Assembly (NCBI RefSeq): GCF_900156455.1 | Contig: NZ_FTNQ01000004.1 | Location: forward strand, 124,001-188,000 | Direction: 5' to 3' | Length of the DNA: 64,000 bases | Origin: Microbacterium sp. RURRCA19A | GTDB taxonomy: Bacteria > Actinomycetota > Actinomycetes > Actinomycetales > Microbacteriaceae | The notes under the pieces: generated by a model | The model's input: the letters and a program-made list of their open reading frames with translations, nothing else | What the model was told of the DNA's origin: nothing | Database searches by the model: none | In this document: positions 1 through 64,000 of the stretch, in pieces | Position numbering within the stretch: position 1 is the first letter of the stretch | Layout of the letters: the number at the start of each line of letters is the position of its first letter | Translations under genes and position numbers: made by a program

Positions 1-1
1 T

Positions 2-709
2 TCAACGCGTTCGGCTGGTGACGTCGGACTCGAGAACCCTGGCGCGACCGTCGATCACCTCGACGGTCTCGTCGAGCGCGTCGCTGTGGACGAGGTCGTG
101 GGTGACCAGCAGCGTCGCCGTCTGCCGCTCGCGCGTGAGCCGCGACAGGAGATCCATGATCGCCGCCCCGCGCTCCCGGTCCAGCGCGCTCGTCGGCTCG
201 TCGACGAGCAGCACGCGCGGCTCGTGCACGAGCGCGCGGGCGATCGCGACGCGCTGTCGCTGACCGCCGGAGAGCTGCGCCGGCCGACGGTCCGCCTGGG
301 CGCCGAGGCCGACGGCATCCAGCAGTTCGTCCACCCGGGAGCGCACCGCCGCCCGGCGGGACCGCGACCCACGTCCGCCGAGTTCGCCCATCACGCGCAA
401 CTGCTCGCGGGCGGTCAGGGCCGGCAACAGCTGCGGCTGCTGGAACACGATCCCGATCCGCTCGCGCCGGAGCGCGGTCGCCTCGGCGCGCGTGAGTGCC
501 GTGGCATCCGTTCCGTCGATGACCACGCGCCCCGAGTCGGGCCGGATCAGCGTCGCGGCGAGGGCGAGCAGGCTCGACTTCCCCGAGCCGGAGGGGCCCG
601 TGATGCCGGTCACGAGGCCGGGCCGCCCGTGCAGGGAGACGTGGTCGACCGCGGTGACGCGGCTGTCGCCGTCAGGATAGGTGAGGGTGACGTCGTCGAG
701 CAGGATCAT
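2..709 (-). CDS. ABC transporter ATP-binding protein (LolD/MacB type)
   Basis: This 235-residue ATPase should power the FtsX-type permease encoded just upstream in the same operon, acting on the inner face of the membrane. Walker A (GPSGSGKS) is at residues 38-45, the signature LSGGQRQR is near 150, Walker B (LLVDEPTS) is near 175, and the H-loop LVTHD follows. Length is typical of LolD/MacB-family ATPases. The ATG lies inside an ATGA overlap with the permease stop codon, so the two are translationally coupled. The pair is divergent from a sensor kinase and response regulator, which suggests envelope-stress control. The substrate cannot be read from the sequence. Confidence 0.93.
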   Translation of the reverse strand: MILLDDVTLTYPDGDSRVTAVDHVSLHGRPGLVTGITGPSGSGKSSLLALAATLIRPDSGRVVIDGTDATALTRAEATALRRERIGIVFQQPQLLPALTAREQLRVMGELGGRGSRSRRAAVRSRVDELLDAVGLGAQADRRPAQLSGGQRQRVAIARALVHEPRVLLVDEPTSALDRERGAAIMDLLSRLTRERQTATLLVTHDLVHSDALDETVEVIDGRARVLESDVTSRTR

Positions 710-1782
710 CGTGTGCTCCCGAGAGCGGTGAGAGGGTCGGACTTCGTGACGGTGCGCAGCGACACGGCCGCGCCGAGGAGGCCCAGGGCGATCATCGCGA
801 GGGCGGGAGCGAGTGTCGTGAGCGGGTTCAGGACGAAGGGGAGCGCGCCGCCGGCCAGCGCGCCGAGGGCGGCCGTGAGACCGATCCCGACGCCGACCCC
901 CACGACGAGCACGACGATCGCCTGACCCAGCGCGTCCCGCACGAGGGCGCCCGTTCCGGCTCCCAGAGCCTTCAGCACCGCGATGTCGCCCGCCCGCTGC
1001 ATCGTCCAGACCGTGAAGAAGGCGCCGACGACCAGCGCGGAGACCCCGAAGAGCATCGCGATCATCAGGGCCAGCGACCCGATCTCGGAGCGGAACGTCG
1101 GCAGCGCCGTCAGGCTCGCGAGCGGGATCGTCGCCGTCGTGCGCGTCTCCGCGGCGACCGCCGACCAGTCGGGGGTGCCGGTCACGGCGAGCACGGTGGG
1201 GTCCCCCGACCCGCCGAGCTTGGCATCCAGTGCCGTCCATGCGGATGCCGTGAGCACCACCACCGGCGTGTGGCTGTACCAGGAGTCTGCGCCGACGGAG
1301 GCCACGCGGTACATCGACCCGGCCACCGTGATCTCATCGCCGGTCGTGGCTCCGAGGGCGCTCGCCGCGCCCGCCGACAGCCCGATGCCGCTGTCGTCCG
1401 GCGGTGCGAGGTCGGTGAGGGCGGTCGACCCGGCGCCGGCGTCGAGCCCGAGCACCGCGACGCCGTCGCTGCCGCTCGGTCCCTCGGCGCGTCCCTGCAC
1501 GATGCCGATCGGTGTGACGTGATCCACCCCGGATGCCGTGCGCCACGCGGCGATCGTGACGTCGTCGAAGGCGGAGTCCGCGAACGTGGGCGCCGCGGTC
1601 CCGTCGGCGTGCAGGACGAGCCGGTCGCCGGGGAGCTGCAGGACCGCGGACACGTTCTGCGCCGCCAGACCTCCGGTGAGGCCCGAGAGGAACCCGACCA
1701 GCAGGGTGATGAGCGCCACGACCGCCCCGATGAGGGCGAATCGCCCGCGGGCGAACCGCAGATCCCGCCATGCGACGTACAC
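706..1782 (-). CDS. FtsX-like ABC transporter permease
   Basis: A 358-residue FtsX/MacB-like permease. One hydrophobic segment at residues 12-35 is followed by an extracellular domain of about 200 residues and then three C-terminal membrane segments, which is the classic one-plus-three FtsX layout. I chose the GTG start at 1782 because AAGGAGG sits four bases upstream and the protein then begins with the usual short basic helix (VAWRDLRFARGR). The stop codon overlaps the start of the ATPase. Such pairs export or extract lipids, peptides or lipoproteins, or act by mechanotransmission. Which of these applies here is unknown. Confidence 0.9.
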   Translation of the reverse strand: MYVAWRDLRFARGRFALIGAVVALITLLVGFLSGLTGGLAAQNVSAVLQLPGDRLVLHADGTAAPTFADSAFDDVTIAAWRTASGVDHVTPIGIVQGRAEGPSGSDGVAVLGLDAGAGSTALTDLAPPDDSGIGLSAGAASALGATTGDEITVAGSMYRVASVGADSWYSHTPVVVLTASAWTALDAKLGGSGDPTVLAVTGTPDWSAVAAETRTTATIPLASLTALPTFRSEIGSLALMIAMLFGVSALVVGAFFTVWTMQRAGDIAVLKALGAGTGALVRDALGQAIVVLVVGVGVGIGLTAALGALAGGALPFVLNPLTTLAPALAMIALGLLGAAVSLRTVTKSDPLTALGSTR

Positions 1783-1926
1783 GTCGCCTCCTTCCGTCCG
1801 GCGGATCTCGCCGGTGTCTCCACCCTCCTCGGAACGCGTCGGCCGGTCATCGGCGGCGAGGGCGAACTCCCTCTCCACCTTTCGGATGATCCGCGGGGGG
1901 CACGGCGTCCGTACGCTGGAACGGAC

Positions 1927-3090
1927 ATGCCGCACCGCACCTTGGCCCCCGTGTTCACCGGGCTGCGCGCGGGAGTCCACGCGCTCTTCGCCGGGCTCCT
2001 CGCGCTCGTCGTCGTCCGCGTCGTCTGGACGGGGGGCTCGCCGTGGGCCCTCGCGCTCGTCGCGCTGCTGGCCGCGGTGTACCTCGCGGGGCTGTGGCTG
2101 GCGCGCCGCGGGCGGTCGGCCGGCGGCATCGCCTGGGTGTGCGCGTTGACGCTCGTGTGGGCGCCGTTGATGTGGCTCGTGCCCGAGGCCGCGTACCTCG
2201 TCTTCCCGTTGTTCTTCCTCTATCTGCATCTGCTCCCGCGGTGGGTCGGGCCTGCGGCGGTGATCGCTGCGACCGGGCTGGCGATCGCGGCGTTCGCGGT
2301 CCACGGCGGCCTGACGGTCGGCGGTGTGGTCGGCCCGGTCGTCGGAGCCGGAGTGGCCCTGCTCATCGGTCTGGGGTACGGCGCGCTCCAGCGCCGCAGC
2401 GTCGAGAGGGAGGCGCTCGTGGCCGAACTCCTCGCGACGCGCGACCGCCTCGCCGCGACCGAGCGCGAACAGGGAGTCCTGGCCGAGCGGGCACGCCTCG
2501 CGCGCGAGATCCACGACACCGTGGCCCAGGGGCTGTCGAGCATCCAGATGCTCCTGCACGCAGCGGAACGGGCGGATGCCACGGGCCCCGGCATCGCGCA
2601 CATCCGGCTGGCGCGACAGACCGCCGCCGACGGCCTCGCCGAGACGCGCCGGTTCATCCGCGAGCTCGCGCCGCCGACGCTGGATCGGGGACTGGGCCCC
2701 GCTCTGCAGCGGTGGGCCGAGGGGTGGGCGCAGCGCGAGGGCGTCGACGTCGAGATCTCGACCCCGGGCGATGTGTCGCTGCCCATGGACGCGCAGGCGG
2801 CGCTGCTGCGCATCGCGCAGGGCGCCCTGGCCAACGTCTCTCAGCACGCCGACGCGACGCGCGTCCGCGTCGACCTCGCGCAAGACGGCGGCGACGTCCG
2901 GCTGACGATCGCCGACGACGGCCGCGGGTTCGACCCGGCGCGCGCCGAGGAGACGGCCTCCGGGACGGACTCGTTCGGGTTGCGCGCGATGCGCGAGCGC
3001 GTCGAACAGCTCGAGGGGGATCTGTCGGTCGTCAGCGCCGCGGGTGCCGGCACGGTGGTCGCGGTCACCCTGCGGGGGACCGCCTCATGA
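1927..3090 (+). CDS. Sensor histidine kinase, NarL/DesK (HisKA_3) family
   Basis: A 387-residue membrane sensor kinase. The N-terminal half has about five hydrophobic helices (residues 10-150), followed by a coiled segment rich in E, A and R. The dimerisation and phosphoacceptor box ARLAREIHDTVAQGLSS carries the phosphorylated His196. The HATPase_c domain shows an N-box (ALANVSQHA), DDGRGFD and a GFGLRAM-like G2 box. The stop overlaps the response regulator start (ATGA). The ATG at 1927 has no Shine-Dalgarno sequence, and TACGCT lies nine bases upstream. The signal sensed is unknown; the divergent ABC transporter is a plausible target. Confidence 0.92.
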   Translation: MPHRTLAPVFTGLRAGVHALFAGLLALVVVRVVWTGGSPWALALVALLAAVYLAGLWLARRGRSAGGIAWVCALTLVWAPLMWLVPEAAYLVFPLFFLYLHLLPRWVGPAAVIAATGLAIAAFAVHGGLTVGGVVGPVVGAGVALLIGLGYGALQRRSVEREALVAELLATRDRLAATEREQGVLAERARLAREIHDTVAQGLSSIQMLLHAAERADATGPGIAHIRLARQTAADGLAETRRFIRELAPPTLDRGLGPALQRWAEGWAQREGVDVEISTPGDVSLPMDAQAALLRIAQGALANVSQHADATRVRVDLAQDGGDVRLTIADDGRGFDPARAEETASGTDSFGLRAMRERVEQLEGDLSVVSAAGAGTVVAVTLRGTAS

Positions 3091-3707
3091 TCCGGGTCGT
3101 GATCGCCGACGATCATCCGGTGGTCCGCGCCGGGGTCCGGGCGCTGCTCGAGGCCGAGGCGGACATCGAGGTCGTCGGGGAGGCATCCACTCCCGACGCG
3201 GCGGTCGCCCTGGCCGCCGACCTCTCGCCGGAGCTGGTGCTCATGGACCTGCAGTTCGGTGAACGGGCCGCCGGGGCCGAGGCCACGCGCCGCGTCCGCG
3301 CCCTGGCGGCGCCGCCCTACGTCCTCGTGCTCACCAACTACGACACCGACGGCGACATCCTCGGCGCCGTCGAGGCCGGAGCCAGCGGGTACCTCCTGAA
3401 AGACGCGCCGCCGCACGAGCTGCTCGCGGGCGTCCGCGCCGCCGCCGCCGGGCAGAGCGCCCTGGCCCCCGCGATCGCCGGACGCCTGCTGGCACGACTG
3501 CGCGAGCCCCGGGTGAGCCTGTCGGCACGGGAGATCGAGGTGCTGCGGCTCGTCGCCCGCGGAGCGTCCAACGCCGACGTCGCGGCGCGCCTCCACATCA
3601 CCGACGCGACGGTGAAGTCGCATCTGGCCCACGTGTTCTCCAAGCTCGGGGTGTCCTCGCGCACCGCGGCGGTGTCGGCCGCCCGCGCCCTGGGGATCGT
3701 GCGCTGA
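3087..3707 (+). CDS. Response regulator transcription factor, NarL/LuxR family
   Basis: A 206-residue two-domain regulator. The receiver domain (1-120) has the acidic pair DD at 8-9, phosphoacceptor Asp54 (LVLMDLQFG), a T/S near 84 and K near 106 (YLLKDA). The C-terminal LuxR helix-turn-helix (about 142-200) reads LSAREIEVLRLVARGASNADVA and then TVKSHLAHVFSKLGV. It is coupled by ATGA to the upstream kinase and is certainly its partner. The usual mechanism is dimerisation on phosphorylation and binding near target promoters. The shared intergenic region with the ABC operon is the first place to look for targets. Confidence 0.95.
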   Translation: MIRVVIADDHPVVRAGVRALLEAEADIEVVGEASTPDAAVALAADLSPELVLMDLQFGERAAGAEATRRVRALAAPPYVLVLTNYDTDGDILGAVEAGASGYLLKDAPPHELLAGVRAAAAGQSALAPAIAGRLLARLREPRVSLSAREIEVLRLVARGASNADVAARLHITDATVKSHLAHVFSKLGVSSRTAAVSAARALGIVR

Positions 3708-3729
3708 CCCCGCCGGGTACCCTGGCGTC

Positions 3730-4233
3730 ATGGTCCCGGTTCGCGTGCTCGGCGTGGCCCTGGATTCCGCCCAGCAGCACGTCATACTCCTCGCGCCGCT
3801 CCCCGGTGCCGGAACCGAGGAGGGGATCGTCCTGCCGGTGTGGATCGGGCCGCAGGAGGCGATGTCGATCCTCGTCGCGACGGAGGGGGCCGTGACGCCC
3901 CGCCCGCTCTCGCACGATCTGATGGTCGTGATGCTGCGGGGGCTGTCGGCATCCGTCGATCGGATCGCGGTGACGCGCCTGTTCGAGGGCACGTTCTACG
4001 CCGAGATCCACCTCCGGACGCCGCGGGGCCCGCTCGTCATCGACGCGAGACCGTCGGATGCCATCGCCCTCGCCGCCCGCACCGACGCGCCCATCGCGGT
4101 CGCCGAGGCGGTTCTCGCCGAGGCGGGCGTGCCCGAGGGGGCGGTCGAGTTCGACGCGCGCGGCGACGACGACCGCGTCGAGGAGTTCCGGAAGTTCCTC
4201 GACGACGTCGACCCCGACGACTTCCAGGGCTGA
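3730..4233 (+). CDS. DUF151 bifunctional nuclease family protein
   Basis: A 167-residue member of the DUF151 (BFN domain) family. Conserved features are VLPVWIGPQEAMSI at about 36-49, the central GTFYAEIHL strand, and the family hallmark DARPSDAIALAAR at about 105-117, followed by an acidic tail. Plant members have reported DNase/RNase activity, but the function of bacterial members is poorly established. It is usually a single gene near core metabolism, as here. No Shine-Dalgarno is seen; TACCCT at 3718-3723 lies exactly six bases before the ATG, so the mRNA is probably leaderless. Confidence 0.88.
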   Translation: MVPVRVLGVALDSAQQHVILLAPLPGAGTEEGIVLPVWIGPQEAMSILVATEGAVTPRPLSHDLMVVMLRGLSASVDRIAVTRLFEGTFYAEIHLRTPRGPLVIDARPSDAIALAARTDAPIAVAEAVLAEAGVPEGAVEFDARGDDDRVEEFRKFLDDVDPDDFQG

Positions 4234-4310
4234 GCCGGCCACGTCGGTCGCGCACGCTCCTAGACTCGAAGTGCCGCCCGTCGCGGCGGATTCAGACGAA
4301 TGGGGTACGG

Positions 4311-5372
4311 ATGCAACTCGCCATGGTCGGACTCGGACGGATGGGCGCCAACATCGTCCGCAGACTCATGAAGGACGGCCACGACTGCGTGGTCTACGAC
4401 GTGAACCAGGATGCCGTGGCGGCGCTGGCCGCGGAGGGCGCGACCGGGGCGACGAGCATCGCCGACCTCGCCTCGAAGCTGCAGAAGCCCCGCGCCGTGT
4501 GGCTGATGATCCCCGCCGGCCTCACCGGCTCCGTCGTGGACCAGGTCGCCGAGGTGCTCGAAGCGGGCGACATCATCATCGACGGCGGCAACTCGAACTA
4601 CCGCGACGACGTCCGCCGGGCCGCGAAGCTCCAGGACACCGGCATCCACTACGTCGACATCGGCACGTCGGGTGGCGTCTTCGGCCTCGAGCGCGGCTAC
4701 TGCCTCATGGTCGGCGGACACGACGAGGCCGTCGCCCACCTCGAGCCCGTTCTGCGCACGATCGCCCCCGGACCCGGTGACATCGAGCGCACGCCCGGCC
4801 GCACGGGGGACTACACCCCCGAGGAGCGCGGCTATCTGCACTGCGGCCCGTCGGGTGCCGGGCACTTCGTGAAGATGGTCCACAACGGCATCGAGTACGG
4901 CATCATGGCCGCGCTCGCCGAGGGACTCAACGTCCTCAACAACGCCGACGCGGGGCTCAAACAGGGCGAGCACTCCGCCGAGGTCGCCCCGCTGGAAGAG
5001 CCGGAGTTCTACCAGTTCGACATCGACACGGCCAAGGTGTCCGAGCTGTGGCGCCGCGGATCGGTGATCTCGTCGTGGCTGCTCGACCTCACGGCCGCGG
5101 CGCTCGCGCAGAACCCGACGCTGGACGGTCTCGCCGGCCGCGTCTCCGACTCGGGTGAGGGACGCTGGACCGTCAAGGCCGCCGTCGACACCGGCGTGCC
5201 GGTGCCCGTGCTCGCCTCCTCGCTGTTCGAGCGCTTCGCCTCGCGCGGTGAGGACCACTTCGCGAACCAGGTGCTCTCCGCGATGCGCCTGCAGTTCGGC
5301 GGGCACCAGGAACTCCCCGCGGGCGACGTGCTCGAAGCGGGCGGGAAGAAGGCCGACAGCAGCGCGAGCTGA
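4311..5372 (+). CDS. gnd: 6-phosphogluconate dehydrogenase, decarboxylating, short form
   Basis: A 353-residue enzyme of the short (YqeC/GntZ-like) class. It oxidises and decarboxylates 6-phosphogluconate to ribulose 5-phosphate in the oxidative pentose phosphate pathway. The N-terminal Rossmann fold has VGLGRMGANIVRRL (about 6-19). Substrate and catalytic motifs are IDGGNSNYRDD, DIGTSGGVFGLERGYCLMVGG and GPSGAGHFVKMVHNGIEYG, whose Lys is the presumed catalytic residue. Members of this length are generally NAD-preferring. The ATG at 4311 begins directly with the MQLAMVGLG strand. A TAGACT hexamer occurs at 4261-4266, about 45 bases upstream. Confidence 0.94.
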   Translation: MQLAMVGLGRMGANIVRRLMKDGHDCVVYDVNQDAVAALAAEGATGATSIADLASKLQKPRAVWLMIPAGLTGSVVDQVAEVLEAGDIIIDGGNSNYRDDVRRAAKLQDTGIHYVDIGTSGGVFGLERGYCLMVGGHDEAVAHLEPVLRTIAPGPGDIERTPGRTGDYTPEERGYLHCGPSGAGHFVKMVHNGIEYGIMAALAEGLNVLNNADAGLKQGEHSAEVAPLEEPEFYQFDIDTAKVSELWRRGSVISSWLLDLTAAALAQNPTLDGLAGRVSDSGEGRWTVKAAVDTGVPVPVLASSLFERFASRGEDHFANQVLSAMRLQFGGHQELPAGDVLEAGGKKADSSAS

Positions 5373-5415
5373 CGCGTGCGCCGGTCGGGGGTCCGCGGTC
5401 GGGGAGACTAGAGGG

Positions 5416-5979
5416 ATGAGTTCTCCCGCGCCCGCGTCCTCCGATCGGTATGTCGTCGCCACCGACGGCGCGTGCAAGGGCAATCCCGGTCCCGCCGGGT
5501 GGGCCTGGGTCGGTGAGGACGGGCACTGGGCGGCCGGGTCCATCCCCGAGGGCACCAACAACATCGGCGAACTGCTGGGGCTGCTGCACGCGATCACGGA
5601 TCACGCTGACGTCCGCGAACTCGTCGTGCAGGCCGACTCGAAGTACGCGATCGACACGTACTCGTCGTGGATGGACGGGCACCGCCGCCGCGGCTGGGTG
5701 ACCTCGGCCAAGAAGCCGGTCGCCAACCGCGGCATCCTCGAGGCGCTCATCGCCGCCCGTGACGCGCGGCGCGCCGCCGGGCTTCCCGACGTCGTGCTCG
5801 AGCACGTCCGCGGACACAGTGGCCACGTGCTGAACTCGTGGGCCGACGAGCGCGCCGTGCGGGCGTCGCAGCACGCGGCGAAGGGCGAGGAGCTCATCTG
5901 GACGTCGCTGCGCGGCCTGGACCGCCTCGAGGTGGCGTCGGCCCCGCCGCGCTCGGCCGCGGACCGCAACGGGCGCTGA
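5416..5979 (+). CDS. rnhA: Ribonuclease HI
   Basis: A 187-residue RNase H type 1 that cleaves the RNA strand of RNA-DNA hybrids with two metal ions. The DEDD set is visible: Asp17 in TDGACKGNPGP, Glu52 in NIGELLGLLHA, Asp74 in QADSKYAI, and Asp144 in NSWADERA. His134 and His137 in RGHSGH form the usual His loop. The handle region RRGWVTSAKKPV is present. A C-terminal extension of about 35 residues has no recognisable domain. A GAGACT hexamer lies six bases before the ATG, so initiation may be leaderless, though GAGGG is also near. Confidence 0.94.
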   Translation: MSSPAPASSDRYVVATDGACKGNPGPAGWAWVGEDGHWAAGSIPEGTNNIGELLGLLHAITDHADVRELVVQADSKYAIDTYSSWMDGHRRRGWVTSAKKPVANRGILEALIAARDARRAAGLPDVVLEHVRGHSGHVLNSWADERAVRASQHAAKGEELIWTSLRGLDRLEVASAPPRSAADRNGR

Positions 5980-6018
5980 CCCCGACGGGCGCTGACCCGT
6001 TCCGAGGGAGGGCGCCGA

Positions 6019-7332
6019 TCAGAACGGCGGGGGATCTGGTTCGGGGACGAAGGCGACGTATCTCTCCGGGCGGTCGCTGACGGTGCGCCCGAGCGGACTC
6101 GTCCATTCGATGCTCCCGTCGGGACCCTGTCGGGCGGTCCACGCGGTCTCGGTCTTCAGCGTGTGATGGCGGGTGCACAGGCAGGCGAGGTTGGTGCGGG
6201 CGGTCGGCCCGCCCCGGGCATGGTCCTCGCTGTGGTCGATCTCGCACGCGCGCGCCGGCCGCCGGCATCCGGGAAACCGGCAGTGCACGTCGCGCGCCCG
6301 AACGAAGCGCTGGATCGCGGGGGAGGGGCGGTAGCGGTCGACCGCGAGCACGGCGCCCGTGACGGGGTGGGTGATGACCCGGTCCCACGCGGGCGGAGCC
6401 CCCGCGAGAAGGCGGCGTGCGGTGTCGGCGTCGATCGGGCTCTGCCCGTCGATCGAGGCCCCGCGGTCGCTCGCCCCGGCGGCGGTGAGGGCCGGGACGA
6501 CGACCGAGACGTGCGCCCGGATCGCGCCGAGGCCGCCCGCGAGAGTCTCGGCGGTGGGGTCGATCGCGGGCTGCCCGGTGAGGACGAGGTCGCACAGCAG
6601 GTCGGCGCGGATCTGGTCGGTCGTGCGACGGTCGTCCACGTCATCTGGCCCGTCGCCCGCGCTCTCCAGCTGAGGAACGGAGCGGATCGCCCGCGCCTGC
6701 CGCGTGAGGCGGTCGTACATCGCGCGGACCTTCGCCGCCCCGTCGAGCACGCCGAGCCGGGCCATGCCGTCGACGTCGTCGTCGATCCAGACGCGGCGCT
6801 GCTGCTCGGCGTGCGCGAACCGCTCGCTGATCGACACCGGATGGAGCTCCTCGGCCACGGCGCGGGCGAAGGCCCGGGTGCCCGCCACCGTGTCGGTCGC
6901 TGCCCGCTCGATCACGCGGGACTCGAACGCCTCCCGCGCGACCGGGTCGTCGAGCTCGACGCCCACGTCGCGGATGACGGCGGCATGCCGCGCGCTGATC
7001 CGTGCCTCGGTCAGCGCCTGCAGCGTCGCGGGGAAGTCGTCGACCAGCTGCAGGGCCTCGCCGAGACGGCGTTGGACGGTGCGGTCGTTCCAGCGGAGGG
7101 CCACGCCGATCTCGGCCGCGATCGACCGCAGTGCCATCTCGCGTTCCTGCACCGCGCGCGGGCGGTGCTTCGATCGCTCGAGCGCGACCCGCATCGCCGC
7201 GGCGAACTGCACGGTGCGGGCGGCCTCGAGCTCGGCCAGCGCCCGTTCGCTCTCGACGAGCGCGGCGACGGCGTCGGTGAGGACGGCATCCTCCCGATCG
7301 TCGAAGACGGGCGGTCGATCTGGCATGCACAC
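6019..7332 (-). CDS. DUF222 (13E12-repeat family) HNH endonuclease
   Basis: A 437-residue protein with the helical DUF222 domain over residues 20-300 and a C-terminal HNH endonuclease motif at about 345-390. That motif includes CRFPGCRRPARACEIDH, then DHARGGPT, NLACLCTRHHTLK, giving metal and zinc ligands. The family is abundant and multicopy in Actinobacteria (first seen as the 13E12 repeats of Mycobacterium) and is thought to be related to mobile elements, with no proven function. The ATG at 7332 has GGAGG 11 bases upstream. An alternative start two codons downstream would be poorly placed. It is divergent from the next gene. Confidence 0.9.
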   Translation of the reverse strand: MCMPDRPPVFDDREDAVLTDAVAALVESERALAELEAARTVQFAAAMRVALERSKHRPRAVQEREMALRSIAAEIGVALRWNDRTVQRRLGEALQLVDDFPATLQALTEARISARHAAVIRDVGVELDDPVAREAFESRVIERAATDTVAGTRAFARAVAEELHPVSISERFAHAEQQRRVWIDDDVDGMARLGVLDGAAKVRAMYDRLTRQARAIRSVPQLESAGDGPDDVDDRRTTDQIRADLLCDLVLTGQPAIDPTAETLAGGLGAIRAHVSVVVPALTAAGASDRGASIDGQSPIDADTARRLLAGAPPAWDRVITHPVTGAVLAVDRYRPSPAIQRFVRARDVHCRFPGCRRPARACEIDHSEDHARGGPTARTNLACLCTRHHTLKTETAWTARQGPDGSIEWTSPLGRTVSDRPERYVAFVPEPDPPPF

Positions 7333-7416
7333 ATGCTGCCACGAACCTCCGACATCGCGCGGCGACTATCCACAGGCGATCGCCTACCGTGGAGGCATCC
7401 CCCACGGAAGGCCCCC

Positions 7417-7941
7417 ATGAGTGAGACCCGACCGGAATTCGCCCTCGTCGCGGCGGTCGCCCGCGCGCACGAGCGGGGGTTCGACGGCATCCGGATCGTC
7501 GCGAACTTCTACGCCACCGGGCACTGGCGGTGTCGCGTCACCGTGCCGGAACCCGGTCAGGACGACGAACAGAACGTCCTCGTCGCCTACTCCAGCGCCG
7601 GCGGGTGGGACCTGTTCGGCGACGGCCGCACCGACGAGACCGTGGATGCCATCGCCGATCGCCTCATCGATCTCGCGCGACCGTTCCCCTCGGCATCCGT
7701 CCCCGACCCCGCGTACGCGGACTGGCTGCGGGAGCTGCGCCGTCGCACGGGCGGGGGAGCGTTCGTCATGTTCGAAGACGCGTACACGCGGGAGCACATG
7801 TGGCGGCAGCGCGGTCTCGTGAAGCTGATCTACGCGGATGCGGATGCGGCGCGTCACGACAGGGAACGCCCGGGGGTGGGCGCCGTCGACGAGAACGGCT
7901 GGACGCTCGACGGCACCATGCCCGTGCCGCCGCCGCGCTGA
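7417..7941 (+). CDS. Hypothetical protein, 174 aa
   Basis: A 174-residue soluble acidic protein that I do not recognise. It has an N-terminal helix with AHERGFDGIRIVANFYATGHWRCRVTV, a beta-rich middle, and a conserved-looking centre (AYSSAGGWDLFGDGRTDETVDAIADRLI). The C-terminal part has GGAFVMFEDAYTREHMWRQRGLVKLIY. There is no signal peptide or membrane segment. GGAAGG six bases before the ATG supports the start. It stands alone between the divergent DUF222-HNH gene and a convergent ABC operon, with a strong hairpin just after its stop. The W/F/G pattern would suit a single-domain partner or immunity-like fold, but that is a guess. Confidence 0.75.
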   Translation: MSETRPEFALVAAVARAHERGFDGIRIVANFYATGHWRCRVTVPEPGQDDEQNVLVAYSSAGGWDLFGDGRTDETVDAIADRLIDLARPFPSASVPDPAYADWLRELRRRTGGGAFVMFEDAYTREHMWRQRGLVKLIYADADAARHDRERPGVGAVDENGWTLDGTMPVPPPR

Positions 7942-7952
7942 GCGCCGTTACG

Positions 7953-7998
7953 CGCGTTCCCCCGGCCGCGGCCGAGACCGCGCGGGCGGGGGAACGCG
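7953..7998. terminator. Bidirectional terminator-like inverted repeat
   Basis: Perfect 11-bp arms (CGCGTTCCCCC at 7953-7963 and its complement at 7988-7998) around a 24-base loop lie between two convergent genes. There is no U-tract, as is common in high-GC actinobacteria. Confidence 0.6.
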
Positions 7999-8004
7999 AC
8001 ACGT

Positions 8005-8733
8005 TCAGCGCACCGACGCGCGGCGGAGGAACAGGTACTGCGCGAGGACGGCGAGCACGATCACGACGCCCGCCGCCAGGGCGATCCACCACGGCTGGAA
8101 GAGGGCGGCGAGGGGGATCAGGAAGATCGCGACGATGCCGAGGGAGATCACGCTGACCGCGGCGAGGGTCATCGGCCCGAGTGCCCCGAACCGCACCCAC
8201 GACGCGGCGAAGGCGCCACCGACGGACAGGACGAACAGTGTCCCGAGGAAAGCGGTCACGGCGAGCTGGAGCGGGTTCCCGGCTCCCAGGATCCAGACGT
8301 CGGTCATGTAGATGTCGAAGAACCAGTGCCCCGTCGCCAGCTCGATCGCGAGCAGCACCAGCAGCATCGCGGTGACGTACAGCGACAGCACGACGTGGGT
8401 CAGCACCGTTCCCGCGACGAACGCGCGACGCGTGCTCCCCAGCGACAGCGCGAGGGGGAACGTGAGTGACACGGTCTGCACGCCCAACCAGCCGAAGAAA
8501 CCGGGGAGGGCCCAGAAGATCGCGGCGTTGCTCCGGCTGTTCTGCACCCACTCGTCGCTGCCGGGCACGGATCCGACGCGCCAGAAGATGATCGCGATGA
8601 TCACCGTCAGCGCGAACACGACGAGCATGATGCCGGGCGGCGTGCGCAGCAGCAGTGCGCGCTGCGAGAAGTGCAGACGGAGGACGTCGGTCGGTGCGGC
8701 GCCCCGTCGGGGAGCAGTGGTGAGGGCGGTCAT
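8005..8733 (-). CDS. ABC transporter permease (ABC-2-like)
   Basis: A 242-residue integral membrane protein with about six hydrophobic segments: residues 36-52, 73-95, 105-130, 150-175, 180-205 and 212-235. It sits as the last gene of a three-gene operon (regulator, ATPase, permease) and overlaps the ATPase stop by ATGA. This order is that of YtrA-type regulator operons encoding small exporters linked to antibiotic or envelope stress. The sequence WALPGFFGWLGVQTVSLTFPLALSLGSTRR resembles the membrane subunits that partner such ATPases. The substrate is unknown. Confidence 0.85.
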   Translation of the reverse strand: MTALTTAPRRGAAPTDVLRLHFSQRALLLRTPPGIMLVVFALTVIIAIIFWRVGSVPGSDEWVQNSRSNAAIFWALPGFFGWLGVQTVSLTFPLALSLGSTRRAFVAGTVLTHVVLSLYVTAMLLVLLAIELATGHWFFDIYMTDVWILGAGNPLQLAVTAFLGTLFVLSVGGAFAASWVRFGALGPMTLAAVSVISLGIVAIFLIPLAALFQPWWIALAAGVVIVLAVLAQYLFLRRASVR

Positions 8734-9626
8734 GCGAGTGTTCCTTCCCGGGAGTCGCGCTCGACGCCGTAGGCGGCCACGAGGTCTTGCAGAGTGGCGG
8801 GGCTGAGCTGTGCGCCGGCGCGCGCCGCGCGGGTGCGCAGCTCTTCGTCGGCGCGCGTCTCGAGCACCAGCGACGACAGGCCGCCGACCACGCGCCGCTG
8901 CAGCACGGAGTGACCCGCGGCGATCTCGTCGACCGCCGCCGTCGTGCCGCTGAGGGTGACGGCGCTGCCGCGGAGATCATCGGCCGTAGCGGTGCGCACC
9001 AGGCGTCCCTCGTCGACGATGACGACGTGTTCGAGGAGCGGCTCCATCTCGTCGATGAGGTGGGTCGACACGAGGATGGTCCGCGGGTGCTCGAGGTAGT
9101 CCTGCATGAGGGTGTCGTAGAAGAAGCGGCGGGCCGTGGCATCCAATCCGAGATACGGCTCGTCGAAGATCGTCAGCGGTGCGCGGGACGAGAGCCCCAG
9201 CACGATGCCGAGCGAGGAGGCCTGTCCGCGCGACAGCTTCTTGATGGCGGTCTTGCGCGGCAGGCGGAAGCCGTGGACGAGGTGCTCGGCGACGCCGGCG
9301 TCCCACCCAGCGTGGAAGTGCGGGGCCACTTCGAGCACCTGCCGCAGAGTGAAGTCGTCGGGGTAGCGCTGGTTGTCGCGGACGAAGCTGATCGAGGACA
9401 TCGTGGCGGCGTCCTCGAACGGATCGGTGCCGAAGACCTGCACCGAGCCGGTCGAGGGTCGGTCGTGGCCCGCGATGATCGACATGAGGGTCGTCTTCCC
9501 GGCGCCGTTGCGGCCGAGGAGTCCCGTGATGGCGTTCGCGGGGATGTCGAGAGTGACGTCGTCCAGGGCCTGTGCGCGCCGGAAGCGGCGCGACACCCCC
9601 GAGAGGCGGACGGCGGGCTGCGTCAT
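8730..9626 (-). CDS. ABC transporter ATP-binding protein (YtrB/BcrA-like)
   Basis: A 298-residue ATPase. Walker A is GRNGAGKTT at about 38-46, the Q-loop region is RDNQRYPDDF, and Walker B is LTIFDEPYLGLD near 155-165. The signature is the divergent LSRGQASSLG rather than LSGGQ, as often seen in BcrA/YtrB exporters. The H-loop VSTHLIDEM follows, with a C-terminal extension of about 90 residues. Both ends overlap neighbours by ATGA, so the regulator, ATPase and permease are made together. Confidence 0.92.
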   Translation of the reverse strand: MTQPAVRLSGVSRRFRRAQALDDVTLDIPANAITGLLGRNGAGKTTLMSIIAGHDRPSTGSVQVFGTDPFEDAATMSSISFVRDNQRYPDDFTLRQVLEVAPHFHAGWDAGVAEHLVHGFRLPRKTAIKKLSRGQASSLGIVLGLSSRAPLTIFDEPYLGLDATARRFFYDTLMQDYLEHPRTILVSTHLIDEMEPLLEHVVIVDEGRLVRTATADDLRGSAVTLSGTTAAVDEIAAGHSVLQRRVVGGLSSLVLETRADEELRTRAARAGAQLSPATLQDLVAAYGVERDSREGTLA

Positions 9627-9985
9627 GAGGACGCCCCTTCCTGGTCGATGATGCGGTGGATGTCGGTGAGGTCGAGGCCGAGGGAACGTGCTTCGGCGAG
9701 GAGAGGCGCGACGAAGTCGGCCCGGAAAGCCGTGGTCCGCTCGTCGCGGAGGCGCTGGTGGGCGCCCTCGCTGACGAACATGCCGAGTCCGCGACGCTTG
9801 TGCAGGATGCCGCGGTCGACGAGGAGGCCGAGACCTTTGCCGACGGTGGCGGGGTTGATGCGGTGGAACGCCGCCAACTCGTTCGTGGACGGTACTTGCG
9901 TGCCCTCCGGGTAGCTGCCGGCCAGTACGCCGTCGGCGATGGACTCGGCGATCTGGATGAAGATCGGCTTGCCGTCGTCGAGCAT
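9623..9985 (-). CDS. GntR family transcriptional regulator, YtrA subfamily
   Basis: A 120-residue GntR protein with only the winged helix-turn-helix and a short C-terminal helix, which is the YtrA architecture. Residues 8-75 include GKPIFIQIAESIADGVLAGSYPEGTQVPSTNEL and then NPATVGKGLGLLVDRGILHKRRGLGMFV. The ATG at 9985 is preceded by AAGGAG four bases upstream, so the in-frame upstream extension is not coding. It is the first gene of the operon and lies directly behind a 24-bp palindrome. By analogy it represses its own exporter operon until the cognate stress appears. Confidence 0.93.
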   Translation of the reverse strand: MLDDGKPIFIQIAESIADGVLAGSYPEGTQVPSTNELAAFHRINPATVGKGLGLLVDRGILHKRRGLGMFVSEGAHQRLRDERTTAFRADFVAPLLAEARSLGLDLTDIHRIIDQEGASS

Positions 9986-9996
9986 CGGGCTCCTTT

Positions 9997-10020
9997 GGTT
10001 CGTTACTTGAGTAATGAACC
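9997..10020 (-). promoter_or_regulatory. Palindromic operator of the YtrA-like regulator
   Basis: A 24-bp near-perfect palindrome (11 of 12 base pairs match if the central pair is ignored; core TTACTTGAGTAA, outer arms GGTTC/GAACC) lies 12 bases upstream of the regulator start. It lies directly in front of the AAGGAG ribosome-binding site, so binding would block transcription of the whole operon. It is very likely the autoregulatory site. Confidence 0.75.
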
Positions 10021-10057
10021 TAGGGGGTGGCGTTGCTCCTGTCAAGCCGACAGCGAC

Positions 10058-10729
10058 TCAGTCGACGACGGCCCCCGTCTCGCCCGACACCACCAGCGCC
10101 GCCCGCTCGCGGGTCGCCTCGATCAGCGCGGCGTTGGCCCCGTCGACGCCGCGCGCCCAGTCCATCGCCACAGCGAGGCTGCGCCCGTGCCGCGTATGGC
10201 GGTGCACGAGCCGGGTCTCGCGGACCGCGCTCGGTGCCGCGCAGAACCACACCTCATCGAGCGCGCCGCGCACGCGCGCCCACGGGCCGTCGTCGACCAG
10301 CAGATAGTTGCCCTCCACGACGACGATGCGCGTCGCGGGCTCCACGGCGATCTCGCCGGCCACGCCCTCGTCGACCTCGCGCCGGAAGCCCGGGGCGAAC
10401 ACCGTGTGCTCCGTCTCGGTGCGGATCCGGTCCAGGAGTGCGAGGAACCCCCAGCCGTCGAACGTGTCGATCGCTCCCTTGCGATCGCGTCGGCCGAGGC
10501 GGTCGAGCGTGGCGTTGGCCAGGTGGAAGCCGTCCATGGGCACGGCCGACGCCGTCCCGGGATGCCGGGCATTCAGCTCCGCGACGATCGCCGTCGCCAA
10601 TGTGGTCTTTCCGCTTCCCGGGCTCCCGGCGATCCCGAGCAGGAATCGGGGCGAATCGGATGCCGCCCCCTCGACGCGGTCAGCGAGCGCGACGATGGCC
10701 GCGGAGGGAGGTGAATCGGAGGCGGTCAC
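10058..10729 (-). CDS. Nucleoside/nucleotide kinase family protein (uridine/pantothenate kinase-like P-loop)
   Basis: A 223-residue P-loop kinase. Walker A GIAGSPGSGKTTLA is at about 32-45. AVPMDGFHLANATLDRLGRRDRKGAIDTFDGWGF is typical of the uridine kinase/pantothenate kinase fold, with DGFH the presumed catalytic Asp region. VVVEGNYLLVDDGPWARV resembles the corresponding strand in phosphoribulokinase/uridine kinase relatives, and ETRLVHRHTRHG holds the lid arginines. The substrate (a nucleoside, pantothenate or sugar) cannot be assigned. The GTG start has TAGGTT exactly six bases upstream and no Shine-Dalgarno, so it is probably leaderless. Confidence 0.85.
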   Translation of the reverse strand: MTASDSPPSAAIVALADRVEGAASDSPRFLLGIAGSPGSGKTTLATAIVAELNARHPGTASAVPMDGFHLANATLDRLGRRDRKGAIDTFDGWGFLALLDRIRTETEHTVFAPGFRREVDEGVAGEIAVEPATRIVVVEGNYLLVDDGPWARVRGALDEVWFCAAPSAVRETRLVHRHTRHGRSLAVAMDWARGVDGANAALIEATRERAALVVSGETGAVVD

Positions 10730-10878
10730 CAGCCGAACCTAGCGGGCCGCGGGCGAAAACCGGATGCCCCGTGACGACGTCGAGCGGATATATGAAGTGA
10801 ATCGCATGCGACTGCCGCTACCTTCCTCCACACGCATATGCCTCGTCCGCGGGGCTCGAGAGGAAGGTTGGACCAAAG

Positions 10879-11343
10879 ATGGATCAGCAGACGCACCTCG
10901 AGATCGGTCGGCCGACGGCCGCGTTCGTCGGGGCTTCGTGGGTCGCTCTCGGACTGGGCGCATCCGTGTACTTCATCGGTCTGTGGAACGCGCAGATGCA
11001 GCTCGCCGAGAAGGGTTACTTCCTCGCGATCTTCCTCCTCGGACTGTTCGCCGCCATCTCCGTGCAGAAGGCCGTTCGCGATCGCGCCGAAGACGTTCCC
11101 GTGACCGGAGCGTACCTGGGCGTCGCATGGGGCATGCTGCTCGCGTCGCTCGCGCTGATGGCGGTCGGCCTGTGGAACGCCGATCTCCTGCTGTCGGAGA
11201 AGGGCTTCTACGGCATCGGCTTCGCCATGAGCCTGTTCGCCGTCGTGGCCGTGCAGAAGAACGTCCGCGACGTCGCGGCGTATCGGACGCTGCATCCCGA
11301 CCCTCCGCTGCCGATCGAACGCAGCGGTTTCGTCGGCGGCTGA
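10879..11343 (+). CDS. YiaA/YiaB family inner membrane protein
   Basis: A 154-residue protein with four membrane helices arranged as two copies of the YiaAB two-helix unit. Each unit contains the repeat VGLWNAxxxLxEKGFY/YF and VAVQKNVRD or SVQKAVRD, at roughly residues 15-70 and 80-135. GGAAGG lies about 12 bases before the ATG. The family is widespread but functionally uncharacterised. The gene is alone and ends at a 20-bp perfect hairpin. Confidence 0.9.
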   Translation: MDQQTHLEIGRPTAAFVGASWVALGLGASVYFIGLWNAQMQLAEKGYFLAIFLLGLFAAISVQKAVRDRAEDVPVTGAYLGVAWGMLLASLALMAVGLWNADLLLSEKGFYGIGFAMSLFAVVAVQKNVRDVAAYRTLHPDPPLPIERSGFVGG

Positions 11344-11354
11344 GCGGCCCGACG

Positions 11355-11397
11355 GACCACGGAGCCCCGGATGCCTGGCATCCGGGGCTCCGTGGTC
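11355..11397. terminator. Bidirectional terminator hairpin
   Basis: A perfect 20-bp stem (11355-11374 with 11378-11397) with a 3-base loop lies between convergent genes. The apex of the stem carries CCGGATGC/GCATCCGG, the motif found repeatedly in this genome's terminators. Confidence 0.85.
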
Positions 11398-11404
11398 GAA
11401 ATGG

Positions 11405-12439
11405 TCAGACGGTCGCGAGGGTCGACTGCCAGCCGAGGGCCGGCGCGACGTGCTGCGCGAAGTTCTCGACCAGGCGCAGGTTGAACTCGACACCCATCTG
11501 CGAAGGGATCGTGAGCATCAGCGTGTCGGCGCTCATCACCGCGGCGTCGTTCTGCAGCTGTTCGATGAGCACGTCCGGCTCTGCCGCGTACGTCTTGCCG
11601 AAGGTCGAGCGCATGCCGTCGATCACACCGATCTGATCGGAGCCGGCCGAGCCGCCGAAGTACAGGCGGTCCTCGTCGCTGACGATGGGGAAGATGCTGC
11701 GGCTCACCGACGTCCGCGGCTCGCCCGCGTGGCCGGCGTCCTTCCACGCGGCCCGGAACGCGTCGAGCTGTCGAGCCTGCAGGATGTCGAACGGCGTCCC
11801 GTCCGCCTCGGTGAGCAGCGTCGACGACATCAGGTTCACGCCCGTACGTCCGGCCCACTCGGCGGTCGCGGTCGTGCCGGCACCCCACCAGATGCGCGTG
11901 CGCAGCCCCGGGGAGTGCGGCTCGATGCGCTGAAGACCGGTGCCGCCGCCGAAGGGACTCATCGGGTCGCGCTCGGCGAGTCCTTCCCCGTCGATCGCGC
12001 GCAGGAACAGGTCGAAGTGGTCACGCGCGATGTCGGCGCCGCGCGGATCCTCGGACCCGATGTAGCCGAACGCCTCGTACCCGCGCAGGACGGTCTCGGG
12101 TGACCCGCGGCTCACGCCGAGGGCGAGTCGGTTCCCACTGATGAGATCGACGGATGCCGCCTCCTCGGCGAGCATGAGCGGGTTCTCGTAGCGCATGTCG
12201 ATCACACCGGTGCCCACCTCGATGCGCGATGTACGTGCGGCGATGGCGGCGAGCAGCGGCATCGGGGCCGCCTGCTGCCGGGCGAAGTGGTGGACGCGGA
12301 ACGAGACGCCGTTCACGCCGAGATCGTCCATGCCCTGGGCGAGGTCGATCGCCTGCAGCATCGAATCGCCGGCGGAGAGGTGGTGGCCGCCGCCGAGGGG
12401 GCCGTAATGCCCGAAGGAGAGGGTGCCGAAGGAACGCAT
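11405..12439 (-). CDS. LLM class flavin-dependent oxidoreductase (luciferase-like)
   Basis: A 344-residue member of the bacterial luciferase-like monooxygenase superfamily, using reduced flavin in a TIM barrel. Typical patterns are SFRVHHFA near 47-54, RIEVGTGVIDMRYENPLMLAEEAASVDLISGNRLALGVSRGSP over about 70-115, and WWGAGTTATAEWAGRTGVNLMSS near 185-207. The substrate is unknown. It is monocistronic and convergent with the YiaAB gene. I see no Shine-Dalgarno immediately before the ATG. Confidence 0.88.
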   Translation of the reverse strand: MRSFGTLSFGHYGPLGGGHHLSAGDSMLQAIDLAQGMDDLGVNGVSFRVHHFARQQAAPMPLLAAIAARTSRIEVGTGVIDMRYENPLMLAEEAASVDLISGNRLALGVSRGSPETVLRGYEAFGYIGSEDPRGADIARDHFDLFLRAIDGEGLAERDPMSPFGGGTGLQRIEPHSPGLRTRIWWGAGTTATAEWAGRTGVNLMSSTLLTEADGTPFDILQARQLDAFRAAWKDAGHAGEPRTSVSRSIFPIVSDEDRLYFGGSAGSDQIGVIDGMRSTFGKTYAAEPDVLIEQLQNDAAVMSADTLMLTIPSQMGVEFNLRLVENFAQHVAPALGWQSTLATV

Positions 12440-12526
12440 GACGTGTGCAACGCGGCATCCCCGTGTCTATTCCCGCGAATGGAGAATCCGGCCCCGGCCC
12501 GTCCGGGCTGTGGCACGATGCAGGGC

Positions 12527-13291
12527 ATGGATGCCGAGCTGCGGGGGGAGCTGGCGGAACTGCGCGCGCGGGCGTACGGGCCGGACGCCGATCTCTCCGC
12601 CGATCCTGCCGCCCTGGGGCGTCTGCAGGAGCTCGAGGACCTCGAGCGCCGCGATCGAGGGGAGTCCTCGACGCCGGTGGTGCCGATGAACCCGCCGACG
12701 GCCCCATCCGACGATCCGCTCGTCGCCGAGGAGGGGGAACCCGACCTCGACGAGCCGACGGAGCGTGCGACCCGTCGCCCGGTCGTGCGGCGCGCGCGCA
12801 CGCTGTGGCTGTGGGCGGGCTCGCTCGCCGCCGTGGCCGCCATCGCCAGCGCCGCGTCGATCGCGGCGACGACCTTCGTGCCCGTCGCGCGGACCGCGGG
12901 CGTTGCGCAGGTGGCCACGCTCCAGGCCGACCCGGCCGCCGACACCGCGCCGGTCCGGAGCATGGGTTTCGCATCCGACGACGTGTCGGCCTACGCCGAC
13001 TTCTACGGCCTCACCACGTACGTGGGTCCGTCGCAGATCGATGCGGCGGGTACCCGTGCGGAGTGCGTCCTCCTCGTGGAGACCGCGACGATAGCGACGA
13101 TGGACGACGGCAACGTGTTCCAGGGAGGGTTCCGGTACGGCGGGTGCGGCGCGGGAGCCTTCCCGGCCACCGTCGAGTTCGTGGTGACGCCCGACCTGCC
13201 GGACGTCTTCCGAGCGAGGTTCCCCGTCGGCAGCTCGGTCCAGTTCGTGCGGGACGGCGACCGGGTGGGGGTGTTCTCCGACGCGGAATGA
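12527..13291 (+). CDS. Single-pass membrane protein of unknown function
   Basis: A 254-residue protein of unknown function. An N-terminal cytosolic segment begins MDAELRGELAELRARAYGPDADL and is followed by a proline/acidic linker. One membrane helix lies near 93-118 (WAGSLAAVAAIASAASIAATTF) after the basic stretch RRPVVRRAR. The extracellular domain of about 130 residues holds two cysteines (AECVLL and YGGCGAG) that could form a disulfide. The pattern is seen in Microbacterium membrane proteins. CACGAT ends seven bases before this ATG, suggesting a leaderless start; another in-frame ATG is at 12518. Confidence 0.72.
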   Translation: MDAELRGELAELRARAYGPDADLSADPAALGRLQELEDLERRDRGESSTPVVPMNPPTAPSDDPLVAEEGEPDLDEPTERATRRPVVRRARTLWLWAGSLAAVAAIASAASIAATTFVPVARTAGVAQVATLQADPAADTAPVRSMGFASDDVSAYADFYGLTTYVGPSQIDAAGTRAECVLLVETATIATMDDGNVFQGGFRYGGCGAGAFPATVEFVVTPDLPDVFRARFPVGSSVQFVRDGDRVGVFSDAE

Positions 13292-13335
13292 GCTCCGCTG
13301 ACCGGCCGGTCGGCGGGGGATGAGAGGGTGGAGCG

Positions 13336-15867
13336 GTGACTTCGCTCCTCGACCACGTGCCCGCAGGCAGCGACCCGGATGCCGCCTACCTCGGGTTCGT
13401 GGAGTGGGCGAACGGCCGCGGGCTCACTCTCTACCCCGCCCAGGACGAGGCGATCATCGAGATCGTCTCCGGCGCGAACGTGATCCTGTCGACCCCGACG
13501 GGGACGGGGAAGTCCCTCGTCGCCGTCGCCGCGCACGCGGCATCCCTCGCCCGGGGCGGCCGCAGCTACTACACCGCCCCGATCAAAGCGCTCGTGAGCG
13601 AGAAGTTCTTCGCCCTCGTCGACATCTTCGGCGCCGAGAACGTCGGCATGGTCACGGGTGATTCCTCGGTCAACTCCGACGCCCCGATCATCTGCTGCAC
13701 GGCCGAGATCCTCGCGAACCTCGCCCTGCGGCAGGGCCCGGATGCCGAGGTGGACCAGGTCGTCATGGACGAGTTCCACTACTACGGCGAGCCCGACCGC
13801 GGCTGGGCGTGGCAGGTACCCCTGCTGCTGCTGAACCGGGCGCAGTTCATCCTCATGTCGGCGACCCTCGGCGACGTCGAGGACATCGCCGACGACCTCT
13901 CGCGCCGCACCGGTCGCCCGACCGCGCGCGTCACCGGCGTCGAACGCCCCGTCCCCCTGCACTTCGAGTACGCGCGCACGCCGGTGCACGAGACGGTGCA
14001 GGAGCTGCTCGACACGAAGCAGTCGCCGATCTACGTCGTGCACTTCTCGCAGGCCGCGGCCATGGAGCGCGCGCAGGCGCTGTCGTCCATTCGCATCATC
14101 GGTCGCGAGCAGCGGGACGAGATCGCCGAGGCGATCGGCGGCTTCCGCTTCACGACCGGCTTCGGTAAGACGCTCTCGCGGTACGTCCGCGCGGGCATCG
14201 GCGTCCACCACGCCGGCATGCTGCCGCGCTATCGGCGCCTGGTCGAGACGCTCGCGCAGCGCGGGCTGCTGCGCGTCATCTGCGGAACCGACACGCTCGG
14301 TGTGGGGATCAACGTGCCGATCCGCACGGTCCTCATGACCGCGCTGACCAAGTACGACGGCACGCGCATGCGCCAGCTGTCGGCGCGCGAGTTCCACCAG
14401 ATCGCGGGGCGCGCGGGCCGGGCCGGCTACGACACCGCGGGCACGGTGGTCGTCATGGCCCCCGACCATGAGATCGAGAACGCCGCGCAGATCCTCAAGG
14501 CCGGCGACGACCTGAAGAAGCAGAAGAAGATCGTGCGCAAGAAGGCGCCGCAGGGCTTCGTCAACTGGACCGAGCAGAGCTACGACCGTCTCGTCGCGGC
14601 GGAGCCCGAGCCGCTCGTGCCGCAGATGAAGCTCACCGCCGCGATGCTGATCAACGTCATCGCGCGGGGCGGCGACGTCTTCGGCAACGTCCGATCGCTG
14701 GTGTTCGACAACCACGAGCCGCGCGCCCGCCAGTACGAGCTCGCGCGGCGGGCGATCGCGATCTTCCGCACCCTCGTGCAGGCCGGTGTGGTCGAGGCCG
14801 GAGCCGATGGCATCCGTCTGACCGTCGACCTGCAGCCGAACTTCGCCCTCAACCAGCCGCTGTCGCCGTTCGCGCTGGCCGCCATCGAGATGCTCGATCC
14901 CGAGGTCGAGCTGGGCAGGGGACCGGATGCCGCGCCCCCGGCCTCGTCGGTGGGCACCGGGCATTACGCGCTCGACGTCGTCAGCGTCATCGAGGCCACC
15001 CTCGACGACCCCCGCCCGATCCTGTCGCAGCAGCAGTTCCGCGCCCGCGGCGAGGCCGTCGCGGCGATGAAGCGGGAGGGCATCGAGTACGACGAGCGCA
15101 TGGAGATGCTCGAGGAGATCACCTGGCCGAAGCCGCTGGACGAGTTGCTCGCGCAGGCCTACGAGGTGTTCGCGTCGAGCCAGCCGTGGATCCGCGACTT
15201 CGAGCTGTCGCCCAAGTCCGTCGTCCGCGACATGTTCGAGCGGGCCTGCTCGTTCGGGGAGTACGTGTCGCTGTATCAGCTCGCGCGCAGCGAGGGGCTG
15301 GTGCTGCGGTACCTCAGCGACGCGTATCGTGCCATCCGCCAGACCGTGCCGTCCGACGCGCAGACGCCCGACCTGCTCGACCTCATCGCCTGGCTGGGCG
15401 AGCTCGTGCGGCAGGTGGACTCGAGCCTCGTCGACGAGTGGGAGCAGCTGATCAACCCGGCCGACGATCCATCCGCCCCAGTCGTGCCGCCGGCCCCGCC
15501 GTCGATCCTCACGAACCGCCGCGCGTTCATCGTGCTCGTGCGCAACGAGATGTTCCGCCGGGTGCAGCTGGCCGCGCTGCAGCGCGACGACGAGCTCGTC
15601 GAGCTGGATCCGGATGCCGACTGGCCCGACGTCCTCGACCGCTACTTCGAGGAGCACGACGCGATCGGCACGGGTGGCGCCGCGCGGTCGTCGGCGTACG
15701 TCGACATCGACGAGTCGGCCGCCGCCGAGGGCGTGTGGCGTGTCGAGCAGACCATAGACGACCCCGCCGGCGATCACGACTGGCGAATCCGCGCCGAGGT
15801 GGATCTCGCCGCCTCCGAGGAGGAGGGGACCGCTGTCGTCCGCGTCACCGAGGTGCTGCGGCTCTGA
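13336..15867 (+). CDS. DEAD/DEAH-box (Ski2-like) RNA helicase with DUF3516
   Basis: An 843-residue superfamily 2 helicase. Motif I is STPTGTGKSLVA near 55, motif II is MDEFHYYG near 142 (a DEFH variant), motif III is LMSATLG near 173, and motif VI is QIAGRAGRAGYDT near 355. The C-terminal half (from about residue 400) matches the actinobacterial DUF3516 extension, with ARGEAVAAMKREGIEYDERMEMLEEITWPKPL. The related Ski2/Mtr4 family acts in RNA surveillance; a role in RNA processing is inferred only. The GTG start is used. Neighbours are unrelated. Confidence 0.88.
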   Translation: MTSLLDHVPAGSDPDAAYLGFVEWANGRGLTLYPAQDEAIIEIVSGANVILSTPTGTGKSLVAVAAHAASLARGGRSYYTAPIKALVSEKFFALVDIFGAENVGMVTGDSSVNSDAPIICCTAEILANLALRQGPDAEVDQVVMDEFHYYGEPDRGWAWQVPLLLLNRAQFILMSATLGDVEDIADDLSRRTGRPTARVTGVERPVPLHFEYARTPVHETVQELLDTKQSPIYVVHFSQAAAMERAQALSSIRIIGREQRDEIAEAIGGFRFTTGFGKTLSRYVRAGIGVHHAGMLPRYRRLVETLAQRGLLRVICGTDTLGVGINVPIRTVLMTALTKYDGTRMRQLSAREFHQIAGRAGRAGYDTAGTVVVMAPDHEIENAAQILKAGDDLKKQKKIVRKKAPQGFVNWTEQSYDRLVAAEPEPLVPQMKLTAAMLINVIARGGDVFGNVRSLVFDNHEPRARQYELARRAIAIFRTLVQAGVVEAGADGIRLTVDLQPNFALNQPLSPFALAAIEMLDPEVELGRGPDAAPPASSVGTGHYALDVVSVIEATLDDPRPILSQQQFRARGEAVAAMKREGIEYDERMEMLEEITWPKPLDELLAQAYEVFASSQPWIRDFELSPKSVVRDMFERACSFGEYVSLYQLARSEGLVLRYLSDAYRAIRQTVPSDAQTPDLLDLIAWLGELVRQVDSSLVDEWEQLINPADDPSAPVVPPAPPSILTNRRAFIVLVRNEMFRRVQLAALQRDDELVELDPDADWPDVLDRYFEEHDAIGTGGAARSSAYVDIDESAAAEGVWRVEQTIDDPAGDHDWRIRAEVDLAASEEEGTAVVRVTEVLRL

Positions 15868-15982
15868 CGGCTCCTCCACAACGCGGGATTCGGGTGAAGT
15901 TCGGCGCGAATGGCATGTGCGCATGACTCGCCGTCGTACGAGTGACGTACATTCGACGCATCCACCTCAGGAAGGACCGCCC

Positions 15983-16315
15983 GTGAACCTCGACACCGTG
16001 CAAGCGCTCGTCGCCCTCGCCGCGTTCTTCCTCACGTTCGCGGCCGCCAATCTGGGCGGGGTGAAGTGGATGCTGGTCCGGCTGGAACAGCGGACGGACG
16101 AGCGTTTCGACCGCGTGGATCGGCGCTTGGACCGGCTGGAGGCGAGCACCGACGAGCGATTCACGGAGGTCGACCGGCGATTCACGGAGGTCGACCGGCG
16201 ATTCGCGGAGGTCGACCGGCGATTCGCGGAGCTCGGTGCGACCCTCACGGACATGAAGATCGCCCTGGCCCGGATCGAAGGTCCGCACCCGCCCTTCCTC
16301 ATCGCCCGCGGCTGA
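15983..16315 (+). CDS. Membrane-anchored coiled-coil protein with heptad repeats
   Basis: A 110-residue protein with one N-terminal membrane helix (residues 6-30) followed by a coiled coil built of heptads (DRRLDRLE, then DRRFTEV, DRRFTEV, DRRFAEV, DRRFAEL). The GTG at 15983 has GGAAGGA six bases upstream, and TACATT at 15948-15953 is a likely -10. The repeats are encoded by nearly identical 21-bp DNA units. Similar small proteins of Actinobacteria are unassigned; the structure suggests oligomerisation at the membrane. Confidence 0.8.
   Translation: MNLDTVQALVALAAFFLTFAAANLGGVKWMLVRLEQRTDERFDRVDRRLDRLEASTDERFTEVDRRFTEVDRRFAEVDRRFAELGATLTDMKIALARIEGPHPPFLIARG
16156..16239 (+). repeat. Tandem 21-bp coding repeat, four units
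   Basis: Units start at 16156, 16177, 16198 and 16219. The first two are identical, the third differs by one base (TTCACG to TTCGCG) and the fourth diverges at its end. Each encodes one heptad of the coiled coil, so copy-number slippage would change coil length without breaking the frame. Confidence 0.9.
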
Positions 16316-16330
16316 TCCCCGCGGAAACGA

Positions 16331-16362
16331 CGGATGCCGAGGCCCCGCGGCCCCGGCATCCG
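16331..16362. terminator. Bidirectional terminator hairpin
   Basis: Arms CGGATGCCG (16331-16339) and CGGCATCCG (16354-16362) enclose a GC-rich apex, between the convergent coiled-coil gene and dps. Confidence 0.8.
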
Positions 16363-16378
16363 GTGTTCGCGATCGCGA

Positions 16379-16939
16379 CTACGACTTGCGCGCGACGCGG
16401 TTCTCCGCGCTGACCATCCACGAGAGCTGCTCGAGGCGCTCGAGGATCCCGTGCAGGATGTCGGCGCTGGTGGGGTCTTCGTCATCGACATCGTCGTGGA
16501 CGTCGCGGACCGTACCCACGGTCGCGTCCAGGCGCTCGGTGATGAGGTCGACGACCTCGGCCGTGTCGACCTCGCCCTGGGGGAACTCGGGCAGGGTCGT
16601 CGTCTCGGCGATGGTGTCGCTGCGGCCGTCGGGCAGCGCGTGCAGCGACCGCATGCGTTCGGCGACGGTGTCGCTGAACTCGCGAGCGGCGTCGATGATC
16701 TCGTCGAGCTGCAGGTGGGTGTCGCGGAAGTTCTTGCCGACGACGTTCCAGTGCGCCTGCTTGCCCTGGATCGACAGCTCGATGAGGTCGACGAGGACGG
16801 CCTGCAGGCTGTCGGTGAGCTTCTCCGAGGCCTGGAAGCCCTTCTCGGCGTTCTGCTCGTCGGTGGTCTCAGGGCCGCTGCCGCCGCGGGCCGGGCGACG
16901 GCGGTTCTTGGTCGGGGCGTCCTTCGTGGTGGGGGACAT
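16379..16939 (-). CDS. dps: Dps family DNA-protecting ferritin-like protein
   Basis: A 186-residue Dps protein that forms 12-mers, oxidises ferrous iron and protects DNA under stress. The inter-subunit ferroxidase motif is visible: GKQAHWNVVGKNFRDTHLQLDEIIDAAREFSDTVAERM, with the His of AHW, the Asp/His of RDTHLQLDE, and the following Glu. An N-terminal extension of about 35 residues rich in K, R and P (TTKDAPTKNRRRPARGG) could contact DNA. The ATG at 16939 is chosen because AAAGGAA overlaps the upstream GTG (16954) and is correctly spaced for 16939. Confidence 0.93.
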   Translation of the reverse strand: MSPTTKDAPTKNRRRPARGGSGPETTDEQNAEKGFQASEKLTDSLQAVLVDLIELSIQGKQAHWNVVGKNFRDTHLQLDEIIDAAREFSDTVAERMRSLHALPDGRSDTIAETTTLPEFPQGEVDTAEVVDLITERLDATVGTVRDVHDDVDDEDPTSADILHGILERLEQLSWMVSAENRVARKS

Positions 16940-17104
16940 GCGCGTTCCTTTCACTCGCGGTCGTCCTCGACGTTAGGTCGCGCCGGCGGCAGTCGACCGG
17001 GGGTTGCGAGGAGGGCCGCGCGGCGGTACCGCCGACCCGTACCCGCTCCGACCGGGATCGACAACCCCCGCGATAGGGGCAGGGGCGGTTCCTAGCGTGG
17101 GACC

Positions 17105-18928
17105 GTGCCCGCGACCCCACCCTCCACGACCCCGCCCTCGCCGTCCCGTCCGCTGCGCGACTACGCCGCGATCGGCGACGGGCGGACGGTCGCGTTGATC
17201 GGGCTCGACGGCTCGGTCGACTGGCTGCCGCTTCCGAATCTTCACTCGCGCCCGGTGTTCGCCCGTCTCGTCGACGAGTCCGCGGGCGGGTGCATCGCGC
17301 TGGCTCCGATCGGGGACTACACGGTGACACGCCGCTACGTCGCCCGCACGAATGTCCTCGAGACCACGTTCACCACCGCGAGCGGAGTCGCGAAGCTCAC
17401 GGATGCCATGGTGACCGGCATCGCCGGACGACTGCCGTGGGCCGAGCTCGCGCGTCGTGTGGAGGGCGTGAAGGGCGAGGTCGAGTTCGCCTGGTGCGTG
17501 CAGCCCGGCACGATGCTCCGCTCGGCGGCCCCGTGGACCGAGCGCATCGACGGGTTCTCGATCATGCGGGTCGGCGACGTCTCGCTCGCCGTGGTGGGCC
17601 ACGAGCACGGCATCCACGGGGAACCCGACGAACGCAGCGAGAGCATCTCGGGCACATTCACGACTGGGAAGGGCTCGCGCCATCTCCTCGTGATCGCCGC
17701 GACCGAGGGGGAGCCGCTGCGCATCCCCGACGCGCTGAACGTGGACCGCGGCATCGACCGCACGATCGCCGGCTGGACCCTGTGGTCGGACGAGTTCTCG
17801 TACGACGGTCCCTGGGCGGACGACGTCCAGCGCAGCGCGCTCGCCCTGAAGCTGCTCCTGTTCAGCCCCACCGGCGCGATCGCCGCCGCCGCCACCACAT
17901 CGCTCCCCGAGAACCCGCGCGGGGGCAAGAACTGGGACTACCGCTTCGCCTGGGTGCGCGACCTCGCCTACACCGCGCACGCCTGGGTCGGATTCGGTCT
18001 GCGCGAGGAGACCCACGCCGCGCTGTCGTGGATGCTGCGCACGATCCGCGCCAACGGTCCCGAGGTGCAGGTGATGTACACGCTCGACGGCGCCGCCGAG
18101 ATCGGCCTGGAGAAGCACGAGGTCCCGGGGTGGAACGGCATCCCGCCGGTCGTCACCGGCAACCCGGCCCAGGGCCAGCTTCAGCTCGGTGTGTACGGCG
18201 ATCTCATCGCGATCTGCCGCACCTACGTCGAGGCCGGAAACCGTCTCGACATCCCGACCGGGCGGCTCCTCGCCGACGTCGCGGACCGCACGTGCGACCT
18301 GTGGCGACGCGCGGACTCGGGGATGTGGGAGCTGCCCGAGATCGAGCACTACACGTCGTCGAAGATGGGCTGCTGGAAGGCGCTCGACGATGCGCAATGG
18401 CTCGCGGACGGTGGGCACATCCCGGACAACGGCGACCGCTGGCGCGTGGAGCGCGACCGCATCCACGCCTGGGTCGAGGAGAACTGCTGGTCGGAGACGC
18501 TGCAGGCGTACACGCTGCGCCCCGGTTCCGACGACCTCGACGCCTCGGTGCTCCTGCACGCCCCCACCGGTTTCGACCGGGGCGAGCGCATGTCGAGAAC
18601 CGTGGATGCCATCACCGAACGCCTCGGCACCGACGACCACCTGGTGTATCGCTACACCGGCATGGACCAGGAGGAGCACACGTTCGTCGCGTGCGCGTTC
18701 TGGCGCGCCACCGCCCTGGCCTGCGTCGGTCGCCACGCCGAGGCGATCGAGGCGATGGATGCGCTCGTCGCACAGGCCAACGATGTCGGCATGTACTCGG
18801 AGATGATCGCCGAGGACGACGGGGCCTTCTGGGGCAACCTTCCGCAGGCGCTCAGTCATCTCGCGCTCATCAACGCCGCCCTCGTCATCCGCGAGGTGGT
18901 CGACGAGGCCGACCTCGGCAACCGCTGA
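17105..18928 (+). CDS. Glycoside hydrolase family 15 protein (glucoamylase/trehalase-like)
   Basis: A 607-residue GH15 enzyme with an N-terminal beta-sandwich (DYAAIGDGRTVALIGLDGSVDWLPLPN) and an alpha/alpha-barrel from about residue 220 (GGKNWDYRFAWVRDLAYTAHAW). Acidic motifs expected to carry the catalytic glutamates are EIGLEKHEVPGW near 340 and MDQEEHTFVACAFW near 525. Actinobacterial relatives hydrolyse trehalose or maltodextrins, so trehalase is a fair alternative to glucoamylase. The GTG start has TAGCGT six bases upstream and no Shine-Dalgarno, suggesting leaderless mRNA. Dps lies divergent and an SDR follows 53 bases downstream. Confidence 0.9.
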   Translation: MPATPPSTTPPSPSRPLRDYAAIGDGRTVALIGLDGSVDWLPLPNLHSRPVFARLVDESAGGCIALAPIGDYTVTRRYVARTNVLETTFTTASGVAKLTDAMVTGIAGRLPWAELARRVEGVKGEVEFAWCVQPGTMLRSAAPWTERIDGFSIMRVGDVSLAVVGHEHGIHGEPDERSESISGTFTTGKGSRHLLVIAATEGEPLRIPDALNVDRGIDRTIAGWTLWSDEFSYDGPWADDVQRSALALKLLLFSPTGAIAAAATTSLPENPRGGKNWDYRFAWVRDLAYTAHAWVGFGLREETHAALSWMLRTIRANGPEVQVMYTLDGAAEIGLEKHEVPGWNGIPPVVTGNPAQGQLQLGVYGDLIAICRTYVEAGNRLDIPTGRLLADVADRTCDLWRRADSGMWELPEIEHYTSSKMGCWKALDDAQWLADGGHIPDNGDRWRVERDRIHAWVEENCWSETLQAYTLRPGSDDLDASVLLHAPTGFDRGERMSRTVDAITERLGTDDHLVYRYTGMDQEEHTFVACAFWRATALACVGRHAEAIEAMDALVAQANDVGMYSEMIAEDDGAFWGNLPQALSHLALINAALVIREVVDEADLGNR

Positions 18929-18981
18929 CCTTCCCCCGCCGCGGCGGCCCACGCTTCGGCATCCCCCTGAAAGGACTCGCC

Positions 18982-19875
18982 ATGACCAGTCAGTACACCT
19001 TCACCGATCCCGCGAAGCTCTACGCCGACATCGAGCCGTCGAAGCAGCACCAGTCCGAGCCCGGCCTGGATGCCGAGATGTCGCCCCGGGCCGCGCTCGG
19101 CGAGGACACCTACGTCGGCAGCGGCCGACTCGAGGGCCGCAAAGCCCTCATCACGGGCGCCGACTCCGGTATCGGTGCGGCGACCGCGATCGCCTTCGCC
19201 CGGGAGGGGGCTTCGGTGGCGATGTCGTACCTGCCCGAGGAGAAGGAGGATGCCGATCGCATCGCCGGTATCCTGCGCGAGGCCGGTGCGACCGTCGTGC
19301 AGATCCCCGGCGATCTCCGCGACCCCGAGTACTGCCGCGCGCTCGTCGCGCAGGCGGTCGCGGAACTCGGCGGCCTCGACATCGTCGTGAACAACGGCGG
19401 CAAGCAGCTGTTCAACGAGGACCTCACGACCCTCACCGACGAGCAGTTCGACGCCACGTTCAAGACGAACGTCTACGCGATGTTCTGGATCACCAAGGCG
19501 GCGCTGCCGCACCTGCCGGCCGGGTCCGCGATCATCAACACGACGTCGATCCAGGCGTACTCCCCGTCCGCGATCCTCGTCGACTACGCCTCGACGAAGG
19601 CGACGATCAACGCGTTCACGAAGGCTCTCGGTCAGCAGCTGGCACCGAAGGGCATCCGGGTCAACGCCGTCGCCCCGGGCCCGATCTGGACCCCGCTGCA
19701 GGTGTCGGACGGCCAGCCCCAGGAGAAGGTCGCCGAGTTCGGCGAGGAGACGCCCCTCGGCCGTATGGGGCAGCCCGCCGAGCTCGCCCCGGCGTACGTC
19801 TACCTGGCATCCGCGGAATCGAGCTACGTCATCGGCGAGACGCTGAACGTCAACGGCGGGATGCCGACCCCGTGA
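18982..19875 (+). CDS. SDR family oxidoreductase (general-stress type)
   Basis: A 297-residue short-chain dehydrogenase with an N-terminal extension of about 45 residues before the Rossmann core. The cofactor motif is TGADSGIGAATA. NNGG is the structural motif (NNAG in the family). The catalytic Ser is in NTTSIQAYSPS and YASTK supplies Tyr and Lys. The extension and PEEKEDA loop are typical of the B. subtilis YdaD/YhdF-like stress SDRs. AAAGGA precedes the ATG. Located 53 bases after the GH15 gene, so co-transcription is possible. Confidence 0.9.
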   Translation: MTSQYTFTDPAKLYADIEPSKQHQSEPGLDAEMSPRAALGEDTYVGSGRLEGRKALITGADSGIGAATAIAFAREGASVAMSYLPEEKEDADRIAGILREAGATVVQIPGDLRDPEYCRALVAQAVAELGGLDIVVNNGGKQLFNEDLTTLTDEQFDATFKTNVYAMFWITKAALPHLPAGSAIINTTSIQAYSPSAILVDYASTKATINAFTKALGQQLAPKGIRVNAVAPGPIWTPLQVSDGQPQEKVAEFGEETPLGRMGQPAELAPAYVYLASAESSYVIGETLNVNGGMPTP

Positions 19876-19880
19876 GCCCC

Positions 19881-19950
19881 CGGCCCGGTCCGGGCCGCTG
19901 AGTGTCCAAGACACGCGGACGAGCCGCCGTGGCATCCGCGTGTCTTGGAC
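19881..19950. terminator. Double hairpin between convergent genes
   Basis: A small hairpin (CGGCCCG/CGGGCCG, 19881-19897) is followed by 16-bp perfect arms at 19904-19919 and 19935-19950 (GTCCAAGACACGCGGA and complement) with a 15-base loop. Placed to stop both the SDR and the GNAT gene. Confidence 0.75.
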
Positions 19951-19976
19951 GCTGAACCGGGGGAACGACGCGCGCG

Positions 19977-20438
19977 TCAGGTCAGGGGCTTGCGGTAGAA
20001 GATCTCTCCGTCGGCGGTGGTCTCGGTGCGGTGGTAGCCCTCGCGCTCGTAGAGGCGCTGGTTGGCTTCGCTCAGGCCACCCGTGAACAGCTCGGCCTCG
20101 GTGGCGCCGGCCCGACGGCCGCGCTCCTCGACCGCGGCGAGCAGTGCGGAGCCCAGTCCGCCGCCCTGCTGATCTGGGGCGATGGCGAGCCGGCCGATCA
20201 GCAGCAGCTCGCCGTCCCGCCGCGCGCGGACGGCGCCCACGATCCGCTCGCCCTGGAGAGCCACGCAACCGAGGTTCTCCACGAGCTCGGCCTCGAGCTC
20301 TTCGAGCGTCTGAGTGAGCGGCGGCATGTCGGGGTCGCCGTAGATGAGGGCTTCCCCGGCGAAGGCGGCGCGCTGGATCGTCAGGACCTCTCCGGCGTCG
20401 TCAGTGTGGATGTCACGGATCACGGGCGAGTCGGTCAC
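19977..20438 (-). CDS. GNAT family N-acetyltransferase
   Basis: A 153-residue GNAT enzyme that would transfer an acetyl group from acetyl-CoA to an unknown amine. The acetyl-CoA binding motif A is IGRLAIAPDQQGGGLGSALLAAVEERGR (about 80-108), and the terminal motif is LYEREGYHRTE. The GTG start at 20438 has AAAGGAA about nine bases upstream. Monocistronic; divergent from the interrupted AraC gene. Confidence 0.9.
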   Translation of the reverse strand: MTDSPVIRDIHTDDAGEVLTIQRAAFAGEALIYGDPDMPPLTQTLEELEAELVENLGCVALQGERIVGAVRARRDGELLLIGRLAIAPDQQGGGLGSALLAAVEERGRRAGATEAELFTGGLSEANQRLYEREGYHRTETTADGEIFYRKPLT

Positions 20439-20557
20439 GGTCTCGATTCCTTTGCGGTGGGTGAACTATCGGTGCCGGTGTGAGAATGCCGGGTCGTGCG
20501 GGAGGTTAACTACTATGGCGGTGGCGCAGTCGAGCGGGAGCGAGGTGCCGCACGTCC

Positions 20558-21490
20558 ATGAGCAGCGACTACTTCGACGAGCGCATGCGCACGGCCGAAC
20601 CCGCCGAGGCCCTCGCCTGGCTGCAGACGCAGTACGGGCGGGTCGATCTGCGGGCCGACGACGGCGCGATCGGGGAGCGCGCCGTCGGTGACTGCGGCTT
20701 CGCCCTGCGCCGACTCCTGTGGGACTGTCGCGCCGAGGTGGTGTACGGCGCCGACCGCTTCTTCTTCGCCACCTCCACCCCGGGCTACACCTGGCGCATC
20801 GGATCGGCGACGGGGGAGTTCAGCGTCGAGCCGGGCGTCATCCAGCCGGGCGACGAGATGGTGGGCAACGCCCACGGCACCGCCGTCGAGATGGTCGCTT
20901 TCGACCCGGCGCATCTGACCGAGGCCGCGCGCACGATCTACGGGGACGACACCCTCTAGGTGCGTTTCGCCGGCAGGGGACCGGTGTCGTCGCGGATGAG
21001 GGACTACTGGCTCGCCACCCTGCGCTGGTCGTTCACGCAGGTCCCCCTCCTCGGCGAACCCCTCGTGCGCGCCCATGTCCATCGGGCGCTCGTCTCCGCC
21101 ACTCTCGAGGCGTTCCCGCTGGTCGGCGATCCGAGGGAGCGCCGGGCGTCGGCGCTCGAGCAGGCCGCCATCTACGCCGCGGCGACCAGCTGGATGGACG
21201 ACCACGCCTCTCTGCCGGTCACCGCCGACGACGCGGCGCGGGCGGCGGGGACGTCGGCCGCAGGGCTCCGCCGTGCGTTCGCGGCGAACGGGCACCTCGC
21301 CTCGACTCCCGAGGAGTACCTCGCGCAGGCCCGCGTCAGCGCCGCGCACGCCGACCTGGTCGCCGCCGATCCGACGCGGACGACGCTCGCCGAGATCGCC
21401 CTGCGGTGGGGGTTCGCGGATCTCGCCGGATTCGCGTCCATCTACCGCGCCGCGTACGGCACGGATCCCCGGGCGACCCTCGAGCGCTGA
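20558..21490 (+). pseudogene. AraC family regulator interrupted by an in-frame TAG
   Basis: Two reading frames in the same phase (20558-20959, 133 codons, and 20960-21490 from a GTG, 176 codons) together form one AraC regulator of about 310 residues. They are separated only by TAG at 20957-20959. The upstream half is the N-terminal domain ending TIYGDDTL; the downstream half begins VRFAGRG and holds the double helix-turn-helix (DDAARAAGTSAAGLRRAF; LAEIALRWGFADLAGFASIYRAAYG). The intact paralogue at 40326-41267 reads GDDTLRVR at the same point, so the stop replaces one codon. TAG abuts a GTG, so reinitiation could still make a free DNA-binding half. Confidence 0.85.
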
Positions 21491-21491
21491 C

Positions 21492-21752
21492 TCAACGATC
21501 GCGGTCGGTGTACTCGCCCGGACGTCCGGTGTCCTCGCGCGACTCGTCGCCCGAGGGGAGCTGCACGTCCGTGTAGGACCCCGCCTCGTCCGAACGCGGA
21601 CGGGCGTCGGTGCCGTCGGCGCGCTGACTGTCGACGTATTCACCGGGAGCGTCGAGGTTGCTTCCTGCCTCCTCGCCGTCCGGCAGCTGGACTTCGGTGT
21701 ACTCGCCCTCGTCGGGTCCGGTGCCGTGTCCGGTGGTGTCGCGATCGCCCAT
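21492..21752 (-). CDS. Acidic protein of four exact 21-residue repeats
   Basis: An 86-residue hydrophilic acidic protein with no match that I recognise. Tyrosines at residues 18, 39, 60 and 81 mark a strict 21-residue period. Units read G-E/S-Y-T/V-E/D-x-Q, with VQLPxGxE completing units one and three. There is no signal peptide or membrane helix, and the composition suggests intrinsic disorder. It begins next to a gene for a small hydrophobic protein and ends one base from the broken AraC gene. Coding status is supported by the periodicity itself. Confidence 0.7.
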   Translation of the reverse strand: MGDRDTTGHGTGPDEGEYTEVQLPDGEEAGSNLDAPGEYVDSQRADGTDARPRSDEAGSYTDVQLPSGDESREDTGRPGEYTDRDR

Positions 21753-21893
21753 GATGCGCCTTTCTCGTGGTGACGGAACCGAGGCTAGACCGCGCGCCCT
21801 CCGCCCACCGGGTGCTTGACACGCGCGTGCCCCGGCCTCCGCCGTCTGTCAAGGGAGAGCGGCGATCCGCACCGCAGGACCAGAGTGGATGCC

Positions 21894-22052
21894 ATGCCAG
21901 CTCTCGCCATCCTCCTCATCGTCGTCGGTCTCGTCTTCCTGTTCCTCGGCATCTTCGTCGAGGCCGTGAAGTTCCTGCTCTGGATCGGGATCATCATCCT
22001 CATCGTCGGCGTCATCGCCGCCCTGCTGCGCTTCGTGCGCCGCAACACCTGA
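21894..22052 (+). CDS. Small hydrophobic membrane protein, 52 aa
   Basis: A 52-residue protein consisting of two membrane helices (residues 3-21 and 26-46) ending in a basic tail RFVRRNT. The composition is L, I, V and F rich, as in the small stress-linked hydrophobic proteins of Actinobacteria; function unknown. The ATG at 21894 is used, but GTG at 21885 is in frame and better spaced from AGGA, giving 55 residues. Confidence 0.7.
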   Translation: MPALAILLIVVGLVFLFLGIFVEAVKFLLWIGIIILIVGVIAALLRFVRRNT

Positions 22053-22060
22053 CCGATCGT

Positions 22061-22081
22061 CTCTTCTCAGTTCGAGAAGAG
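22061..22081. terminator. Small hairpin between convergent genes
   Basis: CTCTTCTC (22061-22068) pairs with GAGAAGAG (22074-22081) across a 5-base loop. It overlaps the 3' end of the epimerase gene and follows the small membrane protein gene. Confidence 0.5.
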
Positions 22082-23086
22082 GTCGCGGGCCCGGGGCCGG
22101 CGCACGGATGCCACCGCGTCCAGCGCCGGCCCCAGCTCGTCGTAGGCGAAGGCGAAGCCCGCGCGCGTCAGCACGGCGGGCTCGGCCCACCGACTCTTCA
22201 GCACCAACTCGGGCTCGTTGCGGAGGATCGCCATGGCGGGGTCGAGCATCCAGCGGTACGCCGGGAGGCCCACGGGCATCCCCGCGACGCGGCGCACCTC
22301 GCGCATCAGGGTGCGGTTGTCGCTCACGCCGGGTGCGGCGAGGTTCACCGGCCCCGAGATGTCGTCACGGTCGCGCAGGAAGCGGACGGATGCCACGACA
22401 TCGTCGATGTGGATCCAACTGAAGCGCTGGCGTCCCCGCGTGCGGTGCCACGACGACCACACAGGTCCGCTCGGCCGCGCCCCGATCCCGCGATAGCGGC
22501 GGTGGGGGAACCACCAGCTGTCGATCTGGGGACCGCCGAGACCCAGTCGCCCCAGCGCGAAGAGCATGCGTGTCGCCGGCCCGTCGCCGAGGACGATCGC
22601 CATGCGGAGGGCGACACGGCGGGTGGCGGGGAGGTCGCCGTCGAAGAACGCCCGCTCCCAGCTCGTCGCCACGTCCACGGAGAACCCGTCGCCGATCACG
22701 CCGTCGATCTCGTCGTTGCCGCTCTCGGTCTCATGGCGGTAGATGGTGGCGGTCGAGGCGTTCATCCACACGCGTGGGGGGTGTGCGGCATCCCGGACCG
22801 CCCGGTGGAGCGCGCGCGTCGTGTCGACCCGGGACCGCAGGATCTCGTCGCGATTCGCGGCCGTGTAGCGGCACGACACGATGCGCCCGGCGAGGTTCAC
22901 GAGCACGTCGGCGCCGTCGATCACCCGCGCGATCCCGACCGGGTCCGCCCAGGTCGCGGTGCCGGTGCGGCCGATCGTGGCGACGTCGTAGCCGTCCTCG
23001 CGGAACGCCGCCACGAGTGCCTGACCGACGAAACCGCTCGCGCCGGCGATCACGACGCGGCGCGGGGTGCCCGGGGAGCTCGTCAT
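22067..23086 (-). CDS. TIGR01777/SDR39U1 family epimerase
   Basis: A 339-residue NAD(P)-binding protein of the extended SDR39U1 class. The Rossmann motif is IAGASGFVGQAL at the N-terminus. GADVLVNLAGRIVSCRYTAANRDEILRSRVDTTRAL is characteristic of TIGR01777. The C-terminal DUF1731-like region includes FSWIHIDDVVASVRFL and WAEPAVLTRAGFAFAY. The substrate is unknown. Its ATG has TAGGCT exactly six bases upstream and no Shine-Dalgarno, so it is likely leaderless. Confidence 0.9.
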   Translation of the reverse strand: MTSSPGTPRRVVIAGASGFVGQALVAAFREDGYDVATIGRTGTATWADPVGIARVIDGADVLVNLAGRIVSCRYTAANRDEILRSRVDTTRALHRAVRDAAHPPRVWMNASTATIYRHETESGNDEIDGVIGDGFSVDVATSWERAFFDGDLPATRRVALRMAIVLGDGPATRMLFALGRLGLGGPQIDSWWFPHRRYRGIGARPSGPVWSSWHRTRGRQRFSWIHIDDVVASVRFLRDRDDISGPVNLAAPGVSDNRTLMREVRRVAGMPVGLPAYRWMLDPAMAILRNEPELVLKSRWAEPAVLTRAGFAFAYDELGPALDAVASVRRPRARDLFSN

Positions 23087-23140
23087 CCGGCCAGCCTAGG
23101 GGTGGCGGGAGGGCCTCCGCCCGGCTGACACAATGGGGGC

Positions 23141-23737
23141 ATGCGACGACAGGACCGGGGCACGCGCGTCGTGCGCGGGGCGGTCGCCGCGACCGTGGCG
23201 ACGTTCGTCGCCCTCCTGTCCCACCTCACCGCCGGCGGGGCGGTGCCCGGGATCTTCGGGATCGTCGTGCCGCTCGCCCTCTCCTTCGTCGTGTGCGTCG
23301 CCTTCGCCGGACGCCGTCCCTCGCTCCTGCGGCTCGGGCCGGCGGTCGCGCTCAGCCAGGTGCTCTTCCACGCCCTCTTCGTCCTCGGCACCTACGACAC
23401 GGGGCGTGCGACGCACGTCCACGGTGTCGCGACCGTGCTGGACGGCCCTGCCGGCCCCCTCGTGACCGCGGATGCCACGATGGGCGGCTGGCACCTCGTC
23501 GCCGCCGCGGTGACCACCCTGGCCCTGCACCGGGGTGAGACCACCGTGGCGCTGCTCCGGCTGCTCGCGGACCGCCTCGTGCTCTGGCTGCGTGCCCGTG
23601 CCGCGATCATCGCCACCGGCCCGGCTCCGGTTCCGCTGCGCCGTGTCCACGTCGTCCTGATCGAGGTCGTCCGCCCGATCTCGCTGCTGCTCACCGCCTC
23701 CCTCCGGCGACGCGGGCCACCCCTCTTCGCGCTCTGA
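23141..23737 (+). CDS. Integral membrane protein at the head of the copper locus
   Basis: A 198-residue protein of unknown family. Hydrophobic segments fall near residues 12-32, 35-54, 65-85 and 118-135, and a basic region with LRARAAII follows. Two histidines (ATHVHG) and GGWHLVAAAVTTLALHRGE may bind metal. CACAAT lies six bases before the ATG, suggesting leaderless initiation. It ends at a hairpin 250 bases before copC, so it may be a separate transcript, although its position and histidines suggest a metal role. Confidence 0.7.
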   Translation: MRRQDRGTRVVRGAVAATVATFVALLSHLTAGGAVPGIFGIVVPLALSFVVCVAFAGRRPSLLRLGPAVALSQVLFHALFVLGTYDTGRATHVHGVATVLDGPAGPLVTADATMGGWHLVAAAVTTLALHRGETTVALLRLLADRLVLWLRARAAIIATGPAPVPLRRVHVVLIEVVRPISLLLTASLRRRGPPLFAL

Positions 23738-23742
23738 CGCCC

Positions 23743-23765
23743 CGCTCCCCGTCCCGAGGGGAGCG
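23743..23765 (+). terminator. Hairpin after the membrane protein gene
   Basis: CGCTCCCC and GGGGAGCG form an 8-bp stem with a 7-base loop, six bases after the stop. The following 220 bases up to copC show no convincing gene. Confidence 0.55.
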
Positions 23766-23988
23766 ACGCCGCTGACCCTGCGCCTCGCGGGGCGGTCGGT
23801 GAGGCGCGAGCAGAGCTTCACGTCTCCGACATCCACCGGGGCCGTCGCGCGCAGCGCGCGGGCTCCCGCGTCCGCGTCCGAGCGGGCGCGGGTCCGCACG
23901 GCCCTCGGCGTCCACGTCCGGCGCGCTCTCGTGCGCTTCCGCGCGGACGCCGTTCGACGGATGCTCCGGCATCCCGAAAGAGGTTCCC

Positions 23989-24546
23989 ATGCATCGCCTC
24001 CGCGTCGTCGCGGCGGGGATCGCCGTGGCCGCCGTCGCCGTCCTGGCGTCGGTCGTCCCGGCATCCGCCCACGACGAACTGCTCTCCAGCTCACCCTCCA
24101 CGGGTGAGCGCCTGCCCAGCGCTCCCGATGAGATCTCGCTGAGGTTCTCCGCCGACGTCATGGACGTCGGTGCACAGGTGATCGTCGCCGACGGCGACGG
24201 CACCGACTGGGTGGCGGCCGACCCGGTCGTGGCATCCGGGACCGTCTCGGTGCTCCTCCAGGGAGGGATGCCGGTCGCCGGGTACGAGGTGCGCTGGCGC
24301 GTCGTCTCCGTCGACGGCCACCCCATCTCGGGGGTCATCCCGTTCACCGTCGGCGACGCCGCGCCCCTGGAACGGATCGCGGCCTCGACCGCGCCGTCTC
24401 CGGAGGCGGCTCCCGCCTCCACCGACGACGCCGGGATTCCCCGCGTCGTCGTCATCGCCGCGATCGGGGCGGGCCTCGCGCTCGCCGTGTTCCTCGCGGT
24501 CACTCTTCTCCTCCGTCGCCGCGGCCCCCGCGGCGGCCACTCCTGA
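23989..24546 (+). CDS. copC: CopC family copper-binding protein
   Basis: A 185-residue secreted and then membrane-tethered CopC protein. A signal peptide (1-27, ending VPASA) leaves a mature N-terminal HDELLSSSP; the first His and the later VDGHPISG supply the Cu(II) site of this family. The cupredoxin-like domain covers about 28-125, an Ala/Pro/Ser linker follows, and a C-terminal membrane helix (about 150-172) ends in RRRGPRGGHS. AAAGAGG precedes the ATG. It is followed after ten bases by the PCu(A)C gene, so periplasm-side copper is probably handed between them. Confidence 0.92.
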   Translation: MHRLRVVAAGIAVAAVAVLASVVPASAHDELLSSSPSTGERLPSAPDEISLRFSADVMDVGAQVIVADGDGTDWVAADPVVASGTVSVLLQGGMPVAGYEVRWRVVSVDGHPISGVIPFTVGDAAPLERIAASTAPSPEAAPASTDDAGIPRVVVIAAIGAGLALAVFLAVTLLLRRRGPRGGHS

Positions 24547-24556
24547 AAGGTTCCCC

Positions 24557-25090
24557 ATGTCCGTTCGCACCACCTCCCTCCTGCGTCTGAGCGCCCTCGC
24601 CCTCGCCGCGACCGTCGCCCTCTCCGGATGCGCGTCGACCGCACCCGCACCCGCCGTGCCCGCGGCCGACTCCTTCTCGACCACCGATGTCTGGGTCAAG
24701 GCGGCCGACGCCGGGATGAGCGCGGGGTTCGGCGAGCTCCGCAACGACGGCGACACCGATCTCACGGTCGTGTCGGCCACGAGCCCCTCGACCTCGGCCA
24801 TGGAACTGCACGAGACCGTGCAGAACGAGTCCGGGCAGATGGTCATGCGCCCGGTCGAGGGCGGGTTCGTCATTCCCGCCCACGGCGCGATCACCCTCGA
24901 GCCCGGCGGTGACCACCTCATGTTCATGGACGTCACCACTCCGTTGCGCGTCGGCGACGAGACCACGATCACCCTGACGTTCTCGGACGATTCCACGGCC
25001 GAGATCACCGCACCCGTGAAGGAGTTCGCCGGCGCGAACGAGAACTACGAGGGCGACATGGACATGGGGTCCTCGGAGTCGGGTCACTGA
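24557..25090 (+). CDS. Copper chaperone PCu(A)C, lipoprotein
   Basis: A 177-residue PCu(A)C protein. The lipobox LSGC near residue 23 predicts a membrane-anchored lipoprotein. The Cu(I) site H-(M)-X10-M-X21-H-X-M is visible in MELHETV, the following MVMRPVEGG, and GGDHLMFMDV. Proteins of this family deliver copper to oxidases and, in Streptomyces, to exported cuproenzymes. The stop overlaps the DyP start by one base (TGATG). An acidic, methionine-rich tail (GDMDMGSSESGH) may be an extra copper ligand. Confidence 0.93.
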   Translation: MSVRTTSLLRLSALALAATVALSGCASTAPAPAVPAADSFSTTDVWVKAADAGMSAGFGELRNDGDTDLTVVSATSPSTSAMELHETVQNESGQMVMRPVEGGFVIPAHGAITLEPGGDHLMFMDVTTPLRVGDETTITLTFSDDSTAEITAPVKEFAGANENYEGDMDMGSSESGH

Positions 25091-26313
25091 TGGCATCCCG
25101 CGATCGATCCGCCCCGGGGGATCGCGGCCTCGGCCGGCGGGGGTTCCTCCTCGGGGGAGCCGTCGCCGGCGCGGGGGCCGTCGCCGCGATCGGCATCGAC
25201 GCCGCCGTCTCGGCCGGAGCGATGGATGCCACGGTCTCGACGCCGCTGAACGGCGACGTCGTCGTGCCGTTCCACGGCGCGCACCAGGCGGGCATCGACA
25301 CCGACGCGCAGGCGCACGCGTCGCTCGTCGCGCTCGATCTGCGCGCCGACACCGACCGCGATGCCCTGAGACGGCTCATGCGCCTGCTCACCGACGATGC
25401 CGTTCGGCTGACGCGGGGTCAGGGCGCGCTGGCGGACACCGAACCGGAGCTGGCCGTGTCGCCCGCGCGTCTGACGGTGACATTCGGGTTCGGCCCGGGA
25501 CTCGTCGCGCGCGCGGGCGCCGCGGCGCCCGCGTGGCTCACGCCGCTGCCCGCCTTCGCGATCGACCGGCTCCGGCCCGAGTACGGCGACGGCGACCTGC
25601 TGCTGCAGATCGCCGCGGACGACCCGGTCACCGTGGCCCACGCCACGCGCATGCTGCTCAAGGACGCGCGCGCGTTCGCCGCGCCCCGCTGGGTGCAGCA
25701 GGGTTTCCGCCGCGCGCACGGCACGACACGGCCGGGGACCACGATGCGGAACCTGTTCGGCCAGGTCGACGGCACCGCCAACCCGCAGCCCGGGACGACC
25801 GGGTTCGACGAGGTCGTGTGGTCGCGCGAGGGCTGGATGGCCGGCGGGACGGGGATGGTGGTGCGGCGGATCGCGATGGACCTGGACAAATGGGATCGCC
25901 TGGACCGTCCCGGCCGTGACCAGGCGGTGGGGCGCTTCCAATCCTCGGGCGCTCCTCTCACCGGGTCGGACGAGTTCGACGAACCCGACTTCGCGGCAAA
26001 GGATGCCATCGGCTTCCCCGTGATCCCCGAGTTCTCGCACGTGCGGCGCTCGCGGTCCGACGACACCGCGCAGCGCATCTTCCGCCGCGGGTACAACTAC
26101 GACGACGCGCCCCCGACCGGCACGGTCTCGGACGCGGGACTGCTGTTCGTCTCGTTCCAGGCCGACATCGATCGGCAGTTCGTCCCCCTCCAGCGTCGGC
26201 TCGACGAGCTCGACCTGCTCAACGAATGGACGACCCCGATCGGGTCGGCCGTGTTCGCTGTTCCGCCCGGCTGTGCCGAAGGCGGCTTCATCGGAGAAGG
26301 AATCCTGTCATGA
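25090..26313 (+). CDS. DyP-type peroxidase, Tat-exported
   Basis: A 407-residue heme peroxidase of the DyP family. A twin-arginine signal (GRRGFLLGGAVAGAGAVAAIG at about 16-35) predicts folded export. The family motif GXXDG is GQVDG at 224-228, with Asp227 the distal acid; the proximal heme ligand is His317 in EFSHVRRS. The C-terminal FVSFQADIDRQFVPLQRRL region is typical of EfeB/DtpA-like members. Gene order CopC, PCu(A)C, DyP matches the copper-trafficking operon of Streptomyces lividans (DtpA). Heme-iron metabolism (EfeB role) is the alternative. Confidence 0.93.
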   Translation: MASRDRSAPGDRGLGRRGFLLGGAVAGAGAVAAIGIDAAVSAGAMDATVSTPLNGDVVVPFHGAHQAGIDTDAQAHASLVALDLRADTDRDALRRLMRLLTDDAVRLTRGQGALADTEPELAVSPARLTVTFGFGPGLVARAGAAAPAWLTPLPAFAIDRLRPEYGDGDLLLQIAADDPVTVAHATRMLLKDARAFAAPRWVQQGFRRAHGTTRPGTTMRNLFGQVDGTANPQPGTTGFDEVVWSREGWMAGGTGMVVRRIAMDLDKWDRLDRPGRDQAVGRFQSSGAPLTGSDEFDEPDFAAKDAIGFPVIPEFSHVRRSRSDDTAQRIFRRGYNYDDAPPTGTVSDAGLLFVSFQADIDRQFVPLQRRLDELDLLNEWTTPIGSAVFAVPPGCAEGGFIGEGILS

Positions 26314-27734
26314 CCACCACCGACGCCGATCGCGCTCCCGCGCCCGCGGCATCCGACCCCTCGCCGCCCCGCACCCGGAAGGACTGGTTCACGGCGCTCC
26401 TGCGGCGCCTGCACTTCTTCGCCGGGGTGCTGGTGGGGCCGTTCATCCTCGTCGCGGCGCTGAGCGGCGCGTTGTACGCGATCACGCCGACACTCGATCG
26501 GATCGTCTACGCGCACGAGCTGACCGCGCCCTCGACGGCCGCCCCGCTTCCGCTGGCCGACCAGATCGTCGCCGCCGAACGGTATGTCGGCGGTGACGTG
26601 AGCCCCGTCGCCGTGCGGCCCGCGCCCGAGCCGGGCACGACGACGCGAGTCATGTTCGCCGACCCGTCCCTCGGCGAGAGCGAGACGCGCGCGGTCTTCG
26701 TCGACCCCGGCTCGGCCGAGATCCGCGGCGACCTCACCGCCTACGGCACGAGCGGCGCGCTGCCCGTGCGGACCTGGGTGAGCGACCTGCATCGGACCCT
26801 CCATCTCGGGGAGCCCGGACGCTGGTACAGCGAGCTCGCGGCATCCTGGCTCGGGATCGTCGCCCTCGCCGGACTCGGCCTGTGGGTCGGACGGATGCGG
26901 CGTGCCCGCCGCGGCCGCGCCGACCTCGTCCGCCCGAACCGTTCGCACACGGGCTACCGCGGCCTGTTCGGCTGGCACGCGTCGATCGGGGTGTGGGTGG
27001 TGCTCGGGGCCGTGTTCCTCTCGGCCACGGGCATCACCTGGTCGGCGTTCGCGGGGGCGAACGTCGCCGACCTGCGGGCGGCGGTCGGCGGGGGGACTCC
27101 CGCGCTGTCCACCTCACTCGAGGGGGAGGCCGGTGCCGGCGGCGAGCACGCGCATCACGGCGCGGTGACGGCGGCCCCCACCGGTGCGGCGAACCCAGCG
27201 ACGTTCGACGCGGTGCTCGCGATCGCGCAGCGCATCAACGTCAACACAGGTCAGGTCGAGATCAAGCCCCCGTCCGCCGCCGGGAAGGCGTGGGTCGTGC
27301 AGGAGATCCAGCGCAGCTTCCCGACCGAAGTGGATGCCGTCGCCATCGACGGATCCACGATGCAGGTGACCGACCGCATCGACTTCGCGGCCTTCCCGCT
27401 GCTCGCCAAGCTCTCCCGCTGGGGGATCGACACGCACATGGGGTCGATGTTCGGACTCGCGAACCAGCTCGTGCTGTTCGTCCTCGCCCTGGGCATCGCG
27501 GCGCTCGTCGTGCTGGGGTACGCGATGTGGTGGAGGCGCCGGCCGACGAGCGGCGTCGCGGCCCCTCCCGCGCGCGGAGCGCTGCGCGGCGCGCCCTGGT
27601 GGGGGATCGGGCTGGTGCTCCTCGCGGCGGTGGGGCTCGGCATCCTCCTGCCGTTCGTGGGCTACACCCTCGCCGTGTTCGTCGTCCTCGACATCCTGAT
27701 CGGGCTCCTGCGGCGGCGGGCAGCGGTCCGGTGA
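26310..27734 (+). CDS. PepSY-associated transmembrane protein
   Basis: A 474-residue PepSY_TM protein. The first helix RLHFFAGVLVGPFILVAALSGALYA is typical of the family. Two PepSY-like extracellular domains lie between helices (about 70-165 and 290-360), with HRTLHLG and GWHASIGVWVVLGAVFLSATGITW marking the second helix pair. Conserved histidines (HFFAG, DLHRTLH, GWHAS) suggest heme binding, as proposed for siderophore reductases FsrB/FoxB. An insert EHAHHG may bind metal. ATGA overlap with the DyP gene shows coupled synthesis. Confidence 0.88.
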   Translation: MTTTDADRAPAPAASDPSPPRTRKDWFTALLRRLHFFAGVLVGPFILVAALSGALYAITPTLDRIVYAHELTAPSTAAPLPLADQIVAAERYVGGDVSPVAVRPAPEPGTTTRVMFADPSLGESETRAVFVDPGSAEIRGDLTAYGTSGALPVRTWVSDLHRTLHLGEPGRWYSELAASWLGIVALAGLGLWVGRMRRARRGRADLVRPNRSHTGYRGLFGWHASIGVWVVLGAVFLSATGITWSAFAGANVADLRAAVGGGTPALSTSLEGEAGAGGEHAHHGAVTAAPTGAANPATFDAVLAIAQRINVNTGQVEIKPPSAAGKAWVVQEIQRSFPTEVDAVAIDGSTMQVTDRIDFAAFPLLAKLSRWGIDTHMGSMFGLANQLVLFVLALGIAALVVLGYAMWWRRRPTSGVAAPPARGALRGAPWWGIGLVLLAAVGLGILLPFVGYTLAVFVVLDILIGLLRRRAAVR

Positions 27735-27820
27735 AGCGGGCCCGGGGTCGGGCGGGTTCCGCTCGGCCCCGGTGTCGGAGGGGCTGGATAGGCTCGGGGA
27801 GACCCCCGAAAGGAACCGCA

Positions 27821-28813
27821 ATGCAGCAGCGTCCCCTCTCCCGCACCGGCCGCGATGTCTCCGCGATCGGCCTCGGCACCTGGCAGCTCGGGCCCGACTG
27901 GGGCGGGGTGAGCGAGGACGCGGCCATGGAGGTGCTCGGGGCCTCCGCCGACGCCGGTGTCACGCTCTTCGACACCGCCGACGTGTACGGCGACGGGCGG
28001 TCCGAGGAGCTGATCGGCGCTTTCCTGCAGAAGACGGATGCCACCGGCATCACGGTGGCGACCAAGATGGGGCGCCGCGCCGACCAGGTGCCCGAGAACT
28101 ACACGATGGAGAACTTCCGCGCGTGGACCGACCGGTCGCGTCGGCTCCTCGCGCAGGACACCCTCGACCTGGTGCAGCTGCACTGCCCGCCGTCGACCGT
28201 CATCGACGACGACGCCACCTACGATGCGCTCGACCAGCTCGTCGCCGAGGGCGTCATCGCCGCGTACGGGGTGTCGGTCGAGACGATGGACCAGGCGCTG
28301 TCGGCCCTCCGCCGTCCGAATCTGACGAACCTGCAGATCATCTTCAACCCGTTCCGCCTGAAGCCGCTCGACGAGGTGCTCCCGCTCGCGGCCGAGAAGG
28401 GGGTCGCGGTGTTCGCGCGGGTCCCGCTCGCGAGCGGTCTGCTGTCGGGGAAGTACACCGCCGAGACGACGTTCGACAAGGACGACCACCGCACCTACAA
28501 CCGCAACGGCGAGGCGTTCGACAAGGGCGAGACGTTCTCGGGGGTTCCGTTCGGCGAGGGCGTCGCCGCGGCCGACGAACTGAAGGCCGCGCTGCCCGAA
28601 GGCGTGACGCTCCCCGCGGCGACGCTCGCGTGGATCGCCTCCCGGTCCGGTGTCACGTCGGTCATCCCGGGGGCGCGTTCGGCCGAACAGGCCGCCGCGA
28701 ACGCTGCGGCGGCCGATCTCCTCGAGGGTGGATTCGACCTCGACGCGTTCGACGCGCTCGTGCGCGACGTCTACGACCGCCGCCTGCGTGCCGAGATCCA
28801 CCCCCAGTGGTGA
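27821..28813 (+). CDS. Aldo/keto reductase
   Basis: A 330-residue NADPH-dependent AKR with a TIM barrel. The catalytic tetrad is recognisable: Asp in FDTADVYGDGRSEELIG, Tyr in the same segment, Lys in VATKMG, and His in VQLHCPP. The cofactor segment SVIPGARSAEQAAANAAAAD closes the barrel. It resembles the YdhF/IolS-like group of bacterial AKRs; the substrate is unknown. GAAAGGAA precedes the ATG, and TAGGCT at 27789-27794 may be the -10 of its own promoter. Confidence 0.92.
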   Translation: MQQRPLSRTGRDVSAIGLGTWQLGPDWGGVSEDAAMEVLGASADAGVTLFDTADVYGDGRSEELIGAFLQKTDATGITVATKMGRRADQVPENYTMENFRAWTDRSRRLLAQDTLDLVQLHCPPSTVIDDDATYDALDQLVAEGVIAAYGVSVETMDQALSALRRPNLTNLQIIFNPFRLKPLDEVLPLAAEKGVAVFARVPLASGLLSGKYTAETTFDKDDHRTYNRNGEAFDKGETFSGVPFGEGVAAADELKAALPEGVTLPAATLAWIASRSGVTSVIPGARSAEQAAANAAAADLLEGGFDLDAFDALVRDVYDRRLRAEIHPQW

Positions 28814-28828
28814 GGCACCCCTGACACG

Positions 28829-28864
28829 ACGGATGCCGGATCCCCGCGGGGATCCGGCATCCGT
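28829..28864. terminator. Perfect 36-bp palindromic terminator
   Basis: Two 18-bp arms without spacer (28829-28846 and 28847-28864), each containing GGATGCC or its complement, between two convergent genes. Confidence 0.85.
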
Positions 28865-28882
28865 GTTCCTGTGAGGAAGACG

Positions 28883-29335
28883 TCAGCTGACGTCGCCGCG
28901 CCAGGCGCCGGACTCGGCGCCGCGCGACTCGATGTACTCCTTGAAGTGCTCGAGGTCCTTCTTGACCGAGCGGTCGTCGGCGCCGAGCACGGCGCCCGCC
29001 TTCTCGAGGAGGCCCGTGGGCTCCCAGTCGATCTGCACCGTCATGCGCGTCTCGGCGTCGGAGAGACGGTGGAACGTGACGACACCGGCGTGGTTCTCGT
29101 CCCCACCCACGCTGTTCCACGCGACGCGCTCATCGGGGTGCTGCTCGGTGATCTCCGCGTCGAACTCGCGCTCCGCACCCGCGATCTTGACCTTCCAGTG
29201 CGTGAGCGTGTCGGTCTTCTGCGTGATGGACTCGACGAAGCTCATGAAGTGGGGGAACTCCTCGAACTGCGTCCACTGGTTGTAGGCGACGCGGACGGGA
29301 ACGTCGACGTCGATGGTTTCGATGACCTGGGCCAT
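28883..29335 (-). CDS. SRPBCC family (cyclase/dehydrase-like) protein
   Basis: A 150-residue START/Bet v1-fold protein: IETIDVDVPVRVAYNQWTQFEEFPHFMSFVESI at the N-terminus, then WKVKIAGAEREFDAEI and ERVAWNSVGG, ending with a helix. In Actinobacteria such single-domain proteins are common near stress and oxidoreductase genes and probably bind a lipid-like ligand. AGAGAGGA lies just upstream of the ATG. The final residues (RGAESGAWRGDVS) are hydrophilic. Confidence 0.85.
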   Translation of the reverse strand: MAQVIETIDVDVPVRVAYNQWTQFEEFPHFMSFVESITQKTDTLTHWKVKIAGAEREFDAEITEQHPDERVAWNSVGGDENHAGVVTFHRLSDAETRMTVQIDWEPTGLLEKAGAVLGADDRSVKKDLEHFKEYIESRGAESGAWRGDVS

Positions 29336-29436
29336 GATGTCCTCTCTCGGTGATCCGGGGTGAAGGCCAGTCTTCGCGCGATTGCTCCCGCGGGCCCCCG
29401 GGGTTGAGGGATCGACGGATCTGGCCTATACGCCCC

Positions 29437-30642
29437 TCAGGCGCGGCCGCGCAGGATCAGGTTCCAGTAGACCCACGGCAGGATCCGTCGGTCGGCGATC
29501 CAGGTGGAGCGTCGCTCGCGCGACAGCGAGCGCCAGAACGGGATCGTCGGTCGCGGTCGCCCCCACCGATCGAACTCGGCGAACACGACCGTGCCGCGCG
29601 AGACGGTGAATGGGACGACGCTGTAGCCGTCGTACCGCGCGGTCGGCGTTCCGCCGCGGAGTGCCGCCCGCAGGTTCCGCGCGAGCACCTTCGCCTGCGG
29701 CCGGATCGCTCCCCCGGAGGGCCGGGTGGCGACGCGCGCGGCGTCGCCGAGAGACCACACGTCCGCGAAGCGGCGGTGCCGGAGTGTCTCGGGGTCGATG
29801 TCGACGAACCCGTGCGGGTCGTCGGGGTCCGCGAGTCCGCTCCCCGCGATCCACTCCGGTGCGCGCTGCGGCGGGACCGCGTGCAGCACGTCGTACGCGA
29901 GCGTCTCCTCGTCGTCGCCGTGACCTATGGTGAGCGTGCGGGAGCCGGCATCCACGCTCCGCACTTCCCGCGAGTACCGCACCTCCACGCCGTACGCGTC
30001 GAGCACGCGGCGGAGTTCGCGATCGACGTCCGGGATGCCGAACGGCACGGGGTCCGGCAGCACGAGGATCGCGCGGATGTCGTCGAGGACCCCGAGCGAG
30101 CGCCACCAGTCGCACGCGAGGTAGAGCGGCTTCTGCGCGGCGGCGCCGCACGAGGCCGGCTCGGGAGGCTGGGTGAAGACGACCGTGCCGCGGCGCAGGT
30201 CGCGCAGCGCGGGTGAGGCCTTCGCGGCGAGGGCGAGGTCGTAGTTCGACACGCCTTCGGGCGCGGCCATCGCCTCCGGGAGCCCCGGAATCGCGTCCCA
30301 CGCGAGGCGCAGACCCGCCGCGACGATGAGCTGGTCGTAGTCGAGGTGACCGCCGGAGATGAGGTGCACGCGGTGCGCGGCCGGATCCACGGTGAAGACC
30401 TCGTCGCGCAGCCAGCGGACGCCCGGTGGGATGACATCGGCTTGCGGGCGCACCGCGCGCGAGGCGCGCGCCGTGCCGCCGGCGATGTGGGACTGCAGCG
30501 GGGCGTAGATGTGCGTCGTGCGCGGCTCGACCACCGTGATGTCACCGAGCCGGGCGCGCTCGAGGCGCCCGGCGATCGAGAGTCCGGCGTTGCCGCCCCC
30601 GATCACGACGATCCGGGGGTTCGCGGTGGGGGAGTCGGGCAT
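29437..30642 (-). CDS. NAD(P)/FAD-dependent oxidoreductase, sulfide:quinone reductase-like
   Basis: A 401-residue flavoprotein of the SQR family. The FAD motif is IVVIGGGNAGLSIAGRL near residues 10-26, and the second dinucleotide region is DYDQLIVAAGLRLAWDAIPGLPEA. Cys in EPASCGAAAQKPLYLACDWW sits where SQRs have a redox cysteine. The C-terminal SLGDAARVATRPSGGAIRPQAKVLARN holds the FAD-binding Asp. The amphipathic C-terminus (LPWVYWNLILRGRA) fits monotopic membrane binding. The ATG at 30642 has GAAGGA six bases upstream. A sulfide or related sulfur substrate is likely but unproven. Confidence 0.85.
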   Translation of the reverse strand: MPDSPTANPRIVVIGGGNAGLSIAGRLERARLGDITVVEPRTTHIYAPLQSHIAGGTARASRAVRPQADVIPPGVRWLRDEVFTVDPAAHRVHLISGGHLDYDQLIVAAGLRLAWDAIPGLPEAMAAPEGVSNYDLALAAKASPALRDLRRGTVVFTQPPEPASCGAAAQKPLYLACDWWRSLGVLDDIRAILVLPDPVPFGIPDVDRELRRVLDAYGVEVRYSREVRSVDAGSRTLTIGHGDDEETLAYDVLHAVPPQRAPEWIAGSGLADPDDPHGFVDIDPETLRHRRFADVWSLGDAARVATRPSGGAIRPQAKVLARNLRAALRGGTPTARYDGYSVVPFTVSRGTVVFAEFDRWGRPRPTIPFWRSLSRERRSTWIADRRILPWVYWNLILRGRA

Positions 30643-30709
30643 GCGGCATCCTTCCGTCCCGGTGAGCACACCCCGATACGGCGCAGGCGGCGACCGGGTT
30701 GACAACGGG

Positions 30710-31036
30710 TCAGCCGATCGGCTCGGTGGCGAGCAGGTCCTCCGGCGGTTCGGGGATCACATAGAGGCCGGTGGGGGAGTTCGCCACCGTCATCAGGGCC
30801 TCCAACCACGCGCGGTTCAGCGCGGGAGGACGTCCGCCGTGGAACTTGAACACGATGCTCGCGCGCGGGTGCAGCCAGACGGACGTCCGTCCGCCCCCGG
30901 TGCTCACCTCGTCCTTCCACTGGAAGTAGAACGGCTCGCCGCGGCGCAGCTTGTTGCCGATGACCACCTGCAGGTGCGCGAGGAGCCGGTCCTCGAAATC
31001 GGTCCGCGTGGTTCCCTCGTACACGAACTTCCCCAC
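30710..31036 (-). CDS. DUF7882 family protein
   Basis: A 108-residue protein of a family found mainly in Microbacteriaceae, often mislabelled ATP-dependent DNA ligase because of a spurious match. It reads MGKFVYEGTTRTDFEDRLLAHLQVVIGNKLRRGEPF..., then TSVWLHPRASIVFKFHGGR, WLEALMTVANSPTGLYVIPEP. It lacks any ligase KxDG motif. Size, KFHGGRPPALNR and the antiparallel layout suggest a small binding protein; function unknown. The start has GAGGACC-like purines upstream. Confidence 0.82.
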   Translation of the reverse strand: MGKFVYEGTTRTDFEDRLLAHLQVVIGNKLRRGEPFYFQWKDEVSTGGGRTSVWLHPRASIVFKFHGGRPPALNRAWLEALMTVANSPTGLYVIPEPPEDLLATEPIG

Positions 31037-31160
31037 GAAAGGTCCTCCTCGCCTCGAACCTCGTCACTGTGCCTGGTCGCGCGGCCGGTGGACGGCATCC
31101 CGCACCCTTCGCGCCATGCCGGCACCGGATGCGACATCGGATGCGCCCGCGCGACACCGG

Positions 31161-31365
31161 TCAGAACATGCGCGCGGTCTGGGCCGGATTGCGCCCGTAC
31201 ATGTCGCGGTAGAACCGGGCGAACCGCGACGGGCTGGAGAACCCCCACCGTCGGGCCACGTCGCTCACGTGATCGCCGCCGTGCAGGAGGTCGCGGTGCG
31301 CGGCGGTGAGTCGGACGGTCCGCCTCGTCGGCGCCGGTCGCGGTCACGGTGAGAACGTCCCCCAT
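31161..31365 (-). pseudogene. Frameshifted remnant of an AraC-type DNA-binding domain
   Basis: The minus strand from about 31330 to the TGA at 31161-31163 reads RLTAAHRDLLHGGDHVSDVA and then RRWGFSSPSRFARFYRDMYG, the second helix-turn-helix of an AraC regulator. In that frame a stop precedes the segment. However, ATG at 31365 with a strong GGAGGAGG upstream opens in the neighbouring frame (MGDVLTVTATGADEA), so one frameshift separates a well-signalled start from the AraC tail. The rest of the gene is absent. Probably a decaying gene fragment. Confidence 0.65.
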
Positions 31366-31607
31366 GTCACCCTCCTCCGCGGCGATCGGTCCGCGGCATC
31401 CGGGATATCTTGCCCCCGCGGTGAGGAGGGACGTCCTCGTGGGACGGGGCGCGCGAGGCTTCGGCCTCGGAGCGAAACCGGCGGGGGTCGCGTCGGTCGC
31501 CGACGCTGTCAAGGGGGCGGGAGGGGTGACGGGTGGGCGGTGGGATGGGGGAGTCGTCGAGCCGACGACGCGTGCGGTCCCGCACGGACGACCGAAAGGA
31601 TCCCCCC
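31366..31607. other. Intergenic stretch without a convincing gene
   Basis: Apart from a 6-bp stem with a TTCG tetraloop at 31454-31469 (CGAGGC/GCCTCG) and G-rich tracts near 31510-31560, I see no gene, promoter or repeat I can support. Confidence 0.5.
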
Positions 31608-31955
31608 ATGAGCGACGTCTCGTCCGACCCTGGCATCCCCGTCGCCCCCGACGGCGTGACGGATGCGCAGCCGCTGCGCGACGGCGACACCTCCATCGAG
31701 TCCGATCCCGCGCTCGACCCCGCTCAGGCGGAGTGGGATGCCACCACCGCTCTCGACGAGGGTGCCGACCCCGCCGACCTCGACCCGGCGACCGCGACGG
31801 GCGCCGACCCGGCCGAGATCCCCGCCGTCGACGACGACATCCCGCCCGCGGACGTGCACCCGGAGTCGACCGGCACCGACTCTCAGGGCGAAGACCCGGG
31901 CGTGGTCGAGCTCGGCGAGGAAGGACAGGGCGACCTCGCACCCGAGGATCTCTGA
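31608..31955 (+). CDS. Acidic low-complexity protein, 115 aa
   Basis: A 115-residue protein extremely rich in D, E, P, A and G with almost no aromatic residues or cysteine, ending GEEGQGDLAPEDL. GAAAGGA is well spaced before the ATG at 31608. It is predicted to be disordered, and I do not recognise a family. It precedes the promoter of the hydrolase-TetR operon. Function not assigned. Confidence 0.65.
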   Translation: MSDVSSDPGIPVAPDGVTDAQPLRDGDTSIESDPALDPAQAEWDATTALDEGADPADLDPATATGADPAEIPAVDDDIPPADVHPESTGTDSQGEDPGVVELGEEGQGDLAPEDL

Positions 31956-31972
31956 GACTCGCGATCCCGCGC

Positions 31973-32021
31973 TTGCACTCTCTGGCTAATGGGCGTAGCT
32001 TATGGCTATGGACATTAGCCA
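31973..32021 (+). promoter_or_regulatory. Promoter with two tandem palindromic (TetR) operators
   Basis: -35 TTGCAC (31973-31978), 17-bp spacer and -10 TAGCTT (31996-32001) place the start of transcription at about the ATG of the hydrolase. Two TGGCTA-N7-TAGCnn palindromes lie exactly 20 bp apart: 31983-32001 (second arm TAGCTT, imperfect) and 32003-32021 (second arm TAGCCA, perfect). They cover the spacer, the -10 and the first codons. The TetR gene downstream in the same operon is the obvious ligand. Confidence 0.8.
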
Positions 32022-32817
32022 ACTTCAGGTGGACGGCGGTCGACTGGCCGTCGAGGTGCGCGGAACGGGACCCCTCGTGGTGTGCTCGCCCGCGATGGGC
32101 GACGAGCGCGACGCGTTCGGACCGTTGGCCGATCGACTGGTCGCCCGCGGCTACCGCGTGGCGCTCGTCGATCTGCGCGGACACGGCGACAGCGACACGA
32201 CCTTCGTCGAGTACGGCGACCAGGCGACGGCAGGCGACCTGGTCGCTGTCGTCGAAGCGCTCGGCGGCCAGCCGGCCGTCCTCGCCGGGGCCTCGATGAG
32301 CGCCGGCGCCGCGATCATCGCGGCCGGATCGCGACCGGATCTCGTGTCCGGCCTCGTGCTCCTCGGGCCGTTCGCCCGCAACGGCAACCCCGCCATGAGC
32401 GCCCTCCTGCGTCTCCTGCTCGCCCGCCCGTGGGGTCCCGCGGTGTGGCGCGGCTACTCCGCGTCGCTGTGGCCGGGACTCGGCGCCGGCGCCCGCGAGC
32501 GCGCGGCGCACCTGTCGCGGCGGCTGGCGCGGCCCGGACGGTGGGCGGCTTTCGCCCGCACGACGCGTGTCGATCACTCGGTCGTCGCGCCGTTCCTCCC
32601 GCGGGTGACGGCCCGTTCGCTTGTCGTGATGGGCGCGGCCGACCCGGACTGGAAGGACCCGGCCGCCGAAGCCGCGTGGCTCGCCGGCGAACTCTCCGCC
32701 GAGGTGCAGATCGTCCCCGGTGTCGGCCACGCGCCGATGCTCGAGGCGCCCGACCTCGTCGCCGATCGCGTCTCGTCGTTCCTCGCGGAGGTGAGCGGTG
32801 CCGCGGGCCGGGCTTGA
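32008..32817 (+). CDS. Alpha/beta hydrolase, co-transcribed with a TetR regulator
   Basis: A 269-residue alpha/beta-hydrolase. The oxyanion region and nucleophile elbow read LAGASMSAGAAII (Ser near residue 92 within GxSxS rather than the canonical GxSxG), preceded by DLRGHGDSD. The acid is likely Asp in GAADPDWKDP, and the catalytic His lies in PGVGHAPMLEAP. The second ATG (32008) rather than 32002 is chosen because the -10 TAGCTT ends six bases before it and there is no Shine-Dalgarno. The end overlaps the TetR start by 20 bases. The substrate is presumably the inducer or a product of it. Confidence 0.88.
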   Translation: MDISQLQVDGGRLAVEVRGTGPLVVCSPAMGDERDAFGPLADRLVARGYRVALVDLRGHGDSDTTFVEYGDQATAGDLVAVVEALGGQPAVLAGASMSAGAAIIAAGSRPDLVSGLVLLGPFARNGNPAMSALLRLLLARPWGPAVWRGYSASLWPGLGAGARERAAHLSRRLARPGRWAAFARTTRVDHSVVAPFLPRVTARSLVVMGAADPDWKDPAAEAAWLAGELSAEVQIVPGVGHAPMLEAPDLVADRVSSFLAEVSGAAGRA

Positions 32818-33373
32818 CGCCGAGGTCGTGGTGCGTCGCGCCACCGAACTCGTGGATGCCGAAGGTGTGGCATCCCTGTCTCTGGCACGCGTCGCGACGG
32901 CGCTCGGGGTGGCCGCGCCGAGCCTGTACAAGCATGTCGGCGGGCTCGGCGATCTGACGGACCGCGTCGCGCTCGCCGCCACCCGGGCGTTCGGTTCGGC
33001 GCTCGCGCAGTCGTCCCGCGGGCTGTCGTCGCGCGACGCGCTCGAGTCGCTCGCGTCCGCGTACCGCGGGTTCGCACGAGAGCGTCCGGGCATGTACGCG
33101 CTGGCCCAGCGCGGGGGCACCGGCCCCGAGTGGGAGGACGCCGCCGCCGCCCTCGTCGAGGAGATCACGCGCGCGCTCGCCGGTTACGGCGCGGGGGCGG
33201 CCGACGTGCATCGTATCCGTTACGTGCGCTCCGCTCTGCACGGGTTCACCGATCTCGAGCGGGTCGGCGGCTTCCGTCAGTCGGCGTCGGTCGACGAGAC
33301 GTTCGCCCGGCTCGTGGACGCCCTGGATGCCGAGCTCTCCCGGCCGACGGGGGAGGATCGCGCCGCGGAGTGA
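32798..33373 (+). CDS. TetR/AcrR family transcriptional regulator
   Basis: A 191-residue TetR regulator: N-terminal helix-turn-helix ASLSLARVATALGVAAPSLYKHVGGLGDL (about 25-55), then a helical ligand-binding domain (about 70-185; pattern as in TetR_C_33 proteins with RYVRSALHGFTDLE). GTG start inside the hydrolase gene, with GGAGGTGA upstream. It should repress its own hydrolase operon by binding the two tandem operators at 31983-32021. Confidence 0.93.
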   Translation: MPRAGLDAEVVVRRATELVDAEGVASLSLARVATALGVAAPSLYKHVGGLGDLTDRVALAATRAFGSALAQSSRGLSSRDALESLASAYRGFARERPGMYALAQRGGTGPEWEDAAAALVEEITRALAGYGAGAADVHRIRYVRSALHGFTDLERVGGFRQSASVDETFARLVDALDAELSRPTGEDRAAE

Positions 33374-33385
33374 GTGCGTGCCGAA

Positions 33386-33413
33386 GAGGGGGTGACCCAA
33401 CGGCCACCCCCTC
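33386..33413. terminator. Terminator between TetR and hsp20 genes
   Basis: GAGGGGGTG (33386-33394) pairs with CACCCCCTC (33405-33413) across a 10-base loop, between convergent genes. Confidence 0.75.
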
Positions 33414-33420
33414 CGGATGT

Positions 33421-33876
33421 TCACTGCTCGATCGGCTGCGGGGTGCTCTCGTGGGCCTGGATCAGGTCGTTCCCGTCGTCGGTCGCGACTGCGATCCGAC
33501 GCGGCTTGGCCTTCTCGCTCACCGGGATCGTGACCGACAGCACGCCGTTGCGGTACGCGGCGCTGATCCGCTCGGTGTCGATGCCCTGGCCGAGGTTCAG
33601 CTGGCGGACGAACGAGGCGGTCTCGCGCTCGCGGGTGATCCACTTGACGTCGTCGCCCGAGGCGAGCGTGCGCTCGGCGCGGATGGTGAGCAGCTGACCG
33701 TCGACGTCGATGTCGACCGAGCCGGGGTCGACGCCCGGGAGGTCGGCGTTCAGGACGTAGTGGTCGCCGTCGCGGTACAGGTCCATCGGCATGCGGCGCG
33801 GACCACCGCCGCGGCGGGCGTCGAGGAGCGTGGACGCGAGGCGGTCGAGGTCGCGGAAGGGGTCGTAAGTGGCCAT
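33421..33876 (-). CDS. Hsp20/alpha-crystallin small heat-shock protein
   Basis: A 151-residue small heat-shock protein that holds unfolding proteins. It begins MATYDPFRDLDRLASTLLDAR. The alpha-crystallin domain spans about 40-130: MDLYRDGDHYVLNADLPGVDPGSVDIDVDGQLLTI, then FVRQLNLGQGID and the signature AAYRNGVLSVTIPV. The flexible tail carries SEKAKPRRIAV. ATG at 33876 has AAAAGGAG nine bases upstream. Upstream lie a strong promoter, a CIRCE box and a HAIR-like box. Confidence 0.95.
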   Translation of the reverse strand: MATYDPFRDLDRLASTLLDARRGGGPRRMPMDLYRDGDHYVLNADLPGVDPGSVDIDVDGQLLTIRAERTLASGDDVKWITRERETASFVRQLNLGQGIDTERISAAYRNGVLSVTIPVSEKAKPRRIAVATDDGNDLIQAHESTPQPIEQ

Positions 33877-33929
33877 GGTCGTTCTCCTTTTCGATCGGTC
33901 CGGATGCGGCATCCGGAGAATTTTCAGAA

Positions 33930-33950
33930 GTTGAGTGCATCGCGCTCAAC
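33930..33950 (-). promoter_or_regulatory. HAIR-like element (HspR-type operator)
   Basis: Reads GTTGAGT-N7-GCTCAAC, against the HspR consensus CTTGAGT-N7-ACTCAAG: TTGAGT and CTCAA are kept with the correct 7-bp spacing. Including outer bases, the arms AAGTTGAG (33928-33935) and CTCAACTT (33945-33952) are perfect. It sits at the transcription start of hsp20. Confidence 0.7.
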
Positions 33951-33958
33951 TTGATGTC

Positions 33959-33988
33959 AGATTAGCACTCTCCTGTCGAGAGTGCCAA
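33959..33988 (-). promoter_or_regulatory. hsp20 promoter overlapped by a CIRCE element
   Basis: On the plus strand TTAGCACTC (33962-33970), nine bases, GAGTGCCAA (33980-33988): the HrcA-binding CIRCE consensus with one mismatch. On the minus strand -35 TTGGCA (33988-33983) and -10 TAATCT (33964-33959), 18 bp apart, lie exactly on it, so HrcA would block RNA polymerase. Confidence 0.88.
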
Positions 33989-34043
33989 GACATCGGTCGT
34001 CTGACCCGACCCCTCCCTCGGGGAGAGGCGGTACCGTCATCCC

Positions 34044-34871
34044 GTGCCCCCCGTCCCCGTGAAGCCGCCGCTCGTGCGGGCGCTCTGGGGCGCGACGCAT
34101 CCCGGGCCCACGCTCGTCGTCACGACGCTGTCGCTCGCGCTCGGCATCGCCGCCGGTCTCGATCCCGGGCGGCTGATCCTCTTGGTCATCGCCGTCTTCG
34201 CCGGGCAGGTCTCCGTCGGGCTCTCGAACGACGCGATCGACGCGGCCCGCGATGTCGCTGTCGGGCGCACCGACAAGCCGATCGCCCGCGGAGCGGTGAC
34301 CCCGGAGAGCGCGCTCGGCGTGGCCGTGGCCTCCCTCGTCGTGGGCCTGGCGCTTTCAGTACCGCTCGGGCCGGGGTTCGTCGCCGCCCACGCGATCGCG
34401 CTCGCCTCGGCCTGGGCCTACAACGCGGGGCTGAAGTCGACCCCTGTATCGATCGCGCCGTTCCTGCTGAGCTTCGGGCTCTTCCCGTCGTTCGCGACCC
34501 TCGCGTCGCCGGGACCGGCGCTCGCCGCGCCGTGGGCGTCCGTAGCGGGGGCGGCGCTCGGTGCGGCCGTGCACCTCACGAACGTCGTCCGCGATCTCGA
34601 TGACGACCGCGCCACGGGGGTGCGCGGACTGCCGCACCGCCTCGGTGCCCGAGTCAGCGTGGTCGCCGCCGCAGCGGGCATCGTCCTGGGCGCCGTCGCC
34701 GTCTTCGCCGGATCGGGCGGGGGTGTCGTCGGAGCCGTCTTCTTCGCGGCGGCCGTGCTCGTCGCGGCGGCGACGATCACGCTCGCCCTGTGGCGTCCAC
34801 CGGGGCGCGCGGTGTTCCGGCTGACGATGTTCGCGGCGCTCCTGCTGGCCGCACAGCTCATCGTCACGTGA
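34044..34871 (+). CDS. UbiA-family prenyltransferase
   Basis: A 275-residue integral membrane prenyltransferase. The first Mg-diphosphate motif NDAIDAARD is near 61-69 and the second DLDDDRATGVRGLPHRLG near 188-205; about eight to nine hydrophobic helices. Enzymes of this family attach a prenyl chain to an aromatic acceptor. The gene overlaps the 3' end of the FAD monooxygenase by eight bases on the opposite strand, next to a type III polyketide synthase operon, so a phenolic polyketide acceptor is a good inference. GTG start with TACCGT six bases upstream, probably leaderless. Confidence 0.88.
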   Translation: MPPVPVKPPLVRALWGATHPGPTLVVTTLSLALGIAAGLDPGRLILLVIAVFAGQVSVGLSNDAIDAARDVAVGRTDKPIARGAVTPESALGVAVASLVVGLALSVPLGPGFVAAHAIALASAWAYNAGLKSTPVSIAPFLLSFGLFPSFATLASPGPALAAPWASVAGAALGAAVHLTNVVRDLDDDRATGVRGLPHRLGARVSVVAAAAGIVLGAVAVFAGSGGGVVGAVFFAAAVLVAAATITLALWRPPGRAVFRLTMFAALLLAAQLIVT

Positions 34872-35997
34872 CGCGGTCGGCCGTCCGCGCGGCGGCGTCG
34901 AAGTCCATCGCGTAGGCGCGCGTGAACGCCGCCGCCCCCGGGCCGCGGAGCACGGTGCGCAGTGCGAACGACCGTGCGGCGTGTCCGCGGGTCGAGGCAC
35001 CGCGTCCCAGCATCGTGTTCAGGAACGCCAGGCGCGCGGCGTGCCGTGCCGAAGCGAGCCGCCCGCGTTCCCACGCGGCCCACCCGTCCGGCTCGTCCCC
35101 GTGCAGCCACTCGGCCAGCAGCGGCGACAGCGTCAGGGCGTCCAGGAGCCCGAGATTCATGCCCTGCCCGCCGATCGGACTGACCTCGTGCGCCGCATCG
35201 CCGACGACGATCACGCGCCCGCGCCGCAGCGCGGGAGCCACCGCCCGCCGCACGCGGAACGTCGACGCGGCCGACGTGTCCACGTCGAGACCCACGCGAT
35301 CGGCGAGGGCCGCGCGCAGGAAGTCGGCGGCATCCGGAACATCCGACGTGCCCGCCCAGGCGACGAGGCGCCGCCGCCCGCCCGGCAGCGGGAACGACTC
35401 GACGACCCCCTCGCGCTCGAGGTGGACGAGCGCCGTCGCATCGCCGGGGGCGGCGACGTCGACCATCGCGTATCGATCGGGGTAGTGCCGCGTGCGCACG
35501 GCTCCGCGCCGATACACGAGCTCGCGCCCCGCCCATCCGGATGCCACGACGACGACCTTCGCGCGGCGTTCGACCTCGCCGTCCGGTCCGGCTCCCCGCA
35601 CCCTCACCGAAACGCCGTCCTGACGGAGCCCGGTCACCCGCACGCCCCGCTCCACGGGCGGCGCGAGGCGGGTGAGCACGTCCACGGTGTCGGCCTGCGG
35701 CAGCGCCGCAACGTACGGATGCCGCGCGCGCAGCCGATCGAAGCGGATCGCCGCAAGCACTTTCCCGTCCGCCCGCGCCTCCCCGCGGCGGATCCTGACC
35801 GCACGCGCGAGGAGCGCATCGGTCGCCCCGGAGAACTCCAGGTGCGCGAGGGAGGGAGAGTGGATGCCGATCGCCCGCGTGCCGGCATCCGGTTCGCTCC
35901 GTCGCTCGAGGATCGCCACGTCGACGCCGCGGGCGCGCAGGTCGGCGCCGAGCGCGAGCCCGACGGGCCCCGCCCCCACGATCAGCACGTCAGCCAC
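34864..35997 (-). CDS. FAD-dependent monooxygenase (SrsC-like)
   Basis: A 377-residue class A flavoprotein hydroxylase. The FAD motif is LIVGAGPVGLALGADLRARG at the N-terminus, the DG-like middle reads VVVASGWAGRELV, and GDAAHEVSPIGGQGMNLGLLDA is the classic GD motif near 275. GTG start overlaps the methyltransferase 3' end by eight bases. In the Streptomyces griseus srs operon the analogous SrsC hydroxylates an alkylresorcinol to a quinol/quinone, and the gene order here is the same. Substrate assignment is inference. Confidence 0.9.
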   Translation of the reverse strand: MADVLIVGAGPVGLALGADLRARGVDVAILERRSEPDAGTRAIGIHSPSLAHLEFSGATDALLARAVRIRRGEARADGKVLAAIRFDRLRARHPYVAALPQADTVDVLTRLAPPVERGVRVTGLRQDGVSVRVRGAGPDGEVERRAKVVVVASGWAGRELVYRRGAVRTRHYPDRYAMVDVAAPGDATALVHLEREGVVESFPLPGGRRRLVAWAGTSDVPDAADFLRAALADRVGLDVDTSAASTFRVRRAVAPALRRGRVIVVGDAAHEVSPIGGQGMNLGLLDALTLSPLLAEWLHGDEPDGWAAWERGRLASARHAARLAFLNTMLGRGASTRGHAARSFALRTVLRGPGAAAFTRAYAMDFDAAARTADRVT

Positions 35998-36709
35998 GGT
36001 CGGCCGTGCCCTCGGTGATCGCGAGCACGCGGAACGGTGCGGGAGTCACGACCCTCCACGGGGCGCCCAGCGCCCGGGCGAGTTCGTCCGCCCGGTAGCT
36101 GCGTCGGATCGATCGGAGGCCGTCGGTGCGCAGGAACGTGCCCGGCGCGAGCGGAGTCACCCCGGCGGCGTACAGGCCGTACGCGAGGCGGCTCCGGGCG
36201 ATGTCGGCGTGCAGCACGGCGGACCGCGCCAGGGCTCGCGAGTCGTCCGTGAACTCCCGCAGCTGCGCGCTGTCGAGGTGGTGCAGCACGTGGTTCGACA
36301 GCACGAGGTCGAACCGCTCCCCGTCGGCGATCAGCTCCGCCGAGCCGCGCGACACGAACCTCACCCCGGGCCGCTCCCGCTCCCGGGCCGCCTCGAGCGC
36401 CCGGGGATCCGGATCCGCGCCCACCCACTCGACGTCGAGCCCGTCACGGGTAGCGAGCCCCGCGAGACGCGCCACGACATCGCCACCGCCGCACCCGAGG
36501 TCGAGCACGCGGGCCGGCCGCCCGAGTGCCCGAAGCCGCGGTCGAACGTGCGCGCGATACACGCCGCCCCACCCCGACACCGCGCGGTTCACGAGGTCGA
36601 ACCGGCGATAGGTCGCCGCGAGGACACGCGGGTCGCATCCGGGGTCGTCCATCAGCTCGACGAGCGCCGTGTCGCGTCGCGCGAGCCCGCGCCACACCCC
36701 GCCGCTCAC
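35990..36709 (-). CDS. Class I SAM-dependent methyltransferase (SrsB-like)
   Basis: A 239-residue methyltransferase. SAM motif I VLDLGCGGGDVVARLAGLA is near residue 67, with GADPDPRALEAARE as motif II and FDLVLSNHVLHHLDSAQLREF as motif IV-V. The start is GTG at 36709 in a GTGA overlap with the polyketide synthase stop; extending further upstream would only read the synthase gene in another frame. It lies between the synthase and the FAD hydroxylase, suggesting O- or C-methylation of the polyketide. Confidence 0.9.
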   Translation of the reverse strand: MSGGVWRGLARRDTALVELMDDPGCDPRVLAATYRRFDLVNRAVSGWGGVYRAHVRPRLRALGRPARVLDLGCGGGDVVARLAGLATRDGLDVEWVGADPDPRALEAARERERPGVRFVSRGSAELIADGERFDLVLSNHVLHHLDSAQLREFTDDSRALARSAVLHADIARSRLAYGLYAAGVTPLAPGTFLRTDGLRSIRRSYRADELARALGAPWRVVTPAPFRVLAITEGTADRG

Positions 36710-37800
36710 GCCGTCGGTCGGCGCAGCACGAGGCGCGCCGCCTCCACCGTCAGTCCCGGACCGAAGGCCAGCGCGGCGACGCGGTCGCCGTCGGCGCGCG
36801 CCGCGTCGGCGAGCAGATCGCGCAGGATGAACAGCAGCGTGGCGCTCGACATGTTGCCGTGCGCCCGCAGCACCTCGCGCGAGGGCGCGAGGGCCGTGGC
36901 ATCCAGGTTCAGGGCCGATTCGACCCGGTCGAGGATGCTCCGACCGCCAGGATGCACGGCCCACGCGTCGACCTCGGCGAGGTCGCCGAGCACGTCGGCC
37001 GCGATCGCCGCGATCTCGCGCCCGATGATGCGCGGCACCTCGGGCGTGAGGGTCATCTCGAAGCCCGAATCGCCCACGGTCCAGGACATGTCCTTCTCGC
37101 CGTCGTCGGTGACGAACGTCGCGAAGCCCTCCAGGTCGAGTCCCGGACGCTCGACGTCCGCCGCGGCCACGATCGCCGCCGCAGCGCCGTCGGCGAACAC
37201 CGACGCGGCGACGATCTGGTCGGGATGCGACGACGTCTGCCAGTGCAGTGAGCACAGTTCCGCGGCCGCGACGAGCACGACGGCGGCGGGGTCGGCCGCG
37301 ACGATCCGCGCCGCGAGGCGCAGGGCCGGAATCGCGGCCGCGCACCCGATGAAGCCGAGGTGGTACCGCTCGACGGAGGGGGACAGGCCGAGGTCGCGCA
37401 CGAGGAGGTAGTCCGGCCCCGGTGCGAACATGCCCGTGCACGACACCGTGACCACGTGGGTCACGGCCTCGCGACCGAATCCCGAGCCGTCCACCGCGGA
37501 CGCGGCGGCCTCGGCGAACAGGGCCGGCGCGGTCCGGCGGTACTCGTCGTTGCGGGCGCCCGTGGGCGGCATCGTCAGCTCGCCGTCCGACAGCGCCGCG
37601 AGGCCGTCGGCCGCACCCCCGGCCAGCTGCGGCAGCACCGTGTGGCGGGTGTCGATCGCCGCGGCGTCGAACGCGGCACCCACCAGACGCTGGCTGCGGC
37701 GATCGAATCCGGGCTGGGCGGCGAAGAGGTCGCGCAGCGCCGACTGGGTCACACGGGTGCGGGGCAGAGCCGTGCCGATCGAGAGGATGCTCGCGGTCAT
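36706..37800 (-). CDS. Type III polyketide synthase (chalcone/alkylresorcinol synthase-like)
   Basis: A 364-residue homodimeric ketosynthase that condenses malonyl-CoA onto an acyl starter. The catalytic triad is visible: Cys153 in GFIGCAAAIPAL, His283 in AWAVHPGGRSILD and Asn316 in AHGNMSSATLLF. Length is typical (350-400). The neighbourhood (methyltransferase, flavin hydroxylase) matches srsABC, predicting an alkylresorcinol-type phenolic lipid; other small phenolics are possible. TACAGT (37811-37806 on the minus strand) ends five bases before the ATG; no Shine-Dalgarno. Confidence 0.93.
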   Translation of the reverse strand: MTASILSIGTALPRTRVTQSALRDLFAAQPGFDRRSQRLVGAAFDAAAIDTRHTVLPQLAGGAADGLAALSDGELTMPPTGARNDEYRRTAPALFAEAAASAVDGSGFGREAVTHVVTVSCTGMFAPGPDYLLVRDLGLSPSVERYHLGFIGCAAAIPALRLAARIVAADPAAVVLVAAAELCSLHWQTSSHPDQIVAASVFADGAAAAIVAAADVERPGLDLEGFATFVTDDGEKDMSWTVGDSGFEMTLTPEVPRIIGREIAAIAADVLGDLAEVDAWAVHPGGRSILDRVESALNLDATALAPSREVLRAHGNMSSATLLFILRDLLADAARADGDRVAALAFGPGLTVEAARLVLRRPTA

Positions 37801-37934
37801 GACTCACTGTAGACACGGTCGCGGGCACCCGCGGCGGGGATGGTGCCGCCGCGACCCGCCGTCTATGGTGCCGAACCTCGGACGGAGGGTCGCGCGGGCG
37901 TCGGTCCTGTCCCCGGGGCCCAGACGAGCGGGTG

Positions 37935-39131
37935 TCAGGCCGCGAGCACCTCGGGCAGCACGAGCTCCTCGATCGCGCCGCGGTAGTCGGCGACCATGCG
38001 TCGACGGTCCAGGCGCGCGCGGGCCGAGATCGCCGCCGACCTCAACTCGATGCGGCGGGTCAGGGCCTCCTGCCAGGTGGCCGCGATCGCGTCGGCGTCG
38101 CGCGGGGTCACGAGCCCGAACCCCGCGACGACCCGGGCGGCGTCCCCGACGTCGGTGGTGATCGGGATCGCTCCGGAGGCCGCGCCCTCGGCGAGGCACA
38201 GCGGCGAGGCCTCGCCGAACGCGCTGGTGAGCGCGACGACGTCGGCGATCCGGTAGAGCGCGGGCATGTCCTCCCGCAGCCCGAGCGCGTGCAGGGCGAC
38301 ACCCGCGTCCAGTCCGGCGTCGGCGACGAGTGCCGCGAACCCGGGGTTGGCGAACGTCATGCCCGACCCGCACAGCACGTAGTGCGCGCCCGGGTGGCGC
38401 CGCGAGTGCCGGGCCACGGCATCCAGGAAGAGGCCCGGGTCCTTCATCGCGTCGAACCGCGCCGCGAGCATCACCACCGGCGCCGTCTCGGGGATGCCGC
38501 GGGATTCCCGGATGCGGCGACGCTCGGCGCGGGTGCCGGGACGGAACCGGCGCGCGTCGATCCCGTTGTCGATCACCCAGGCGTGCGTCGTCGACACGCC
38601 CGCGCGCGTGTAGGCCATCGAGGTCGATTCCGCGCACGAGATGGTGGCGGATACCGCACCCGACGCGCCCGCCTCGACGAGCCACCCCAGGGCGGGTCCG
38701 GAGTGCGTCGGGTCCGAGCGGTGCAGGCAGGCGGCCGTGGGGCGGTCGGGCAGCATCCCCGCCCGTTCGAGAGCGATGATCAGGCTCAGCGGCTGCTCCT
38801 TCAGGGACAGCACGATGTCGGCATCCGCGATGAGGGACGCCGCGTGCGCGAGCTCGGCCCGGCTGAAGGAGTCCGGAGTGATCGGCTGGTCGCCGGCGAT
38901 GCGGTCGAAGGTGTCGATGCGCACCCCCGCGCCGCGGAGGGTGCGGAAGCGGGTGTCGTCGTGCGCGTGCTGCAGCGAGGCGTCCCGGCGGGCCGCGGCC
39001 GTCAGGGAGAGGACGCGATGGTCCTGCCCTCCGCCGCTGTGGAGCCCCGCGACGACGTCGGAATGGAGGATACGGGCTCCTCCGGCGAAGAATCCCTCGT
39101 ACAGGGACAGCACGCGAACGGGTCGGTTCAT
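37935..39131 (-). CDS. Glycosyltransferase family 4-like protein
   Basis: A 398-residue GT-B glycosyltransferase. N-terminal VRVLSLYEGFFAGGARILHSDVVAGL (acceptor side); C-terminal nucleotide-sugar side with AARFDAMKDPGLFLDAVARH near 215 and TSAFGEASPLCLAEGAASGAIPITTDVGDAA (EX7E-type region) near 315-345. Likely sugar transfer to a cell-surface polymer or lipid; donor unknown. The ATG at 39131 starts MNRPVRVLSLYEG with GGAAAG upstream. It is divergent from a MarR gene and separated by 134 unremarkable bases from the polyketide synthase. Confidence 0.88.
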   Translation of the reverse strand: MNRPVRVLSLYEGFFAGGARILHSDVVAGLHSGGGQDHRVLSLTAAARRDASLQHAHDDTRFRTLRGAGVRIDTFDRIAGDQPITPDSFSRAELAHAASLIADADIVLSLKEQPLSLIIALERAGMLPDRPTAACLHRSDPTHSGPALGWLVEAGASGAVSATISCAESTSMAYTRAGVSTTHAWVIDNGIDARRFRPGTRAERRRIRESRGIPETAPVVMLAARFDAMKDPGLFLDAVARHSRRHPGAHYVLCGSGMTFANPGFAALVADAGLDAGVALHALGLREDMPALYRIADVVALTSAFGEASPLCLAEGAASGAIPITTDVGDAARVVAGFGLVTPRDADAIAATWQEALTRRIELRSAAISARARLDRRRMVADYRGAIEELVLPEVLAA

Positions 39132-39335
39132 CGCTATCGCTTTCCGTGGACGGGCGCCGCCGGGCGGAGCCGAATCGATCACCGCGATTGCGGTTTCCCC
39201 ATGCTGAGGGTTCGACCCCGGGTCGCGGGTTACGCCGTGAAGACCATTGCGTGAACGCGTGGGCCGACGGACGCGGCGCAACGCACCGACCCCGGCGTCC
39301 GCGCACCGGGCATCGCACCGGTACGATCGGGGGTC

Positions 39336-39782
39336 GTGCAGAATTCCACGGACGCGTCGACGACTTCGGACCTCGCGCGCGCGCTCCTGGCCTACGACGA
39401 CGCACGTCGTGCCGCGACCGCGGAGGCGCGGCGCGCCCTCTCGCTCAACGAGCTCGACGCGAAGGCCCTCATCTTCGTCGCCGAGAATCCCGGGGCTCGG
39501 CCCTCGCACGTGCGCGACCACCTCGGCATCACCTCCGCCGGGGTGACGACGCTCATCGACCGTCTCGTCCAGCGCGGAGCCGTCCGTCGCGACCTCGATG
39601 ACGAGGATCGCCGCGTCAACCACATCACCGCGACGGTGGACCTGACCTCGCCGCCGTGGTGTTCGCTGCGCGGCTTCGACAACGCGGTGGAAGCCGCGAT
39701 CGCGGAGATGGACCCCGCGGAAGCGGAGCGGGTCGCCGCCGCCTTGCGGACCCTCACGGCCGCCGGCGCGGCGGCCGGCTGA
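39336..39782 (+). CDS. MarR family transcriptional regulator
   Basis: A 148-residue winged-helix regulator: LNELDAKALIFVAENPGARPSHVRDHLGITSAGVTTLIDRLVQRGAVRRDLDDEDRRVNHI (about 37-97), the standard MarR recognition helix and wing, and a C-terminal dimerisation helix. GTG start with TACGAT eight bases upstream, likely leaderless. The ligand is unknown. The divergent glycosyltransferase gene is its nearest candidate target. Confidence 0.9.
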   Translation: MQNSTDASTTSDLARALLAYDDARRAATAEARRALSLNELDAKALIFVAENPGARPSHVRDHLGITSAGVTTLIDRLVQRGAVRRDLDDEDRRVNHITATVDLTSPPWCSLRGFDNAVEAAIAEMDPAEAERVAAALRTLTAAGAAAG

Positions 39783-39821
39783 CGCACGGCGTGCGCTCGA
39801 CCTCCCGCCCGGTTCCGCGGC

Positions 39822-40166
39822 TCAGGTTCGGGCGTTGACGAAGGCTTCGGCTCGACCCTGCAGGAACGTGCACAGGGCCGACAGCATCGCCAGCTCGCCG
39901 GAGAGCGCGAGGACGCGGGCCGAGCCGAGCGGCGCGGCGTTCTCGCGCGGCTCGAAGGTCACCGCCCATCCGGTCGCCCCGGGCTCGGTCTCGGGGGCCA
40001 CGTAGAAGGTCGTCGAGACGCTCCGCAAGCGCGCGGCGATGAGGCCGGTATCGGAGTCTCCGTCGCCGTCCTGCGGGATCACCCGGAGGATCCCGGCGTC
40101 GTCGTACCCGAGGGTGCGGAAGTCGTCGATCCACGACTGCAGCGTGGCGATGGTGCGGTAGGGCAT
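39822..40166 (-). CDS. Hypothetical protein, 114 aa
   Basis: A 114-residue soluble protein: MPYRTIATLQSWIDDFRTLGYDDAGILRVIPQ, then a beta-rich part (TFYVAPETEPGATGWAVTFEP) and a C-terminal helix (ALCTFLQGRAEAFVNA). I do not recognise the family. GGGACG precedes the ATG. It is convergent with the MarR gene. Confidence 0.65.
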   Translation of the reverse strand: MPYRTIATLQSWIDDFRTLGYDDAGILRVIPQDGDGDSDTGLIAARLRSVSTTFYVAPETEPGATGWAVTFEPRENAAPLGSARVLALSGELAMLSALCTFLQGRAEAFVNART

Positions 40167-40325
40167 GGGGCGTCCCGTCGGTGAGTGCGCAGCGGGGGCG
40201 GCGACCCTCCGATTATCGGGCCCGACACGCGAGCGCGCATCCCGCACGGCGTGGGAACGGTTCCATCGCACAGTTCGCGTGCACACGCAACGGTCTATCC
40301 GGTTTCGGCAGCGAGAACTTAGGAA

Positions 40326-41267
40326 GTGCCGGTGGAGCATACGCATGTCGAGACCAGGGATGCCACCACGGTGGAGGAGATGTGGCAGACGGTGGTACCC
40401 GGAGCCCGCATCGCCCGCGCCGACGGCATCCAGCCCGCTTTCGTCTTCCACGGTGCCGCCGAGCCCGGCTTCGGGCTCTGCGACTACACCGTGGGATCGA
40501 CGATGGTCATCGAGTCGGATCCGGGCGACCAGATGGTCGTCGGACGGATCGCGGGTCCGCGCATCCGCGCGACCTACCGACGCGAACGCATCGACACGAC
40601 CGTGCCGTTCGTGGTCATGGATCGCCCGATCGAGATCGCGTTCACCGGCCGGATCGCCGGAACCGCGGTGTCCTTCGCCCGAGAGGACGTGGACGAGGCC
40701 GCGCGCCGACTCTCGGGAGACGACACGTTGCGCGTGCGTCCCCTCGGGCACGCGCCGATGTCCGAGCAGCGCCTGCGGTACTGGACCCGGACGTGGGAGT
40801 ACGGCCGGGATGTTCTGCTGCGCTCACCCGAGCGTGCGCCGCTGATCGAGCAGCAGGTGCGTTCTCTTCTCCTCGAGGCCTCGCTGTTGACGTTCCCATC
40901 GACCTTCACCGAGGCTCTGGCCTCGGGGCGACCGACCCGGATGCTGCCGGCTCCGGTGCGCCGGGCGAAGGCCTACATCGACGCGCACGCCACCGGGCCC
41001 ATCGCCCTCGCCGACATCGCGGAGGCCGCGCGGCTCTCCCCGCGCGGGTTGCAGTACGCATTCCGCACCGCCACGGGGCGGACTCCCATGCAGTACGTCC
41101 GCCGTGTGCGCCTGGACGCGGCACGGGTCGAGCTGCGTGCCGCCGATCCCTCGATGGAGACGGTGGCGGCGATCGCGGCACGCTGGGGCTTCTCGAATCT
41201 CGGCAGGTTCGCCGCGATGTACCGCGTGGAGTTCGGCGAGACGCCCTCGACGACCCTGCGATCCTGA
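40326..41267 (+). CDS. AraC family transcriptional regulator
   Basis: A 313-residue AraC regulator. The N-terminal domain (1-180) is the jelly-roll-like part with GDDTLRVRPLG; the C-terminal double helix-turn-helix spans about 220-313 (ALADIAEAARLSPRGLQYAFRTATGRTPMQYVRRVRLDAARVEL, then AAIAARWGFSNLGRFAAMYR). It is the intact paralogue of the interrupted gene at 20558-21490. GTG at 40326 is used; GTG at 40332 is in frame with AGGA eight bases upstream and may be the true start. Confidence 0.9.
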   Translation: MPVEHTHVETRDATTVEEMWQTVVPGARIARADGIQPAFVFHGAAEPGFGLCDYTVGSTMVIESDPGDQMVVGRIAGPRIRATYRRERIDTTVPFVVMDRPIEIAFTGRIAGTAVSFAREDVDEAARRLSGDDTLRVRPLGHAPMSEQRLRYWTRTWEYGRDVLLRSPERAPLIEQQVRSLLLEASLLTFPSTFTEALASGRPTRMLPAPVRRAKAYIDAHATGPIALADIAEAARLSPRGLQYAFRTATGRTPMQYVRRVRLDAARVELRAADPSMETVAAIAARWGFSNLGRFAAMYRVEFGETPSTTLRS

Positions 41268-41279
41268 GGTCCGGGCGGG

Positions 41280-42770
41280 TCAGTGTCCGCCGAGCGTCCC
41301 GCTCAGACGGCCGTGGATCCGCGCGGTCGGCGCGTTCATCCCGATGATCTCGACCAACGTGCCCTCGCGGGCGTAGCGCGTCTGCACGGCGTCCAGCGCG
41401 GCCACGGTCGAGGCGTCCCACACGTGCGACTCCGAGAGGTCGATCACCACGTGGGCGGGGTCGTCGTGGTACGCGAAGCGGGTCGTGAGGTCATTGCTGG
41501 AGGCGAAGAACAGCTCCCCCTGGACGCGATAGCGGGCGACGTCGCCCTCGATGGTCCGGTGCACCTCCGTGACCCCCGCGACACGCCGGGCGAACAGCAC
41601 GGCGGCCACGATCACGCCGATGCCGACCCCGATGGCGAGGTTGTGCGTCCACACCGTCACGGCCACCGTCGCCACCATCACGGTCGTCTCGCTCAACGGC
41701 ATCCGTCGCAGGGAGGACGGGCGGATGCTGTGCCAGTCGAATGTGGCGACCGAGACGACGATCATCACCGCCACGAGCACCGCCATCGGGATGACGGCCA
41801 CGACATCGCCGAAGACGATCACCAGGAGGAGGAGGAAGACGCCCGCGAGGAACGTCGAGATGCGCGTGCGCGCTCCCGAGGCCTTCACGTTGATCATCGT
41901 CTGCCCGATCATGGCGCACCCGCCCATGCCCCCGAACAGCCCGGAGAGGAGGTTCGCGGCGCCCTGCCCGAGGGACTCCCGCGTCTTCGACGACGGGGTG
42001 TCGGTGATCTCGTCGACGAGGGCCGCGGTCATCAGCGACTCCAGCAACCCGACCACCGCCATCGCCAGGGCGAACGGGAAGATGATCGCGAGGGTGTCGA
42101 GGCTGATCGGCACGTTCGGCAGGAGCAGCGTCGGCAGGCTCTCGGGCAGCGCACCCTGATCGCCGACGGTGGGAACCGAGATGCCGAACACGACCACGGC
42201 GCCCGTCAGCAGGACGATGGCGACGAGCGGTGCCGGCACCGCGCGGGTCAGGCGCGGGAGCAGATACATGATCAGCAGGCCCGCGGCCGTCAGGGGGTAC
42301 ACCGCCCACGGAACGCCGATGAGCTGCGGCACCTGCGCGATGAAGATCAGGATCGCCAGCGCGTTGACGAACCCGACCATCACGCTGCGCGGGATGTAGC
42401 GCATGAGCTTCGCGACGCCGAGGAGGCCGAGGATCACCTGCAGGATGCCGCCGAGGATCACCGTGGCGAGCAGATAGTCGACGCCGTGCTCGCGGGCGAC
42501 CGGCGCGATGACGAGAGCGACCGCCCCCGTGGCGGCACTGATCATCGCCGGGCGTCCGCCGAGGAAGGAGATGGCGACCGCCATGACGAACGAGGAGAAG
42601 AGCCCGAGTCGCGGGTCGACGCCCGCGATGATCGAGAAGGCGATGGCCTCGGGGATGAGGGCGATCGCCACCACGAGCCCGGCGAGGACCTCGCGGGTCA
42701 GGAGGCGGGGGGAGCGCAGCGCCTGGAGGACGGTGGGCGCGGTGCGCGGGCGCGCGAGGACGTCGGTCAC
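41280..42770 (-). CDS. SulP family inorganic anion transporter
   Basis: A 496-residue SulP/SLC26 protein with 12-14 predicted membrane helices: GLVVAIALIPEAIAFSIIAGVDPRLGLFSSF, and GQGAANLLSGLFGGMGGCAMIGQTMINVKASGART (family signature). A C-terminal STAS domain (about 390-490) has HVVIDLSESHVWDASTVAALD. Substrates may be sulfate, bicarbonate or dicarboxylates. The GTG at 42770 has GGAGG four bases upstream; an upstream ATG at 42821 with TACGGT eight bases before it could give a leaderless, 17-residue longer form. Divergent from merR. Confidence 0.93.
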   Translation of the reverse strand: MTDVLARPRTAPTVLQALRSPRLLTREVLAGLVVAIALIPEAIAFSIIAGVDPRLGLFSSFVMAVAISFLGGRPAMISAATGAVALVIAPVAREHGVDYLLATVILGGILQVILGLLGVAKLMRYIPRSVMVGFVNALAILIFIAQVPQLIGVPWAVYPLTAAGLLIMYLLPRLTRAVPAPLVAIVLLTGAVVVFGISVPTVGDQGALPESLPTLLLPNVPISLDTLAIIFPFALAMAVVGLLESLMTAALVDEITDTPSSKTRESLGQGAANLLSGLFGGMGGCAMIGQTMINVKASGARTRISTFLAGVFLLLLVIVFGDVVAVIPMAVLVAVMIVVSVATFDWHSIRPSSLRRMPLSETTVMVATVAVTVWTHNLAIGVGIGVIVAAVLFARRVAGVTEVHRTIEGDVARYRVQGELFFASSNDLTTRFAYHDDPAHVVIDLSESHVWDASTVAALDAVQTRYAREGTLVEIIGMNAPTARIHGRLSGTLGGH

Positions 42771-42823
42771 GGGGCCTCCGGGAGGGCGGGGAGAATGGGG
42801 AAGGGTCGCGAAGGCGACCATCG

Positions 42824-42846
42824 AACTCTACCGTAACGAGAGGGTT
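42824..42846. promoter_or_regulatory. Inverted repeat in the SulP-MerR divergent region
   Basis: AACTCT (42824-42829) and AGGGTT (42841-42846) form imperfect arms (5 of 6) around an internal CGTAACG palindrome. It covers the likely -10 (TACGGT on the minus strand) of the SulP gene, and is a candidate MerR operator. Confidence 0.5.
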
Positions 42847-42863
42847 GCGGGATCGGGGATGCC

Positions 42864-43235
42864 ATGAACGACGTGCGGCCGATGCAGATCGGCGAACTCG
42901 CCGAACGCACGGGACTGTCGATCCGCACCCTCCGGCATTACGACGAGATCGGCCTCCTGCGCCCGTCCGCGCGGTCCGAGGGCGGCTTCCGGCTCTACAC
43001 CCCGCACGACGAGTCGCGCCTGCTGCTGATCCGCCGGATGAAGCCCCTGGGGTACTCGCTCGAGCAGATGGGGGAACTGCTCGCGGTCGTCGACGGCCTC
43101 GCGGATGCCCCGGCCGACGCCGTCCTCCGCGCGCGGCTGGAAGGCATCCGCGAAGAGGCGGTGGCGCGCCGCGACGCCCTGCGCCGTCAGGTCGACGCGG
43201 CCGACGAGTTCCTCGCGCAGCTGGCGGCGCGATGA
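42864..43235 (+). CDS. MerR family transcriptional regulator
   Basis: A 123-residue MerR-type activator/repressor: MQIGELAERTGLSIRTLRHYDEIGLLRPSAR (residues 7-37), wing GGFRLYTPHDESRLLLIRRMKPLGYSLEQMGELL, then a dimerisation helix of about 40 residues. No Cys cluster, so metal sensing is unlikely. Its stop overlaps a GNAT remnant start by ATGA, so it was probably once in an operon with that gene. It is divergent from SulP. Confidence 0.9.
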   Translation: MNDVRPMQIGELAERTGLSIRTLRHYDEIGLLRPSARSEGGFRLYTPHDESRLLLIRRMKPLGYSLEQMGELLAVVDGLADAPADAVLRARLEGIREEAVARRDALRRQVDAADEFLAQLAAR

Positions 43236-43548
43236 CGGACCGCGGCTTCGATCTGCGCAGGCACGGTCTGCACCTGACGGCCGCGCACCCCGACGACGCG
43301 GCCGACCTGTGGCCCTCACCGACGCCGAGCTCTGGCGCGGCATGACGACGCCGTGGCCGGAGTCGGTCGAGGCCTACGCCGTGCACCTCGAGCGGCAGAG
43401 GGCGACGCCGGGCACGTCCGCCTTCGTCGTGAGGGATGCCGAGACCGGCCGCCCGTGCGGATCCACCTCGTTATACGAATACGTGCCCGCGCAGCTCCGC
43501 GTCGAGATCGGTGCCACCTGGTACGCCCGTCACGCGCAGGGCGGCTGA
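43232..43548 (+). pseudogene. Degenerate GNAT acetyltransferase (frameshift and 3' truncation)
   Basis: From ATG 43232 the first frame reads MTDRGFDLRRHGLHLTAAHP and DDAADLWPS..., stopping at 43345. The next frame continues the same family (LTDAELWRGMTTPWPESVEA, RDAETGRPCGSTSLYEYVPA and GATWYARHAQGG) and stops at 43548. A GNAT of this type should go on for about 70 more residues with its acetyl-CoA site, which is missing. So there is one frameshift near 43310 and loss of the 3' half. The start is coupled by ATGA to merR. Confidence 0.75.
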
Positions 43549-43579
43549 GTCGAAGCCGCCGACTGCCGCGCACGCCGCC

Positions 43580-43657
43580 GCGACGGGAGGAGATCCGGCG
43601 AGGGGAGGATGCCGGGGCCTCGGGCGATCCTCCGCTCCCGGCATCTCCTCCCGTCGC
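43580..43657. repeat. Long inverted repeat between converging genes (palindromic element, copy 1)
   Basis: 15-bp perfect arms GCGACGGGAGGAGAT (43580-43594) and complement (43643-43657) with further internal pairing. GGGAGGAGATNCGG followed by a second GGGAGGA also occurs in the hairpin at 61844-61908, so the two may belong to one intergenic repeat family. May terminate both neighbouring genes. Confidence 0.65.
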
Positions 43658-43682
43658 AGAGCGCTCGCCGCCCCGGCTCGCG

Positions 43683-44423
43683 TCAGTCGCGCGCCGCCGC
43701 GGCCCGTTGCCGGGCGAACTCCCTGGCCTCGGCGAACAGCTCGAGGTCGATCTGCACGTGACGGCGGGCGAGCTCGGCGGCGTCGTCCGGGGTGGAGCGC
43801 ACGATCGCCGCGACGATCGCGTCGTGCTCGCGCCCGGCGCGCGACTCCATGCGGCGATGGCTCTCGCGGTCGCCCCACGGGTGGGCGGGGGCGGACAGCG
43901 AGAGGTGGCGCTCGTGATCGAGCAGGATCTCCCGCAGCGCCGTATTGTGCGCCGCGTCGATGATCGACAGGTGCAGCAGGCTGTCCGCGCGCTGCTTGGC
44001 GTCGCCGGACTCCGCGGCGTGGAACGCGGCGAGGTTGTCCTGCATCGTCGTGATGTCGGCATCCGTCCGCCGCTCGGCCGCCAAGCGGGCCAGGGACGAA
44101 TGCAGGAGCGAACTGGCGGTGCACGCGTCGACGAGGTCGTCCCAGCGCTCGGCGAACCAGCGGTCCACCCCCACGACCACCGACGCGGGCCACTCCTGCG
44201 CCACGAACGTGCCCCCGGCGCGCCCTCGGCGCTTCTCGATCAGGCCGCGCGCGGACAGCTCGTCGAGCGCGGCGCGGACGGTGGTGCGCCCGACTCCGAG
44301 GAGGGGGGAGAGGTCACGCTCGGGAGGGAGGCGCGTCCCGGGGAGGAACTCGCCGACGGCGACCGCGGTGATCAACCGCTCGGTCACGCGCTCCACGAGT
44401 GATGCGTCGTCGGTCTCGGCCAT
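43683..44423 (-). CDS. GntR/FadR family transcriptional regulator (FCD-type)
   Basis: A 246-residue FadR-type regulator: winged helix-turn-helix (GEFLPGTRLPPERDLSPLLGVGRTTVRAALDELSARGLIEKRRGRAGGTFV, about 24-75) and a helical FCD ligand domain (about 85-235) with HLSIIDAAHNTALREILLDHERHLSL. The start at 44423 has GGGGAG directly upstream; the in-frame ATG at 44447 lies upstream of the mapped promoter -10 and so is not in the mRNA. It is divergent from the iminopeptidase operon it presumably controls. Confidence 0.88.
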   Translation of the reverse strand: MAETDDASLVERVTERLITAVAVGEFLPGTRLPPERDLSPLLGVGRTTVRAALDELSARGLIEKRRGRAGGTFVAQEWPASVVVGVDRWFAERWDDLVDACTASSLLHSSLARLAAERRTDADITTMQDNLAAFHAAESGDAKQRADSLLHLSIIDAAHNTALREILLDHERHLSLSAPAHPWGDRESHRRMESRAGREHDAIVAAIVRSTPDDAAELARRHVQIDLELFAEAREFARQRAAAARD

Positions 44424-44445
44424 CAGCTCCCCGTCGATTTCTTTC

Positions 44446-44497
44446 ATGTTAAATCCCGAGAAAAGGTTTGCCAACGAACCTTTACCGGGTCCACGAT
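44446..44497. promoter_or_regulatory. Back-to-back promoters with a GntR-type operator
   Basis: Minus strand: -35 TTGGCA (44474-44469) and -10 TAACAT (44451-44446), 17 bp apart, for the regulator. Plus strand: -35 TTGCCA (44468-44473) and CACGAT (44492-44497) for the iminopeptidase, ending six bases before its ATG. The shared dyad AAAGGTT-N8-AACCTTT (44462-44483) overlaps both -35 regions and is the likely operator. Confidence 0.78.
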
Positions 44498-44503
44498 GAC
44501 TCC

Positions 44504-45394
44504 ATGCACCGCGAGATCACCGTTCCGTTCCACGACGGATTCACCTGGGCCCGTCTGACCGAACCCGCAGAGCCCACCGGCCGCGCGCCCCTGTTCGTGC
44601 TCCACGGCGGCCCCGGTATGGCGCACGACTACGTGAAGAACCTCGACGCCCTCGCCGAGATGACCGGACGCACCGTCGTGCACTACGACCAGATCGGGTG
44701 TGGACGCAGCTCGCACCACCCCGACGCTCCCGTCGAGCAGTGGGTGCCGCAGTTCTTCGTCGACGAGTTCCACAATCTGCGCGAAGCGCTCGGCTTCGAC
44801 GAGTACCACGTGCTCGGGCAGTCCTGGGGTGGGATGCTCGGCGCCGAGATCGCCGTGCGGCGGCCGGAGGGGCTGCGGAGTCTCGAGATCTGCAACTCCC
44901 CGGCATCCATGCAGTTGTGGCTCGACGGCGCGGCCCGCCTGCGCTCGGAACTGCCCGCCGAGGCCCGCGCGGCCCTCGACCGCCATGAGGCCGACGGCAC
45001 TCTCGACCACCCCGACTACGTGGATGCCACCCGTGTCTTCTACGAGCGTCACGTCTGCCGCATCACGCCCATGCCGCAGGACTTCGTCGACAGCGAGGCG
45101 CAGATGCTCGCCGACCCGACGGTGTACCACACGATGAACGGCCCCAATGAGTTCCACGTCGTCGGCACCGGCCGCGACTGGACCATCATCGATCGCCTCC
45201 CGCAGGTCGAGGTGCCCACGCTCGTCGTCGCGGGCGAGTTCGACGAAGCGACCCCCGAGACGTGGGCGCCGTTCGTCGAGCGCATCCCCGGTGCCCGCTC
45301 CCACGTCTTCGCGGGTGCGAGCCACTGCACCCACCTCGAGATGCCCGACGCGTTCCGCGCCGTCATCGCCGACTTCCTCGCTCCGCTTCCCTGA
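44504..45394 (+). CDS. Proline iminopeptidase-family alpha/beta hydrolase
   Basis: A 296-residue hydrolase of peptidase family S33. HGGPGMAHDYV is the oxyanion motif (about 34-44), GQSWGG the nucleophile elbow (Ser about 106), GEFDEATP the acid region and SHCTHLE the catalytic His. Such enzymes remove N-terminal proline or hydrolyse amino-acid amides; the downstream permease and amidase make an amide-type substrate plausible. ATG at 44504 follows CACGAT by six bases with no Shine-Dalgarno, so the mRNA is probably leaderless. Confidence 0.88.
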   Translation: MHREITVPFHDGFTWARLTEPAEPTGRAPLFVLHGGPGMAHDYVKNLDALAEMTGRTVVHYDQIGCGRSSHHPDAPVEQWVPQFFVDEFHNLREALGFDEYHVLGQSWGGMLGAEIAVRRPEGLRSLEICNSPASMQLWLDGAARLRSELPAEARAALDRHEADGTLDHPDYVDATRVFYERHVCRITPMPQDFVDSEAQMLADPTVYHTMNGPNEFHVVGTGRDWTIIDRLPQVEVPTLVVAGEFDEATPETWAPFVERIPGARSHVFAGASHCTHLEMPDAFRAVIADFLAPLP

Positions 45395-45439
45395 CCCGCC
45401 GCACCCCGTTACGCTCCACCGCACCCGAACAGGAGTCCC

Positions 45440-46864
45440 ATGTCCGACACCGCTCCCGGAGCCCAGCAGTCGCTGGAGTCCTTCGGCTACAAGCAGGAGC
45501 TCAAGCGCTCCATGTCCACCCTCGACCTGGTCGTCTACGGCCTGGTCTTCATGGTCCCGATCGCCCCGTGGGCGATCTTCGGCGTCGTCTACAACGCCGC
45601 CAGCGGCATGGTGCCGCTGGTCTACATCACCGGTGTCGTGGCGATGATCTTCACCGCCCTCGCCTACGCCCAGATGTCGAAGGCGTTCCCGATCGCCGGT
45701 TCCGTGTTCTCGTACGTCGGTCGTGGCATTCACCCCACCGTGGGCTTCTTCGCCGGGTGGGCGATCCTGCTCGACTACCTGCTCGTACCGACCCTGCTGT
45801 ACGTGTTCGCCGCGTCCTCCATGGCGGGGATCTTCCCTGATGTGCCGCAGTGGATCTGGGCGGTGGCGTTCGTGATCGTCAACACCGTCATCAACGTCCT
45901 CGGCATCGGGTCGATCAAGCTCGCGAACCGCGTCATGCTCGGCATCCAGCTCGCGTTCGTCGTCATCTTCGTCGTGATCGCGATGGTCGCGCTCTCTTCC
46001 GGCACGATCCCCGGCGCCGAGTTCACGATCACCCCGGTGTGGGATGCCGACAAGGTCAACCCCGCGCTCATCGCCACCGCGCTCTCGATCGCGGTGCTGA
46101 GCTTCCTCGGCTTCGACGGCATCTCCACGATGGCCGAGGAGTCCACGGGTGACCGCAAGTCGGGCGGCCGCGCCATGATCATCGCGCTGCTCGTCGTGGC
46201 GGTGCTCTTCATCGCCCAGACGTGGTTCGCCAGCGCGCTCGCCGCCGGCACGATCGCGTTCTCGGACGACGACGTCAACAACGCCTTCTTCCTCCTCGTC
46301 GCCCAGGCGGCGGGCTCGGGCTGGGCGACCGCGTTCCTCGCCGTCAACGTCATCGCGGTCGGCATCGCCAACGCCGTCGCAGCCCAGGCGGCGACCTCGC
46401 GCCTGCTGTACTCGATGAGCCGCGACCGGCGCCTCCCGGCGTTCCTGTCGAAGGTCAACTCGCGGCAGGTGCCCCTCGCGGCGATCCTCGTCGTCAGCGC
46501 GATCTCGCTCGTGCTGGTGCTGTTCTTCGTCGGCCAGATCGCGGTGATCTCGTCGCTGGTGAACTTCGGCGCGCTGCTCGGCTTCATGCTCCTGCACGTG
46601 TCGGTGGCGGTGTACTACCTCGGCAGGAAGAAGTCGAAGAACTACCTCCTCCACCTCGTCGTGCCGCTGATCGGGTTCCTGATCATCGGCTACGTGCTGC
46701 TCAACGCCGACATCACCGCCAAGATCGGCGGCATCCTGTGGCTCGTCGTCGGCGGGATCGTGTACTTCGTCTTCGCCCGCAAGTACGGTGTGACCCCCGC
46801 TCCCGCACCCGAGCACGCCGCCTCGACCGCCGGTGAGGGCGGCGCGGAGGTGTCGTCGCGATGA
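45440..46864 (+). CDS. APC family amino acid permease
   Basis: A 474-residue transporter of the amino acid-polyamine-organocation family with about 12 membrane helices. The first helices read LVVYGLVFMVPIAPWAIFGVVY and then PIAGSVFSYVGRGIHPTVGFFAGW, the consensus APC signature. SFLGFDGISTMAEES in helix 6 region also fits. AGGAG precedes the ATG. It should import the amino acid or amide used by the flanking iminopeptidase and amidase. ATGA overlap with the amidase gene. Confidence 0.93.
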   Translation: MSDTAPGAQQSLESFGYKQELKRSMSTLDLVVYGLVFMVPIAPWAIFGVVYNAASGMVPLVYITGVVAMIFTALAYAQMSKAFPIAGSVFSYVGRGIHPTVGFFAGWAILLDYLLVPTLLYVFAASSMAGIFPDVPQWIWAVAFVIVNTVINVLGIGSIKLANRVMLGIQLAFVVIFVVIAMVALSSGTIPGAEFTITPVWDADKVNPALIATALSIAVLSFLGFDGISTMAEESTGDRKSGGRAMIIALLVVAVLFIAQTWFASALAAGTIAFSDDDVNNAFFLLVAQAAGSGWATAFLAVNVIAVGIANAVAAQAATSRLLYSMSRDRRLPAFLSKVNSRQVPLAAILVVSAISLVLVLFFVGQIAVISSLVNFGALLGFMLLHVSVAVYYLGRKKSKNYLLHLVVPLIGFLIIGYVLLNADITAKIGGILWLVVGGIVYFVFARKYGVTPAPAPEHAASTAGEGGAEVSSR

Positions 46865-47829
46865 CCACGGAGCACCGCCTCGGCAAGGAGCTCGGGCGTC
46901 CGGGGCACAGCGCCGACGTGCCCCCGGTGCTGCGGATCGCGCCGGGCACCGGGGAGCGCATCGCGTTCCAGACCGACGACGCGGTGTACCGCGAGCTCCA
47001 CGAGCATGGCGACCTCGCGCGGCTCCAGGCTCCTCTGAACCCGGTGACCGGTCCGGTGTACGTCGAGGGTGCCCGGCCCGGCGACGCCCTGGCGGTGACG
47101 ATCCACGAGATTCGGCTGACCGACACCGGGTGGGCGATGAGCCTGCCCGGTGTCGGGGCTCTGCGCGAGCGCATGCCCGACCGCGTCGTGACCCGCCGCA
47201 TCCCGATCGACGCCGACGGCGTGCACCTGACGGATGCCGTGACCGTCGCGCCCCGGCCGATGGTCGGCTGCATCGGCACGGCGCCGGCGTCGGGCGTGGC
47301 ATCCACGGTCATGCCCGCCCACGCGATCGGCGGCAACATGGACGTCACCGACATCGCCCCCGGCGCCACGGTGTACCTGCCCGTCGAGGTCGAGGGCGCG
47401 CTGCTCGCGATCGGCGACGTGCACGCGATCATGGCGCGCGGCGAGTCGTCGTTCGTGGCGATCGAGGCCGAGGGCACGGTGGTCGTCTCCGTCGACGTCG
47501 TTCCGGGTCTGGCCCTGCGGGCCCCGCGCATCGCGACCGCCGACGAGTGGATCTTCGTCGGCCTGGGCGCCACGGTGCAGGAGAGCGTCCGCCGCGGATA
47601 CGAGGACGCCTTCGACGCCTTCGTCGAGCGGGGATGGGATGCCATGGACGCCTACACCGTGATGAGCGCGCTCGCTCACTCCGAGCTCGGCGGACCGACC
47701 GGGGCCGTCGACCCCGACCCGCTGCACCCGTTCGACGCGATCGGCGCGGTCACCCTCCACCGGGTGCCGCGCGCGCTGCTCGACGGGGAGCCGTCGCCCG
47801 CGGCGGGGGACGGTGCCGCCGCCGTGTAA
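46861..47829 (+). CDS. Acetamidase/formamidase family protein
   Basis: A 322-residue FmdA_AmdA-family amidohydrolase that would release ammonia from short amides. Conserved elements are GPVYVEGARPGDALAVTIHEI (about 60-80), RPMVGCIGTAPASG, HAIGGNMDVTDIAPGATVYLPV (about 155-180) and GDVHAIMARGESS. Together with the iminopeptidase and permease it forms a regulated amide/amino-acid derivative pathway. Start coupled by ATGA to the permease. Confidence 0.92.
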   Translation: MTTEHRLGKELGRPGHSADVPPVLRIAPGTGERIAFQTDDAVYRELHEHGDLARLQAPLNPVTGPVYVEGARPGDALAVTIHEIRLTDTGWAMSLPGVGALRERMPDRVVTRRIPIDADGVHLTDAVTVAPRPMVGCIGTAPASGVASTVMPAHAIGGNMDVTDIAPGATVYLPVEVEGALLAIGDVHAIMARGESSFVAIEAEGTVVVSVDVVPGLALRAPRIATADEWIFVGLGATVQESVRRGYEDAFDAFVERGWDAMDAYTVMSALAHSELGGPTGAVDPDPLHPFDAIGAVTLHRVPRALLDGEPSPAAGDGAAAV

Positions 47830-47840
47830 GATCGTCTGTT

Positions 47841-47932
47841 GGAAGTGTGTCCGAGCGGCCTAAGGAGCATGGCTGGAATCCATGTAGGCGGGGTAACTCG
47901 CCTCGCAGGTTCAAATCCTGTCACTTCCGCCA
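47841..47932 (+). tRNA. tRNA-Ser (GGA anticodon)
   Basis: Acceptor stem GGAAGTG (47841-47847) pairs with CACTTCC (47922-47928), discriminator G, then encoded CCA (47930-47932). The anticodon arm is CATGG-CTGGAAT-CCATG with GGA in the loop; a long variable arm and T arm GCAGGTTCAAATCCTGT follow, as in class II serine tRNAs. It reads UCC/UCU codons. It begins 11 bases after the amidase stop. Confidence 0.93.
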
Positions 47933-47935
47933 GAC

Positions 47936-47973
47936 GGGAGCCCCGTCCGAACGAGAGTTCGGGCGGGGCTTCC
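47936..47973 (+). terminator. Terminator after tRNA-Ser
   Basis: A 17-bp stem with two G-T pairs (47936-47952 with 47957-47973) and loop GAGA follows the CCA end by three bases. Confidence 0.85.
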
Positions 47974-47995
47974 CCGTTCGGGGGTGAGGCAACAC

Positions 47996-48355
47996 GTGAC
48001 CGTCCGCATCGCAGATCGACGGCGACGACTCGGGCGAGCCCTGGGGGTGCTGCCGGGGGTCGTTCTGCATCTCCTGGCGTCCGTGGCGGCGTGGACGTTC
48101 GTTCAGGTGAACGGGCTGATGGTCGCGGGATGCGGATCTGACCGGTCCTGCGACTTCGTCCTCACGGATGCCGCCGTCAACGGGGTCCAGCCCGCGCTCA
48201 TCGTGGTGTGGGCGATCACCACCGCCCTGGCGATCGCGCGCCCGCTCGCGTGGGGGCGCAGCCCGTGGCCCGTGCTCGGCGCCGGAATCGGCGTCTCCGC
48301 GGTCCTCACCGTCGCCGCATACATGGTGCTCCGCGCCGGGGCCGGGGTTTTCTGA
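47996..48355 (+). CDS. Small membrane protein of unknown function
   Basis: A 119-residue protein with about three membrane helices (around 18-45, 60-82, 92-115) and two cysteines in CGSDRSC on a loop. I do not recognise a family. I chose GTG at 47996 because GAGG lies six bases upstream; GTG at 47984 is also in frame. Confidence 0.65.
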   Translation: MTVRIADRRRRLGRALGVLPGVVLHLLASVAAWTFVQVNGLMVAGCGSDRSCDFVLTDAAVNGVQPALIVVWAITTALAIARPLAWGRSPWPVLGAGIGVSAVLTVAAYMVLRAGAGVF

Positions 48356-48368
48356 GCGCGCCTTCGGC

Positions 48369-50675
48369 TCAGCCGACCCTCTCCGGCACCTCGACCGGCG
48401 AGGGCTCGCCGCGCAGCGCGAGGGACCGGGGGAGGACCACGGCGAGCGTCCGGCGCCCGATCGGCGCCCCCGCCCACAGGCGCGCGCGGACGCGGGCGAC
48501 GGCCTCGGTCAGCGCCGAACCGTCCCCGGAGCGGCCGCCGTCCTCGGCGTAGACGGCGTGCTCCAGCGCGTCGCGCAGGACCGTGATGTCGTCGGCATCC
48601 ACGCCGTGCTCATCGATGAGGCGAGAGGCGAACGCGCGGGGCGACTCGGCGTCGGGCGCACGGATGCCGAGGTCCACGGCCTGCGCGCGGATCTCCGCCC
48701 AGGCGGCCACCGCGTCGCCCGCGCGGATGAGTGCCGTGCGCGACCGGCGCCGCCACGCCCGCACCGAGCCCGGCGCGGCCAGCAGGACGAGGAGCACGAC
48801 GCCGCCGACGGTGAGCAGCAGACCGGTCGGATTCTGGGCGCTGGACGCCCCCGAACCGGCGGACGTCGATCCGGGACCGTCCTGGTCGCCGAGCTGCGGA
48901 GCGTCGGTGCGGGTCGCGCCGGGGGTGGCGGCATCCTGCTGCTCGGGTGTGGTCGCCGAACCCGACTGGCCGCCGGTGTTGCCGGAGGCGAAGTTCGTCG
49001 GCACGCCGAGGCTGTTGGTCGGTTCGAACGGCACCCAGCCGACGCCGCGGAAGTACACCTCGGGCCACGCGTGCAGCTGACTCGACGTCACGGTGTAATC
49101 GGCTTGACCGGTCTGCTCGACCGAGCCCGACCGTGTGCCCGGGAGGTAGCCGACGACGATCCGCGAGGGCATGTCGAGCGTGCGCGCCATGACCGCGAAC
49201 GCGGAGGCGAAGTGCACGCAGTAGCCCGTGCGTTCCTGGAGGAAACGTGCCACGGCGTCGATGCCCGCCCCGTCGAATCCGGCCTCGACGGGAGCGTCCA
49301 ACGAGTAGCGGAACTGGCTGCTGCGGAACCACGACTGCAGTGCGATCAGTGCGTCGTACGGCGACTGCGCTCCGGCCGTGACCGAGCGCGCCGTGTCACC
49401 GATGATCGCGGGGACGTCGGCGGGGAGGGCGCGGACGGCGTCGCCGAGCTCGGCCCCGCCGACCGGCCGCGAACGGATCTGCTCGAGAGTGGGTCGCGGG
49501 ACGAGCGCGCGCACCTCGTAGTCCTGGTTCCGCGACGACCCCGAGCGCGACACGATCGTGCGGTTGGCCGGCATCCCCAACCAGTCGCCCTCGAGGCCGG
49601 TGACGGTGGATGCCGGGTACGGCACCGGAAGCCACGGGCTGTCGAGTTCGCCGACCTTCACGCTCGTCGTCCAGTCGGCGACGGCGATGTCGCCGTCGAC
49701 CTGCACGGGATCGAACACCGGCGCGTCCCCGCCGGGGACGCCGACGGTGTCGCCCGAGTCGGGCTGCCACACCGCCCCGTCGAACTGCGACAGCGTGACG
49801 GCGCGAAGGTAGGGCGCCGACGGTGCCGTGGTGGTGAACGTCAGCACGTCGATGTCGCGCGGCTGGCGCAGATCGTTGCCGAGCTCGAGGTTCGGGTTGA
49901 TGGTCGTGCCGAAGCCCGCGCCCGTGCCCGAGGCGAAACGCAGAGCCGGCTGGGGGAGGAGCGGGACCGCAACGAGAGTCACCATCACCGACACGGCCGC
50001 GATCCCGATCGCGGTCGCCGACGCGCCCCACGCCCGCGAACCGCTCCGGCGGGCAGCGGGAGCGCCGCGCGTGCGGGAGCGGACATCCATGCGCAGGAGG
50101 AACAGCACGGTGGCGGCCAGGGCGAGCACGGCCGGTACGTCGACGTCGGCGGGGATCGCGATCGTCGGGATGAGCGACACCGCGACCAGTCCGACCCCGG
50201 CCAGGAGCGGCATCCGCGCGGTGAGGACCACGTGGTCGAGCACGACCGCGAGGCCGGTCACCGCGGCCACGAGCACGAACGCGAGGCCCAGGGCGGGGAC
50301 GACGGGGGCGACGCCGAGCCGGATCTCCTCCGACGCGCCGGCGAACAGCGTCGGCACCGAGGCGAGCGTCGCGGGCGTCGGGATGACGCCGAGCAACGCC
50401 GTGGTGCGACCGAAGACCGCGGTCAGGAACACGACTCCGACGACGAGTTCGACCACGGTGGCGACGAGGGCGGGGGCGCGCGAGAACCGCACGGCGAGAC
50501 CGCACCCGAGCACGAGGGCCGCCCCGGCGAGGGCGCCGACCGTCCACGCGCCGGGTGCGATGACGGAGAGAACCGGCAGCAGAGCCGCGGCGATACCGGC
50601 GAACACCCCGAGTGAGAGCAGGGCCAGATCGCGCCGCCGCCGCTCGGGGCGGCCGCCGGCCTCAGGCGCCGACAC
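48369..50675 (-). CDS. Transglutaminase-like membrane protein (TgpA/DUF3488 type)
   Basis: A 768-residue protein with about six N-terminal membrane helices (DUF3488, residues 15-220), then a periplasm-side transglutaminase-like domain. GYCVHFASAFAVMARTLDMPSRIVVGY carries the catalytic Cys, and HAWPEVYFRGVGWVPFEPTN the His with Glu in the place of the usual Asp. A further membrane helix near residue 620 precedes a cytosolic DUF4129-like tail. Last gene of a MoxR-DUF58-transglutaminase operon; GTG start overlaps DUF58 by 14 bases. Confidence 0.9.
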   Translation of the reverse strand: MSAPEAGGRPERRRRDLALLSLGVFAGIAAALLPVLSVIAPGAWTVGALAGAALVLGCGLAVRFSRAPALVATVVELVVGVVFLTAVFGRTTALLGVIPTPATLASVPTLFAGASEEIRLGVAPVVPALGLAFVLVAAVTGLAVVLDHVVLTARMPLLAGVGLVAVSLIPTIAIPADVDVPAVLALAATVLFLLRMDVRSRTRGAPAARRSGSRAWGASATAIGIAAVSVMVTLVAVPLLPQPALRFASGTGAGFGTTINPNLELGNDLRQPRDIDVLTFTTTAPSAPYLRAVTLSQFDGAVWQPDSGDTVGVPGGDAPVFDPVQVDGDIAVADWTTSVKVGELDSPWLPVPYPASTVTGLEGDWLGMPANRTIVSRSGSSRNQDYEVRALVPRPTLEQIRSRPVGGAELGDAVRALPADVPAIIGDTARSVTAGAQSPYDALIALQSWFRSSQFRYSLDAPVEAGFDGAGIDAVARFLQERTGYCVHFASAFAVMARTLDMPSRIVVGYLPGTRSGSVEQTGQADYTVTSSQLHAWPEVYFRGVGWVPFEPTNSLGVPTNFASGNTGGQSGSATTPEQQDAATPGATRTDAPQLGDQDGPGSTSAGSGASSAQNPTGLLLTVGGVVLLVLLAAPGSVRAWRRRSRTALIRAGDAVAAWAEIRAQAVDLGIRAPDAESPRAFASRLIDEHGVDADDITVLRDALEHAVYAEDGGRSGDGSALTEAVARVRARLWAGAPIGRRTLAVVLPRSLALRGEPSPVEVPERVG

Positions 50676-51909
50676 GGGCGTCCTCCGGTCGTGTCGCCTC
50701 TTCCCACGCGCGGGCGACGTCGCCTCCGGGGGTGAGCGACGTGGCGTGCCATCCGGTCGTGGTGCGGAGATCGCCGGCGGGGCCGACGTCGGAAACGGCC
50801 AGCAGGATCGCGAGCGGCGAGCGCGGGGCCGCTGCCCGGAGGGAGAGGAGGTCGTCCGGCTCCACGCGCCCGGTCACGACGACGACCGGGCCGAGCATGG
50901 CGGATGCCGCCGCGGGGACGATGCGGCGTGACGGGCCGTCCGCGCGGGCGTGCAGCGTCGCGAACGAGGCCGCGAGGCCGCGGGCCTCGGCGTCCTCTCC
51001 GCCGTCGACGGGGTCGGCCAGGAGCGCGCCGTCGCTGTCGATCACGTCGACGGTGTAGCCCTCGTGCACGAGCCGGGCGACCGCCGAGACACACGCGGAG
51101 ACCGCGGTCTCGAAGGCGCGGTCGCGGCCCGGTCCCTCGGCGGCCGCCGGTGACCACCGTGCGAGCGCGCGGTCGAGCACGACCGTCGCGGCGGGGCTCG
51201 ACTCCTGCTCCTCCTGGCGGACCATGAGGGTGTCGCGGTGGGCGGTCGCCCGCCAGTGGATGCGCCGCATCGAGTCGCCCGGGGCGTACGGGCGGGCGAC
51301 GAGGTTGTCCGCGCCCTGGCCGAGATGCAGGGCGGAACTCTGCCGCGTCCCGCCGGCCTCCCCGGTCGAGGAGGGGAGCGGCGCGAGCTCGACGATCGTG
51401 GGTGCCACGGTCACCTCGGTCGCGCGGCCGACGGCGAAACGACGCCGGATCAGCCCGAACGGGTCGGTCGTGGACACCCGCAGCGGCCCGACCGAATGGA
51501 TGCCGCGCACCGCGCCGCGCACCTCGTACCGCAGCCGCACGGGGGTGCCCGTGCGCCGCAGGGTGGACGCCGCGGCGGGGAACGCGCCCTCCGCACGGCC
51601 GTCCAGACCCGCAGGCAGCGCGTCCGACCAGCGGCCCGGGAGCGTCGGAAGCGCGGTGCTCACCCGCACCGACAGCTCCACCTCGGAGATCCCGCCGACC
51701 TCGACCACCTCGGGCGCGGCGGACCGGACGACCTCCCCGGTCGCGCGGACCGCCAGCGCGCTCGCCGCCGAGCACATCACGAGCGCCAGCATCAGCACGC
51801 CGAAGTACAGCAGCTCGGGGATCGCCGCGCGCTGCGCGACGATGAGGGCGATCACCGCGAGGGCGAGCGCTCCGGTGCCCCGCAGGGTCAGCGGCCAGCG
51901 CCCCCTCAC
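50662..51909 (-). CDS. DUF58 domain-containing protein
   Basis: A 415-residue protein. Two membrane helices at the N-terminus (about 9-27 and 31-48), a beta-rich middle, and the DUF58 motif LHLGQGADNLVARPYAPGDSMRRIHWRATAHRDTLMVRQEEQE near residues 200-240 (partner of MoxR ATPases; vWA-like). Start GTG at 51909, seven bases after the MoxR stop. Function of such modules is unknown but they act with MoxR and a transglutaminase in maturation of surface or respiratory proteins. Confidence 0.88.
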   Translation of the reverse strand: MRGRWPLTLRGTGALALAVIALIVAQRAAIPELLYFGVLMLALVMCSAASALAVRATGEVVRSAAPEVVEVGGISEVELSVRVSTALPTLPGRWSDALPAGLDGRAEGAFPAAASTLRRTGTPVRLRYEVRGAVRGIHSVGPLRVSTTDPFGLIRRRFAVGRATEVTVAPTIVELAPLPSSTGEAGGTRQSSALHLGQGADNLVARPYAPGDSMRRIHWRATAHRDTLMVRQEEQESSPAATVVLDRALARWSPAAAEGPGRDRAFETAVSACVSAVARLVHEGYTVDVIDSDGALLADPVDGGEDAEARGLAASFATLHARADGPSRRIVPAAASAMLGPVVVVTGRVEPDDLLSLRAAAPRSPLAILLAVSDVGPAGDLRTTTGWHATSLTPGGDVARAWEEATRPEDARVGA

Positions 51910-51916
51910 GGCGCTC

Positions 51917-52963
<1,047 letters not shown>

Positions 52964-53176
52964 GGCATCCCTCGTGTCGCATCGCGGCGGAGGAGCGTCT
53001 CGGGCCGCCGTGACCTGATCGTAACCTGCGTGAACCCGTCCCGGGCCGGAATGCGGCAGGTGCTCAGGTGCGTGCACGCGTCATCGTGGCCCTAGGATCG
53101 GGCATCGTCGCCCGCACCGCTCGGGCGCACCCGCCCGCATCGTCCGGGCGATGTCGCCCGAACCGAGGAGCCCGCG

Positions 53177-54085
53177 ATGTCCCCTGCCGCCCCCGTACTC
53201 GCCGTCGACATCGGCGGCACCAAGGTGGATGCCGCCGTCGTCACCGCCGCGGGCGAGGTGGTGCGCGCGAGCGTCGCACGCCGACCCACCGGTCGCGACA
53301 CCAGCCGCGAGGGGATCGCGGCGAACATCCGCGCGGCGGCGGAGGAGGCGCTCGCCGCCGTCCCCGAGCTGCGCGTCGGCGCCATCGGCGTGGGCAGTGC
53401 CGGACCCGTGGACCTGCCCGCGCGCTCGGTGTCGCCCCTCAATCTCCCGCAGGCCGCGGGGCTCCCGATCGACGAGGTGCTGGCGGGTCTCGTCGACGGT
53501 CCGATCTCGCTCGCCCTCGACGGCACCTGCATCGCGCTCGCCGAGCACTGGCGCGGCGCGCTCGTCGGCACGCAGAACGCGATGGCCATCGTGGTCTCCA
53601 CGGGTGTCGGCGGCGGGCTCATCCTCGGCGGCCGTCCGATCTCGGGCGCCTCGGGCAACGCGGGGCACCTGGGCCAGACGTTCGTGCGGACCGTGGAGGG
53701 AGACGCGGCGGCCGCGACGCTTGAGTCGGTGGCCGCGGGTCCCGGCTCGGTCGCGTGGGCGCGCACCCAGGGCTGGGTCGGCGAGACGGGACTCGATCTC
53801 GCCGCCGCGTACCGCGAGGGCGATGCCGTCGCCGTCGCCGCGGTCCGTCGCTCCGCGAGTGCGGTGGGGCAGGCCATCGCCGCCGCCGCGACCCTGTGCG
53901 ATCTGGAGGCCGTGGCGATCGCCGGCGGCTTCTCGCACGTGGCCGACGACTACGTCGATCTGGTCGCCGCGGCCGCCGCCGCGGCATCCGTCCACGCCTA
54001 CGCGCGACGCTGCCGCGTGGTGCCCTCGGGTCTCGATGGCGACGGGCCGTTGCTCGGCGCCGCCGCCCTCGCCCTCGGGGCGTGA
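53177..54085 (+). CDS. ROK family protein (sugar kinase-like) lacking the zinc motif
   Basis: A 302-residue ROK protein. The phosphate-1 motif VDIGGTKVDAAVV is near 10-22, GVGSAGPVD near 73, the catalytic Asp is probably in ALDGTCIALAEHW (usual ND-n-A motif altered), and STGVGGGLILGGRPISGASGNAGHLG follows. The CxCGxxGC zinc site of true ROK glucokinases is absent. It stands 78 bases before the ROK repressor and a mannoside locus, so a sugar kinase role is likely but not certain. GAGGAG precedes the ATG. Confidence 0.85.
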   Translation: MSPAAPVLAVDIGGTKVDAAVVTAAGEVVRASVARRPTGRDTSREGIAANIRAAAEEALAAVPELRVGAIGVGSAGPVDLPARSVSPLNLPQAAGLPIDEVLAGLVDGPISLALDGTCIALAEHWRGALVGTQNAMAIVVSTGVGGGLILGGRPISGASGNAGHLGQTFVRTVEGDAAAATLESVAAGPGSVAWARTQGWVGETGLDLAAAYREGDAVAVAAVRRSASAVGQAIAAAATLCDLEAVAIAGGFSHVADDYVDLVAAAAAAASVHAYARRCRVVPSGLDGDGPLLGAAALALGA

Positions 54086-54163
54086 CCGGCCGGGCGAGGG
54101 GCGGCGGCGTAATCTGAGCACGGGCCCGCGTCGCGGACCGACGGAATCGAGAGCGGGGATGCC

Positions 54164-55369
54164 ATGCGGACGGGCTCCAATCTGCCCGCGGTGGGCGAGT
54201 ACAACCAGACCCTCGTGCTCGATCTGATCCGCCGTTCGCCGGAAGGGCTCAGCCGCGTCGAGCTGTCCGCCCGGACGGGTCTGTCCGCCCAGACCCTCAG
54301 CAACGTCACCCGGCGTCTGGCCGAAGAGGGCCTCATCGCCGAGGCCGGGAAAGTCATCTCCGGCCCGGGCAAGCCCCGCACGCTCCTGAAGCTCGAGCCG
54401 CGCTCGCGCTTCGCCGTCGGCGTGCACCTCGACCCCGTGGTCGACACCGTGGTCGTGGTCGACATGGCCGGCCACGTGGTCGCCCACGAGGAGATCGCGC
54501 CGCAGGGCGAGGTCCCCGCCGCCCAATTGGTCGCTGCCGTGGCGACAGCCGTGGACGACATCCTCGCGCGCGCGGGGATCGACCGCACCCTCGTGCTGGG
54601 GGTCGGGGTGGCCGCCCCCGGTCCCTTCGATCCCCGCGGCGGGCGTCTGCTCGATCCGCCCCTGCTCCCGGCCTGGCACCACGTGAACGTCCGGGACGAT
54701 CTCGGCGCCGCCACGGGCCTGCCCGTCATCGTCGAGAAGGATGTCACCGCCGCGATGGTCGGCGAGCTGTGGTTCGACCGCTCGGATGCCCTGAGCGACG
54801 CGATGTTCCTGTACTACGGCGCCGGTGTGGGCCTCGGGGTGGCGATCGCCGGGGCTCCGGTCCGCGGTCGTACGGGAAACGCCGGCGGCATCGCCCACAT
54901 CGTCGTCGACCCGCTCGGGCCGGTGTGCGGCTGCGGGTCGCGCGGGTGCCTCGGTGTGTCGATCGAGCCTCGCACGCTCTTCGCGGAGGCGGGCTACGAC
55001 CCCGCGACCGGGGGCGATTCCCGCCGCGAGGTGGACCGCCTCGTCCGGGATGCCGCGGCCGGACGCCCGGAGACGGTCGCGGTGCTGCGCCGCGCGGGGG
55101 AGCGGATCGCGCGCGCGCTGGTCGTGGCCAACAACCTGCTCGACGTCGACGAGGTGATCCTGGGCGGTCCGGTCTGGGAGCGTCTCGCCGGCATCCTGGG
55201 CGACGCCGTCAGCGCGCGCGTCGCCGCCGACCCGGCCTCCACCGCCACCCGCGCGATCGAGGTCCGTCGCTCGCTCGTGGGCGCCGACGTCGCCGCGGTC
55301 GGTGCCGCCTGTCTCATGCTCGACGGAGCCTTCGCCGCGCGCCCCGCGCGGATGATGATCGCGCTCTGA
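54164..55369 (+). CDS. ROK family transcriptional regulator (NagC/XylR type)
   Basis: A 401-residue repressor. The N-terminal winged helix-turn-helix (NQTLVLDLIRRSPEGLSRVELSARTGLSAQTLSNVTRRLAEEGLI, about 14-58) is fused to a ROK domain with the zinc motif CGCGSRGCL near residue 255 and GNAGGIAHI just before it. Binding a sugar should release it from the promoter of the transporter operon 128 bases downstream (see 55421-55453). Confidence 0.92.
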   Translation: MRTGSNLPAVGEYNQTLVLDLIRRSPEGLSRVELSARTGLSAQTLSNVTRRLAEEGLIAEAGKVISGPGKPRTLLKLEPRSRFAVGVHLDPVVDTVVVVDMAGHVVAHEEIAPQGEVPAAQLVAAVATAVDDILARAGIDRTLVLGVGVAAPGPFDPRGGRLLDPPLLPAWHHVNVRDDLGAATGLPVIVEKDVTAAMVGELWFDRSDALSDAMFLYYGAGVGLGVAIAGAPVRGRTGNAGGIAHIVVDPLGPVCGCGSRGCLGVSIEPRTLFAEAGYDPATGGDSRREVDRLVRDAAAGRPETVAVLRRAGERIARALVVANNLLDVDEVILGGPVWERLAGILGDAVSARVAADPASTATRAIEVRRSLVGADVAAVGAACLMLDGAFAARPARMMIAL

Positions 55370-55420
55370 CGCGGGTCCTCTCCCCGGCGTTGCGGATTCG
55401 TTACCCCGGGTTCGGAAGAA

Positions 55421-55453
55421 GGACTTGCCGCTTTAGTCCATTTGATTTATAAA
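55421..55453 (+). promoter_or_regulatory. Strong promoter with dyad, start of the carbohydrate operon
   Basis: -35 TTGCCG (55425-55430), 17-bp spacer, -10 TATAAA (55448-55453), in the most AT-rich patch of the window. The dyad GGACT-N9-AGTCC (55421-55439) overlaps the -35 region, and CTTT at 55431 mirrors AAAG after the -10, so it is a candidate ROK-repressor site. Confidence 0.7.
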
Positions 55454-55496
55454 AGATCTCGGCGACGAGATGTCCCACCCGAGCAAGGGAGCTTCC

Positions 55497-56858
55497 ATGA
55501 AGAAATCGACGACGATTGCCGGCGGTCTCATGACCGCCGCAGCGCTGACCGTCGCTCTGGCCGGCTGCGCCGGCGGGGGCGGCAGCAGCGCAGACGCGAA
55601 CACGATCCGTGTCGCGTACCAGACCACCGCCACGTTCAACCAGATGCAGACGCTGATGGAGAACGCCAAGAAGCAGTTCGAGGCCAGCCACGAAGGTGTG
55701 ACGGTCGAGCTCGTTCCCATCCAGGCCGAGGGGCCGGACTACTACACGAAGCTCGCGCTGATGAACAAGTCGGCCAGCACCGCCCCCGACGTGCAGTACG
55801 AAGACACGTTCAAGATCCAGTCCGACGCCGCGGCCGGCTACCTCCTGCCGCTCGACGACTACCTCGCGAAGTGGGACGACTGGTCGCAGTTCGCCGAAGG
55901 CGCCAAGCAGGCCGGCCTCGGCCCCGACGGCAAGACCTACGGAGTCTCGCTCGGCACCGACACCCGCGGCCTCTGGTACAACAAGGACCTCTTCGCCAAG
56001 GCCGGCATCCCCGTGCCGTGGCAGCCCAAGACCTGGGCCGACATCCTCTCCGCCGCCGAGAAGGTCAAGGCCGCCGACCCCGACGTGATCCCGATCAACG
56101 TCTACTCGGGCAAGACCGCCGGTGAGGCGGCCTCCATGCAGGGCCTGGAGATGCTCCTGTACGGCACCGACGACACCCTCTACGACACCTCGTCGAAGAA
56201 GTGGGTCGTGGGCAGCCAGGGCTTCAAGGACTCGCTGAAGTTCATCTCCGACGTCTACCAGGGCGGTCTCGGACCGTCGCTGCAGCAGGCGCTCGACCCG
56301 AACATCTTCACCAGCGTCACCGCGGACTGGCTGCCCTCGAGCAAGCTGGCCATCGCGCTCGACGGCTCGTGGCAGTCCGCCGCCTGGATCGACGGCGGCA
56401 CCGCCCCGTGGCCCCAGTGGAGTGACACCCTCGGCATCGCCGCCATGCCGACCCAGAAGGGTCAGGCGCCCGGCACGACGAGCATGTCCGGCGGCTGGAC
56501 CCTCGCCCTCGGCAAGAACACCAAGAACGCCGACCTGGCGTGGGAGTTCCTCACCACCGCGGTGAACAAGGAGAACGCCACCTCGTACGACATCGACAAC
56601 AGCCAGATCGCCGTCCGTGCGGACGTGGCCAAGTCGACCGAGTACCTCGGCGCCAACCCGAGCTTCGAGACCTTCTCGAGCTTCGTCGACACCACCCACT
56701 TCCGTCCCGCCACTGAGGACTACGACAAGATCTCCAACCAGATCCAGGTCGCGATGGAAGCGGTCATGACCGGCCAGTCCAGCGTCGACGACGCGGCAGC
56801 CGCCTACGACCAGGCCGTCATCGGCATCGTCGGCGAAGAGAACACCCAGAAGGGCTGA
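55497..56858 (+). CDS. Extracellular solute-binding protein, carbohydrate ABC transporter
   Basis: A 453-residue family 1 (MalE-like) binding protein. Signal peptide with lipobox ALAGC near 20-24 predicts a lipoprotein; VAYQTTATFNQMQTLMENAKKQFEASHEGVTVELVP and GLWYNKDLFAKAGI...PKTWADIL are typical of sugar-binding SBPs. AAGGGAG precedes the ATG. First gene of the transporter operon; the downstream GH38 mannosidase suggests manno-oligosaccharides or related glycans as substrate. Confidence 0.93.
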   Translation: MKKSTTIAGGLMTAAALTVALAGCAGGGGSSADANTIRVAYQTTATFNQMQTLMENAKKQFEASHEGVTVELVPIQAEGPDYYTKLALMNKSASTAPDVQYEDTFKIQSDAAAGYLLPLDDYLAKWDDWSQFAEGAKQAGLGPDGKTYGVSLGTDTRGLWYNKDLFAKAGIPVPWQPKTWADILSAAEKVKAADPDVIPINVYSGKTAGEAASMQGLEMLLYGTDDTLYDTSSKKWVVGSQGFKDSLKFISDVYQGGLGPSLQQALDPNIFTSVTADWLPSSKLAIALDGSWQSAAWIDGGTAPWPQWSDTLGIAAMPTQKGQAPGTTSMSGGWTLALGKNTKNADLAWEFLTTAVNKENATSYDIDNSQIAVRADVAKSTEYLGANPSFETFSSFVDTTHFRPATEDYDKISNQIQVAMEAVMTGQSSVDDAAAAYDQAVIGIVGEENTQKG

Positions 56859-56860
56859 TC

Positions 56861-57793
56861 ATGACCGCCCCGGCCATCACCGGGGCGACCGGCCCCGGCC
56901 GGAGGTCGCGCGCCACCACGCGCGGCCTCCGGTCGTCGGTCCGGGCGCTCCCGCTGCTCCCCGCCGCCCTGCTGCTGGCGGTCTTCCTGCTCGGCCCGAT
57001 CCTGGTGTCGCTGTGGGGCTCCCTCACCAACGCCACGCTCTCGGGCTCGACCGCCGTCGACTCGCAGTTCGTCGGCTTCCAGAACTACACCCAGCTGTTC
57101 GCCTCGCCCGACTTCCCGGTCGCGGTGATCAACACGATCGTCTTCGTGTTCTTCTCCGCCGTCGTCGGGCAGAACGTCCTCGGTCTCGCCCTTGCGCTCA
57201 TGATGCGCTCGGGCAACCGCATCGTCACCGCCGTCGTCGGAACGATCGTGGTGACCGCGTGGGTGCTCCCCGAGATCGTCGCGGCCTTCGCCGCCTACGC
57301 GTTCTTCCGCGACAACGGCACCCTCAACGCCGTCCTCGGCGTCTTCGGCCTCGAGCCGGTGAGCTGGCTGTTCACGATGCCGGTGCTCATGGTGATCTTC
57401 GCCAACATCTGGCGCGGCACGGCGTTCTCGATGATGGTGTACTCCGCCGCGCTGTCCGACGTGCCGCCCGAGATCACCGAGGCGGCCGAGGTCGACGGGG
57501 CCAGCGGCATCAAGCGGCTCATGCTCGTCACCATCCCGATGATCCGCTCGACCATCGGCACGAACTCGATGATCGTGACGTTGCAGACCCTCTCGGTCTT
57601 CACGCTCATCTTCGTCATGACCGGCGGCGGCCCGGGCACCAAGAGCACGACGCTGCCGATCCTCGCGTACCAGCAGGGCCTGAAGTTCGGCGAGCTGGGC
57701 TACGGCACCGCGATCGCCACGATCATGCTCCTCATCGGCGCGGTCTTCTCGTTCTTCTACGTCCGCGCGCTGCGCGAGGAGGTCTCGTCGTGA
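56861..57793 (+). CDS. Carbohydrate ABC transporter permease (MalF type)
   Basis: A 310-residue permease with six membrane helices. The EAA loop reads EAAEVDGASGIKRLMLVTIPMI near residues 205-226, needed for contact with the ATPase. GSLTNATLSGSTAVDSQFVGFQNYTQLF is the usual first extracellular loop. AAGGG precedes the ATG two bases after the SBP gene. The C-terminus VRALREEVSS is duplicated exactly in the next mini-gene. No ATPase gene is present, so a shared MsiK-like ATPase probably energises it. Confidence 0.93.
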   Translation: MTAPAITGATGPGRRSRATTRGLRSSVRALPLLPAALLLAVFLLGPILVSLWGSLTNATLSGSTAVDSQFVGFQNYTQLFASPDFPVAVINTIVFVFFSAVVGQNVLGLALALMMRSGNRIVTAVVGTIVVTAWVLPEIVAAFAAYAFFRDNGTLNAVLGVFGLEPVSWLFTMPVLMVIFANIWRGTAFSMMVYSAALSDVPPEITEAAEVDGASGIKRLMLVTIPMIRSTIGTNSMIVTLQTLSVFTLIFVMTGGGPGTKSTTLPILAYQQGLKFGELGYGTAIATIMLLIGAVFSFFYVRALREEVSS

Positions 57794-57854
57794 ACTCCCT
57801 CCTATATGTCTCCGTCCTCTTCTCCGTCCGCGCGCTGCGCGAGGAGGTCTCGTC
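57760..57854 (+). repeat. Direct repeat of 30 bp at the permease junction
   Basis: The 30-bp segment ending the first permease gene (57760-57789, including GAGGAGG) recurs identically at 57825-57854, 65 bp downstream. Only the base after it differs (GTCGTGA versus GTCATGA). It carries the last codons of the permease plus the ribosome-binding site of the next gene. Confidence 0.95.
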
Positions 57855-57858
57855 ATGA
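57790..57858 (+). CDS. 22-residue mini-gene bridging the two permease genes
   Basis: GTG at 57790 overlaps the first permease stop (GTGA) and has GGAGG seven bases upstream; TGA at 57856-57858 overlaps the second permease start (ATGA). The encoded peptide MNSLLYVSVLFSVRALREEVSS ends with the same ten residues as the first permease. This looks like a tandem duplication that kept translation coupled through an extra tiny reading frame. Whether the peptide has a function is unknown; it may serve only as a ribosome bridge. Confidence 0.55.
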   Translation: MNSLLYVSVLFSVRALREEVSS

Positions 57859-58757
57859 CCACCACCACCCTCCCCGAGGTCGTGGGCACCCGCGCGCGGC
57901 GTGCCCCGAAGCGCACGAAGACCTCCCTCTCATCGCCCCGCACCCGTGCCCTGCGCGTCATCTCGAACACGCTGCTCATCGTCATCGGCATCCTGTTCGT
58001 CGTCCCGCTGGTGTGGCTCGTCACGGCGTCGCTCGACGCGCAGCCGACGCTCGCGATCAAGATGCCCGAGGTCATCACCCTCGACAACTTCGCCGCGGTG
58101 ATGAAGCCCGACCTGCTGTTCCTGCCGCTGTGGAACAGCGTGCTGCTCGCGGGCGGCACGGCGATCGCCACCGTCGTGCTCGCCTCGCTCGCGGCCTACC
58201 CGCTGTCGCGCTACAAGATGCGCGTCGGAAAGCCCTTCCTCTACGCGGTGCTGTTCGGCACGTGCCTTCCGATCACCGCGATCATGGTGCCGGTCTACAG
58301 CCTGTTCGTGCAGCTGAACCTCATCGACTCGATCGGGGGGACCATCCTGTTCCTCACCGCGAGCGCCCTGCCGATCGCCATCTGGATGATGAAGAACTTC
58401 ATGGACGGGGTGCCCGTCGAGCTGGAGCACGCGGCCTGGATGGACGGCGCGGGATCCCTGCGCACGCTCGTGCAGATCGTGCTGCCGCTCATGCGCCCGG
58501 GGATCGCGGTGGTGTTCATCTTCACTTTCATCCAGGCATGGGGGAACTTCTTCGTCCCCTTCGTGCTGCTGCTCAGCCCCGACTACCAGCCGGCCGCGGT
58601 CAGCATCTTCAACTTCTTCGGCTCGTTCGGAGCGGTGGCCTACGGCCAGCTCGCGGCCTACTCGATCGTCTACTCCCTTCCGGTCCTCGGCCTGTACGTC
58701 CTCGTGCAGCGCGGGCTCGGCGGCCCGTCGGCTCTCGCCGGCGCGGTCAAGGGCTGA
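57855..58757 (+). CDS. Carbohydrate ABC transporter permease (MalG type)
   Basis: A 300-residue permease with six membrane helices. The EAA loop is ELEHAAWMDGAGSLRTLVQIVLPLMRPG near residues 190-215. N-terminal basic segment (RARRAPKRTKTS), first helix NTLLIVIGILFVVPLVWLVTASLDAQ. ATG overlaps the mini-gene stop and has GAGGAGG upstream. Pairs with the MalF-type permease. Confidence 0.93.
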   Translation: MTTTTLPEVVGTRARRAPKRTKTSLSSPRTRALRVISNTLLIVIGILFVVPLVWLVTASLDAQPTLAIKMPEVITLDNFAAVMKPDLLFLPLWNSVLLAGGTAIATVVLASLAAYPLSRYKMRVGKPFLYAVLFGTCLPITAIMVPVYSLFVQLNLIDSIGGTILFLTASALPIAIWMMKNFMDGVPVELEHAAWMDGAGSLRTLVQIVLPLMRPGIAVVFIFTFIQAWGNFFVPFVLLLSPDYQPAAVSIFNFFGSFGAVAYGQLAAYSIVYSLPVLGLYVLVQRGLGGPSALAGAVKG

Positions 58758-58784
58758 CCCGTCCCCCCAGACAAGGAACTCCTC

Positions 58785-61700
58785 ATGCACGACCGCACCG
58801 CGCTCATCGAGATGCGCATCGACCGCTTCGTCCGCGAGCGTCTCGCCCCCGCCGTCTATCGCGCCCGCCAGCCCCTCGACATCTCGGCCTGGGAGGCCCC
58901 GGGCGAGCCCGTGACCTTCGCCGAGGCCGCCGCCGCCGAGTACCGTCCCTTCGCCGTCGGGACGCCGTGGGGCCGGGCATGGGGGACCACCTGGTTCGCC
59001 GTGTCGGGGGAGATCCCGGCCGCGTGGCGCGACGCCGACGGCGCGCTGCCCGACGGCACCGTCGCCGAGCTCGTCATCGACCTCGGCTTCACCGCCGGGC
59101 AGAGCGGCTTCCAGTGCGAGGCCCTCGTGTGGAACCGCCAGGGTGCGCCGATCAAGGGCGTGTCTCCGTTCAACAACGCCACCTCCGCGGCCCTCGACGC
59201 CGACGGCCGCGTCGACGTGCTCGTCGAGGCGGCGTCGAACCCCGACGTCGGCAGCCTCTTCACCTTCGAGCCGACGCACCTGGGCGACCCCGCCACCGCC
59301 GGAGACGCTCCTCTCTATACGCTCCGCGACATGTCGATCGGTCTGCGCGACCTCGCGGTGTGGGAACTGCTGGCGGACTTCCGTCTGCTGCGCGGCCTCA
59401 TCGATGAACTCGACGCGACCTCGGCCCGCCGGGCGACGCTGGTGGAGGCGATGGATGCCGCGATCGACGCCGTCGACCCGCACGATGTCGCGGGAACGGC
59501 CCAGGCCGGCCGCGACGTGCTCGCTCCGCTGCTCGCGGCGCCCGCGGCATCCAGTGCCCACGTCCTCCACGCCGTGGGGCACGCGCACATCGACTCGGCC
59601 TGGCTGTGGCCGGTGCGGGAGACGGCGCGGAAGGTCTCGCGCACCTTCTCGAACGTGCTGTCGCTCATGGACGAGGACCCCGAGTTCGTCTTCACCAGCT
59701 CGTCGGCGCAGCAGTTCGCGTGGATGAAGCAGCACTACCCGGCGCTCTGGGAGCGCCTGAAGGAGCGCGTCGCGGAGGGGCGCTTCGTGCCCGTGGGCGG
59801 CATGTGGGTCGAGTCCGACACCAACATGGTCGGCGGCGAGGCGATGGCCCGCCAGTTCCTCGAGGGCAAGACCTTCTTCCAGGAAGAGTTCGGCATCGAC
59901 ACCGAGGAGGTGTGGCTGCCCGACTCGTTCGGCTACAGCGGAGCGCTGCCGCAGATCATGAAGGCCGCCGGAGCCCGCTGGTTCCTGACGCAAAAGATCT
60001 CGTGGAACGAGACCAACCGCATCCCGCACCACACCTTCCAGTGGGAGGGCATCGACGGCTCGCGCATCTTCACGCACTTCCCGCCCGTCGACAAGTACAA
60101 CTCCGAGGTCACCGCGGCCGACCTCGCGCACGCCGAGCGCAACTTCGCCGACAAGGGCCGCGCGCGGACGTCCCTCCTGCCGTACGGCTTCGGCGACGGC
60201 GGCGGCGGCCCCACGCGCGAGATGACCGCGACGATCGCCCGCGCGCACTCGCTCGAGGGTGCGCCGATCGTGAAGCACTCCACGCCGCGGGAGTTCTTCG
60301 AGACCGCCGAGGCCGAATACGCCGACCCGGCCGTGTGGGCGGGGGAGCTGTACCTGGAGTTCCACCGCGGCACCTACACCAGCCAGCTGCGCACGAAGCA
60401 GGGCAACCGCCGCAGCGAACACCTGCTCCGCGAAGCCGAGCTGTGGGCCGCGACCGCCGCCGTCCGCACGGGCGCCGCGTACCCCGCGGAGGCGTTCCGG
60501 CGCCTCTGGCAGCTCGTGCTGCTGCAGCAGTTCCACGACATCCTCCCCGGCACCTCCATCGCCTGGGTGCACCGGGATGCCGAGCGCAACTACGCCGCGA
60601 TCGCGACCGAGCTCGAGCAGATCATCGCCGACGCCCTGCGCGCGCTCGCGGGGGAGGGCGACCGCACGCTCGTGGCCAACGCCGCCCCGCACACCCGCTC
60701 CGGTGCCCCGGCCCTCGGGATCGCGGCGGCTCCGGCCGTCCGCGACGTCGCCCCGCGCGCGGAGGGGGCGGGCTTCGTGCTCGACAACGGCGTCGTCCAC
60801 GCCGTGATCGACGCCCGGGGTCTGATCATCTCGCTCGTCGAGGTGGCATCCGGTCGCGAGATCGTCCCCGAGGGGCAGGCCGCCGGCCTGTTCCAGCTGT
60901 TCCGCGACACACCCACCCAGTGGGACGCGTGGGACATCGACGAGACCTACCGCCGCCACGTCACCCCGCTCGACGCCGCGCGGGCGGTGCGCATCGACGG
61001 CGACGCGGTCGTGGTCGAGCGGACCTTCGGCGACTCGCACCTGACCACCCGCATCGCGCTCGCCGCGGGCGCGCGCACGGTGCGCCTGTCGATCGACGTC
61101 GACTGGCACGAGCAGCAGCAGCTGCTCAAGCTCGCCGTGCCCGTCGACGTGCACACCGACCGGGCGGCATCCGAGATCCAGTTCGGCCACATCACGCGTC
61201 CGACCCACACGAACACCTCGTGGGATGCCGCGCGCTTCGAGACCGCGGCCCATCGCTGGGTCCGTGTCGCCGAGCCCGGCTTCGGTGTCGCCGTGACGAA
61301 CGACTCGACCTACGGCCACGACATCACCCGCCACGCGCGCGAGGCCGGCGGCACGTACTCGCTCGTCCGGTTGTCGATCATCCGCGGCGCACTGTTCCCC
61401 GACCCGCAGCAGGACCAGGGCGCGCACCACCTCGAGGTGGGCATCGTCGTCGGCGCCGAGGTCGAGGACGCCGTCGTCGAGGGCTACCGCACCAACCTGC
61501 CGCTGCGTGTGATCGAGGGGGCGGGTGCGGAGGAGGTCGCCCCGCTGGTGACCGTCGACGACGAGGGGGTCGTCGTCGAGGCGGTCAAGCTCGCGCACGA
61601 CGGCTCCGGTGACGTGATCGTGCGGCTGTACGAGGCGCGGGGTCGTCGCGCCCGCGCGCGGGTGGCGGTCGGATTCGCCGCCTCCGGCGCGGTCGAGACC

Positions 61701-61811
61701 GACCTGCTCGAGCGACCGGTCGCGGCCGCCGCGGTCGTGGATGCCGACGACACGACGGTGGAGCTGGCCCTGCGCCCGTTCCAGCTCGTGACGCTGCGCT
61801 TCACCCGCTGA
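58785..61811 (+). CDS. Alpha-mannosidase, glycoside hydrolase family 38
   Basis: A 1008-residue GH38 enzyme. The zinc site begins with GHAHIDSAWLWPVRET near 266-280 (His and Asp ligands); the nucleophile region is VWLPDSFGYSGALPQIMKAAG near 376-396; the GH38 central helix bundle follows and beta-domains occupy residues 600-1008. No signal peptide, so it acts in the cytosol on imported mannosides. AAGGAA precedes the ATG. Co-transcribed with the SBP and permeases. Confidence 0.93.
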   Translation: MHDRTALIEMRIDRFVRERLAPAVYRARQPLDISAWEAPGEPVTFAEAAAAEYRPFAVGTPWGRAWGTTWFAVSGEIPAAWRDADGALPDGTVAELVIDLGFTAGQSGFQCEALVWNRQGAPIKGVSPFNNATSAALDADGRVDVLVEAASNPDVGSLFTFEPTHLGDPATAGDAPLYTLRDMSIGLRDLAVWELLADFRLLRGLIDELDATSARRATLVEAMDAAIDAVDPHDVAGTAQAGRDVLAPLLAAPAASSAHVLHAVGHAHIDSAWLWPVRETARKVSRTFSNVLSLMDEDPEFVFTSSSAQQFAWMKQHYPALWERLKERVAEGRFVPVGGMWVESDTNMVGGEAMARQFLEGKTFFQEEFGIDTEEVWLPDSFGYSGALPQIMKAAGARWFLTQKISWNETNRIPHHTFQWEGIDGSRIFTHFPPVDKYNSEVTAADLAHAERNFADKGRARTSLLPYGFGDGGGGPTREMTATIARAHSLEGAPIVKHSTPREFFETAEAEYADPAVWAGELYLEFHRGTYTSQLRTKQGNRRSEHLLREAELWAATAAVRTGAAYPAEAFRRLWQLVLLQQFHDILPGTSIAWVHRDAERNYAAIATELEQIIADALRALAGEGDRTLVANAAPHTRSGAPALGIAAAPAVRDVAPRAEGAGFVLDNGVVHAVIDARGLIISLVEVASGREIVPEGQAAGLFQLFRDTPTQWDAWDIDETYRRHVTPLDAARAVRIDGDAVVVERTFGDSHLTTRIALAAGARTVRLSIDVDWHEQQQLLKLAVPVDVHTDRAASEIQFGHITRPTHTNTSWDAARFETAAHRWVRVAEPGFGVAVTNDSTYGHDITRHAREAGGTYSLVRLSIIRGALFPDPQQDQGAHHLEVGIVVGAEVEDAVVEGYRTNLPLRVIEGAGAEEVAPLVTVDDEGVVVEAVKLAHDGSGDVIVRLYEARGRRARARVAVGFAASGAVETDLLERPVAAAAVVDADDTTVELALRPFQLVTLRFTR

Positions 61812-61843
61812 GCGCGTCGGGCCGGCTGAGCGTGCGGGCCCCG

Positions 61844-61908
61844 GGAGGAGATTCGGGAACGGGAGGACGAATTCTGCGGATTCGTCCTCCCGTTCCCGAA
61901 TCTCCTCC
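61844..61908. terminator. Long perfect hairpin (palindromic element, copy 2)
   Basis: A 29-bp perfect stem (61844-61872 with 61880-61908) and 7-base loop TCTGCGG lies between converging genes; it shares GGGAGGAGATNCGG and a second GGGAGGA with the element at 43580. Serves as a terminator for both sides. Confidence 0.85.
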
Positions 61909-61934
61909 GCTCACGGGGGTGTTCCCGGCTGCGG

Positions 61935-62429
61935 TCACACCATCGCCACCGCCATGAGGCCCACGGACACCGCCATCGCGCCGATCTGCGCGCGGTCCAG
62001 GCGCGCCGGCATCCGCCGCATCGCGGTGACCGACAGCACGCCGTAGCCGATCGCCGCCGCCGCGAGCAGGGGCGCCGGTGAGAGCCCGTGCGCGTGGTCC
62101 GAGGCCGTCGCGTGTCCGCTCATCGCGAGCTGCAACCCGGCCATGACGACCATGCCGAGCGTCGTGTGCAGCGTCATCAGCGCCGGCACCCGCGGCGCAC
62201 GCCGCTGGCGCGGACGGCGCCAGATCGCCAGACCCAGTGCCGCCGCGAGCAGCAGCGCGGTCCAGTACACCGGGGCGACGACACCGAACGCGGCGGCATC
62301 CACCATCGCCAACAGCATGACCGCCGCCGCCACGACCTCGGGCGGCCGCACCCGCGCGCGATCGGCGGCCAGACAGCACGTTCCGATCGCGGCGGGGGCG
62401 ACCGCCCACAGGTGGAGGATCTCGCTCAT
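61935..62429 (-). CDS. Small multi-pass membrane protein downstream of the amine oxidase
   Basis: A 164-residue protein with four or five membrane helices, starting MSEILHLWAVAPAAIGTCCL (two adjacent Cys), with a histidine-bearing loop SGHATASDHAHG. DUF5134-like proteins have similar size and pattern, but I am not sure. It follows the copper amine oxidase gene by four bases, so both are co-transcribed; the cysteines and histidines would fit copper handling. Confidence 0.7.
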   Translation of the reverse strand: MSEILHLWAVAPAAIGTCCLAADRARVRPPEVVAAAVMLLAMVDAAAFGVVAPVYWTALLLAAALGLAIWRRPRQRRAPRVPALMTLHTTLGMVVMAGLQLAMSGHATASDHAHGLSPAPLLAAAAIGYGVLSVTAMRRMPARLDRAQIGAMAVSVGLMAVAMV

Positions 62430-62433
62430 CGGT

Positions 62434-64000
62434 TCAACAGTGGTGCGCGCCGTCGTGTGCGTCGTGCCCGTGCGCGCCGAGACCATGATCCTGCGCGCCG
62501 GTCGCCGGAGCGCAGTGCGTGTTCGCCGGTGCGGGGACGTTCAGCACGGGGCTGCGCTCGAAGAAGTTGTACGGCTTGAGCGTGAACTTGGCGTAGTCCA
62601 TGGGCATGACCGGCCAGTCCTCGTTGCGCGGGAAGTGCGTGAGGCCGAACGTATGCCACAGCACGACGTCCTCGCCCACGAGCGGCTCGTCGCCGGAGAT
62701 GAAGTCCGGGATGCCGGCCCCGCCGGGGTGCTGGTTCACGAAGTCGCCGGCGGCGTAGCGCTCGGCCGGGTCGTACTTGGTGACGAAGAGGTTCTTCGTC
62801 GCGAACGCCGCGCGCGCGGCGATCGACGAGGCCTCGTCGGCGAGGAGCACGGGCGTCTCGGTCGGGAAGAGCACGTACGAGGTCGCCTGCCCGCGCTCGG
62901 TGGTCTTCTCGGTCGAGGCGATCTGCCACACCCGGTTGACCGCGCCGTCGGCGACGCGGCCCGACACCTTCTCCGACGCGATGGGCGTGACCTTCTTCGT
63001 GAAGGCGTTGCCGGCGGGATTGGTGGCCGAGATCGGCAGTCGCACCGCGTCGATCTCGTTGACGACGTTCGCGACGCCGTCCACCGTCATGTCGAGCCGC
63101 GCCGAGAAGAGGTGCTGGTGGTACGGCGCCCCCAGCCCCGGTGCGACCTCCGACGCGAAGGGGTAGCCCTCGCCCGGGTACGCAGAGGTGAAGAGGATGC
63201 CGGTCAGCTTGGCCTCGCACTCGATGGTGCCGTCGAGGGAGAGGTACCAGTAGAAGCCGTAGTCGTAGTTGCCGACCGTGGTGAAGAACGAGATCACGAG
63301 ACGCCGGGAACGGCGGACCTCGCTCGACCCGGTGAAGATGTCGGTGTGCTTCCACAGGGAGCCGAAGTCCTCCTCGTGCATGCACACCGCGTTGCGGATG
63401 GTGCGCGGCATCCCGTTCTCGTCCGACAGCACGGCGTCGACGTAGGTGATGTCGCCGACGCAGTCGCATCCGAGTTCGAGCTCGTTCGTGTAGCGGCCGA
63501 AGAGGTACTCGCCGGTGTCGAAGTAGTTCTGCCAGAAGCGGTTCGGTGCGGGGTCGGCGTAGGGCACCACCATCTCGCTGATGGAGCCGCGGTACATCAC
63601 CGGGCGGCCGGCGAACGAGAGCTGACGGAGGATGAGTCCCTCGCGGGTGTCGAAGCCGATGCGCAGGTCCCACTCGCCCCACGTGACGTGCTCGTCGTCG
63701 ACGGTGAAGCTCGACCCCTCGGGCTGGGTGATGACGATGGGCTTCAGCCCCTCCAGCGGCGGTCCCTGCAGCTCGGGGTCGTCGAAGTTGCCGTGCGTCT
63801 CGGGCACCGTGAAGCCCGGGGTGTCGACGATCTCGATGATCCGGCGGTCGGCGACGTCGATGTAGGCGGTGAGGCCGTCGACCGGGTGCGCCCACGGGTG
63901 GTCGGCGGGGTGGTCCTGCCGGAACGCGAAGGTGCGCAGGATGCGACGGCCCACCTCGTTCTCGTAGCCGTAGTGCCCGGCCGACAGGGGCACGAGCACC
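62434..64000 (-). CDS. Primary-amine oxidase, copper/topaquinone type (5' end beyond window)
   Basis: A 521-residue part of a copper amine oxidase, which converts primary amines to aldehydes with H2O2 and ammonia. The catalytic base region is NYFDTGEYLFGRYTN, TPQ is formed from the first Tyr of TTVGNYDYGF, and copper ligands are HQH in PYHQHLFSARLDM and the His of WHTFGLTHFP. Arthrobacter phenylethylamine oxidase has nearly the same motifs. The C-terminus is a His/Cys-rich tail (APANTHCAPATG then DHGLGAHGHDAHDGAHHC) not found in the core enzyme. The gene begins beyond position 64000. Confidence 0.93.
   Translation of the reverse strand, partial: VLVPLSAGHYGYENEVGRRILRTFAFRQDHPADHPWAHPVDGLTAYIDVADRRIIEIVDTPGFTVPETHGNFDDPELQGPPLEGLKPIVITQPEGSSFTVDDEHVTWGEWDLRIGFDTREGLILRQLSFAGRPVMYRGSISEMVVPYADPAPNRFWQNYFDTGEYLFGRYTNELELGCDCVGDITYVDAVLSDENGMPRTIRNAVCMHEEDFGSLWKHTDIFTGSSEVRRSRRLVISFFTTVGNYDYGFYWYLSLDGTIECEAKLTGILFTSAYPGEGYPFASEVAPGLGAPYHQHLFSARLDMTVDGVANVVNEIDAVRLPISATNPAGNAFTKKVTPIASEKVSGRVADGAVNRVWQIASTEKTTERGQATSYVLFPTETPVLLADEASSIAARAAFATKNLFVTKYDPAERYAAGDFVNQHPGGAGIPDFISGDEPLVGEDVVLWHTFGLTHFPRNEDWPVMPMDYAKFTLKPYNFFERSPVLNVPAPANTHCAPATGAQDHGLGAHGHDAHDGAHHC

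Follow-up and report, generated by a model that had tools for sequence, protein, structure and literature searches.

Short bridging reading frames at duplicated gene junctions in Microbacterium operons

Short reading frames coupled to a following gene have been described in mycobacteria. The RTGA-coupled small ORFs of that group overlap the next gene (Shell et al. 2015, PMC4633059), as does the ATGA at 57855-57858 of the locus considered here, and the available part of the same source includes an example in which the RTGA linkage is conserved without conservation of the small-ORF sequence. The RTGA small ORFs analysed there stand at the head of leaderless transcripts, before a gene, whereas the mini-ORF described here lies between two genes and overlaps both. 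MIRUs also carry a -4-coupled ORF according to the accessible text of PMC12548453, and the mini-ORF here is likewise -4 overlapped; in H37Rv, three 77-bp MIRU units stand in tandem between senX3 and regX3 (PMC4213456, in excerpt). MIRUs are interspersed and apparently mobile (PMC12548453, same portion), whereas the insert here seems to have been copied locally from the host seam.

Other systems share one feature or another with this locus. Termination-reinitiation at -4 overlaps uses the same NTGA seams, often with a Shine-Dalgarno sequence inside the upstream gene (PMC6728339 and PMC10666635, in the parts available); those pairs represent a direct hand-over, whereas here a middle cistron would act as relay. 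In Salmonella, mgtQ is an intergenic short ORF between mgtC and mgtB that promotes the downstream gene; the mechanism indicated by its section titles, through alternative stem-loops and acidic codons, differs from the relay reading proposed below (PMC8092293). The short ORFs of integrons (ORF-11, attC) provide a case in which a translated short ORF feeds the next gene, and the attC ORF has been proposed as a cassette-to-cassette link (PMC8876359, in part). Their origin lies in recombination, in contrast to the gene-seam copy seen here. The leader cistron of a bicistronic design overlaps the start of its target. Such leaders, short first cistrons ahead of the target gene (PMC5995908, in part), are engineered and located at the 5' end, whereas the mini-ORF here sits between two genes. 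Among the literature matches listed, a set mostly without subscription papers, no duplicated seam giving a relay ORF within an operon was recognised. The new aspect, held loosely, would be relay ORFs made by seam duplication, with RTGA-coupled small ORFs and MIRUs as precedents. The original prediction that no bridge between MalF and MalG genes had been described stands to the extent that none appears in this thin set of matches, but the general kind is on record in mycobacteria (PMC4633059 and PMC12548453, as far as their available parts go).

The locus is a transporter operon within the window, the whole 64-kb stretch of DNA that was analysed, which occupies G000:C5:124001-188000 (G000 being the window's own genome). 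By Pfam assignment its order is ROK regulator, solute-binding protein, permease 1, permease 2 and GH38 mannosidase (Table 1). Two -4 stop/start overlaps, from permease 1 to the mini-ORF and from the mini-ORF to permease 2, replace the usual single one: the GTG at 57790 overlaps the TGA of permease 1 (GTGA, 57790-57793), and the mini-ORF TGA at 57856-57858 overlaps the permease 2 ATG at 57855. The spacer between permease 2 and the GH38 gene measures 27 nt in the window and has no bridging ORF. The mini-ORF frame stays open far into permease 1 (a 281-aa ORF, 57013-57858); its openness by itself is weak evidence, because alternative frames are often open in GC-rich DNA.

Table 1. Features of the transporter operon and its duplicated seam (positions are those of the window)
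Feature	Position	Strand	Basis
SBP_bac_1 extracellular solute-binding protein, first transporter gene	55470..56858	+	Pfam PF01547
Permease 1, BPD_transp_1, MalF position, 310 aa, C-terminus ...VRALREEVSS, then stop	56861..57793	+	Pfam PF00528; translation
Repeat copy 1, 30 nt exact: final permease 1 codons and Shine-Dalgarno	57760..57789	+	repeat search
GAGGAGG, 7 nt 5' of mini-ORF GTG	57776..57782	+	sequence
Mini-ORF, 22 codons, VNSLLYVSVLFSVRALREEVSS, then stop; overlaps permease 1 at GTGA and permease 2 at ATGA	57790..57858	+	translation; homologues in G323, G058
Repeat copy 2, 30 nt exact, 65 nt downstream of copy 1	57825..57854	+	repeat search
GAGGAGG, 7 nt 5' of permease 2 ATG	57841..57847	+	sequence
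Permease 2, BPD_transp_1, MalG position, 300 aa	57855..58757	+	Pfam PF00528
GH38 alpha-mannosidase, next gene downstream of permease 2	58785..61811	+	Pfam PF01074/PF07748

The exact 30-nt repeat, at a spacing of 65, extends to 46 nt at 91% and is the longest exact direct repeat at 20-250 nt spacing in the window; the runners-up in that spacing range, of 28 and 26 nt, lie near 16156. Exact repeats of at least 20 nt at 20-250 nt spacing did not occur in any of 60 order-3 Markov simulations of 64 kb. The duplicated seam is correctly observed and is not a product of chance, and the prediction of a duplicated junction holding a 22-codon frame with -4 overlaps at both ends is borne out by the repeat and by the GTGA and ATGA seams. 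Elsewhere in the window, positions 16156-16235 hold a 21-bp tandem repeat of 3.8 copies inside a plus-strand ORF (15917-16315), with FTEVDRR-like heptads encoded repeatedly.

A DNA search of 295 Microbacterium genomes and 71 others (366 in the genus in total; one genome per species) yielded 24 more loci whose permease 1 is roughly 90% identical or better, the next-best loci reaching 65% at most. With the window's own operon included, 22 of the 25 orthologous Microbacterium operons have a direct -4 overlap between the permeases (ATG in 19, GTG in 3), and three have an insert: the window's genome (G000), G323 and G058, with 22, 22 and 21 codons. A strict double-junction pattern run over the 366 genomes returns the same three. 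Their mini-ORF peptides read VNSLLYVSVLFSVRALREEVSS, VSALTSVSVFFSVRALREEVSS and VSAITGVSSFFSVRTHEEVSS, respectively. The G058 insert is 3 nt shorter (62 vs 65 bp) and strongly diverged, and its frame is still open. Relatives with a disrupted frame had been named as grounds for abandoning the idea; in the comparison, the G323 and G058 inserts (65 and 62 bp) both keep the frame open. Outside the genus, the reading of this seam covered 12 Curtobacterium and Frigoribacterium loci (L069-L080; L082-L124 were left out), all of them without the insert.

Both copies of the gene 1 tail, Shine-Dalgarno sequence and start codon are in register, and the 3' end of the mini-ORF is the tail of permease 1. The opening words of the mini-ORF in G323 and G058 are GTGAGCGCC or GTGAGTGCC, as permease 2 opens in several relatives; the G000 opening, GTGAACTCC, has no likeness to the permease 2 start, and about 35 nt between the exact copies show just diffuse similarity in G000. 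From these features we infer that the mini-ORF originated as a tandem copy of the permease 1 tail plus the permease 2 start. Given the loose likeness in the 35 nt that separate the exact copies, the duplication would either be old or have arrived with its filler. The unit lengths are 65, 65 and 62, and with a -4 overlap at each end a unit of 2 mod 3 is equivalent to a bridging frame. A dispersed or mobile element was rejected as the source: a 69-nt query against the three carrier genomes, with the 40 best candidates of each scored, gave the locus and its own repeat copy alone above 36.5 bits, all remaining matches listed lying at or below that value, so that the many genomic copies of a MIRU-type element are not seen among them. 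A plasmid origin was rejected as well, the plasmid collection containing no match to the seam.

The history of the insert allows more than one account. The three carriers have TTCTCCGTCCGC in common where permease 1 reads TTCTACGTCCGC, and independent origin of the three inserts therefore looks less likely. A gyrB tree places G000 with G198 and G333 (support 100/99) and G058 with G234 (100/100), G323 not being placed; the insert is absent from G198, G333 and G234. Vertical inheritance confined to the three carriers is thus unsupported, as gyrB groups carriers with insert-free genomes. In the permease 2 tree, G058, G234 and G323 fall together (96/99), and G323 and G058 agree at 97% in the 150-nt windows 57479-57629 and 57917-58067 and at 93% in 57629-57779, adjoining the seam. 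The distribution could reflect shared ancestry with precise losses between the repeats, or transfer by recombination, both of which are plausible.

The best explanation, which we consider probable, is that relay mini-cistrons persist chiefly because they preserve translational coupling. The seam between permease 1 and permease 2 would have been duplicated in tandem, with its tail, Shine-Dalgarno sequence and permease 2 start, yielding a short ORF with a -4 overlap at either end. A ribosome ending permease 1 could then restart at GTGA, translate the roughly 22 codons up to ATGA, terminate there and start again on permease 2, such that the insert would leave translational coupling unbroken and the frame would be kept open as a relay cistron. 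The main selected thing would be the frame and not the peptide sequence. That the mini-ORF is translated, that it maintains coupling and that its frame is under selection is what we infer from the DNA sequences compared here. In native gene pairs of E. coli and Haloferax, coupling falls steeply with distance and is all but lost when the genes lie about 20 to 38 nt apart; contrasting studies cited in the available part of the same source couple over longer spacers (PMC10666635). Because spacing of that order nearly abolishes coupling, an unbridged gap of 61 nt (58 in G058) should uncouple permease 2, and the mini-ORF should restore two -4 seams. The claim that permease 2 can be reached only through the tiny peptide went too far, given that permease 2 retains its own GAGGAGG; independent initiation of permease 2 is possible because of this Shine-Dalgarno sequence.

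An unlikely alternative builds on that second Shine-Dalgarno sequence: the duplication would have chanced to leave an open frame, permease 2 would initiate on its own, and the mini-ORF would be an idle, neutral relic. Its patchy presence (3 of 25 operons) fits this account, and so does the openness of other frames. All three permease inserts are bridged, at an estimated chance of about 0.27 per insert; since the other frames of these mini-ORFs proved open in 36 of 44 tests, the frame evidence from the permease case alone appears modest. In the same operons the spacer between permease 2 and GH38, 27-41 nt long, has no bridge in any of the 25, a comparison that controls for chance and not for inserts, as this junction is an uncoupled one. 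The solute-binding protein is followed directly by permease 1 (+2 or +3) in 25 of 25 operons. Further arguments against an idle relic come from other seams of the genus.

The E1alpha-E1beta dehydrogenase seam was read at 120 loci in 120 genomes, comprising 90 of 120 matching genomes, taken in match order, and 30 analyst-chosen genomes, among them G244 and G347, which were already known as carriers from the pattern search. E1beta has a direct start (-4 to +3) in 106 loci and none in 14, and 13 of these 14 are bridged by ORFs of 18-27 codons, which counts against the neutral relic together with the 3/3 permease inserts; the fourteenth, L276, looks like a frameshift instead of an insert and was set aside, its E1beta-like N-terminus starting at -4 and then undergoing an apparent frame shift. 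The bridged loci form 12 distinct sets (G244 and G347 being the same), with lengths of 18, 21, 22, 26 and 27 codons. At about 0.27 per bridge, the product of probabilities is 1.7e-7 for 12 independent sets and 0.0015 for five length classes; the true value is estimated to fall between these extremes, because the sets are partly homologous and not independent. Some of the E1 mini-ORFs visibly copy the E1beta start (VTALTLGAAINAGL... in G104), and others are unrecognisable, also to each other. The mini-ORF of G044 ends in a -1 overlap, and G063 (L247) has two consecutive 27-codon mini-ORFs, 80-nt units with 1 difference per 80 nt, each of them -4 coupled.

Two observations on the permease carriers stand beside this survey. 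Outside the window, the window's own genome has a 21-codon mini-ORF, MSIDRKGAATRVRTSAGEGLE, at its E1alpha-E1beta seam (G000:C3:597770-597847; L166, L235). G000, G058 and G323 each have an E1alpha-E1beta mini-ORF, that is, 3 of 3 permease carriers.

A generic pattern, GGAGG-NTGA...GGAGG-NTGA, was searched in the 366 Microbacterium genomes, and all 75 matches were scored for coding frame on both sides. To qualify, a match had to have coding scores that put the end of gene 1 at its first NTGA and the start of gene 2 at its second; the scores come from a classifier built on five genes of the window, which is weaker outside the genus. There are 21 qualifying matches, of which 13 are in phase 0 (bridge), 8 in phase 1 and none in phase 2, a count from which 11 phase-2 matches that failed the coding-score criterion were left out. 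The 8 phase-1 matches were read by the analyst as a single gene that has two starts in frame, and matches in which the best upstream frame continues past the first GTG were ruled by the analyst to be ordinary -4 pairs. The 13 bridging matches represent 8 gene-pair families, seven of them besides the permeases: E1alpha-E1beta, E1beta-lipoyl protein, solute-binding protein-permease, FAD-binding-[2Fe-2S] dehydrogenase subunits, ABC ATPase-permease, OHCU decarboxylase-HIU hydrolase, and an unassigned protein with a CMD protein. Among qualifying matches, families in phase 0 versus phase 2 thus number 8:0 (one-sided p = 0.004), or 7:0 without the permease family (0.008), which again speaks against the neutral relic.

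Two of these loci resemble the permease seam in their repeats. At L182 (G261), a solute-binding protein-permease junction by Pfam, an exact repeat of 41 nt recurs at a spacing of 59, and the first codons of the mini-ORF, MMHPMVELFTKLKPVKEGDR, are unlike gene 2. At L170 (G198), between E1beta and the lipoyl protein, the exact repeat is 20 nt with the gene 2 start included; the first residues of the mini-ORF, VIAE, are like those of gene 2 and its last, EVAL, like those of gene 1. Outside Microbacterium the data do not support the pattern: in a search of 248 genomes of the order, with 54 matches listed, 4 of the 47 loci examined qualify, in phases 0, 1, 2 and 2. The seven matches left out lie in genomes with another examined match or are Microbacterium matches already treated.

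Start regions elsewhere in the order show repeats of their own. In another genus, L370 and L371 have tandem GGATCCATGACGAGG-type units at the start that give mini-ORFs (21 and 16 codons) ahead of a long ORF, an arrangement that resembles copy-number variation of a start site. In another family, L397 and L398 have similar 14-codon ORFs with repeated GGAGGACC words and an ATGA onto a 291-codon ORF; by frame scores these would be of leader type and not located between two genes.

It is also conceivable, if doubtful, that the insert goes beyond keeping coupling and serves as a booster or timer, with an extra strong Shine-Dalgarno-start pair before gene 2 tuning the subunit ratio. Among E1 loci with E1beta at 83% identity or more, a Shine-Dalgarno-like motif precedes E1beta in 11 of 12 bridged versus 11 of 20 direct -4 loci (Fisher p = 0.05). 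This result is borderline, however, and the loci are related; moreover, the permease seam has an identical GAGGAGG at each start and therefore no gain. A regulatory leader, in which a fold of the insert would hide the permease 2 Shine-Dalgarno sequence unless the mini-ORF is translated, appears improbable. For G000 and G058, the predicted minimum-energy folds pair a CCTCC stretch with the second GGAGG, but the pairing is absent from the G323 fold, and the predicted fold z-scores are -0.79 (G000), +1.04 (G323) and -1.57 (G058). The hidden Shine-Dalgarno sequence was set aside as inconsistent across the folds of the three carriers.

That the small peptide itself is functional seems very improbable. 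Its frame is open in three species, VR..EEVSS is retained from the permease tail, and pN/pS is below 1 in 9 of 11 mini-ORF pairs. The conserved end, however, doubles as a ribosome binding site, and the E1 mini-ORFs are partly unrecognisable to one another. For the permease mini-ORFs, pN/pS is 2.46, 0.63 and 1.37 (above 1 in 2 of 3 pairs), far above the 0.12-0.26 of permease 1, and the eight other pairs (seven E1, one xdh-type) range from 0.48 to 0.87, all from tiny samples. The peptide looks relaxed relative to a real gene, with some constraint on peptide or codons possible. An assembly or sequencing artefact, of the kind that mis-assembly of short exact repeats can produce, can be dismissed almost outright: the repeat copies differ at their edges, and diverged versions of the insert recur in the genomes of two other species, three in all, which excludes a one-off error.

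Relay for translational coupling is thus the reading carried forward, and its extension to the genus is one on which we are evenly divided. Relay cistrons may be a recurrent product of Microbacterium operon evolution, in which seam duplications and later indels survive if the frame hands ribosomes on; this would give sequence-free micro-genes kept only for their frame and able to multiply into arrays, as in the two-unit chain of G063. The need for ribosome passage across -4 overlaps, and the distance limit, are debated (contrasting results are cited in the available part of PMC10666635). Inserts at coupled seams amount to natural experiments on this question: if just bridging frames persist while the peptide drifts, coupling is selected. 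If the relay reading is true, insert survival by reading phase would measure selection on translational coupling in nature, and recurrent links at other seams in related bacteria make selection on the hand-over testable. Such duplications also suggest how new micro-ORFs could arise in a simple way, together with a warning that some small ORFs within operons may be frames without functional peptides.
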